Under the pieces are notes generated by a model. It ran no database searches. It had not been told where the DNA came from and worked only from the letters and a program-made list of their open reading frames with translations. From Desulfobacteraceae bacterium (lineage in GTDB: Bacteria > Desulfobacterota > Desulfobacteria > Desulfobacterales > ETH-SRB1): DNA of 46,185 nucleotides. This document shows, piece after piece, positions 1 to 46,185 of this stretch (its first letter is position 1; each line of letters begins with the position of its first letter). The stretch lies in contig JABZFQ010000054.1 of assembly GCA_014237365.1 (NCBI GenBank), positions 1 through 46,185 of the forward strand, read 5' to 3'. The position numbers and the translations under genes are program-made.

Positions 1-1268
1 ATTCGCCCTTTATATTCTCCTGGAGGAATAAGTATTCTTCCAACCCTGATTTCTGCCGGCAGCAATCTCCAGTGGCGAACATCTGCCTGCTCCGATGCCC
101 AGCTTGCAGCTTGACTTGCTGATTTGACTAACAATCCAAGCAGTTCGCCGCCCCGACGCTTTGCAGTCTTATAAGCCTGCCTTGCTGCCAGATATTTTGC
201 GGTAGCTCTGGCAATAGCTTTTGCCTTAATGCTGTTGATCCTGTTTTTTAAATTCATTACAGCAATGGAAGCTATATCTTCCATTAATTTTGTTTCAAAA
301 ATATATGAACAACTATTGCTCAAATTTTCCAGATAAATCTTGCTTTTAGAAATTCGATATCTTCTTTTCTTAAACTCAGGATAAGCGATCTTAGCCACAT
401 GATTATCAGGCATTGGAACTAAAAAAATTGTTTCAGCTTTTACAGGCCCAAATCCATTGTAGTGGATAAAAAATATCTCTGCCAGGCTTTTTTTCTCAAT
501 CGGGTTAATAAACAAAACGTTACTATATTTATTTTGAATATTCCTAAATTCTTCATGAAAATCCAATGATAGAGACAATGTAAGTAAATTCTCAATCAGA
601 AAAACCGGCGGAGATACTCCATAGTTTCTAATATAGTCATTTTTATATATATTCTCAGCCTTCCAATAGGAGATATATGCATCATTTATCTCTCCTTCTG
701 TTTCGTAAAGAACGCCCATTAAAAAACGGATAAATGCATCTTCTCTGTAAACATTTTTTTTGTCATCCTCATATTGTGAATTGAAGATATTTAATTTGTT
801 GTCAATCTTTCTGGCTTCTACAAGAGCATCTTCAAGAGAACCCAAGCCGACATAGTTCATAGCCATAAATAAATTCACCAATGCACTTTCAAAATCTTCA
901 CCTCTATATGGAATGGTATTGTCGTTAATTATAAAAGATGCGATATGTTTTGAAATAGACTTAGTGTATAGCTCATCCATAATGGACTCAGCTTTAGCCA
1001 GACTCTGATTGCTTTCTGAATAACGGCGGGCATAATGAGCGAGAATTCCTTCATCTAAATAATAAATAACAGCATTTAGCTTATCAAAAGCTTTGGTATT
1101 TTTCCTTGCCAGATACCAGGCGGAATCAAATTCCTGGTTAAGAAGGTATTCATCAACCTTGGCATAATACTTAAGACTGGGGGCGCATGAGAAAAGCAAA
1201 AACCCCGACAGGATAAGAGGGCATAGAATAATTATAATATTCTGTCTGATCTTAGGCAAAATTGCCAT
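1..1268 (-). CDS. Lipoprotein of COG3014 type; 3' end runs off the window edge
   Basis: Open minus-strand frame translated by hand from ATG at 1268 (MAILPKIRQNIIIILCPLILSGFLLFSCAPSLKYYAKVDEYLL...); lipobox LLFSC; directly downstream of an LpoB-like gene. Confidence 0.65.
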   Translation of the reverse strand, partial: MAILPKIRQNIIIILCPLILSGFLLFSCAPSLKYYAKVDEYLLNQEFDSAWYLARKNTKAFDKLNAVIYYLDEGILAHYARRYSESNQSLAKAESIMDELYTKSISKHIASFIINDNTIPYRGEDFESALVNLFMAMNYVGLGSLEDALVEARKIDNKLNIFNSQYEDDKKNVYREDAFIRFLMGVLYETEGEINDAYISYWKAENIYKNDYIRNYGVSPPVFLIENLLTLSLSLDFHEEFRNIQNKYSNVLFINPIEKKSLAEIFFIHYNGFGPVKAETIFLVPMPDNHVAKIAYPEFKKRRYRISKSKIYLENLSNSCSYIFETKLMEDIASIAVMNLKNRINSIKAKAIARATAKYLAARQAYKTAKRRGGELLGLLVKSASQAASWASEQADVRHWRLLPAEIRVGRILIPPGEYKGR

Positions 1269-1277
1269 TTTGAAAAG

Positions 1278-1916
1278 CTACCATGATAATCCTGGCTTCT
1301 TAATAAGCTTTTTAATCTTCTTTTCGCCGACCCAAACCTTAATGTTATTTGCCATGGCAATTAGCTCAAGATTGACCTGATAATACATTACCGCCTTCCC
1401 GCTGGCTTCATCCCTAATAGTGTTTATTACGCCAATCAACATGAAATCCGCCCCAACTTCCTCGCCAGGGCCCTTCATGGTATCTTCTGAAGCGTGTCTA
1501 GCCATATCAAGTCTTTCCTCACGAATCTGAGCTCGTTCACCTTTTGAAGCTACAAATTGAACTTGCCCTGAATTAATCAAAGCCCTTTCAAGATCTTTAA
1601 CAAAAGTCTGAATATTTATATGCTCATGGCTCCGGTTTTTTATAAAACCCACAATCAATGTAGGCATCCGGTGCTTTTTGCTTTTAAAGCTTTCTAAGAA
1701 TGGTTGCTTAAGACAATCCCTAATCATATCCTCAGCAACCAATCTGGAATCAGTATCATTCCAGCGGCCGCTTATATCAATAATTTTATCGACGTCTATT
1801 CTTTTTATCTTTGGGGTTGAAGCGCAACTCGTCAAAAAGGAAGCAATTCCTATAATCATCATCATTAAAATAATTCTATGATGCTTCATTTTTTTCCTCT
1901 CGCCATTTCTTGACAT
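1278..1916 (-). CDS. LpoB-like (COG3417) penicillin-binding-protein activator lipoprotein
   Basis: Lipobox SFLTSCAS; GADFMLIGVINTIRDE...YYQVNLELI pattern of LpoB family; likely real start is the internal MKHHRI. Confidence 0.7.
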   Translation of the reverse strand: MSRNGERKKMKHHRIILMMMIIGIASFLTSCASTPKIKRIDVDKIIDISGRWNDTDSRLVAEDMIRDCLKQPFLESFKSKKHRMPTLIVGFIKNRSHEHINIQTFVKDLERALINSGQVQFVASKGERAQIREERLDMARHASEDTMKGPGEEVGADFMLIGVINTIRDEASGKAVMYYQVNLELIAMANNIKVWVGEKKIKKLIKKPGLSW

Positions 1917-1947
1917 AGCATATAAAAAGTGTTAGATATAAAAAAAT

Positions 1948-2021
1948 CGGGGCGTGGCGCAGTCTGGAAGCGCACTTGAATGGGGTTCAAGGGGTCGGAG
2001 GTTCAAATCCTCTCGCCCCGA
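1948..2021 (+). tRNA. tRNA-Pro (anticodon GGG)
   Basis: Cloverleaf by eye: acceptor CGGGGCG/CGCCCCG, anticodon stem CTTGA/TCAAG with loop ATGGGGT, T arm GGAGGTTCAAATCCTC, discriminator A. Confidence 0.93.
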
Positions 2022-2127
2022 TCAAAAAAGTTCAATAAATTGCATTTCCGTTTCGATGGTGACCTTGCCCACACCTTCGATGGAGTCCCGTGCGTTGACG
2101 CACAGGTTGATCAGGAGCTGATCAATC
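2022..2127 (-). pseudogene. Histidine kinase HATPase (N-box) fragment
   Basis: Minus frame reads KIDQLLINLCVNARDSIEGVGKVTIETEMQFIELF*, a typical HK N-box region, with no start or upstream domain. Confidence 0.6.
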
Positions 2128-2130
2128 TTA

Positions 2131-2154
2131 GGGAAGTTATTTAGTCCACGTTCC
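2131..2154. mobile_element. MITE-1 remnant (24 bp) flanked by TTA
   Basis: GGGAAGTTATTTAGTCCACGTTCC matches the right end of the 181-bp MITE-1; TTA at 2128-2130 and 2155-2157. Confidence 0.65.
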
Positions 2155-2159
2155 TTATA

Positions 2160-2843
2160 TCAATTTTTTGCGTTTTGTATAACTGTGGATTTCTGCATAG
2201 TTCTCAGCTTTGCCAGCTCCCAAATATAATCATAGAGATGAAGGCCCTTGCTGGCAGCTATTATTTCTCCATCTTTCACACCTATCTCCTGCGCCATATA
2301 CTCTTTTAACATCTGTATGGCTCCGAGATTAGCCGGAAAGCCTCCCCACAGATCCCACGATCTGAAGTAAACCATAAAATGAAGCTTTCCATAGCGGATT
2401 CGGGTATCAATGCCACGCAGGCAGGGAGGATCTTTTAGATATAAAGCCTCCTGATTACCCACTGTCATATATGCCTGGTTTGTGCCGTGGCCATCTTCTT
2501 TATACATACTGATTACTTCTGCTATCTGTGACTCAAGATACTGACCATAAGTATAATCTTCGGTAGGCTGTTTTTCAGAGGTCATAAGATAAGGAAGGTA
2601 CTCTTCTAAGTATCCATTGGCTACAGGGTTCGGAATTCCTAGAGATGGGGGTATGTCGGGAAGAAGCGGACGTATGCCGGGATGTTTTATGTGAATTGTT
2701 ATATAATCAAACTCAAGTCTCTCCTGTCCTTCATAACTGCCTCTGTCTATTTTATATCTGTGCCCACTATTTATAATGCTGTAAACGCACTGGTACCAGG
2801 CATCCGGTATGTCCCTGGCTTCTATTGATATTATATTCAACAT
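2160..2843 (-). CDS. Thymidylate synthase, archaeal-like
   Basis: PPCLRGIDTRIRYGKLHFMVYFRSWDLWGGFPANLGAIQMLKEYMAQEIG with the catalytic Cys/Arg/Asp/Asn context of thymidylate synthases. Confidence 0.75.
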   Translation of the reverse strand: MLNIISIEARDIPDAWYQCVYSIINSGHRYKIDRGSYEGQERLEFDYITIHIKHPGIRPLLPDIPPSLGIPNPVANGYLEEYLPYLMTSEKQPTEDYTYGQYLESQIAEVISMYKEDGHGTNQAYMTVGNQEALYLKDPPCLRGIDTRIRYGKLHFMVYFRSWDLWGGFPANLGAIQMLKEYMAQEIGVKDGEIIAASKGLHLYDYIWELAKLRTMQKSTVIQNAKN

Positions 2844-2925
2844 ATTATATTACAGCTATCGTTAAATGGTTGTTATTTATGGATATAGCTTAATTGTTAA
2901 AAAATTAGTCAATTGATGTATCTTA

Positions 2926-2948
2926 GGAACGGGGACGAAATAAAACCC
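2926..2948. mobile_element. MITE-1 left-end remnant
   Basis: TTA|GGAACGGGGACGAAATAAAACCC resembles the MITE-1 terminus GGAACGTGGACGAAATAACTTCCCC. Confidence 0.55.
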
Positions 2949-2985
2949 ATTTGACTATTTTTCAATCAACTCTTTAACTATATTA

Positions 2986-6539
<3,554 letters not shown>

Positions 6540-6996
6540 ATCTATTCCTTAATAAATAAACTATTAATATTAATAAGTAGTATTGTTTATAAGTCTAATA
6601 ACTTTTTAATTATTTAATTTTATTGATAAAATTATTATTATTTATTATCAAAAAATATAAATAATATTGTTTGATAATAATAGAAATATAAACATCATAT
6701 TTTATCTTGTTCATAAAAAACAAATTTTTGACAAATTATTATATCATTTTCAACAATTTTTTAATTGTATAGGAAATTATAAAATAGAATTCCCTTTAAA
6801 GTGAGTGAATATAAACGTTCATGCTGTTATTTTAATCCGCCTAAAGGGCGTTTTGTTCTTCCACAGGCAAACAAGCAGCCGTGCATCATCGGCCAAAAAA
6901 TCGGGCTCCGTGTTGTTATATTTTTTCATTTTATATATAAAAATATATACTGTTTACAGAGTAGTTACAAGAAATTTTTAAAAATAAACTTTTTAA

Positions 6997-7026
6997 GGAA
7001 TGGGGAAGTTATTTCGTCCACGTTCC
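6997..7026. mobile_element. MITE-1 deletion derivative (30 bp), TSD TAA
   Basis: TAA|GGAA-TGGGGAAGTTATTTCGTCCACGTTCC|TAA: first 4 nt of one end joined to the opposite end. Confidence 0.7.
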
Positions 7027-7039
7027 TAAGGATTCATTT

Positions 7040-10000
7040 ATGAAATTTATTGCAGATATTCATGTTCATTCTAAATTTGCAAGAGCAACAGCAAAAAATA
7101 TGGATCTTGAGAATCTATATATTTCAGCTCAACTTAAAGGAATAACAATTGTCGGAACTGGTGATTTTACACATAACGGATGGTTTTCGGAAATAAAAGA
7201 GAAATTGCAACCGGCTGAGGAAGGACTTTTTAAACTAAAAGATGAGTTATCTCAAAAATGCGATGAAAAAGTTCCATTATCATGCCGCAATAAAGTCCGC
7301 TTTCTTTTAACTTCAGAAATCAGCAATATATATAAGAAAAATAATAAAACTCGAAAAAATCATAATCTTGTATTTATGCCTGATCTTGATTCCGTATATA
7401 GCCTGAATTTAAAGTTAGATAAAATTGGTAATATAAAATCAGACGGAAGGCCCATTCTTGGTTTAGATGCCAGGGATCTTCTGGAGATAGTTCTAGAAAC
7501 ATCAGAATCAGCACTCTTTATACCCGCTCACATATGGACCCCCTGGTTTTCGCTTTTTGGTTCAAAATCAGGTTTTGATTCCATTGAAGAGTGTTTTGAA
7601 GATCTTTCTAATTATATTTATGCTGTAGAAACGGGTCTTTCTTCAGATCCATTGATGAACTGGAGGGTTTCAGGTCTGGACGGTCTTACGCTTGTATCAA
7701 ATTCTGATGCTCATTCCCCTTTTAATCTCGGCAGGGAAGCGAATATTTTTAGTACAAGCCTTTCTTATCCAAATGTTATATCGGCAATAAAATCAGGTAA
7801 TCCAGGAGAATTTTTAGGAACTTTCGAGTTTTATCCTGAGGAGGGAAAATACCATCTTGATGGACACAGAAAATGCAAGGTTTGTTTAAAGCCAAACCAG
7901 AGTATAGCAAATAATGGTTTGTGTAATGTATGTGGAAAACCCCTGACTCTCGGCGTGTTATACAGAATTGAAGAGTTGGCGGACCGACCCGAAGGTTTAA
8001 AACCGGAAAAATCACATCCATATTATAATATTATTCCTCTCGCAGAAATATTATCAGAAATTTTAAATGTAGGACCAAAATCTAAAAAAGTTCAGCGAAA
8101 TTATATGGCTGCGCTCGAATCCCTAGGGCCGGAATTCGAAATACTTCATAATCTTTCTATAAATAATATTGAAAAAGCCGGTATCCCTTTACTTGGAGAG
8201 GCAATTAATCGTATGCGCAAAAAAAAGGTTACTATTTTTCCAGGTTATGATGGAGAATATGGAAAGGTAAAAATTTTCATACAGGGCGAGAAGGAAAAAC
8301 TTTTAGGACAAAAACAACTGTTTATTATTCCTGAAGAGACAACTTCCCTTGTTGCAGACACTTTGGTTAAATCCTTAACGCATCAAAAAACTTGTAAAAT
8401 TCCAAAAAAACAGACACCCCGGTTTTCCAAAGAACCAATTAAAACAAAAGATAATACACCAGGAAAAATATTTAATCCACTTAATAAAGACCAGCTCAAA
8501 GCAGTTAAGCATAAAACCGGCCCTTTGTTGATTGTGGCCGGCCCGGGCACAGGTAAAACACTTACACTCACACACAGAATCGCTTATATTATCACAGAAA
8601 GAAAGGTTTCGACAGATAATATACTTGCTGTAACATTTACAAACAAAGCAGCTCGTGAAATGAGGGACAGGCTTTTATTATTAATGGATAAAACAAAAAA
8701 TCTGCCTGAAGTTACTACATTTCATTCTTTTTGTTTTAAAATTTTAAAAGATCTGAATAATGATAAAAATTATACGATAATAGATGATTATGATCGAAAG
8801 GAATTAATAATAGAGGCAATAAACCAGGCTGAAATTAAAGGAGTTAAAGTTTCAAGAAAACCCCTGGCCCTGTTAAAGATGATTGTTTTTGCTAAACAAA
8901 ACATACTTTCTCCGCAAGACAATTTAAAAGAAATAAATGAATCGGAAAGAGAAGAACTTTCTGTTATTTATAAGGAATATCAAAGTATTTTATCAACTGA
9001 GGAGCTTTACGATTATGAAGATTTGATTTTTAATATAGTAAGGCTGTTAGAATCAGAAATGGATTTTTGTAAAAAATATCAAGATAAATACAAATATATA
9101 TTTGTTGACGAATATCAGGATTTAAACCAGGGACAATATAGAATTATAAAAGCCCTTACAAAGCCTGACAGCAATATATGTGTTATCGGTGATCCAGACC
9201 AGTCAATATATGGATTCAGGGGTTCAGATATTCGTTATTTTAAGAGCTTTCTTAGAGACTACCCCGAAGCTGAGGCTATAAATCTAAATCAAAACTATCG
9301 ATCAACCGAAACCATACTTGAAGCATCATACCAGACCATAAAAAACCATAGAGATTACAATGCATTGGATTCTGCTTCACGTGTTTATTCCGATATTAAA
9401 GGGTCAAAAAAAATAAATATTATTGAGCTTGTTTCTGAAAAAGCTGAGGCCGTAGCTATTGGTAAGATAATCGAAAAAATGGTAGGAGGAATTGGATTTC
9501 ATTCTATTGACTACGGAAGCGTTGATAGTTCTTGTACAAAAAAACAAATGGGTTTTTCTGATTTTGCAGTGTTATTTAGATCCTGGATTCAAAGCAAGAT
9601 CATTGCAGATGTTTTTGATAAGGCCAATATTCCATATCAGATAATAAGTAGAGAAAATGCTTTTAATTCAAAGGGTGTTTCAGAGCTGTTATCTTTTTTA
9701 AAAATAATTGATGGGAGAGGTTCTTATATTGATTTTGAAAGAATTATATATTTAACAAAATCAGGTATCGGTAAAAAAACCTTAGAAACATTCAAAACAT
9801 GGTGTTATAAAAACAAATTTTCGCTTAAAGAAGCTATTTTAAAAGCTTGTCGTTTTCCTGTTGATGGTATGAGCAGGTCAAGCCAGCAGAAGCTTTATGA
9901 TTTTATTACTGATATCTTAAAAATAAAAGAAAAGATTAAAGATTTGATCCTTGAGGAAAAACTTTTGTATTTATCTGAAAAAACAAAAATCAAAGATATA

Positions 10001-10456
10001 ATTACAGAACAAGCCTTAAACGATATAATTGTTATGACACGCAATCCGGATGTAAAATCCAGAGACCTTCTTTCATCAGTAGCTCTTCATACAGATACGG
10101 ATATTTATTCCTCCCGGGCAGAAAAAGTCTCACTAATGACCATGCATACAGCCAAAGGTCTTGAGTTTCCGGTGGTTTTTATTTCCGGCTGCGAAGACGG
10201 ATTTATACCTATGAGAAAATACGGAGATGAAGAACCGGACATTGACGAAGAAAGAAGGTTGTTTTATGTAGCAATGACTCGTGCAAGAGAAAAACTTTAC
10301 TTTACATATGCAAAAAAACGCAGAGTTTATGGAAAGATGATTGCAAGAGAGATTTCTCCGTTTATAAACGATATAGAAATGAGTTTAATAAAACATGAAG
10401 AGAGCCATTTTAAAAAAACAAAAAAGAAAACCGGTGTTCAGTTAAAATTATTTTAA
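7040..10456 (+). CDS. PHP phosphoesterase with zinc ribbon (COG1379-like) fused to UvrD/Rep superfamily 1 helicase
   Basis: N-term DIHVHSKFA, CKVCLKPNQ...CNVCGKPL; C-term AGPGTGKTLTLTHRIAYII, FVDEYQDLNQGQYRI, GDPDQSIYGFRGSD, MTMHTAKGLEFPVVF, RRLFYVAMTRAREKLY. Confidence 0.93.
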   Translation: MKFIADIHVHSKFARATAKNMDLENLYISAQLKGITIVGTGDFTHNGWFSEIKEKLQPAEEGLFKLKDELSQKCDEKVPLSCRNKVRFLLTSEISNIYKKNNKTRKNHNLVFMPDLDSVYSLNLKLDKIGNIKSDGRPILGLDARDLLEIVLETSESALFIPAHIWTPWFSLFGSKSGFDSIEECFEDLSNYIYAVETGLSSDPLMNWRVSGLDGLTLVSNSDAHSPFNLGREANIFSTSLSYPNVISAIKSGNPGEFLGTFEFYPEEGKYHLDGHRKCKVCLKPNQSIANNGLCNVCGKPLTLGVLYRIEELADRPEGLKPEKSHPYYNIIPLAEILSEILNVGPKSKKVQRNYMAALESLGPEFEILHNLSINNIEKAGIPLLGEAINRMRKKKVTIFPGYDGEYGKVKIFIQGEKEKLLGQKQLFIIPEETTSLVADTLVKSLTHQKTCKIPKKQTPRFSKEPIKTKDNTPGKIFNPLNKDQLKAVKHKTGPLLIVAGPGTGKTLTLTHRIAYIITERKVSTDNILAVTFTNKAAREMRDRLLLLMDKTKNLPEVTTFHSFCFKILKDLNNDKNYTIIDDYDRKELIIEAINQAEIKGVKVSRKPLALLKMIVFAKQNILSPQDNLKEINESEREELSVIYKEYQSILSTEELYDYEDLIFNIVRLLESEMDFCKKYQDKYKYIFVDEYQDLNQGQYRIIKALTKPDSNICVIGDPDQSIYGFRGSDIRYFKSFLRDYPEAEAINLNQNYRSTETILEASYQTIKNHRDYNALDSASRVYSDIKGSKKINIIELVSEKAEAVAIGKIIEKMVGGIGFHSIDYGSVDSSCTKKQMGFSDFAVLFRSWIQSKIIADVFDKANIPYQIISRENAFNSKGVSELLSFLKIIDGRGSYIDFERIIYLTKSGIGKKTLETFKTWCYKNKFSLKEAILKACRFPVDGMSRSSQQKLYDFITDILKIKEKIKDLILEEKLLYLSEKTKIKDIITEQALNDIIVMTRNPDVKSRDLLSSVALHTDTDIYSSRAEKVSLMTMHTAKGLEFPVVFISGCEDGFIPMRKYGDEEPDIDEERRLFYVAMTRAREKLYFTYAKKRRVYGKMIAREISPFINDIEMSLIKHEESHFKKTKKKTGVQLKLF

Positions 10457-10637
10457 GGAACGTGGACGAATTAACTTCCCCAAGTAGGCGCACAGATTTG
10501 GGTCGAATTTATTTGATCTCAGATCACAAAAGTTGATGGAATAGCTTACCTATTTCAATATTTTTGGGATTTGAGATCAGACAAAGGCGATCTGAAGCTG
10601 TGATGCATAGTTGGGGAAGTTATTTCGTCCACGTTCC
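10457..10637. mobile_element. MITE-1 full copy A (181 bp), TSD TAA
   Basis: GGAACGTGGACGAATTAACTTCCCCAA...TTGGGGAAGTTATTTCGTCCACGTTCC; internal palindrome GATCTCAGATCACAAAA/TTTTTGGGATTTGAGATC; TAA at 10454-10456 and 10638-10640. Confidence 0.93.
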
Positions 10638-10683
10638 TAATCGTAAAGGTTCACCACAAAACGACACGGAGTTTCACTGAAAG

Positions 10684-10902
10684 ATGAAAATTGCTGACGA
10701 AACAACAGCTAAAGAAGCTATAGATATCTGGCGCAATAAAAACCCCAAAGAACAATTACGTTACATTCTACTATCCATTGAAACCCTGGAACTAAACCAG
10801 ATGCATTATGAAAATAGAGGTAACGAGAAAGGAGTTATAAGATCTGAAAACGCAATAGATATACTGATCCGGAGAAGAAAAGAAATAGAGGCCGAGTTAT
10901 AG
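10684..10902 (+). CDS. Small hypothetical protein (72 aa)
   Basis: ORF MKIADETTAKEAIDIWRNKNPKEQLRYILLSIETLELNQ between two MITE-1 copies; no family recognised. Confidence 0.45.
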   Translation: MKIADETTAKEAIDIWRNKNPKEQLRYILLSIETLELNQMHYENRGNEKGVIRSENAIDILIRRRKEIEAEL

Positions 10903-10948
10903 CTCGCCCGAATGGCGTCAGGTCAGTAGCGCATAATGACATTGGTAA

Positions 10949-11016
10949 GGAACGTGGACGAAATAACTTCCCCAAATCTGTGCGCCTACTTGGGGAAGTT
11001 ATTTCGTCCACGTTCC
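10949..11016. mobile_element. MITE-1 short derivative B (68 bp; two ends plus about 15 nt)
   Basis: GGAACGTGGACGAAATAACTTCCCCAAATCTGTGCGCCTACTTGGGGAAGTTATTTCGTCCACGTTCC; flanked by TAA / TTA. Confidence 0.9.
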
Positions 11017-11059
11017 TTAATATCTCAAATAAAGTCATAAGGCGATAGTGTCCCTTTAA

Positions 11060-11268
11060 TCACTCCAGCAGGAATGGAGGGATTTGTTGAGAAAACAAGG
11101 AAGGAGCTTGCCATACGGACTAAAGGAAGAAAGCTGCTTGAGTAGCTTGAAGGCATTTCAACCTCAAGAGTCAGCGGCTTGCTATAATAGCATTTCCGGT
11201 ATCAAAAACAGCGATATTGGGGCTAAAAACGGCTATTTCTGGAATATTAATCTAAATATTTCAAGATG
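11060..11268 (+). pseudogene. C-terminal remnant of a RAYT/IS200-like transposase, frameshifted
   Basis: One frame reads AGMEGFVEKTRKELAIRTKGRKLLE, another frame then reads GIKNSDIGAKNGYFWNINLNISR. Confidence 0.35.
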
Positions 11269-11315
11269 ATAGCGTGGCCCGACCCTAACTTACCCGACCC
11301 TAACTTCATTCTTCC

Positions 11316-13304
11316 CTAAAAATTCATATTCATGCCGGCTATGAACCTGAATCCATCGTCAGGATAACCAGCATGGAACTCGAAATCGGTATCAAAAAGA
11401 TTATTAATATGGACGAAAATCTCGCAGGTCAGCGATTTAATCAATATCGGATGAATAGTCTTTAGATTTACCACACAATAGGAATCTAATTTCCTGGACT
11501 GAACAGTGCCCGGACTGCTATACTGGTGGCTTAAAGCCTTGAATATTGCCTCAACCTTTGTCCCTGTTGGAAGCACAAATTTTCCTGTAAGCTTTGCATT
11601 ATGTCGTGGCGAATATGGCAGGTCTTTGTTTGTTTCCCTGTTTTCTGTGTCCTGATAAATGTAGCTCAAATCCAAAGAGATATTTTCCTGCCATTTGGAG
11701 GTCAAAAAAATCTCCGCCCCCTGCTTATAAGCCCGGGAGATGTTCTCCGGGGAATAGATCAAGTTTTTTTCATCCCTTAAATAAATGATTATGTCCCTGG
11801 TATCGGTCCTGAACAATGTTGCGCTAAGAATGGTCTTTTTGCTGAACCTATGCTCCAGGCTCAGATCACAGGAATAAATATTTTCTTCACTTAGGTCCGG
11901 GTTCCCTCTTACTTGGTCAATGGAACCGTGGCTTGGCTGGTATAATTGATTAAAGGAAGGAATTTCAACAGAGTATCCGACATTGGTCTTGAGCAAGGTG
12001 TTTTGGCCAACTGCATAGCTCAGACCAATGTTTCCAGCAGGAAAGTATCCAAAATCGCTGGTGTGCTCTGCCCTCAGACCAAGGCTGATTGTGAAATCGT
12101 AGATTTCACGATCGTGCTGCAAATGAAGCGATGCCTTTTCACGATGATGATCACCTGAAATATCATGTTCCACCTCGTTTTTTTCTAACAAGCCCCCCAG
12201 TCTCAAGGCACCTCTCTCTTCATGTGACCAGATGGTTTCACCCTTTATTCCGTATTTGCAGTTTTCTAATGTCGATATTCTTCCGTCATCGGCTCTATCT
12301 TTGAGTTTCCCATTATCCGCATACCATTTCATGGTGAACTCGCCTGTATCGCCTATGAGTCCGTCCGTATGAAAGTCAAGCGACCCCTTTCGGTATTTTT
12401 GCCTGGCATTGGGGGTTTCATTATCAGTGGGTCCTGGAGATCCATGCTCTGTTTGGTAATAACGAACGTTAAGGTCATATTTGGTTTGTAATGGGCTCTT
12501 TTTGCTCCAATTAAAACTGAAGTTGCCGCTGTCCCGGTCACTATTTGGCCGTTTTCCATCTTTGTGACCGCCTCCGGCCGTGAGCATGATGCTCCCCTGA
12601 TCCTGGGAAACGGTGTATGTGCAACTGGCATTGGCCGTGCCATAGGATCCGCCTCTCATCTTGAACCGGCCTTTGTTTTTGCTCTTTTTGGATGTGCTTC
12701 TTGTTGGACTTACAGTCACAATATTGACTGCCCCTGCTGTACTGCCCTGCCCAAGCCAGACCGGCACAGGCGGTTTGAACACCATGACCTTTTTTACGAC
12801 TTCAATAGGGATGCTGTTCAGATCAACACCGCCATACTGGCTGGAGTTGATCGGCCTGCCGTCCAGCAGGATCAATACAGAGCCCGATCCTCCGCCCCTG
12901 ATAGAAATCTTTGTTCCCATAGAACCGCTGCTTTGTCTCACATCCACACCCGGCATGGAAGCAAGAGCCTCTCCCACTTCAAGAAAGTTCCGTTTTTTTA
13001 TCTCCTCCTGATTCATGACAACCACATTCTGGGGATGGTTTTTCACATATTGGGGAATCCGTTCTGCCGTAACAGTAATCGGGGCCAGCCTTTGAACCTG
13101 GCTTTCAACCCGGGTTGAATGGTCTTCGGCCAGGATCGGAGATGATAAAAGAAAAAATAGTAAATACCCTGTAAAAAGGGTGAATAATAAAATGTAACGG
13201 TTTATATTTTTCATTTGATTATTCATATGCTTCCTGTAGATAATAAGGTTTGTTGCTATATCATAGCAATAATGTTCCTTGAAGCCATTTTTTGAAAACA
13301 ACAT
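11316..13304 (-). CDS. TonB-dependent receptor
   Basis: Plug domain VTAERIPQYVKNHPQNVVVMNQEEIKKRNFLEVGEALASMPGVDVRQSSGSMGTKISIRGGGSGSVLILLDGRPIN; C-terminal beta-strand ending in F; likely start MKNINRYILL. Confidence 0.9.
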   Translation of the reverse strand: MLFSKNGFKEHYCYDIATNLIIYRKHMNNQMKNINRYILLFTLFTGYLLFFLLSSPILAEDHSTRVESQVQRLAPITVTAERIPQYVKNHPQNVVVMNQEEIKKRNFLEVGEALASMPGVDVRQSSGSMGTKISIRGGGSGSVLILLDGRPINSSQYGGVDLNSIPIEVVKKVMVFKPPVPVWLGQGSTAGAVNIVTVSPTRSTSKKSKNKGRFKMRGGSYGTANASCTYTVSQDQGSIMLTAGGGHKDGKRPNSDRDSGNFSFNWSKKSPLQTKYDLNVRYYQTEHGSPGPTDNETPNARQKYRKGSLDFHTDGLIGDTGEFTMKWYADNGKLKDRADDGRISTLENCKYGIKGETIWSHEERGALRLGGLLEKNEVEHDISGDHHREKASLHLQHDREIYDFTISLGLRAEHTSDFGYFPAGNIGLSYAVGQNTLLKTNVGYSVEIPSFNQLYQPSHGSIDQVRGNPDLSEENIYSCDLSLEHRFSKKTILSATLFRTDTRDIIIYLRDEKNLIYSPENISRAYKQGAEIFLTSKWQENISLDLSYIYQDTENRETNKDLPYSPRHNAKLTGKFVLPTGTKVEAIFKALSHQYSSPGTVQSRKLDSYCVVNLKTIHPILIKSLTCEIFVHINNLFDTDFEFHAGYPDDGFRFIAGMNMNF

Positions 13305-13617
13305 CCTGAATCTGATAATTACCGTTTTTTACAATAATTTCTTTTTTTATAAGACTTGACAGGGTTTTTGTAACCAAAGAGCCGGTTTTCAGGTTAACCG
13401 ATTTTAAAGAATCCGCATTAAAAAGGTTGGATCCGTTATTCAACAGGATCAGCTTTAAGGTTTTTTTTTGATTAATACTTAAGGTTTCCCATAATATGGT
13501 GTGTTCCGGACTTCTTTTTTCTACGATTGTATTTTCCACCTTATTAATAATATCAGTAGAAAATCCTTTTTTTGCCGGTTCCTCCCAGAGATGAAACAGG
13601 AAGTTCTGAATATACAT
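13261..13617 (-). pseudogene. C-terminal fragment of an archaeal-type AAA ATPase (COG1672-like), HTH part only
   Basis: LWETLSINQKKTLKLILLNNG...SVNLKTGSLVTKTLSSLIKKEIIVKNGNYQIQDVVFKKWLQ matches the C-terminal winged helix; no Walker domain present. Confidence 0.55.
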
Positions 13618-13663
13618 TAGATATTACACTTTTATAATTATACCTATAATTGTAATATCTAAT
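13616..13663. repeat. 13-bp perfect inverted repeat ATTAGATATTACA/TGTAATATCTAAT
   Basis: Arms 13616-13628 and 13651-13663 seen directly. Confidence 0.7.
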
Positions 13664-13732
13664 ACATATTATATATAATATCAAGCATTACATCCTCTTT
13701 GCACGCCTTTTGGATGTTGCGGAATCCATTTT

Positions 13733-13951
13733 TTATATCTTTTTTCTCCACCCAGCGGCCAAAAGACCAATGAGGCCAATTACAATGGCTATTATTATCC
13801 AGGATGAATCAGAAACGGTTATTTTTTCTTCAATTATCTCGTATCCTTCAATCTTTTCTTTATCCGCCGCATTCCCCTCAACCACCTTTTCCTCCTGACG
13901 AATCTTTTCGGTAACCTTGGCAAGCTTTTCTTGCGCCTTTTCCAGATCCAT
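13733..13951 (-). pseudogene. Detached copy of the cobN-like 3' end (C-terminal tail and TM anchor)
   Basis: EKLAKVTEKIRQEEKVVEGNAADKEKIEGYEIIEEKITVSDSSWIIIAIVIGLIGLLAAGWRKKI nearly identical to the C-terminus of the ORF at 28207-32154. Confidence 0.85.
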
Positions 13952-13994
13952 TCTATAAAGGTTGAAGTTCTATTTCGACCTCGTTTCTACAGAC

Positions 13995-14086
13995 TTTCAG
14001 ATAATTAATTTTACAAGGCCAGAAGGAGGAAGGCGTATTAGTTATACGTCGACGACTGATAACGCAGTGAAATTAATTATCTGAAA
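13995..14086. repeat. Intergenic inverted-repeat element, 17-bp arms TTTCAGATAATTAATTT/AAATTAATTATCTGAAA
   Basis: Arms 13995-14011 and 14070-14086; internal small hairpin CGTAT-TAGTT-ATACG. Confidence 0.7.
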
Positions 14087-14134
14087 ATCTGAAAGTAGTG
14101 AAAGCTACATGTTTCAGAAGGATGGTGGGTAGAT

Positions 14135-16789
14135 ATGCAAAATAAAAATAGTGTTTTTAAAAACGGAAGCGTGTGGTTGAAAGCTGATTTTCACCTTCAT
14201 ACAAGAACTGATAAGAAATTTAAGTATGATGGTGAAGAAAATGATTTTATAAATAATTACATCAAACAGCTCAAAAAAAATGATGTTGGAATCGGCCTGA
14301 TTACAAATCATAATAAATTTGACTTGGGCGAATATAAAGCTCTTAAAAAGAAAGGCGTTAAGGAAAACATTTATTTATTGCCGGGTGTGGAGCTTTCCGT
14401 AAATGACGGCTCAAACGGCATACATTGTTTAATTGCTTTTGATTATGATGTCTGGGTAAAAAATAATGATAACTTTATCGAACAGTTTCTTAATTCCGCA
14501 TTTGAAGGTGTTGCCAATCGTGAAAATAAAAACATCCGGTGCAAATACAGCCTTTCTGATTTATTTAAAAAACTTGAAGAACACAAAAAAGCCCGGCGGG
14601 ATTCGTTTGTCATTATGGCGCATATTGAACAAAAAAGCGGTTTTTGTAATGAACTTGATGGTGGCAGAATAACGCAAATCGCAACTGATGAGCATTTTAA
14701 AAAAAATGTATTGGGATTTCAGAAATTAAGAACAATTGATTTAAGAAACAAACTTGTTGAATGGTTCAACGGTGAAAACAACATACCTGTTTTTCTTGAA
14801 GGGTCAGACCCTAAAAAGCTTGATGAGGTTGGGATCCCCTGTAAGCAGTCTGATGAAAATGGTATTGAAGTTACAAAAGAATCTTATATAAAAACAGGAG
14901 ATTATAATTTTGAAGCTATAAAATATGCTTTAACTGATAGAGAAAACCGTATCTCAACAGAAAAACCTGAAATTAATAACGCTTATATTAAATCAATTTC
15001 TTTCGAGGGCGGATTATTAGACAGGACAGAAATAAATTTTTCTCCTGAACTGAATAATTTTATCGGTATCAGGGGCAGCGGCAAATCATCTATCCTTGAA
15101 ATACTTCGCTACACACTTGGAATTTCATTAGGCAATCAGGCAAGTGACAGAGAATATAAAAACAGCCTTATTGAGCATGTGTTAAAAAGCGGCGGCAAAG
15201 TAATAACTATAGTTGTTAATGAACATAAAAAAGAATACCGGATCGAAAAAATATATGGTCAAAAGGAAGATATTTATGAAAATGGAAAGCGTATAGACGT
15301 GCCCTCTATTGATACTGTATTTAAAAAACCGGTTTATTTTGGACAAAAAGACCTTTCTAATAAAAATATTGATTTTGAAGCAGACCTCGTCAAGAAGCTT
15401 ATCGGAAACAAACTTGAAAATATCAAATCAAAAATAGCCATTAAAATAGCGGAAATCAAAAATATTATTACAGCGTCTAAAAAACTTGATAATATTGATG
15501 AACTAAAGAAAGAGATAAATGAGGTTGCCGAGAAGGCAAAATACCAGATCGCAGTGTATAAAGAGAAAGGGGTTGAAGGCAAACTGCGTCAGCAAAGCCG
15601 GTTCGATTCCGATATTTCAAGATTTAAGGAATTTTTAAATGATATTTCAAGATTTAAAAATGAAATTGAATCCTTGATAAATGACTACGCAACATTTTTT
15701 AATCAAACCGGTTTTGAGTCTGAAGAAAATAAAGAAATCTTTAGCGAAGCTGATAACTCGTTCAGACAGCTTGCAATCGAATTCAACAAATTAAATGAAA
15801 TCAAGGAAAATACAGAAAAGCATGAAACCGCATTTATTGAACTTTTTAGCAAATTAAATGAAAAAAAGGAAAATCTTAAAGAAGATTTTGCTAAAATTAA
15901 AAGAAAAATAGACATCCCAAACCTTAATCCTGATGACTTTCTCAAACTTAACCGTCAAATTGAAATATGCAGATTAAAGCTTATTGAGATAGAAAAGTCT
16001 GAAAAGAAAAAAACTGAATATAATACCTTTTTAAACAAAAAAATATCCGAACTGAACAAGTTGTGGCATGAGGAATATAAGATACTGGAAAAAGAAGTAA
16101 AGAGAATTAATGAATATGAAAATTCGCTTTCTATTACAGTTGAATACAAAGGAAGAAAAGATAAGTTTTTAAACAAACTCAAACAAATTTTTAAAGGAAG
16201 CGGTATAAGAGAAGCAACTTATAATTCAATTAAATCATCATACAAAGATTTTATTGAAATATACAGAGATATGAACAACCTGAATTCAAATCTGAATATA
16301 AGTGAAAATTTATTAGCTGAATTTAAAAAGCGGTTTGAAGACAATATTTTTAATTTAATTTCATTTCGTGTGGAAGACAAGTTTATAATTAACTATAATG
16401 ACAAACCGTTAAAAGACCATTCTCTCGGACAAAGAGCAACAGCGCTGATACTATTCCTTCTTGCTCAAAAAGAGACTAATGTGTTGATAATTGATCAGCC
16501 GGAAGATGATTTGGATAACCAGACGATTTATGAAGATGTTATAAAGGCGATAAAATCTTTAAAAGGCGATATGCAGTTCATTTTTGCAACTCATAATGCC
16601 AATATTCCGGTTCTTGGCGACAGCGAAAAGATACTCTCGTGCAAATATTCGGAATCAAAAATTGAAGTTCACGATGGAACGATTGACAATTATGACACAC
16701 AGAAACAAATTGTTACAATAATGGAAGGCGGAGAAGAAGCTTTCAACCGCCGTAAAAACATATATGAATTATGGAGTATGAAAAAATGA
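14135..16789 (+). CDS. TrlF-like PHP domain plus SMC-like AAA ATPase
   Basis: KADFHLHTRTDKKF, GLITNHNKFD, LPGVELSV; FIGIRGSGKSSILEILRYTLG Walker A; long coiled coil; SLGQRATALILFLLAQ signature; VLIIDQPEDDLDNQTIYEDVIKAIK Walker B. Confidence 0.88.
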   Translation: MQNKNSVFKNGSVWLKADFHLHTRTDKKFKYDGEENDFINNYIKQLKKNDVGIGLITNHNKFDLGEYKALKKKGVKENIYLLPGVELSVNDGSNGIHCLIAFDYDVWVKNNDNFIEQFLNSAFEGVANRENKNIRCKYSLSDLFKKLEEHKKARRDSFVIMAHIEQKSGFCNELDGGRITQIATDEHFKKNVLGFQKLRTIDLRNKLVEWFNGENNIPVFLEGSDPKKLDEVGIPCKQSDENGIEVTKESYIKTGDYNFEAIKYALTDRENRISTEKPEINNAYIKSISFEGGLLDRTEINFSPELNNFIGIRGSGKSSILEILRYTLGISLGNQASDREYKNSLIEHVLKSGGKVITIVVNEHKKEYRIEKIYGQKEDIYENGKRIDVPSIDTVFKKPVYFGQKDLSNKNIDFEADLVKKLIGNKLENIKSKIAIKIAEIKNIITASKKLDNIDELKKEINEVAEKAKYQIAVYKEKGVEGKLRQQSRFDSDISRFKEFLNDISRFKNEIESLINDYATFFNQTGFESEENKEIFSEADNSFRQLAIEFNKLNEIKENTEKHETAFIELFSKLNEKKENLKEDFAKIKRKIDIPNLNPDDFLKLNRQIEICRLKLIEIEKSEKKKTEYNTFLNKKISELNKLWHEEYKILEKEVKRINEYENSLSITVEYKGRKDKFLNKLKQIFKGSGIREATYNSIKSSYKDFIEIYRDMNNLNSNLNISENLLAEFKKRFEDNIFNLISFRVEDKFIINYNDKPLKDHSLGQRATALILFLLAQKETNVLIIDQPEDDLDNQTIYEDVIKAIKSLKGDMQFIFATHNANIPVLGDSEKILSCKYSESKIEVHDGTIDNYDTQKQIVTIMEGGEEAFNRRKNIYELWSMKK

Positions 16790-17949
16790 ATGCACTGGAA
16801 TTGCTTGATATGATAAACGCAGGCGAAACAAGCTGTGTGCAGTTTAAAAAAAAACTTCAGCCGAAACAGGCCGGAGATATTGTCGCTGAAATGGTTGCCA
16901 TGTCAAATTTTGAAGGGGGAACAATTTTAGTTGGAGTTGAAGATAAAACCGGAAATATAAATGGTCTGAGTTTTACAGAGATTGAAGCAGTAAACAATTA
17001 TTTATTTAACTGGGCAACAAACAATATCAAACCTTCTGTAGCAGTTTTTACCGAAACAGTTAATATTGAGGGAAAAAATGTTCTAATTGTCACGGTACCA
17101 CGTGGTATTGATAAACCGTATTGTGATAACGATATGGTTTATTGGATAAAATCAGCAGCAAATAAAAGGAAAGTATCGCCTGAAGAATTGAAGCGTTTGT
17201 TTCAGTCAGCCGAAAAATTATATGCCGAGCGGGAGTATATTAAAGATAGCAGTATTTCCGACATTGATTTGACCCTGTTCAGAAAATTTTATGAGAATAG
17301 ATTCGAAGAAAAATTTGATAAGGATGCAATTTCACGTTTAATGACCAACCTTAAACTGGCAAAAGATGATAAACTTACATTAGCCGGCGCCCTGATGTTC
17401 AGCAAAAACTGTGAAATTTTACTGCCTGATTTTTATATCTCCGCAATATGGTTTTGGAACGATGATTTTATTGTTGATGAGTATCGGGCAAGTAATAACA
17501 TTACGGGCAATATAGCACAGCAGTATAAAAAAGCTATTGATTTTGTCTTGGGTGCCTTGAAAAGAGTGCAGAACGACAAAAGTTTTAACAGTATTGGAAC
17601 AATAGAAATTCCCGAAATAGTTTTGGTAGAAATTCTCGTTAACGCGCTGGTTCATAGAGACTACTTTATACATGATTCAATAAAACTCTTTGTTTTCGAG
17701 AACAGGATAGAAATAAAAAGCCCAGGCAAATTGCCGAACAACCTTACTGTCGAAGATATCAAGCATGGGATTCAGCGGCGTTCAAGAAATGTCATTCTTA
17801 CTTCCTTTATAAGTGATATATTACCATACAGAGGTGTTGGAAGCGGCATATTGAAAGCATTAAAAGCTTATCCGAAAATTGATTTTGAAAATAACACACA
17901 AGCTGAATATTTTAAAGTCACCATTCACAGACCCGAAGAAAAACGATGA
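16786..17949 (+). CDS. AlbA_2 (Schlafen-type) domain ATP-binding protein, COG2865
   Basis: ESSCVQFK-like TSCVQFKKKLQPKQAGDIVAEMVAMSNFEGGTILVGVEDKTG; VEILVNALVHRDYF; GVGSGILKAL; ATG overlaps the upstream TGA (ATGA). Confidence 0.88.
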   Translation: MNALELLDMINAGETSCVQFKKKLQPKQAGDIVAEMVAMSNFEGGTILVGVEDKTGNINGLSFTEIEAVNNYLFNWATNNIKPSVAVFTETVNIEGKNVLIVTVPRGIDKPYCDNDMVYWIKSAANKRKVSPEELKRLFQSAEKLYAEREYIKDSSISDIDLTLFRKFYENRFEEKFDKDAISRLMTNLKLAKDDKLTLAGALMFSKNCEILLPDFYISAIWFWNDDFIVDEYRASNNITGNIAQQYKKAIDFVLGALKRVQNDKSFNSIGTIEIPEIVLVEILVNALVHRDYFIHDSIKLFVFENRIEIKSPGKLPNNLTVEDIKHGIQRRSRNVILTSFISDILPYRGVGSGILKALKAYPKIDFENNTQAEYFKVTIHRPEEKR

Positions 17950-18059
17950 AACTCCATTTTGCCCCCAATCAGCAGTACCAGCTTGATGCTGTAAAATCCA
18001 TAATTGATCTTTTTGAAGGCCAGTCTTTTTTGTCTCCATCAAGCAACAATTCCGGGTAA
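17946..18059 (+). pseudogene. Truncated N-terminus of a type III restriction (Res) subunit
   Basis: MKLHFAPNQQYQLDAVKSIIDLFEGQSFLSPSSNNSG*, a typical Res start; ATGA overlap with the upstream gene; terminates early. Confidence 0.6.
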
Positions 18060-18259
18060 TTGTTCAAAAAAGGAAAACAATCTCTATCTGCTATATCTGA
18101 GCTGGGCATAGAAAAAAAATGACTGGAACCACAGTTGCCGGCAAAAGCGGAAGCTGCCGGCCATATTCTCGTACAACACGCTTTTGATATAGAAAAAATT
18201 GCACCAAAATCTGAAAAATCACCGTGGATTTTAATCATTAAACTGGAAATACTTAAACG

Positions 18260-20302
18260 ATGAACATTCTCCAATACGAATCAAAGATATGGGCAACTGC
18301 TGACTTATTGCGTGGCTGCGGTATTAAGGAATCCGAATGGCCATCCTTCATGATGCCGTTTTTTGCCCTTGCTATGATTGAAAGTCGCCTGGTGCGCATG
18401 TTTGACGATCTCAAAGCTGAAATCGGTGAAAAGATATTTAACGGTATAGATAAAAATGACCGTTACGACCTGATCCGCGACAAAGGTCAGGGGTATAACA
18501 TCTTCATTCTTGAAAAAGGCCGGTCATTAACCGACATCTGCAAAAACGACAAATCGTTTGATATAGACTTTGATGCCTATCTTCAAGGTTTTGATGGCGA
18601 AACCAAAGACCTGCTTGGCGTGGACGCTACCGAGGGCGAAAAATTTCTCGACATCAAAGGCGTGATCACCAAACTCAAAGCCAAAAAGGTCTTGCTGGGT
18701 TTTACCAAATTATGGGCAGAGATTGATCTGACACCCTTCAATAACTCCGAAATCACCACTCTGGAAGAACACATCAAACGCAAGTGGGCGGATATCTCTG
18801 CCGAAACAGCAGGGGAGCAATACACGCCCGACGATGTGATCGCACTGATTGCCGAAATTATTGCTTCCAAAATTGAAGAATCCGACACCCTCTTAAAAAT
18901 TTACGATTGCACCTGCGGCGGTGGTAATATGCTGTTTGGGGTTGAAGACCGCATTAACCAAAAATTCGAACGCCTGACCCAAACCTTTGGGCAAGACTGG
19001 AACGACGCACTCTACGCGCTGGCGAAAATTGAAAGCCGTTTTCGCCCTGATTCCAAAATCGAACATGGCAACACCCTGGTGGAAGACAAGTTCTACAACG
19101 ATGAATTCGATGTGGTTATCGCCAATCCGCCCTATGGCGTGAGCTGGAAAGGCTATGCAAAAGACATCAAAAACGATAAAACCGAACGCTTTAAATATGT
19201 GCCCTCAATCTCAGACGGGCAACTGCTGTTTATGCAGCACCTCATATCCAAGCTCGACAGCGCAGGCATGGGCGTAGTGGTTCACAACGGTTCAACTCTG
19301 TTTAGTGGCGATGCCGGCTCGGCAGAAAGTAATATCCGTAAATGGATGTTAGACAGCGATATTGTTGAAGCAGTAATACAACTGCCAACTGATGAATTCT
19401 TTAACACGGGCATTTACACTTATTTGTGGGTGCTGAATAAAAACAAACAGCCACACAACAAAAACAAAGTGATGCTGATTAACGCCAGCGACAAATTCAA
19501 ACCGCTGAAAAAAAGTAAAGGCTCCAAACGCAAAGAAGTGGACAAAGCCAGCCGTTTAGAGATTGTAGAAACACTTACAAAATACCGGAATAACGATTAC
19601 GCCAAAGTGTTTGATAAAGAATTTTTTTACTTCAACAAACAGGCCATCAGGCTTACTAATGTTGATGAACAGGACAACAGCTTTGCCGATCAGCTTTCTG
19701 AGGGGAAAAAGTCTCTCAAGCTAAAACCGATGACTCTCTTTGATGGAACAACCACGCTGAACAGTTTTGAAATTACCGACTACGATAGAGAGCAGTTCTC
19801 TTCTCTCAAAGAGTGTTTTGCAGAGCAGTGGAAATCATGGGCAGCAGGGCTTGATTACAAAGAACAGCCCATTGCCGTTACTACAAAAGTGGGTGTTTAC
19901 TCCTACAATAACGAAAAAGAGATGCTGATCTGCAGGCAGAACGGTACAACCAAAGAGCTTGGCTGTGGAAAAATCGTTATTAAAGCAGCGTACAAAAAAG
20001 CAGTAAAAAGAAAAATTGAGCATATTGCCGTTACAGTAGAACTTACGCCGGATTACCTGAAAGATTATGAGATCATCCCCTTCCATAAAGACGAAGCCGC
20101 CAATCAGGCTGCTATTGCCTCCTTTATGGCCAAATACATCAGCAAGCCCTTTGAATATTTGGAAAATGTGGTGGGCGTGGAGCTGAATTTTAACAAGATT
20201 TTCTACAAGCCGGAAAAGCTGCGGGAGGTGAGCAAAATTTTGGGAGAAATTGCAGTGCTTGATCACAAGTTAAAGGAATTAGAAGCGGAATTGGCATTAT
20301 GA
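18260..20302 (+). CDS. hsdM: Type I restriction-modification DNA methyltransferase
   Basis: GEQYTPDDVIALIAEI, DCTCGGGNMLFG, DVVIANPPYGVSWKG. Confidence 0.93.
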   Translation: MNILQYESKIWATADLLRGCGIKESEWPSFMMPFFALAMIESRLVRMFDDLKAEIGEKIFNGIDKNDRYDLIRDKGQGYNIFILEKGRSLTDICKNDKSFDIDFDAYLQGFDGETKDLLGVDATEGEKFLDIKGVITKLKAKKVLLGFTKLWAEIDLTPFNNSEITTLEEHIKRKWADISAETAGEQYTPDDVIALIAEIIASKIEESDTLLKIYDCTCGGGNMLFGVEDRINQKFERLTQTFGQDWNDALYALAKIESRFRPDSKIEHGNTLVEDKFYNDEFDVVIANPPYGVSWKGYAKDIKNDKTERFKYVPSISDGQLLFMQHLISKLDSAGMGVVVHNGSTLFSGDAGSAESNIRKWMLDSDIVEAVIQLPTDEFFNTGIYTYLWVLNKNKQPHNKNKVMLINASDKFKPLKKSKGSKRKEVDKASRLEIVETLTKYRNNDYAKVFDKEFFYFNKQAIRLTNVDEQDNSFADQLSEGKKSLKLKPMTLFDGTTTLNSFEITDYDREQFSSLKECFAEQWKSWAAGLDYKEQPIAVTTKVGVYSYNNEKEMLICRQNGTTKELGCGKIVIKAAYKKAVKRKIEHIAVTVELTPDYLKDYEIIPFHKDEAANQAAIASFMAKYISKPFEYLENVVGVELNFNKIFYKPEKLREVSKILGEIAVLDHKLKELEAELAL

Positions 20303-21606
20303 GTAATACCAATTTTGTGAGATATGATGCCTATAAAGATAGTGGGGTTGGGTGGCTTGGGGAGGTACCAGCGCATTGGGATATATGCCGTTTAAAAGAG
20401 CTATCTAATATTCAAAATAGTAATGTTGATAAAAAATCGCACGAAGGTGAAACGCATGTTCAGCTTTGCAATTACGTTGATGTTTATAAAAATGAATTTA
20501 TTAATGTATCACTAAATTTCATGTGGGCAACCGCCGATGAATCTGAGATTAAGCGGTTTAGAATCAAAAAAAATGACGTGTTGATTACTAAAGATTCTGA
20601 AACCTGTGATGACATAGCTATACCAGCTTTGGCCACCGAATCTCTTGATGGTGTTCTTTGTGGGTATCATTTGGCACAGTTTAGAACAAAAGATAAGACA
20701 CTTTTGGGGTCTTATTTATTCAGACTTTTTCAGTCTAAAAGTTATGGGTTTCGTTTTGTCATATCCGCAAAAGGCATTACTCGTGTTGGGCTTGGTCAAT
20801 CAGCAATAATTAATTCTTTAACGCCTGTTCCTCCTTTATTAGAACAAACCACCATCGCCGCCTACCTCGACACCAAAATCGCCCACATTGATCGCAAGAT
20901 AGACCTGCTCAGCCAAAAGGCGGCGCAGTACGGCATGCTCAAACAATCCCTTATCAACGAAACCGTTACTCGCGGATTAGATAAAACCGTGGCAATGAAA
21001 GACAGCGGGATTGAGTGGATAGGGGAAGTGCCAAAACATTGGGAGGTACAACGGATTGGAACAGCTTTTGAAGAACGAAGTGAAAAAGTAAACGATACGG
21101 ACTATCCGCCGTTGTCTGTCTCTATGGGGGGTATCGTCCCACAAATAAAATCTGTTGCGAAAACAAATAACAACGAAAACCGTAAACGCGTTGCAGTGGG
21201 TGACTATGTCATTAATAGTCGTTCGGACAGACGAGGAGCGTCTGGTATATCCATTTATGATGGTTCTGTGGCTGTCATTAGTATTGTGCTCTCACATAGG
21301 CAATCATTTTTTGGAAAATATTTACATCATCTATTTAGGAGCTACCGCTTTATCGAAGAGTTTTATCGCGTTGGCAGAGGCATAGTGGATGATTTATGGA
21401 CAACTCGGTATTCAGTAATGAAGGCGATTGAATTTGCTTGCCCATCTTATGAAGAGCAAGAAATCATCGCTGACTACCTCGACGAAAAAACCGCCCAGAT
21501 TGACCGCATTGTCGAAACCATCAACTCCCAGATCGAAAAACTCAAAGAACTGCGAAAAACTCTGATTAATGATGTAGTAACCGGCAAAATTAAGGTGATG
21601 AAATGA
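20299..21606 (+). CDS. hsdS: Type I restriction specificity subunit
   Basis: Two target-recognition domains, repeated KDSGVGWLGEVPAHWD / KDSGIEWIGEVPKHWE and LDTKIAHIDRKIDLL / LDEKTAQIDRIVETI; ATGA overlap with hsdM. Confidence 0.95.
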   Translation: MSNTNFVRYDAYKDSGVGWLGEVPAHWDICRLKELSNIQNSNVDKKSHEGETHVQLCNYVDVYKNEFINVSLNFMWATADESEIKRFRIKKNDVLITKDSETCDDIAIPALATESLDGVLCGYHLAQFRTKDKTLLGSYLFRLFQSKSYGFRFVISAKGITRVGLGQSAIINSLTPVPPLLEQTTIAAYLDTKIAHIDRKIDLLSQKAAQYGMLKQSLINETVTRGLDKTVAMKDSGIEWIGEVPKHWEVQRIGTAFEERSEKVNDTDYPPLSVSMGGIVPQIKSVAKTNNNENRKRVAVGDYVINSRSDRRGASGISIYDGSVAVISIVLSHRQSFFGKYLHHLFRSYRFIEEFYRVGRGIVDDLWTTRYSVMKAIEFACPSYEEQEIIADYLDEKTAQIDRIVETINSQIEKLKELRKTLINDVVTGKIKVMK

Positions 21607-21649
21607 TTAGTGATTCTAAAAGAGAAGCAGCATCGAAGAGGCTGAAAAA

Positions 21650-22786
21650 ATGAACAATAAAAAAGACAGGTTTGACGATTTTGAACCTGCTGAATCTAAA
21701 GACCTGGAAAATGAATCTCTTGATCTAAAAGACCCTTTTGATCCAAAAGAGATTGATATCCAAGTCCAGCAGACAACAATGAGTACCCTGATTGATCGTC
21801 TTGCCCATAATGAAATTGATCTAAACCCGGATTTTCAAAGGACTGCTGATTTATGGAACTCTAAAACAAAAGGACGTTTGATAGAATCTCTTCTTATTCG
21901 TTTTCCAATCCCTGCCTTTTACTTTGATGCAACAGATGAAGATAAATGGTTGGTTGTAGATGGGTTGCAACGACTCACGTCAATAAAAAAATTTGTGATT
22001 GACAAAAATTTGAAGTTGAATGGCCTTGAATTCATTAAAGAGTTTGAAAAAAAAAATTATGATAATTTACCAAGGACTTTTAAAAGAAGAATTGATCAAG
22101 CTCCTGTAACGCTTTATTTAATAAAGCCTGGCACTCCTCAAAATGTTAAGTACAGTCTGTTTTACAGGATAAATACAGGGGGATTAACATTAAACCCTCA
22201 GGAAATACGACACGCATTAAGTCAAAGCATAAACGATGCACAGGCTTCCATATTTCTCAAAAGGTTATCTGATCTTGAAATATTTCAAAGGTGTGTAAGG
22301 GTTTCCGATAGAAGAATGCTCGATAAAGAGCTTGTTCTCAGGTATATTGCGTTTAAGCTTACCGATTTTAAACACTACAAAGAACCTATGATTAAATTCT
22401 TAAACGATACAATGGAAGATCTTGGGAAAATTAAAACTTCAAGATTAGAGCTGTTGGAAAAAGGATTTGAAAAAGCAATAACCCTGGCGTGGGAGATTTT
22501 TGAAGAGGATGCTTTTAGAAAATCAATATTAGATAAACAATCAACAAGAAAAGTTGTAAACAGGGCATTGTTTGAGGTAGTTACCGTTGTTTTTTCTGAT
22601 TTAAATGATGACGAGGCTGCTATAATAAAAAGCAATAAACAGGGCTTTGTTAATGATTATCTTAACCTGCTTGGAGAAAAAAAATTTAACGAAGCAATAT
22701 CAACAACATATTCTAAGAATATAATTTACAGATTTGAAAAATTTCAGAATCTTGTCAATATCCATATAGCGAAGGCTGAGGGATAA
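21650..22786 (+). CDS. DUF262 (ParB-like/GmrSD N-terminal-like) protein
   Basis: LIDRLAHNEIDLNPDFQRTADLWNSKTKGRLIESLLIRFPIPAFYFDATDEDKWLVVDGLQRLTSI. Confidence 0.9.
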   Translation: MNNKKDRFDDFEPAESKDLENESLDLKDPFDPKEIDIQVQQTTMSTLIDRLAHNEIDLNPDFQRTADLWNSKTKGRLIESLLIRFPIPAFYFDATDEDKWLVVDGLQRLTSIKKFVIDKNLKLNGLEFIKEFEKKNYDNLPRTFKRRIDQAPVTLYLIKPGTPQNVKYSLFYRINTGGLTLNPQEIRHALSQSINDAQASIFLKRLSDLEIFQRCVRVSDRRMLDKELVLRYIAFKLTDFKHYKEPMIKFLNDTMEDLGKIKTSRLELLEKGFEKAITLAWEIFEEDAFRKSILDKQSTRKVVNRALFEVVTVVFSDLNDDEAAIIKSNKQGFVNDYLNLLGEKKFNEAISTTYSKNIIYRFEKFQNLVNIHIAKAEG

Positions 22787-22788
22787 AA

Positions 22789-23275
22789 ATGATCAGCAAT
22801 ATTAAGATAAAAAATTTTTGGGGAAAAACATTTTACCGCAATTGAAGCGGAGAGAAAAGATAGTTGCAAAAAGGGTGAAGTATTGTGGGAACAGAAAGAA
22901 CTTGAATTTGAGAATCTTATCTTCTGCAAATCTACAGAAAAACAGTTTAAACAACTCTTTATAAATAGTGCAACTTTTGATAAACTATGGAATAATTTAC
23001 AGAAATTAAATGAGTTTGTTTGCAACTGTAGAAATGATGATGATCTGAAAGTGAAAGCAAATCTCAATTTTTCTAATGAGAGTAAAAGCGTTAAAAACAA
23101 TCCTAAGTTGAGAAGATACAGGGATATTAGACTCCCGGATGGAAGCAAAAAATTTTTTGGGTTACATATTAAGAATTTTCCAGCAGCGCTGAGATTACAT
23201 TTCTATCCTGATTATATCAATCAGAAAATCTTTATCGGGTATTTTGGAAAACATTTGCCTACAAAGAAAAACTAA
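22789..23275 (+). CDS. Small unknown protein downstream of DUF262 gene; likely frameshifted near its start
   Basis: ATG at 22789 gives MISNIKIK then shifts at AAAAAATTTTT; removing one A joins it to IFGEKHFTAIEAERKD...YRDIRLPDGSKKFFGLHIKNFPAALRLHFYPDYINQKIFIGYFGKHLPTKKN. Confidence 0.5.
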
Positions 23276-23359
23276 ACAGGATTAGTCAAAGGAACCATAC
23301 CTGAAAAATATATTTTAGTCCTAATTCTTTGTAACAAACAAAAACCGCAAAGAGGTACT

Positions 23360-24709
23360 ATGCTAACAGAATCAAATCGAATCGAACTCAAAAGAGAGCT
23401 TACCGATTCTCTTGAAAAAGAAGTGGTGGCTTTTCTCAATTACCGTGAAGGCGGCCATATTTATATTGGCATTGACGATGCTACCGGCGCTGTGGTGGGA
23501 GTGCCCGATTGTGATGCGGTTCAACTTAAAATTAAAGATCGTATCAAAAACAATATCAGGCCATCTGCTCTGGGTATTTTCGATGTCATTGCTGAACAAC
23601 ACGATGATAGAACTGTTATCAAAATTACCGTTGCCAGTGGTTCTGAAAAACCCTATTACTTGAAAAAACAAGGCATGTCTGAACGAGGTTGTTTTATTCG
23701 GATTGGCAGTGCATCGGAACCGATGTCGTTACGCATGATTGAGGATCTCTTTTCCCGGAGGATTCGTAATTCCATTGGGTCAATAAAATCTCGCAAGAAA
23801 GATCTCACCTTTGAGCAGTTAAAAATTTATTACGGCGAAACACCCTTAAAGCTGAATGACAAATTTGCTTATAATCTGGAACTGCTTACCGAAGAAGGTG
23901 AGTTCAACTATGCCGCTTATCTGCTCTCGGATTCAAATGGTCTTTCCGTCAAGGTTGCCAAATATGCCAGCCTTGATCGTGTGGATCTGATTGAGAACGA
24001 GGAATACGGCTACTGCTCTCTTATCAAGGCAACCAAACAGGTTCTGGCTAAACTGGCGATTGAAAACAAAACCTTTGCCAAAATTACCCCTCGAAAACGG
24101 CAGGAGCGCAAACTGATTGACCCTGTTGCGCTTCGTGAAGCGGTCATCAATGCCATAATCCACAACAACTATACTAACGAAATACCACCAAAGTTTGAAT
24201 TCTTTCCAAACCGCTTAGAGATAACTTCCGCAGGTGGTCTTCCGCAGGAATTCGATGAAAATGAGTTCTTTATGGGATATTCAGTTCCGCGCAACAAAGA
24301 ACTGATGCGGGTTTTTAAAGATCTTGAGATGGTTGAATACCTTGGATCAGGAGTACCGCGCATTCTGCGGAAATATCCACGCTCTGTTTTCATATTTACC
24401 CCAAATTTTATCCGCATTATTTTTCCTTTTGAGAAAAGCCTTGATGATGGTCAGACTACTTTAACCGACCAGGCTACCATGCAAGCTACCATGCAAGCTA
24501 CCATGCAAGCTACCATGCAGGCTGACAAAGTACTCCAATTCTGTTTAGAACCACGCAGTCGTGATGAAATTCAGTCGTTTCTTGGTATTAAAAACCGTGA
24601 TTATTTCCGAAAAGAGATACTAAATCCGCTTATTAAAGAAGGAAAAATAGCTCCAACCATACCCAACAAGCCATCCAGTCCCAAACAACGCTATATCGCA
24701 ATCAGTTAA
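23360..24709 (+). CDS. Second AlbA_2 domain ATP-binding protein
   Basis: ESNRIELKRELTDSLEKEVVAFLNYREGGHIYIGIDDATG; LREAVINAIIHNNYTN; VEYLGSGVPRILRKY. Confidence 0.9.
   Translation: MLTESNRIELKRELTDSLEKEVVAFLNYREGGHIYIGIDDATGAVVGVPDCDAVQLKIKDRIKNNIRPSALGIFDVIAEQHDDRTVIKITVASGSEKPYYLKKQGMSERGCFIRIGSASEPMSLRMIEDLFSRRIRNSIGSIKSRKKDLTFEQLKIYYGETPLKLNDKFAYNLELLTEEGEFNYAAYLLSDSNGLSVKVAKYASLDRVDLIENEEYGYCSLIKATKQVLAKLAIENKTFAKITPRKRQERKLIDPVALREAVINAIIHNNYTNEIPPKFEFFPNRLEITSAGGLPQEFDENEFFMGYSVPRNKELMRVFKDLEMVEYLGSGVPRILRKYPRSVFIFTPNFIRIIFPFEKSLDDGQTTLTDQATMQATMQATMQATMQADKVLQFCLEPRSRDEIQSFLGIKNRDYFRKEILNPLIKEGKIAPTIPNKPSSPKQRYIAIS
24473..24520 (+). repeat. Four 12-bp in-frame tandem repeats GCTACCATGCAA
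   Basis: Direct reading; encodes ATMQ x4 inside the AlbA_2 gene. Confidence 0.97.
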
Positions 24710-24726
24710 AATGAGGGAAATGAATA

Positions 24727-27700
24727 ATGAACGAATTATACCTGCAAGATAAATTTTTAATTCCGTTTTTTCGGGATTGCCTGGGTTACGCTGAAGTAAA
24801 AGCCAATACCGTCACGCAATCGCTGATTATTGAAGAAGACTTGCAGGAATTTATTTCTGGTACCGAACTGAACAAAAAGCCTTATAAAAACCTGCTGAAA
24901 AAATACCGGGGCAACAAAAAGCAATTGCTGAAAGAGTTGATTGCGTCTATTCAGGAGCGTATCGCCAGCAGCCGTAATATGGCCTTGTTTATCAATGCCA
25001 ATAAGTCCATCACCTTGCAGGGCGTTAAGCTGCATCTGTTTTACACCAGCGACAGTGTGATTCACGGCAACGCGCTATTTGATGAAAATATTTTTTCTGT
25101 GGTGCAGGAGCTGCCCTATAAATACAGTTACCAGGGCAAGCAGGCATTCTCCTTCCGCCCGGATATCGTGCTGTTTGTGAATGGTATTTATTTGGGGTAT
25201 AGCGAATTAAAAAATAACTACACCAACCAAAGCGCAAGCAAAAATGGCCGTGGCAAAGTCATCAAAGATTATTTTGAAGCAGTTAAAGTCTATCACCAAC
25301 ATATTGATAGTAATGCCATGTTGAGTGATAACAAAAAACAAATCTTCCGCAAAGACTTCCTCAAAATTTTTGAAAAAGCGATTCATATTACCACTACTGA
25401 TATTGGTGAAACCTTTGTAATTCGCACTATTGCGGATTATTTTGACGAGATTCTATCCACATGCCATGAACGTAAGTTTGACCGCGAAAAAATTGAGAAA
25501 AAAGCCCGCGGCGTGTTTAAACCCTATCCTCTGCTGAAGCCCGATGCTGATAAAAAGGACAAGCTGAAAGAGTTGTTTGCTGCGCTCTATGGCAAGTTTT
25601 TTATTGAAAAAGAAGATTTTGTATTACAACTTTATCGAGCGTGATGTGTACGTTAACAATGGTGTAAAAGAAGTCAAAAATGAAGCAGGGCATTTAATTT
25701 CTCCACGTCCCAAGCAGAAATTCGGCACCGATAAAATCATGACCAAAATTGATGAGTTTTTGGCGCACGAACAAGAGCCGGATTATTTTGAAAAACTGTT
25801 AGAAAAACAATTGGCAGGCATAAACGACACCAGGAAAAAAGAGCTGATTGAAAAGCGTAAAGCCTATTCAAATAATAAAAACGTGTATTCCTTGCTGATG
25901 CAATACGCGGCAGGGTTTGGTAAATCCAATATTATCGGCTGGTCTGCATTGCAACTGAAAGACTTGAGGCGCAATGGTGAATATGTTTACGATAAAATCA
26001 TGATTGTTGTGGACAGATTACAACTGCGCAGCCAGATTGATTCGCTCATGCTGAACATGAACATCGACAATCGCATGTATATGGAAGCCACCAATAAAAA
26101 AACCTTTCAAGCCGCGCTGTCGTCCGATACTCGTTTGGTGATTGTGAACTTGCAAAAATTCGGTGCGGTGCGCGAAATGATGGACGTGGAGGTTCTGCAA
26201 AAGCTTGCCAAAATGCGTATTGTGTTTTTGATTGACGAGATCCACCGTTCCAACAGCGGCGACCAGCATGAAGAAATGGTGAGCATTTTCGACGAACTGC
26301 AAAGCCCGTTTGACAATGCAGCCTATGCCATGGCAAGCACAAAAAAGAATCTGATTATCGGCTTTACCGCTACTCCAAATGACCATGCTCTGGCGCGTTT
26401 TGGTGAATTCAGTGGTTATGCCGAAAGCGAAAAACTCTGGCGGCCTTTTGATAGCTATACCATGCAAGAGGCGATTGATGATGGTTTTATTCTTAATCCT
26501 TTGAAAAATATCGTACCTGTGGCATCCAAAATGTTGTTTGATTTGCCGGCTAATCCGTTAAAAGGTTTTACTGAAAAAGAATTCAAAGACGCACAAAAAA
26601 AACAAATCTATGAAAACCGCGAGCGCATTGATGCCATCGCCAGGTATGTGGCGGACTTATTGGTGAAAGACGTGTATCGCCAAATACGCGGCACGGGTAA
26701 AGCAATGCTGGCGGTCTATTCCATTAAATCGGCCATTGCCTATCAATCGGCGGTAACCAAGTATTTCAATGCGTTGGTGCAAGAACCCAAATATGTCAGA
26801 TATGCTGATGCACCGATTCATGTGGTGTACTCAAGTAATCAGGACGAACAAAGTGCTACTGGGCTGAATGGTGGCTTGACGGAAGAAAAGGTCTTGGAAA
26901 GCTTTGCGCTGAAGAAAAATGGTTTGATGATTGTGGTGGCAAAGCTGCAAACCGGCTTTGATGAAAAAAAGCTGCATACCTTGTTTCTGGATAAAGAAAT
27001 TAAAGGCATCAGCGCTATTCAAACGATTTCCCGTGTCAATCGCACAGCTAAACATAAGAACGACTGCAAAATTGTGGATTTTTCATACAATAATGTGAAT
27101 GTGCAAAACATTAAAGACGCGTTTGAACACTTTTCTGATGTAGTAATAAGTGACTTTGACCCATTTAGCGATAAGAAGGTATTGGATATTCTGCTGATAG
27201 ATTTGAAAAAATCAGATACCTTTAATAAGTTTTTTGCAGTGTTCATGGCGATATATAAGGATGCAGTCAAGCGCAATGATCCTGAAAGCTATCTGGACTT
27301 TGAAAGCAGCTTGAAAAAATACATTGACGCGAACCCGCAACGCACCGCAGACACCAAAGCCAAGGCAGCACAGTATTTCACTATCCTCAATCGTATTGAG
27401 TATGTGATTGAGCTGAATTCCAGGTATAGTGAGCCGAGTTTTTTATTTTTCTGGCGCAAGTTTAATATTCTTTACAACATGATGCACCGCAGTGATGATG
27501 TGAAAGACCCGATTGAGGTGTATTTTGATAATCAGATTGGAATTATTGAAGTAACGACTTATGATCCTAAACCCAAACCGAAGCCACTCAACGTGGCTGA
27601 GGGTGCACCACCTTATGGTGGTGGTCAATTTGATATTCTCGCCATCATTGCCGCACGTAATGAGCAGGAAGCCAAAACAGGGGCACTGATTCAGGACTTT

Positions 27701-27943
27701 GAATCCAAGATTTTGAACTTCTTTTGCTATGTGCGCAATACAAACGAGGGCGAGCGACTGATCGTAAAAATTAGATCGCATGTATCTGAAGCTGAAATTT
27801 ATGATGATTTTGCCAAGATATATCGTCGTTACAAGGCACTCAACCGACAGATCATTGGGGATTACTTCTTCAAAGAAACCGAAGACCTGGTTGATAAACT
27901 CTCTGATGATTTTGAAGTAACGGTACGTAATGCCAATGAATGA
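24727..27943 (+). CDS. hsdR: Type I restriction endonuclease R subunit split into two frames (24727-25644 and 25577-27943)
   Basis: N-part FRPDIVLFVNGIYLGYSELKN (HSDR_N), C-part YAAGFGKSNIIGW, FLIDEIHRSNSGD, GFTATPNDHAL; conceptual join EKEDF|YYNFIERDVYVNNG by skipping one base near 25621. Confidence 0.88.
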
Positions 27944-27987
27944 AGAGATATTAAATTGCCCTGAATATAGCTGATGCGTGCTTGAAA

Positions 27988-28058
27988 GGGCTACCAATGT
28001 AGGGGCACGGCACGCTGTGCCTCATGGCAATTGGGAGTCCCGCTTTAATGTAGTAGTC
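27988..28058. repeat. Partial MITE-2 with an internal GTAG/REP-like palindrome
   Basis: GGCTACCAATGTAGGGGCACGGCACGCTGTGCC...GTCCCGCTTTAATGTAGTAG. Confidence 0.45.
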
Positions 28059-28062
28059 TGAT

Positions 28063-28191
28063 GTGGCTACCAACTTAAAGCGGAACAGTTTCCGTCATTT
28101 TGGCTCTATGATAATTTTACAATCAAGCGAAATCTAAGGAGTTGCTAACTGGTTGAATTAACAGGCTGTCCCGCCTTACATTGGTAGCCAC
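28063..28191. mobile_element. MITE-2 copy (about 129 bp)
   Basis: Inverted ends GTGGCTACCAACTTAAAGCGG / CCGCCTTACATTGGTAGCCAC; interior shared with 45044-45165. Confidence 0.75.
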
Positions 28192-28206
28192 ATAAAAAGA
28201 CTGCTA

Positions 28207-31200
28207 CTATATCTTTTTTCTCCACCCAACGGCCAAAAGACCGATGAGGCCAATGACAATGGCTATTATTATCCATGATGAACCCGAGACAGTTACTTTT
28301 GTATCTTCCGGTTTTTCTTCAACCATCTCGTATCCTTCAATCTTTTCTTTATCCGGCTCCTTACCTTTAACTACCTTTTCCTCCTGACGAATCTCTTCGG
28401 TAACCTTGGCAAGTTTTTCCTGTAATACTTTTCTCTTTTCTTGAGCCTCTTCCAGACTCATTCCAATTGCTCTGGAGATAACTGCCTGAAATTGATTAAC
28501 CAACTCAGGGGACAACATTCCAGGAAGAGAAATAGTGTTTATCACCATCTGATTGAGAGCAGGGTTGTCGCAGATATGGTCACAACAGGCAATTCCGTTT
28601 TCAATAACACTGATGGCGTATTCTTTAGCCAGATTCTTTCTTATCTCCTCCGGGGCGTCCCAATATTTCTTGCGAATAGCCTCAAGCATCCGGGCGCTGA
28701 TTGACTGCATTGCCCAGGGACTGTTTTCATTGAAGAATTCCTTCAAATCAAGGTCATATTTATCCTCAACATAGACCTCATAAACCTGTTCCCACTTGGT
28801 CTCATCAATGGCAAAGGGCGTAGTTACCTGCCATCCCCACATAAATTCTACAAATCTGTTCATCTCCCTTGCTCCTGCATAATTCTCCTTCTTCATTGCC
28901 TCAATCCACTTGGGATTAAGATAACGGGAGCGCAGCTCTTCTCCAATAGTTCTCTCAATATCCTCAATATGGGCGGCATCAGGATTTTTCTGGTCGGAGA
29001 TTATAACATCGGGATATTCACCGCTTGCATGTTTTACAGCAAGTGAAAGTCCGCCTAAGTATTGAAAAACATCATCATTATCCATTGTCATATAAAGGTT
29101 GCTGGACCTTGTGTGCATGGTAATCTTGATATCTTCCAGGTTTTTCTTATAAACGGATTTGAGCGGTTTTCCCCAGATACCTTTTCCATATCCAAAGGAA
29201 ACAAAATTAATGAACACATCGCTAATCTCTTCATCACTTTCCCATAGGCCGCTATCGGCAATGAGATCAGCCGTCTTTGTTCCATAACTGCCTGGCATGG
29301 CAGAGAACACCCTTATTTTGCTTAAGTTTTCTGCTTCTTTTTCGCCGTAGCCTTTTTTTAGGAGATATTCCTTTATTTTTTGACTGTGTTTGGCAATAAA
29401 GTTCTCCACATCTTTTAACTGGCTTGCCTGACGCACAGCCTCATCTAAAAGAAGAATTACATGGGAAAAGCAATCACGAAAAAGGCCTGAGGTCTGCATA
29501 TGAACGTCTATCCTTGGCCGGCCAAGGATTTTTCCTGGAATGGGCTTAACCCCGGTTACCTTATTATTTTTATCCCATACAGGCCTCATTCCTAAAAGAT
29601 AAAGCGCTGTGCCTACTTGAGTTCCCTCATTGCGCTGTAGTTCCGTACTCCAGAAAACAAGTCCGATTTTGTCGGGATATTCTCCCTTTTCTTTCAAATA
29701 CTTATCAACCATCTCTTCTGCCTGTTTTTTACCCAAAATATAGGCATCCTTTGACGGAACCTTTGCAGGGTCAAAACCATAAAAGTTTTTGCCGGTTGAA
29801 ATTGCCTCGGGATTTCTCAAAGGGTCATTTCCCTCGCCCGAAGGAATGTATTTGCCTTCCAGGCCAGTAATGAGACGATCTATCTCCAGGTGACAAAGAC
29901 TCAAATTTTTCTTGATCTCGCTTAAAGAGAGTTCCCCGTTCCTTTCTTTGATCAACAGGCTGAATTCTTTCAACGCGTCTCCTTGCGGAGAGATGCCAAA
30001 GGTATGCAGGCCATAAGGCACATTGGCCTCCTGCAACTCTATCAGATAATGCTCAATTTCCTCTATCGTCTCTTCGTTTATTTCTTCTAAAAGAAGATCC
30101 TTGTCCAAACCCAGTTTTTTCACCAGGGTTTTGATTCTCTTGAACTTCTCTCTCGCCAGCTCAGTGCTGCGGGTAAGGGCATCGTTGTATTCGTCTATTA
30201 AAACAGACAGGTCACGATACTCCTCATAAGCCCCTGCCTTTTTCATTGCCGGAATAAGATGGTCAATAATTACACCCCGTCCCCTGCGTTTTGCCTGTAT
30301 TCCTTCACCGATATTATCTACTATATAGGGATAAAAGTTGGGTATGTCCTGGATGAGAACCTCCGGCGGACAGGACTGACCAAGGCCGGCCTGTTTGCCG
30401 GGAAGCCATTCGTGGGTACCGTGTTTTCCCAGTGAAACAATAGCATCAGCCTTAAATTCACGCTTCAGCCAGAGATAAAAGGCAGTGTATTGATGATGCG
30501 GCCAGAGCTGTGTGGAATGATATAGTTTCATCGGATCATCCCCCCAACCTCTTGAAGGCTGTGGAAGAAGGATGACATTGCCCAGGTTTACACAAGGAAT
30601 GATAATCTCCTTGTCCTTAATCATAATTTTTGAAGCTTCTACCTTGCCCCATTCGGCTTCTAATTTATCCTTGTAGTCCTCATCTATCTTGTCATACCAT
30701 TTCAGATATTCAGAAACAGGCAGTTGGATGACCTTTTTGGTCTTGATTAACTCATCAAGTTCACCCGGAACCCAGGACCCGATATTGCGGCCGGTTTTTA
30801 AAACAAGATTTTTTATTTCTTCTTCTGAAGGGAGTTTTCCATTGATGGTATAACCTTCCTCACGCATTCTCTTTAAAATCCCCTCCAGACTGCGGAAGAC
30901 ATTAAGGTAACTTGCACCCACATTCTGTTTGCCAGGGGTGTGGTTCCAATACATAATGACAATCTTTTTGTCTTTGTTTGCCTTTGTCTGGAGATTTCTC
31001 CATGCCTTGATCCGTTTGATGAAAAATTCAATATGTTCCGCAACAGGCTTATGCACATAAACCTCTTTACCGGTGAGTTTATCTTTCATGGCCACCCTTC
31101 CGCCAAGAACAGAAGGTTCAATTAATCCATTAAATTCAGGGGTGCATATTGCATGAGTAAGCTCCATTGGCCCCAGTCCCTGAGCTGACTCTCTCCATTC

Positions 31201-32154
31201 AGGGATGGTCATAGAAAATATCCTGATGGCATTTAAAAGGGGAACTCCTAATTTTATTAAATTTTCCTTTGTTCTTTTATCGTCAATAGCGGCAAATTTG
31301 AAGGAAAGAGCTGCAATTAGATTAACCCTGGATTTTCCTTTTTCATCAAAAAAGAATTTTTCAGGCGCAAGATATGAGGGAAAAGAATAAACAGGTAACG
31401 CATTGATGTTATTTTTTTCTAACTGTTCTATGAGCGAACTTACCACATCTCCTGTTTCTCCAGGAAAGGCATTGCTGGAAAAATCAGGAATTCCTACCCA
31501 AAAACCTTTTTTTTTATAAAGTCCTTTTTTTTTATACCAGGCGAAATATTCTTTAAAACTAACAAAGATTTTATCACTTTTGGGATGAAAGATACCTGTT
31601 TTAGGCACAGTCTGCGGCTCTCCATAGTTAATATCAAGACCGCAATCCCGATTAAGAAGAAAAAGAAGGAGATTTTTGATGTTTTCTTTGATAGCCGGAT
31701 TATAATACTGTTTTACTTTAGGGTCAGAGAGAATTTTTTCTGTTTCTGATGCGCCTTTTCGCACGCCATAGGCCTTTGTCTTCTCAAAATTCACATTTTT
31801 TAAGACATACTCGGCCAGGTTGCGATGCATAATATCTACAATTAAAATCCTGGATTGGGCAATAATCTCCCTGTCAATCTCTTCGTTTTCCAGATCTTTG
31901 TCAGTATAAAAATGAAAGTCATAGCTATTAGCCACCTCAGGAATTTTAACCACTTCGGAAATAGCCTCGCTTATCTTGCAGGAATTGGATGCGCCTACAA
32001 GCAGGGTAATTTTCTCCTTGTTCTGTGCGAATACCTGAGACGATACTAAAATAGATACACAAAAGAGAAGTATTCCCATCCACCTTACCATAGTTTCTGA
32101 TTTCTGCCCTCTGACTTCCGGCCTCTGATTTATAAGCTCATTCTTCCGGAACAT
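28207..32154 (-). CDS. CobN/HmuS-like chelatase with signal peptide and C-terminal TM anchor
   Basis: CobN motifs: YWNHTPGKQNVGASYLNVFRSL, LGKHGTHEWLPGKQAGL, DNIGEGIQAKRRGRGVIIDHL, GTALYLLGMRPVWD, RIDVHMQTSGLFRDCF; N-term MGILLFCVSILVSSQVFAQ; C-term SSWIIIAIVIGLIGLLAVGWRKKI. Confidence 0.93.
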   Translation of the reverse strand: MFRKNELINQRPEVRGQKSETMVRWMGILLFCVSILVSSQVFAQNKEKITLLVGASNSCKISEAISEVVKIPEVANSYDFHFYTDKDLENEEIDREIIAQSRILIVDIMHRNLAEYVLKNVNFEKTKAYGVRKGASETEKILSDPKVKQYYNPAIKENIKNLLLFLLNRDCGLDINYGEPQTVPKTGIFHPKSDKIFVSFKEYFAWYKKKGLYKKKGFWVGIPDFSSNAFPGETGDVVSSLIEQLEKNNINALPVYSFPSYLAPEKFFFDEKGKSRVNLIAALSFKFAAIDDKRTKENLIKLGVPLLNAIRIFSMTIPEWRESAQGLGPMELTHAICTPEFNGLIEPSVLGGRVAMKDKLTGKEVYVHKPVAEHIEFFIKRIKAWRNLQTKANKDKKIVIMYWNHTPGKQNVGASYLNVFRSLEGILKRMREEGYTINGKLPSEEEIKNLVLKTGRNIGSWVPGELDELIKTKKVIQLPVSEYLKWYDKIDEDYKDKLEAEWGKVEASKIMIKDKEIIIPCVNLGNVILLPQPSRGWGDDPMKLYHSTQLWPHHQYTAFYLWLKREFKADAIVSLGKHGTHEWLPGKQAGLGQSCPPEVLIQDIPNFYPYIVDNIGEGIQAKRRGRGVIIDHLIPAMKKAGAYEEYRDLSVLIDEYNDALTRSTELAREKFKRIKTLVKKLGLDKDLLLEEINEETIEEIEHYLIELQEANVPYGLHTFGISPQGDALKEFSLLIKERNGELSLSEIKKNLSLCHLEIDRLITGLEGKYIPSGEGNDPLRNPEAISTGKNFYGFDPAKVPSKDAYILGKKQAEEMVDKYLKEKGEYPDKIGLVFWSTELQRNEGTQVGTALYLLGMRPVWDKNNKVTGVKPIPGKILGRPRIDVHMQTSGLFRDCFSHVILLLDEAVRQASQLKDVENFIAKHSQKIKEYLLKKGYGEKEAENLSKIRVFSAMPGSYGTKTADLIADSGLWESDEEISDVFINFVSFGYGKGIWGKPLKSVYKKNLEDIKITMHTRSSNLYMTMDNDDVFQYLGGLSLAVKHASGEYPDVIISDQKNPDAAHIEDIERTIGEELRSRYLNPKWIEAMKKENYAGAREMNRFVEFMWGWQVTTPFAIDETKWEQVYEVYVEDKYDLDLKEFFNENSPWAMQSISARMLEAIRKKYWDAPEEIRKNLAKEYAISVIENGIACCDHICDNPALNQMVINTISLPGMLSPELVNQFQAVISRAIGMSLEEAQEKRKVLQEKLAKVTEEIRQEEKVVKGKEPDKEKIEGYEMVEEKPEDTKVTVSGSSWIIIAIVIGLIGLLAVGWRKKI

Positions 32155-32482
32155 AAATCATCCTCCCATCTTTTAGTTGATAAGCTATCCCCAGTTTGGT
32201 TCCTTCTTCTCCGCCGATTTTCCTGTCAGTTACTTTTTCCACCTTAATCTCTTTGCCTTTTTTAGTAATAATCTCCATTTGTCCATCTTTATTCTTTTTT
32301 ACAATAGTAATCTCACTCGTTTCAGAGAAGAAATCCAGAATCTGGTAAGTTGCCATGAGGGAAAGGAGCAGCGCCACAATAAAAACAAGCGCCACGTCAA
32401 AAAGATTTGCTACACCAAGCAAAGGATCTTCCTGCTTTGCTTTTTGCAATCGTACTGTTCGGCTGTTTTTTAAATATTTCAT
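32138..32482 (-). CDS. DUF2149-like/ExbD-like protein
   Basis: DPLLGVANLFDVALVFIVALLLSLMATYQ, single N-terminal TM; KKGKEIKVEKVTDRKIGGEEGTKLGIAYQLKDGRMIYVPE; overlaps cobN start. Confidence 0.75.
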   Translation of the reverse strand: MKYLKNSRTVRLQKAKQEDPLLGVANLFDVALVFIVALLLSLMATYQILDFFSETSEITIVKKNKDGQMEIITKKGKEIKVEKVTDRKIGGEEGTKLGIAYQLKDGRMIYVPEE

Positions 32483-32552
32483 TATACTCCAAGGATGTTA
32501 ATCCTTTCTCGCTTTCAAGTTGTTTTATTCTCTATTCCCTGATCCCTGACCC

Positions 32553-33167
32553 TTAATTTTTAGTCATGGCCTCTGTGATCAGATTTATATGACGCATATC
32601 TTCGGTGACCCAGCGTTCTTTGACAACGGAAAAGAAATGGGCAGTAATTCCAAGGGCAAGTCCCACGACTGTAGTTGTAAAGGCCAGAATAAGGCTGGAT
32701 GAAAGCTGGGCCATATTACCCTGGGTTAATCCGGCCAGACCTGTCCCCATAGGAATCAATGTTCCCATAAGCCCCAGACTCGGCCCTATGCGTACGATAA
32801 GACGTATCTTATCAACCTCTCTTGCAAGTGAATGTTCCTTTCGTTGATTCAGGTCTTCAATTTTTTCATCACGGAACCCAATACCACCATGTACAATATC
32901 GTTTAGTTCATTTGCATAGCTTGTAACGTGAAGAGGTAGATTTTTGGATAGTTCGGGCGGCAGACGTTCTGCTTTTTTAATATCCTCCAGAAAATTTGCC
33001 AGGTGCCTGTCGGAACGGAAATGTTTCCGTTTTACCAGTTCAGCCAGAAATCCTCCGGCATATACCATCAGCCAAAGACAGAGAAAAATGAGCAGGATCA
33101 CCACCGGGTAGAGCAAAGCAGTTGAAATAGTGTACAGGATGGTTTGAAACGCTGGAAAGATATTCAC
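32553..33167 (-). CDS. MotA/TolQ/ExbB proton channel family protein
   Basis: RIGPSLGLMGTLIPMGTGLAGLTQGNMAQLSSSLILAFTTTVVGLALGITAHFFSVVKERW. Confidence 0.9.
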   Translation of the reverse strand: MNIFPAFQTILYTISTALLYPVVILLIFLCLWLMVYAGGFLAELVKRKHFRSDRHLANFLEDIKKAERLPPELSKNLPLHVTSYANELNDIVHGGIGFRDEKIEDLNQRKEHSLAREVDKIRLIVRIGPSLGLMGTLIPMGTGLAGLTQGNMAQLSSSLILAFTTTVVGLALGITAHFFSVVKERWVTEDMRHINLITEAMTKN

Positions 33168-33922
33168 TTAATTTCTCCTTTTGCGAAATAAGTTTTCATA
33201 AATCCGGCACATCCAAGAATAAAAATAATCACTCCTAAAATAGCCGTGTGAAAAAAGTCTATCTGGCTTATCGGGCTGTTGGAAGCGGCCATGGTAAATG
33301 CAGCCCTTATTTCCGGATATATGGGCGCCATGATAACTGTTAAAAGGAAGTAAAGGGCAATTGAAGTCATGGATAAGCCCAGAAAAGAATTCCAGGAACC
33401 GATTTTATGGCGAAACGGGAAAATAATAGTAGTTGTAATAAAAATTATGCTGCTGAAAAGGGCAAAAAGGGTCAATGTGGTTAAAAACGGTGATAAGGTA
33501 AAAAGTGAATAGGCAAGGGTAAGGTTGAGGAGAATCACCGTAACACATACAGGGCAGGGCAAAATCATAAGCAAGCCGGCCCGAAGGGAAAAATGATTAT
33601 GCTCAGCAGGGTTTTGAAGGAGCAGCTTGCTTCCCCACAGAAGAAGTCCAAGAGCCACTGCAAGATAAAGCAGCATGCCGTATTGAAGCATATTTACAAA
33701 CTGATCCCGATAATTTAATAAATTGAAATGGGTAATCACATAATACAGACAAAAGAAAAGGATAAGATAAATAAAAAGGCATCCAACAACAAAAATGATT
33801 TTTTTACCGATGGGAACGGTCCTGTTGTATATCTGAGCCCCCAGACCCAAACCCACTTTTATCCCAAAAACAGAAAAAGCGAGCAGAATACCGGTTATCC
33901 ATAGTTGTTTTAGCATTGACAT
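33164..33922 (-). CDS. DUF2162-like polytopic membrane protein (predicted transporter)
   Basis: FSVFGIKVGLGLGAQ, LLMILPCPVCVTVILLN (CPVC), multiple TM segments; ATGA-type overlap with the ExbB-like gene. Confidence 0.7.
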   Translation of the reverse strand: MSMLKQLWITGILLAFSVFGIKVGLGLGAQIYNRTVPIGKKIIFVVGCLFIYLILFFCLYYVITHFNLLNYRDQFVNMLQYGMLLYLAVALGLLLWGSKLLLQNPAEHNHFSLRAGLLMILPCPVCVTVILLNLTLAYSLFTLSPFLTTLTLFALFSSIIFITTTIIFPFRHKIGSWNSFLGLSMTSIALYFLLTVIMAPIYPEIRAAFTMAASNSPISQIDFFHTAILGVIIFILGCAGFMKTYFAKGEIK

Positions 33923-33933
33923 TGATCTCCATG

Positions 33934-33979
33934 CAGGCGATCACGGCGTGTAAGTATACTTTTATGCCGTGATCGCCTG
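33934..33979 (-). repeat. Intercistronic hairpin, 14-bp perfect stem CAGGCGATCACGGC/GCCGTGATCGCCTG
   Basis: Arms 33934-33947 and 33966-33979, 18-nt loop, between the TonB receptor and the DUF2162-like gene. Confidence 0.85.
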
Positions 33980-34010
33980 TTTATAATCCTTTATAAAGAA
34001 TCATAAAATA

Positions 34011-35909
34011 CTAAAATGTAATCTCATAGCCCAACTTGAAAAGACGATCAAAACCGTAATAAACATAGTTGTTGGTGCTATCACTACTCATGTCTCCTGA
34101 AATATGTATCTCCTCGTTAAAAATATTGTCCACGCCTATCGTTAGATATCCCCTGAACAGTCTGTATTTGCTATAAAAATCAACTGTAGCATAATCATCA
34201 AGTCCTCTTTCCCGACTGATCAAGATATTGGCTAAAAGATTCAGTGTTATTTTTTCGGTCAGATAAGAAATACCGAGACTGGTCTGAAATTTGGGACCAG
34301 CCTGATACTGTTCTCCAGAAGTATCTTCTGCTTCGGGGTCTGCCCAATATCCAGCAGTATCCAAAGAAAGATTTCGTAAAAGATTAGACTGCCCGGCGAA
34401 CGGGTAAATGGATGCATCCCACTCGATCCCGACGGTCTCATAGTCCCCCGCATTGAAATACGTGAGAGGGTATCCATGGGAGCGGTCTATCTCTATCTTA
34501 TCCCTATAGTCCATGTAAAAACCGGCCAGTCTCAATCGGAAAAAGTCATTATCAAATTTAATCCCAACTTCATATGTCCAGCCTTCTTCAGGATCAAGAT
34601 CGGAATTTCCCACCAGAAAAGAACCGCTGTAATAAAGATTATTAAACGTTGGCGACCTGAATGCTTTCCCAGTATTTGCAAAAAAATTCAAGGTGTCTGC
34701 GGCCTTGAAGTTGAGGCCGAGACTTGGAAGGAATCGATCGTAATCTTTTCCGTTTGAATCCGCTTTAACAAACTGCTCCCTTGCCCCCAGTGTGATGGCA
34801 AGTCGGTCGAAAAAATCTTTTTTTATTTGAAAAAATGCAGCATAATCATTTCGGTGGTGCTTTCCATACTGGTTATTATAATCCGCCCCGCGATAAACAT
34901 AATCCGCGCCGATATTGAGTTCACTTGTCAAAAAATTAAATTTATAGCCTCCTTCAAATCCATAATTATAATTTTTGTTATTATCCTCCGGTTTTGATGG
35001 ATTGGTGTATTCATCCCGCTGCATTTCATTATAACTGTAAAAGGTCTTTAATCTCAAAGACGCATTTTCATACCGGATATTCGCGAAATGTTTGTAATGG
35101 TACTGATCCGTGCCCGTGCTCAACCCACCTGAATCCTTTATTTTTTTATACCCTGTTTCATTATATGAGCCCATATAATCTATATAAAAGTCTTCAAACG
35201 GTTTTGCATTCAAATTCATGGAATATTTATTTGTGTCATCGGTGTCATACCTGTATTTTTTAGTAAAACTCCGTGAGATTTCTTCAATGCTACCTAAATG
35301 CGAATAGTTCAGCCCTATATTCAATTTAGGACTCAAAAAGCTAAGGCCGTGATTGTGATACTCATAATCACCCATTTCAGTATAAATTTTAACAGAGGGT
35401 TCTGCGACATTCTTTTTGGTGATAATATTAATTACGCCAGTCATGGCGTCAGCGCCATAAAGGGTTGATGCTGCCCCTTTCAGGATTTCGACTCTTTCGA
35501 TTTGATCAATAGGAATCATATCCAGATCATAGCCGTGGCCCGCTGGACCCTGGATAGGGACTCCGTTGATTAAAACAAGTTCTCCATCATAAATTCCTCT
35601 GACAGACAGCTTGCTGTTCATCCCTCCATGACTTAATCCCAAAGGACCATACGCTTTATATGCAAAACCGCCTTTTCGTTTCAATGCATCCACAAGATTA
35701 TTGGCGCTGGTTTCTTTTAATTCCTCTGCTGAAATAACCGTTACAAAACGCGAGCTTTCTCTTTCCAGCACAGGAAATTTTTCTGCGGTAACAGTGATCG
35801 TTTCAAGAGTAACTTTAGACTCTTTATCTCTTGCATCCTCTTTTGCCAGACTGAATCCAGGCAGAATTAGTAAAGTTAAAACAACAAATACTCCCACAAA
35901 TTTTTTCAT
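34011..35909 (-). CDS. TonB-dependent receptor, BtuB-like
   Basis: ETITVTAEKFPVLERESSRFVTVISAEELKETSANNLVDALKRKGG, KLSVRGIYDGELVLINGVPIQ, ERVEILKGAASTLYGADAMTGVINIITKK; preceded by a cobalamin riboswitch. Confidence 0.92.
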   Translation of the reverse strand: MKKFVGVFVVLTLLILPGFSLAKEDARDKESKVTLETITVTAEKFPVLERESSRFVTVISAEELKETSANNLVDALKRKGGFAYKAYGPLGLSHGGMNSKLSVRGIYDGELVLINGVPIQGPAGHGYDLDMIPIDQIERVEILKGAASTLYGADAMTGVINIITKKNVAEPSVKIYTEMGDYEYHNHGLSFLSPKLNIGLNYSHLGSIEEISRSFTKKYRYDTDDTNKYSMNLNAKPFEDFYIDYMGSYNETGYKKIKDSGGLSTGTDQYHYKHFANIRYENASLRLKTFYSYNEMQRDEYTNPSKPEDNNKNYNYGFEGGYKFNFLTSELNIGADYVYRGADYNNQYGKHHRNDYAAFFQIKKDFFDRLAITLGAREQFVKADSNGKDYDRFLPSLGLNFKAADTLNFFANTGKAFRSPTFNNLYYSGSFLVGNSDLDPEEGWTYEVGIKFDNDFFRLRLAGFYMDYRDKIEIDRSHGYPLTYFNAGDYETVGIEWDASIYPFAGQSNLLRNLSLDTAGYWADPEAEDTSGEQYQAGPKFQTSLGISYLTEKITLNLLANILISRERGLDDYATVDFYSKYRLFRGYLTIGVDNIFNEEIHISGDMSSDSTNNYVYYGFDRLFKLGYEITF

Positions 35910-35930
35910 TTAAGTCCTCCTTTCCTCACC

Positions 35931-35967
35931 AAAAAAAATCCCCAAACCGATGAATCGATCTGGGGAT
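35931..35967 (-). terminator. Intrinsic terminator, probable riboswitch expression platform
   Basis: Minus-strand ATCCCCAGATCGA-TTCA-TCGGTTTGGGGAT followed by T8; sits between the aptamer and the receptor RBS (GGAGG). Confidence 0.85.
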
Positions 35968-36027
35968 TGCCTTTTTTATCCTCAAACGCTTGCCGATTAA
36001 CGCCCCTGTCCGCGAGGTTGCCAAACA

Positions 36028-36172
36028 ATGTTTCAGGCAGGTCTTCTGGCTCTCGGATCAAACTACTTGCCGCACCTTCCCATCCTAAGGACAGTGATAT
36101 TTTGCGGTTTTCGTCCCCGATTACAGCGACGGGCTCGCTCCCGATTTTCACGGGATTTCCTTTTATGCCTTA
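36028..36172 (-). promoter_or_regulatory. Cobalamin riboswitch aptamer
   Basis: Minus strand GGGAGCGAGCCCGTCGCTGTAATCGGGGACGAAAACCGC...TCACTGTCC...GGATGGGAAGGTGCGGCAAGTAGTTTGATCCGAGAGCCAGAAGACCTGCCTG; B12 box and core conserved. Confidence 0.93.
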
Positions 36173-36376
36173 AAAACACCTGAAATCAATTTTTAAAATT
36201 ACACTTTTCCATAAATATGTCAATGAAAAAACAAGAACTGTTTTTCGTTGCTCCCAGTGATATAAATAGCTGCCATCAGGTGAATACCAAATATCTACAA
36301 AAGTATTGTCAATTAAATAAAGTCGTAGCTTGCGAATTCGACCGGCCGTTCCCTGGATTAATTCAGAAGATTTCAA
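36170..36376 (-). pseudogene. Possible TumE/DUF6516-like toxin N-terminal remnant
   Basis: GRIRKLRLYLIDNTFVDIWYSPDGSYLYHWEQR; ends abruptly next to the riboswitch. Confidence 0.35.
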
Positions 36377-36403
36377 AATATCAGAAAACCTACGTTCGAC
36401 ATT

Positions 36404-36720
36404 CTACCTTCGCAGTATAAACGCTTTGCTCTCATTGCCGTGTTTATCAATGGCAATAACCGCTATGCTTTCCGTCAAGCCTGTCATTCTGATTCCGCCG
36501 TCATCACTAATATCTTTGGCAAATACAGTCCTGTCCACATCAAAAATCTTACCGTCATAATCAACATCCACAAGCAGCATCGCAAGCCCGTCAAGCCCTT
36601 TTAAACGCTTTTCCTGTTTATCCAGTATTTTTGTCTCAAATCGGGTGATCTTCAAACCCTGTTTTATTCTCTCAACTTCAATCTCAACAGCTTTTTTAGC
36701 TTTTCAACACGGTCTTGCTT
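36404..36720 (-). pseudogene. C-terminal remnant of a type III methyltransferase (Mod)
   Basis: KAVEIEVERIKQGLKITRFETKILD...AMLLVDVDYDGKIFDVDRTVFAKD...AVIAIDKHGNE. Confidence 0.5.
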
Positions 36721-36984
36721 TTCTTCTCTCTCAAGCCTTGAGATGTATTCGTCGAGATCGATCTTTATAAAGAAATCGGGATTAAAACTTTGCTTGACCC
36801 TGTTTTTTTCGCTTTTCCAGTACTGCAAGTTCCATCAACTGATCGCTTGAATACCAACTCACTTGTGTCGGACATTAATAACACCATCTTAATTTGAGCG
36901 AATCTTCGCTTCTTTATTTTGTGTGAACATCCTCAGTTTATCAACCATGAAAGATACAGACTCTACCGACCCCATTTCGCTAAA

Positions 36985-39149
36985 CTAACCAATCAACCCG
37001 GCTTCCTGGAAGCTGTAATATCCCTTTCTAGCCACAACAAGATGATTTAAAATCCGAATTCCAAGTATCTTTCCTGCCTCAGTCAGTTGTTCATGGATTT
37101 TCAAATCGCTGTTACTGGGTTTCAGATCACCGGAAGGATGGTTATGTGCAAATATTACAGCCGCAGCTCTGTCTATGACATCCGCATAAACTTCACGTGG
37201 ATGCACCTGGCTGCGATCCACCAGGCCAATGGTGACGATTCTTTTTTTTATTACTTCATGAGCGCCATTAAGGGAAATGCAGACAAAATGCTCTTGCTTT
37301 TTATCGGCAATATCAGCCAGCAACGGTATCACATCCTGGGCGCCTGTTATTTTTACAGTATCGTTAATCAGATGCCGTCTTGCCAGTTCAAAGGCGGATA
37401 AAATCTGGGCAGCCTTAGCCATGCCCATTCCACGCACCGCCGTGAGATGTTCGACAGATAGATTTTCCCTGTGCTTGCGGATCAGTTTGGCAACATTTTT
37501 AGAATCGGTATAGGAAATGCTCGTGTCTCTGTCGGTAAAAGCGGTAAATGCAACCAGCGTTTTGATATCGGTATATCCTTTTTCCTTAATGTATTTATCG
37601 AATTCTGTTTTATATCGGATAACATGGGGCCTTGATGAAGTGACAACCATTGCCTTTGCTTTTCCACCTATCTTAGGCATAACGCATTGCCGGAAATGTT
37701 CAATAATAACCTCGGTTTTCTGAGCCAGATTATGGGGATGAAGAGAGAGAAACCTGGCTATTGCCCGGCGCGCCTTTTTCTTGTTGATATCGGGGTCATC
37801 TTCAATGGCTTTTGACAGTCTGAAATAGGTCTTATAGGTAGTGTAGTATTTTAACACATCCAGGATAAAGTTTTCTTCAATCGCCTGTCTCATGGAATAA
37901 AGGTGAAAAGGGGCTGGTTTTCCGTCATCGCCGGTTTGGCCGAAAACTTCGAGGGTTTTTGCTTTGGGTGTTGCGGTAAATGCGAAAAAGGCAAGGTTGG
38001 GCTGCTTGCCTCGCGCCAACATTGAGCTTCTAATCTCATCTTCAATGTCATGATTTTTGCCATACTCAGGCGGCTCATTCCTGATATCATCATCACTCAT
38101 ATCAATAACCGTCAGGGTTTCTTTCATCTTTTTTGAAGCCTCACCGCCTTGGGAGCTGTGGGCTTCATCTATAATTATGGCGTAGTTTCTTTTTGGAAGC
38201 TCTCCGATCTTATCGAGTACAAAAGGAAATTTTTGAAGGGTGGTGATAATTATATTGATTCCGGCGCTTAAGGCCAAGGCAAGCTGGGTGGAATCCTTGT
38301 CAATCTTTTGAACAACGCCGAGCTTATGTTCAAACTGGTATATGGTGTTCTGGAGCTGTTGATCCAAAACGAGCCTGTCCGTGATAACAATTATTGAATC
38401 AAAAATCCTTTTATCTTTATTATTATGCAGACTGGATAACCTGTATGCAAGCCATGCAATGGAATTGCTTTTGCCGCTGCCTGCTGAATGCTGGATCAGA
38501 TAATTATTACCCGAGCCTTTTTGCCTGGCATCCCGGGTCAGCTTTCTGACAACATCCAGTTGATGAAACCTTGGAAAGATCAGCTTTTCTTTTTTAAATA
38601 TTTTCCCGTCGACCTTATATTCGTCGGTCTGCAAGAGAAGAAAGGAGCCGATGATATCCATCCAGCTATCTTTGGCCCAGACATATTCCCACAGATAGGA
38701 GGTTTTGTGGCCGTTTGGATTAGGAGGATTGCCGGCGCCCTTATTGCAGCCCTGATTAAAAGGAAGATAGCGGGTGGCTTTGCCTTCAAGCCTGGTTGCC
38801 ATGTAAGCTTCGTCGGTATCAACGGCAAAATGCACGAGAGCGCGTTTTTTGAATTTAAAAAGCAGTTCGTTTGAATCTCTGTCAACCGCATACTGCCATT
38901 TGGCATTTGCCGCATTCTGGCCGGTAAACTGGTTTTTCAGCTCCACAGTTGCCACAGGCAGGCCGTTTAGACTGAACAGCATGTCAATTGAGTTTTCATT
39001 TTTAAGGCTGTATTTTACCTGACGGGTCACGGTGAGCCGGTTTTTGTTGTACAAGGCAATCGTTTCAGGATTCAGTTTGCTGGCCGGTTTGAAACAGGCC
39101 ATCTTAAAATTGCTTCTTCAAATGCCTGTTCTGTGGTTGTCGAGGTCAT
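36985..39149 (-). pseudogene. Chimeric, internally deleted type I HsdR joined in frame to RadC C-terminal (JAB) domain
   Basis: ATG at 39149 gives MTSTTTEQAFEEAIL then a jump to FKMACFKPASKLNPETIALYNKNRLTVTRQ; HsdR helicase motifs to LVAFTAFTD; then RadC AVRGMGMAKAAQILSAFELARRHL...HNHPSGDLKPSNSD. Confidence 0.85.
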
Positions 39150-39180
39150 AATGTTTCCTTTTGGATATGGGATAACACAA

Positions 39181-39275
39181 GGGCAACCACGGGGGGATAG
39201 GGCAACCACGGGGGAATAGGGCAACCACGGGGGGATAGGGCAACCACGGGGGAATAGGGCAACCACGGGGGGTTG
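39181..39275. repeat. Five 19-bp tandem repeats GGGCAACCACGGGGG(G/A)ATA with alternating variants
   Basis: Direct reading; GGGGGGATA and GGGGGAATA units alternate. Confidence 0.95.
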
Positions 39276-39284
39276 CCCCTACGA

Positions 39285-39848
39285 TTATTGTTGCCGTGCA
39301 TCGGGATTTTCCCTGTCCAAATCCCATTTTTTAGGGTTATCCCTGATATATCTGCGGATATCATTTAATTCATTTTCATCGCGCACTATATGTTCATAAT
39401 AATTGCGTTGCCATAATTTACCCGGAAACGGCGGCCATTGTTTTTGTTTAACACCATGGATATACCGTGCAGTGCTCAACGATTTAAACCGATGCACAAC
39501 ATCCGGCAATGATAACCCCGCCGTAGGGGCAACCCCCTATGGTTGCCCATTGTGCCTCCGTGGTTGCCCTTTGTCGAATCCCCGTGGTTGCCCATTGTCG
39601 AGAATAATTATGCCATGGACATGATTCGGCATGATTTGAAATTCATCAATATTAACCCCAGGATAATTACATGGCAATTCATTCCATATTATGTTTATCA
39701 TTTGCCCCGCATCATTCAATACCATTTCATCATTTACCATATTTCCCAAAAAACATTTTTTGTTTTGCGTGCAAATGCTTACGAAATATGCGCCGGATTG
39801 TGAATAATCATACCCGCGCAAACGGATGGATTGACGGTTTTTATTCAT
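39285..39848 (-). pseudogene. REP-associated tyrosine transposase (RAYT), interrupted by an in-frame TAG
   Basis: MNKNRQSIRLRGYDYSQSGAYFVSICTQNKKCFLG...FQIMPNHVHGIIIL (HUH) and, in the same frame after TAG at 39537-39539, SLPDVVHRFKSLSTARYIHGVKQK...LWQRNYYEHIVRDENELNDIRRYIRDNPKKWDLD. Confidence 0.88.
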
Positions 39849-39862
39849 AATTTTTCATTACC

Positions 39863-39976
39863 CGCGTAGGGGCAACCCCCTGTGGTTGCCCTATCAATGT
39901 GGTCGGCCTATCAATGTGGTTGCCCTATCAATGTGGTCGGCCTTTTCAGGGCAGGCACAGGGGCCTGCCCCTACGT
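39863..39976. repeat. GTAG/REP palindromes flanking RAYT
   Basis: CGTAGGGGCAACCCCCTGTGGTTGCC ... GGGCAGGCACAGGGGCCTGCCCCTACG, with a repeated CTATCAATGTGGTYGSCC spacer. Confidence 0.7.
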
Positions 39977-41196
39977 TCGCACATCAATTTTTCCGGTTAC
40001 TACCTCTGAAATCAAGGTGGTGCGATATTCTTGTAACAGATCGGTTTGTTTTTTGATTTTGGTGATTGTTTGGTCGATTTTGGTGGTTGTTTTATTAACA
40101 TGTTCCACTATGGCTGTCTGTTCAGTTTTATTTGGTGGAAACCAAATCATAATATTTGCAATATCGCTTGCATTAATTGCAGGGTAACTAACTCCTATCG
40201 AAAGTGAACATATTGTATCGACTATCATATCACTTGTTAGTAAAAACGAAATAATTTTTTTGTCAAAATCATCTCCAGACCTAATGACTGCGAAGCCTGT
40301 AGATACAATAAGATTCTGTGGTACATCAGAAATATATGTTATAGCTTTTAAATATGTCCTTACTGTAGAAATGATTGTATCACCCTTTCTTACAATTCGT
40401 CTCGCCCTTGATGGCGCATCCTTAAAATATATTGTCACCGGTTCATTGACTATTGAGCCTAAGCAAACATTGCCTATGTCGATATATTTTATTTCTAGAT
40501 TTGCATCAGTTTTTTCTGATAAATTTTCTTCATTAATACTTGCAATATACTTTAACCTTTTCACTTCCCAATGCCCCGTCACCTCCCCCAGCCATTCAAT
40601 CCCCGAATCCTTCATCGGTGCATCGGAATTCAATCCTTTTGTTACGGCCTGATTGATTATTGCAGAGCGCTCCTCCTTCAGCAGTTCAATGAGTTTTTGC
40701 TTTTTTGAAATGAGGTTGTCGATTTGGGTGGTTTTGCGATCAAGGTAGGTTATTATAAATTGTTGTTCTTTAATCTCTGGAATTGTGATAAGCTTATTTT
40801 TAACATTTGTTGCGGTTAATAACGGTTGAGCATTTAGCGTAATATCAGTTGAAAAATCTATGGTTGTTAAAAAATAATATAAAAATTTAGATGTAATATC
40901 TTTGCCATTATCAATGAATAGAGCATTATCGGATACACCATAAAGACCGCTTGCAAAATTTATTTCACCTGAAGATCCGACACGGCCAATAATAACCTTT
41001 TTTTGTCAAAGCTAGCGGTTATACATTTGCCAATTATTCCATTAGCACCATACAAAGGATAAGTACCAATTTCGTTTTTCATATTAGTGCCGCTATAAAC
41101 TTGACTAAGCCATTTCAACTTTGAGATACTCCACCCCTCCGGCACATCCCCAATCCACTCAACCCCTGAGTCCTTATATTTCGGATAAGGCTTCAT
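39971..41196 (-). pseudogene. hsdS: Second type I HsdS, frameshifted in a poly-A/T tract (40998-41004)
   Basis: KDSGVEWIGDVPEGWSISKLKWLSQ...FDKK then, with one extra A, KVIIGRVGSSGEINFASGLYGVSDNALFIDNG...KDSGIEWLGEVTGHWEVKRLKYIAS. Confidence 0.85.
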
Positions 41197-41881
41197 TGCC
41201 TCCGCCCTTTGCCACTACTTTCAATCTTTTTTGCCAGGCATTCAAAATCCTTCTTATCTGCCAGATGTGCTTCAACCTGTAAACGGGTTTGATGAAACCT
41301 GTCATACTCCTTTTCCGCCAGTTCCCTTGCCATTTGATGGGAGATTTTTCCAGCATGGTTGAGGATATTCCGATCGTTTAACCTTAAAAATCCGTCCAGT
41401 TTATTAATCCAGCCTTGCATATACATGGGAATCCGCCGCATTGCCTGGCCTTCGGCAAAAAATAGTTTTTGGCAATGGTGACATCCTGTTTGCGTACCTT
41501 TGCACCGCGCCAGTTAGTCAAACCCATATTGGGTTTTTCGCTGTCTGTCCGCTGGTGAATAATCTCGGCTGCGGTTTTTCCGGTTATTGCCCAATGCAGT
41601 TTGTTTTGTACGGTCTTGAAGAAATCAATACTGATTTGCTGTGTGGGATCATAATCCACACTGGTGGCGTAAATATCGGTGATTTTCTGATAGAACCGCT
41701 TTTCTGAAGTACTAATATCCTGAATGCGGCGCAGAAGTTCATCAAAATAATCGAAAGGCTGGTCAGGGTTCTTCAGCCTCTCATCATCCAGCACAAAGCC
41801 TTTTACAATATATTCCCTGGGTTGCAGGGTCGATGCTCTTCCGCTAATACTTTGCTTATATTTTGATCTTTCTTTGGACAC
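41193..41881 (-). pseudogene. RhuM family protein with N-terminal and internal deletions
   Basis: REYIVKGFVLDDERLKNPDQPFDYFDELLRRIQDISTSEKRFYQKITDIYATSVDYDP ... VRKQDVTIAKNY then frameshift into FAEGQAMRRIPMYMQGWINKLDGFLRLNDRNIL. Confidence 0.85.
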
Positions 41882-41885
41882 TTTC

Positions 41886-41971
41886 TGTAGGTTGGGTTGA
41901 GCAAAGCGAAACCCAGCGATCTTAAACTATTGTTTGGTTTCGGGACTCTGTCTCTCAAGCCAACCTACATG
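41886..41971. repeat. Short inverted repeat element (GTAGGTTGGGTTGAGCAAAGCGAAACCCA type)
   Basis: TGTAGGTTGG ... CCAACCTACA ends, inner GGGTT/AACCC pairing. Confidence 0.6.
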
Positions 41972-42039
41972 ATTACACAAATTAGGAGTTTAATAGCCCA
42001 AATTATAACTATCTGAGAATAAAAAGCATTTCTAAATCA

Positions 42040-42255
42040 AAGTATTAGCGGAAGAGCATCGGGGCGCTGTATCCGGTCTTTATTCTTTGTAAAAGTTTAT
42101 TTTGAAAGGCCTGAAATATTCCTAAATCAAGGGTCAGCTCATTGTTTGTCCATCGGTAATTTATGAGTGTTCTGGAATTGAATCTTGTTTCAGTAAATGC
42201 CGCAAAGTAGTTGAGGATGTTTGCAGATAATCTGGTCGCGCTTTTTTGTCTGGCA
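42040..42255 (-). pseudogene. Unidentified coding remnant
   Basis: Open minus frame KSNARQKSATRLSANILNYFAAFTETRFNSRTLINYRWTNNELTLDLGIFQAFQNKLLQRIKTGYSAPMLFR* without a start codon. Confidence 0.35.
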
Positions 42256-42261
42256 TTGGAT

Positions 42262-42939
42262 TTATCTCAGTATTGTCAACCCTGAAAACTTGAAGTTGTC
42301 GTCAAACTTAAACAGGACTGGAAAATGTTTCAGGTCTTTCTTTTTTAGCTCAAAAGCAAAGTTACCATAATCCGGCTTGGTGCCCTTTTCTTTTCTCGGG
42401 CCGATGCGTATGTTTATTGTGTGCTGGTCAATAGAACATTCAATCCCGCTCTCTTTCAACCGGACGATCCTTTCAGCAGCCATATTTACATCAAGCTCTT
42501 TCTTGAAAAGGTTTGATTTATATGAGTTGTGAACATCAACCTTCAGGTTTGCACCGTGAAAATCGATTGAGTCATACAGAATCTTGGCCTCTTTTTTGGT
42601 TCGGAAGGTCTTTTTGGAATCAGGCATTTTCTTTCTGCCGATTTTTTTGTGCCCTTTTACAGGCAGCAGTATATGTGTTTCGTCAACATCTCTGACTTTT
42701 CCGCATATTTTACATACTTCCTTTTTGTCCCTCGTTTTTTTGTAGCCATCCCAGTGCCTGCATTGTAATCCAAGAAATTCCCAGGCCATTCCTAACTGCT
42801 GATAAATATTAGCAAATACCTCAAGCTCTTTATCATCAATACCTTCTTTGTTAAGATAATTATCACTAACATAATCCATGCTTCTAAACAGACTCTTCAA
42901 CTCTTTTTTTAACCGTTTTTTTTCGATCTCTTTTTTCAT
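42262..42939 (-). CDS. Conserved-looking hypothetical with possible zinc site (CRHWDG...CKICGK)
   Basis: 225-aa ORF; C/H pattern C-x-H ... C-x2-C. Confidence 0.6.
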   Translation of the reverse strand: MKKEIEKKRLKKELKSLFRSMDYVSDNYLNKEGIDDKELEVFANIYQQLGMAWEFLGLQCRHWDGYKKTRDKKEVCKICGKVRDVDETHILLPVKGHKKIGRKKMPDSKKTFRTKKEAKILYDSIDFHGANLKVDVHNSYKSNLFKKELDVNMAAERIVRLKESGIECSIDQHTINIRIGPRKEKGTKPDYGNFAFELKKKDLKHFPVLFKFDDNFKFSGLTILR

Positions 42940-43089
42940 TATTCTGTCCTGACCAAACTACTTTTCATCCAGAAATGCATTTGAGCTTCACCAGCGCTTC
43001 TTCCGCGCGTATTCCAATAATCATATTGAAAGAATGGAAAAAAAGAAATATAAAAAGCGCTTGAAAAACTACTGTGAACCTGAGTAGTT

Positions 43090-43436
43090 ACAAAATATGA
43101 AAAAAAACAGACCGGTTGATATGTCCTCTCAGGCATCTATACCCGTTTATACTGTTTGGATGCGCCCATTCCGGGGTGGTCAACATCATGAACCATTTTT
43201 CGGCCAAAACGGGACACAAAAAATTGCATGCCGTGATCGGAGGCACACATTTAGGCTTTATGATGGGGTCTGGTCAGCAGCTAAAAAAGTCTATGGATGT
43301 ATTTGACGACTATATGCAGTGGACGTCATTGCCGTCTCCCACTGTACCGGACAGGAAGCTGCGGCTATATGCTGCAACAGATTCAAGAGCCGGTTCGCCT
43401 TTGCCTGTGCTGGCTGGAACAAAGTGTTATAGATGA
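43090..43436 (+). pseudogene. Remnant of an MBL-fold hydrolase (COG1237-like) with frameshifts
   Basis: GCAHSGVVNIMNHFSAKTGHKKLHAVIGGTHLGFM and, in another frame, AVDVIAVSHCTGQEAAA...RFKSRFAFACAG. Confidence 0.7.
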
Positions 43437-43552
43437 CATGCTCTACAGAATGACCAGGGTATCAAGGATTTGCAATCGCTCTCATGTCTTAATAACATTC
43501 CCTATTCTTCGCTTGACAGGTATCAAGTACGGTATTTTGCTGAATGCCTGAT

Positions 43553-43912
43553 TTATGCCGCCAGCATAAGCCGCGCTTCCACCATGTCCCAGGGAACGTC
43601 TATTTTATTGTTTTTTGTCCGGCTAATCAGCCCGATAAATTCCAACCGCCGCACATCTGTGTGGACATTTTTGTAATCGCGTCCCAGTTCATCCGCCAAA
43701 ACACGTATACTCACAGGACCACTTGTGCGCAGTTTCTTAAGCAAAATCCATCTTCCAGGTGTAAGCGCCTTAAGAAGCATCTCCAGGTTTTCAAAGTTGA
43801 GCCGCCGGTCGGTCTCAACCTTTTCACCGCGTTCAGCGCGCCGCCAGGCATTGATAAAACCTTTAGCCGTGGTTGTAGCGTCGCCTATTCCTATTTTAAT
43901 TTGTTTTTTCAT
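43553..43912 (-). CDS. HTH-type putative antitoxin of a TumE-like TA pair
   Basis: LLKALTPGRWILLKKLRTSGPVSIRVLADELGRDYKNVHTDVRRLEFIGLISR; overlaps the upstream toxin by 4 nt. Confidence 0.75.
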   Translation of the reverse strand: MKKQIKIGIGDATTTAKGFINAWRRAERGEKVETDRRLNFENLEMLLKALTPGRWILLKKLRTSGPVSIRVLADELGRDYKNVHTDVRRLEFIGLISRTKNNKIDVPWDMVEARLMLAA

Positions 43913-44199
43913 ATTGGGTTCCTTACTTTCTCAATATCTTCCAGAAAATCCGCTACCAGGGTTTCCACATCTTTAAATAGATAAAATTCTTCTTGGTCTT
44001 TAATGTGTTTGTGATCACCTTTACCTGACTCGTTGTCATAACGAACAATACAAGTTCCGTCAGCAAGTCCATAATAAAGGCGGTATTTTAATCCATCTGG
44101 TCTATCATAAGTCTTTTTTGGGAGTTGCCACAGAACCATCTCACGAACGGCGCCATCAGCATACATAAATTTCTCATGATAGATTAGACTGGCTTTCAT
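43909..44199 (-). CDS. TumE-like (DUF6516) putative toxin
   Basis: MKASLIYHEKFMYADGAVREMVLWQLPKKTYDRPDGLKYRLYYGLADGTCIVRYDNESGKGDHKHIKDQEEFYLF. Confidence 0.75.
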   Translation of the reverse strand: MKASLIYHEKFMYADGAVREMVLWQLPKKTYDRPDGLKYRLYYGLADGTCIVRYDNESGKGDHKHIKDQEEFYLFKDVETLVADFLEDIEKVRNPI

Positions 44200-44475
44200 A
44201 TGGCATCTTATACCATATGGTAAAATAAAAGTAAACAGTAAAATTAAAGGTTATAATCTCATGGTCAGATTAAATCCAGCTCCAAGATGGGTGCAATTTA
44301 AAACGAGACTCATCTCTTAAAGCCCCCTAAAACAAAATCAGAAGTAAGTCGCAATTCTTACGTAAGTCAGATCAAATACAAAGAAATGTCCCGGTACTTT
44401 CAAATTCGTATTCATCCCATTAGTAGATAATAAACCGCTTTTTGCCAGCGGTTCAGGAGAAGCTCATTTTGTCGA

Positions 44476-44811
44476 TCAAAGTATTTGATATCTGATATCT
44501 TCAATAGTTTCTTTTTTTATTTCAATATAACCTTCTGAAATCTTTTTATTAATTTCAGGTTCAAAACGAATCTCTGAAATGTAATCGCCAAAGACGGCCT
44601 CTACTTCTTCATCCCCTTCAATTAAAAGGGAACCAAAGTTCCCTTCTCCCCAGTGAACAAACTGATTCTCTCGGAAAAATACCCTTCTGCTCTGCTCAAT
44701 GTATATTCTTGCCACTTCTCGCAAAAAATCAATATAACCATAAACAAGGGTTTTTTCGAGTTTATCAAATTTCTGTTTGATTTCTTGCCAAAGTGATTCA
44801 AGTGGTTTCAT
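44476..44811 (-). CDS. Hypothetical protein
   Basis: MKPLESLWQEIKQKFDKLEKTLVYGYIDFLREVARIYIEQSRR; the longer track start (44856) lies inside a MITE. Confidence 0.6.
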   Translation of the reverse strand: MKPLESLWQEIKQKFDKLEKTLVYGYIDFLREVARIYIEQSRRVFFRENQFVHWGEGNFGSLLIEGDEEVEAVFGDYISEIRFEPEINKKISEGYIEIKKETIEDIRYQIL

Positions 44812-44818
44812 GTTCTTA

Positions 44819-44999
44819 GGAACGTGGACGAAATAACTTCCCCAACTATGCATCACAGATTCAGGCCACCTTTGCCCGATCTCAAATCACAAAAATATTG
44901 AAATAGGTAAGCTATTACATCAACTTTTGTGATCTGAGATCAAACAAATTCGACCCAAATCTGTGCGCCCACTTGGGGAAGTTAATTCGTCCACGTTCC
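44819..44999. mobile_element. MITE-1 full copy C (181 bp), TSD TTA
   Basis: Both ends and the internal palindrome present; TTA 44816-44818 and 45000-45002; reverse orientation relative to copy A. Confidence 0.94.
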
Positions 45000-45043
45000 T
45001 TAGGGTTCGCTCAAAAGTAAAATTTTAAATATTTGTGTGCGTG

Positions 45044-45165
45044 GGCTACCAACTTAAAGCGGGACACTTTTTGCCATTTTGGCCCTATGGCAATTCCACA
45101 ATCAAGCAAAATTTAAGGAGTTGCTAAGAGATTGAATTTATAGAGTGTCCCGCCTTACGTTGATG
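45044..45165. mobile_element. MITE-2 copy
   Basis: GGCTACCAACTTAAAGCGGGACA...ATCAAGCAAAATTTAAGGAGTTGCTAA...TGTCCCGCCTTACGTTG, matching 28063-28191. Confidence 0.75.
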
Positions 45166-45523
45166 TAGCAATCGGAATACCTTTTTTCATTGCAAGATCA
45201 AGATACGATGCATCATAAGTTGAAAGCTTGTGTTCTCGTGCCAAGACAAATATTTCCCCGATCATCCTCTCCGCCGGTTCTTGCTCCACTGTTATAGGCA
45301 GTTCAGATAAGAGGGCAATAAATCTTGTATTGTCAGCCTCGCTGAGACGTTTTTTACGCTCAGCTACCAATAACACATTGCCGACCTCTAATGGCCAAAT
45401 AGATGGGACTATTGCTGTGAACTGTTCCAAACTATCCAAAATAGAGTCTGCATACTGGTTGGCTTCATCTTTAAAGCACCAGGTCATCACCACTGAATTG
45501 TCAACGACAAAATTTTCATTCAT
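45155..45523 (-). CDS. VapC-like PIN-domain toxin, C-terminus truncated
   Basis: FVVDNSVVMTWCFKDE...YDASYLDLAMKKGIPIATST*; usual ATLDKKL tail missing, stop lies in the MITE-2 end. Confidence 0.85.
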   Translation of the reverse strand: MNENFVVDNSVVMTWCFKDEANQYADSILDSLEQFTAIVPSIWPLEVGNVLLVAERKKRLSEADNTRFIALLSELPITVEQEPAERMIGEIFVLAREHKLSTYDASYLDLAMKKGIPIATST

Positions 45524-45763
45524 CTACCGTCTTCCTTCTTCGATCATTTCACGTAAAGATAAACCATTAAGACTGTGTTGATTCCGAAAGTCACGCAATG
45601 CAGAAATGATTTTTTTTGGTTCTGTCCTACGTTGAAATTCCGGAGGATGCAATACCGCCACGGGAATGCCATGTTTCGTGATAGTTATCCGTTCTCCTTT
45701 GCTTGCCCGTTCAAGTAGTTTTGGAAGATGTGTTTTTGCCTCATATGCGCCAACTGTTTCCAT
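45524..45763 (-). CDS. Phd/YefM-type antitoxin
   Basis: METVGAYEAKTHLPKLLERASKGERITITKHGIPVAVLHPP. Confidence 0.93.
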   Translation of the reverse strand: METVGAYEAKTHLPKLLERASKGERITITKHGIPVAVLHPPEFQRRTEPKKIISALRDFRNQHSLNGLSLREMIEEGRR

Positions 45764-46022
45764 TTTTTTCGCCCCTTTTAAACCAGTTTTAAACCAGTCT
45801 AAAATATATACACTGTGATGTCAACCTGCAAGTGAAAAAATGTGTGGTAGTCCCTACAAAACAGTGCAGGTGATTAAAAAGTGTCTCTAAAAATATGAAT
45901 AAAAAAGATTTTTGCTAAAAATTAAGATTGTTATAGACTAAAAGCAATATATTTTGTATGAGCATGGTTAAAACTCTATTCAAAGGAGCGCAACCATGCA
46001 AAATCCAGCAAATACAGCCTTA

Positions 46023-46185
46023 GGAACGTGGACGAAATAACTTCCCCAACTATGCATCACAGCTTCAGGCCGCCTTTGCCCGATCTCAAATCACAAAAAT
46101 ATTGAAATAGGTAAGCTATTCCATCAACTTTTGTGATCTGAGATCGAACAAATCTGACCCAAATCTGTGCGCCTACTTGTGGAAG
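46023..46185. mobile_element. MITE-1 copy D, truncated by the window edge
   Basis: TTA|GGAACGTGGACGAAATAACTTCCCCAACTATGCATCACAGC... same orientation as copy C. Confidence 0.93.

What the first reader, a model, noticed from the sequence alone, without database searches (positions are those of the whole stretch)
14135..18059. TrlF-like PHP/SMC ATPase, AlbA_2 protein and a truncated Res: an ancestral three-gene defense operon
Seen: both junctions have ATGA start/stop overlaps (16786-16789 and 17946-17949), a sign of translational coupling. The third gene reads MKLHFAPNQQYQLDAVKSIIDLFEGQ, a type III Res-like start, then stops. Inference: TrlF-AlbA_2-helicase/nuclease formed one coupled unit that lost its effector, or the first two genes now work with the downstream type I system.
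Basis: partly seen in the sequence, partly recalled or inferred. Interest (0 to 1): 0.66.

Follow-up and report, generated by a model that had tools for sequence, protein, structure and literature searches.

The report
Orphaned TrlFG defense module, restriction remnant
Two intact, translationally overlapped genes (TrlF, an SMC-like ATPase with a nuclease-type domain, and TrlG, a Schlafen-like protein) are what is left of a type III restriction operon whose methyltransferase and most of whose restriction gene are gone; relatives show that this pair is a portable accessory that plugs in beside many kinds of methylation-based phage defense and swaps its TrlG half.

Summary
Both ATGA junctions exist, ORF1 is a bona fide TrlF (NCBIfam 513 bits, cut-off 350), ORF2 is AlbA_2 plus a GHKL-type ATPase domain, and the 37-codon ORF3 begins with 26 codons of a type III Res. 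The pair is already published as trlF-trlG of the Photorhabdus temperature-restriction locus (PMC7554251). The guess of a lost third gene holds, with an amendment. In 22 of 80 named TrlF loci, from about eight phyla, the operon is mod-trlF-trlG-res; the window's nearest relative (TrlF 93%, a Cloacimonadota MAG) is one of them. The window lost mod and truncated res after 26 codons; its genome holds no other copy of this res. But the pair is the module and the restriction system its host: related pairs sit beside BREX and type IIG genes, and a TrlG-less TrlF clade sits inside type I operons. Unexpectedly, trlG is exchanged as a cassette: in 5 of 6 pairs of loci with 90-94% identical TrlF, TrlG falls to 44-69%. 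TrlG lacks one of three residues essential for Schlafen RNase activity (Q for E in 64 of 65). My best guess is a guard-type accessory, now orphaned. Defense function is inferred, not shown.

The parts
14135..16789 (+). trlF: PHP-type N-terminal domain (about aa 10-275, 14162-14959) plus SMC/Rad50-like ATPase with coiled coil (aa 414-661)
   Evidence: NF045780 512.6 bits; model pLDDT 85, Foldseek SMC/MukB/JetC/RecF/Rad50 heads; H20, H22, H59, E86, H163, D225 and GIRGSGKS 311-318 invariant in 61 sequences; omega 0.17 against L061
16786..17949 (+). trlG: AlbA_2/Schlafen-like domain (16825-17175) plus GHKL-type ATPase domain (around 17677-17877)
   Evidence: Pfam; model pLDDT 88.5, Foldseek DIP2311, Schlafens, SAMD9 tRNase domain and GHKL kinases; same architecture as Photorhabdus TrlG
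16786..16789 (+). ATGA start/stop overlap of trlF and trlG
   Evidence: sequence; 4-nt overlap in 27 relatives, longer overlaps in about 30 more
17946..17949 (+). ATGA start/stop overlap of trlG and the res remnant
   Evidence: sequence; 4-nt ATGA/GTGA/TTGA overlap in 7 of 18 relatives scored
17946..18022 (+). first 26 codons of a type III res gene; breakpoint at about 18022/18023; the frame runs on to a stop at 18059
   Evidence: 70/77 nt identical to L061 res, then 9/30; REase_III E 8.7e-6
18023..18263 (+). unidentified remnant between the res breakpoint and hsdM; one frame, with one internal stop, ends in a TGA that overlaps the hsdM ATG, possibly the tail of a lost gene upstream of hsdM
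   Evidence: no relative found among 395 genomes
13990..14091 (.). palindromic repeat element (25-nt arms, 52-nt loop) at the place where mod ends in relatives; about 40 copies in the genome, MITE-like

Best explanation
The window holds an orphaned trlFG module. Shown by sequence: it descends from a type III restriction operon ordered mod-trlF-trlG-res, from which mod was lost on the left (where a MITE-like repeat now lies) and all but 26 codons of res on the right, leaving two intact genes next to an unrelated, itself damaged type I system. Also shown: related pairs sit directly beside methyltransferase genes in several system types, and trlG alleles are exchanged between otherwise conserved operons. 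Inferred: TrlF is a DNA-sensing SMC-like ATPase with a PHP phosphoesterase/nuclease domain, and TrlG is its swappable regulatory or sensing partner, a Schlafen-like domain probably without RNase activity joined to a GHKL ATPase. Inferred and least certain: the module is a growth-arresting guard that acts when the neighbouring restriction system is inhibited or phage DNA ends appear, and it can work alone, so the window pair may still act.
For: Origin: L061 carries the mod 3' end, trlF (93% aa), trlG and the res start; 22 of 80 loci have mod upstream and/or res downstream on the same strand; empty sites exist, e.g. L159 with mod and res 24 bp apart. In the TrlF tree the window is sister to L061 (100), in the TrlG tree sister to L077 (100/100); both carry res after trlG. 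Allele exchange: DNA identity is 91-98% in trlF, 47-70% in trlG, and about 91% again at res; similar gene-bounded drops in L041/L042, L086/L088, L112/L117 and L097/L099. Module: pglX-trlFG-pglZ-brxL in L118 and L139; pglXI-trlFG-brxHI in L121, L122, L129, L130; type IIG in L066, L126; hmaA in L127. Duplicated host-gene 3' ends flank it in L127, L066 and L121. Function: the TRL operon limits growth of Photorhabdus at 36 C through TrlG (PMC7554251); E. coli Ppl, with a PHP exonuclease and an NTPase domain, is antiphage (PMC12904381).
Against: No phage phenotype of any TrlFG pair was found in the papers held. Most of the 80 TrlF loci had no methylation-based system detected next to them, so a guard role cannot be general. 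TrlF is far below the Ppl cut-off (145 of 1000 bits). Whether mod loss was caused by the repeat element is a guess. Most loci are MAG contigs, so binning or assembly error could affect single cases.
Confidence: 0.7

Rival explanations
1. TrlFG is an integral part of a type III variant: TrlF processes the DNA ends made by Res (nuclease recruitment after restriction), and the window pair is dead without Res.
For: Tight coupling and 4-nt overlaps of trlG and res in 7 of 18 loci; PHP exonuclease activity of the distant homolog Ppl on DNA ends (PMC12904381).
Against: Most TrlFG loci have no type III genes detected; the Photorhabdus pair acts without them; window TrlF and L061 TrlF differ with omega 0.17, though this cannot date the loss of res.
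Confidence: 0.2
2. The pair has been adopted by the downstream type I hsdMSR system and works with it.
For: Adjacent, same strand, about 300 bp apart; a distant TrlF clade without TrlG is truly embedded in type I operons (hsdM-trlF-hsdS-hsdR in L053; hsdM-hsdS-trlF-hsdR in L051).
Against: The nearest HsdM relative found (73%) has no trlFG; a remnant and a breakpoint separate the two units; hsdR is frameshifted, unless this is a sequencing error in a T run.
Confidence: 0.1
3. TrlFG is primarily a stress or temperature regulator, not defense; its neighbours reflect only shared mobile islands.
For: The only published phenotype found is temperature restriction of growth (PMC7554251).
Against: Insertion directly between mod and res or pglX and pglZ in the same operon, in many phyla; homology to Ppl; allele exchange of a kind expected in an arms race.
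Confidence: 0.15
4. The low TrlG identity between close loci reflects fast evolution, not replacement.
For: TrlG is divergent overall between distant loci.
Against: Other pairs with 80-89% TrlF have TrlG as similar or more similar (L062/L087 86 and 90; L071/L073 85 and 88); window TrlG is 66% to L077, whose TrlF is only about 56%.
Confidence: 0.08

Closest known systems
Photorhabdus temperature restriction locus trlR-trlF-trlG (PMC7554251)
   Same: Same two genes in the same order and the same TrlG domain positions (AlbA_2 14-128, HATPase_c_4 298-365 there; 14-130 and 298-364 here).
   Different: No trlR found here; here the pair derives from a type III restriction operon; no temperature phenotype is known.
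Type III restriction-modification (mod-res)
   Same: The res remnant and the intact relatives are of this kind.
   Different: mod is absent and res is 26 codons long in the window; most systems sampled have no trlFG between mod and res.
Ppl, single-gene antiphage PHP-NTPase nuclease
   Same: PHP plus SMC-like ATPase organisation; matches over residues 408-873 (PADLOC 104 bits).
   Different: Far below the Ppl cut-off; a single gene, no TrlG partner.
Guard modules beside or inside restriction loci: PrrC in EcoprrI, PARIS (PMC12707154)
   Same: ATPase-plus-effector accessories at restriction or BREX loci.
   Different: Different proteins: PHP-SMC plus a Schlafen-like GHKL protein; guard function not shown.
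Schlafen-histidine kinase-wHTH proteins of BREX loci (PMC12839542)
   Same: Schlafen domain plus GHKL ATPase, found beside BREX genes.
   Different: TrlG is paired with TrlF, is 387 aa with no wHTH domain detected, and has Q in place of the second catalytic E; that paper's text does not mention PHP or TrlF.

Membership tests
TRL (trlFG) operon | TrlF family protein | tested here: met
   NF045780 512.6 bits, cut-off 350
TRL (trlFG) operon | TrlG with AlbA_2 and HATPase_c_4 directly downstream | tested here: met
TRL (trlFG) operon | small regulator trlR upstream | tested here: not met
   no + strand ORF of 60 aa or more ends just upstream; a repeat element lies there
TRL (trlFG) operon | temperature restriction of growth | not testable with these tools
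   needs an experiment
Type III restriction-modification system | complete res | tested here: not met
   26 codons only; no other match in the genome
Type III restriction-modification system | mod | tested here: not met
   none upstream; only partial 30-38% methyltransferase matches elsewhere in the genome
Ppl | reaches the Ppl family cut-off | tested here: not met
   145.2 bits against 1000
Schlafen-type RNase | essential residues E209, E214, K216 of SLFN11 | tested here: not met
   TrlG has E14 and K21 in 65/65 but Q19 in 64/65 (PMC9482658)
PARIS | AriA plus AriB (Toprim) | tested here: not met
   no AriA/AriB match for P0001-P0003 at E 0.01
Antiphage defense system | phage protection | not testable with these tools
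   needs an experiment

The most novel reading that the evidence does not exclude
TrlFG is a widespread plug-in guard for methylation-based immunity, docked next to the methyltransferase of type III restriction, BREX and type IIG systems, with TrlG as an exchangeable recognition subunit (a pseudo-Schlafen GHKL protein) that sets which phage or anti-restriction signal triggers the TrlF SMC-PHP nuclease.
Probability: 0.35. Interest if true: 0.8.

Novelty: new variant of a known kind. Interest (0 to 1): 0.55.

Why it matters
The TrlF family is common (35 of 395 genomes of the phylum sample at E 1e-30; 1119 plasmid records with a homolog), yet the only function found in the papers held is a temperature phenotype. 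Its recurrent place between the methyltransferase and the restriction gene of type III systems, and inside BREX, points to a role in immunity that can be tested directly. The allele exchange marks TrlG as the part under pressure to vary, a handle on what it recognises.

Tried and rejected
Cooperation with the type I system: no support. TrlG as an RNase: the motif is incomplete. The 18023-18263 remnant could not be identified. Direct repeats around the window's own trlFG: only short matches of chance type. Literature searches for a TrlF or PHP-SMC/Schlafen pair in type III restriction found none; [quoted passage not shown] The PADLOC name Nsn = Menshen is from memory; a paper search did not help.

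Full report
What is there. ORF1 (14135-16789), ORF2 (16786-17949) and ORF3 (17946-18059) are as described, with ATGA at both junctions. ORF1 is TrlF by NCBIfam (512.6 bits, cut-off 350). No Pfam family reached E 0.01 for it, but an AlphaFold2 model from 61 relatives (pLDDT 85) shows an N-terminal alpha/beta domain followed by an ATPase head with a long coiled coil, matching SMC, MukB, JetC, RecF and Rad50 heads. PHP-type residues (H20, H22, H59, E86, H163, D225) and the Walker and signature motifs are invariant or nearly so in that alignment. ORF2 has AlbA_2 and HATPase_c_4 domains; its model (pLDDT 88.5) matches DIP2311 over its length, Schlafens and the SAMD9 tRNase domain in the N-terminal part, and GHKL kinases in the C-terminal part (the division by part is my reading of the domain order).

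Already known. The pair is trlF-trlG of the temperature restriction locus (TRL) of Photorhabdus (PMC7554251): the same order and the same domain positions. That paper reports mutations in trlG, and deletion of the operon, that allow growth at 36 C. No other relevant use of the names was found in the papers held.

The third gene. ORF3 starts with 26 codons of a type III Res (PADLOC REase_III, E 8.7e-6). In the intact relatives L041 and L042 the order is mod-trlF-trlG-res, with an 874-aa Res that starts by a 4-nt overlap. A scan of public genomes gave 80 named TrlF loci. TrlG follows TrlF in 78; mod lies upstream and/or res downstream, close by and on the same strand, in 22, spread over about eight phyla (one distant mod in L119 not counted). 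The closest relative, L061 from a Cloacimonadota MAG, has TrlF 93% identical and carries the mod end and the res start. Window and L061 res are identical at 70 of 77 nt up to 18022 and at 9 of the next 30. No other piece of this Res and no close Mod exists in the window's genome (99% complete, so absence is likely but not proven). Where mod should end there is now a 102-bp palindromic repeat with about 40 copies in the genome; its part in the deletion is a guess.

The pair is the module. Of 57 loci with at least 600 bp on both sides, 41 showed neither mod nor res. PADLOC hits show trlFG between pglX and pglZ-brxL (L118, L139), between a PglXI-type methyltransferase and BrxHI (L121, L122, L129, L130), beside type IIG genes (L066, L126) and after hmaA (L127). 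A more distant TrlF clade without TrlG is embedded in type I operons (L051, L053). The 3' end of the host gene is duplicated on the far side of trlFG in L127 (121 bp, 97.5%), L066 and L121, as expected if the pair was inserted there with a copy of that end. The mod-res junction accepts other inserts too: empty in L159, HATPase plus C5 methyltransferase plus Vsr in L158, a different Schlafen-type protein in L171, Fic in L170, a Bro-N protein in L160, a YhcG nuclease in L172.

TrlG exchange. Between window and L061 DNA identity is 91-98% over trlF, 47-70% over trlG, and about 91% at the start of res. L041 and L042 show 93% TrlF, 69% TrlG, 92% Res and 92% Mod. In 5 of 6 independent pairs with 90-94% identical TrlF the TrlG drops to 44-69%, while many pairs with 80-89% TrlF have TrlG at least as similar, so this is replacement and not mere speed. 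Trees agree: window TrlF is sister to L061, window TrlG to L077. The drop is bounded by the gene.

Mechanism. SLFN11 needs E209, E214 and K216 (PMC9482658). TrlG has the matching E14 and K21 in all 65 sequences but Q19 in 64 of 65; human Schlafens lacking one of the three are reported nuclease-deficient, so TrlG is probably not a canonical RNase (inference). Ppl, a distant TrlF relative, is a 3'-5' ssDNA exonuclease activated by nucleotide depletion and DNA ends (PMC12904381). A TrlF-based DNA sensor/nuclease with TrlG as exchangeable partner is the most likely arrangement (inference, about 0.5), and a guard role like PARIS or PrrC (PMC12707154) is the most likely reason for the place beside methyltransferases (inference, about 0.35). 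TrlF shows purifying selection between window and L061 (omega 0.17), which cannot show that the window pair is active after the loss of res.

Limits. Counts come from one pattern-based scan that favours TrlF close to the window's clade, and from contigs often too short to show both sides. Neighbour identification used a limited set of query proteins plus PADLOC on 20 chosen neighbours, so 'neither' means not detected. Most loci are MAGs.

Noticed in passing
window 13990-14091: 102-bp palindromic repeat with about 40 copies in the genome at 80-98% identity: a MITE-like family, directly upstream of trlF.
   Followed up: partly
window 24727-25644 and 25577-27943: hsdR split into 305 and 788 aa by a frame change near a T run at about 25597-25602; real decay or a sequencing error.
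   Followed up: partly
window 21650-22786 and 22883-23275: NsnA-like protein intact, but the next ORF is only the C-terminal 130 aa of an NsnC-like protein and no NsnB was seen: a second deletion scar in the same island.
   Followed up: partly
window 23360-24709: A second AlbA_2 + HATPase_c_4 protein, with a Fic-like C-terminal domain, inside the type I operon; unlike TrlG it keeps E4-x4-E9-x-K11.
   Followed up: partly
window 18023-18263: Unidentified remnant whose frame ends in an ATGA overlap with hsdM; no relative found in 395 genomes.
   Followed up: partly
L158-L175, mod-res junctions: The gap between mod and res of type III systems is a slot for many different inserts (Schlafen-type, Fic, Bro-N, YhcG nuclease, HATPase + C5 methyltransferase + Vsr).
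   Followed up: partly
L112, L117, L120, L129, L066 trlG: One in-frame stop within the trlG match; three of these are related Bacteroidota loci, so it may be more than random decay.
   Followed up: no
L132, L135: 34-bp (100%) and 57-bp (91%) direct repeats flank trlFG, possible insertion footprints.
   Followed up: no
window 36985-39102 (-): 705-aa protein with a partial type I REase match (positions 98-395 of 976), perhaps another damaged hsdR.
   Followed up: no
window 7040-10456 (+): 1138-aa protein whose C-terminal part (about 480-1113) matches GajB-like UvrD helicases, with a long N-terminal extension.
   Followed up: no
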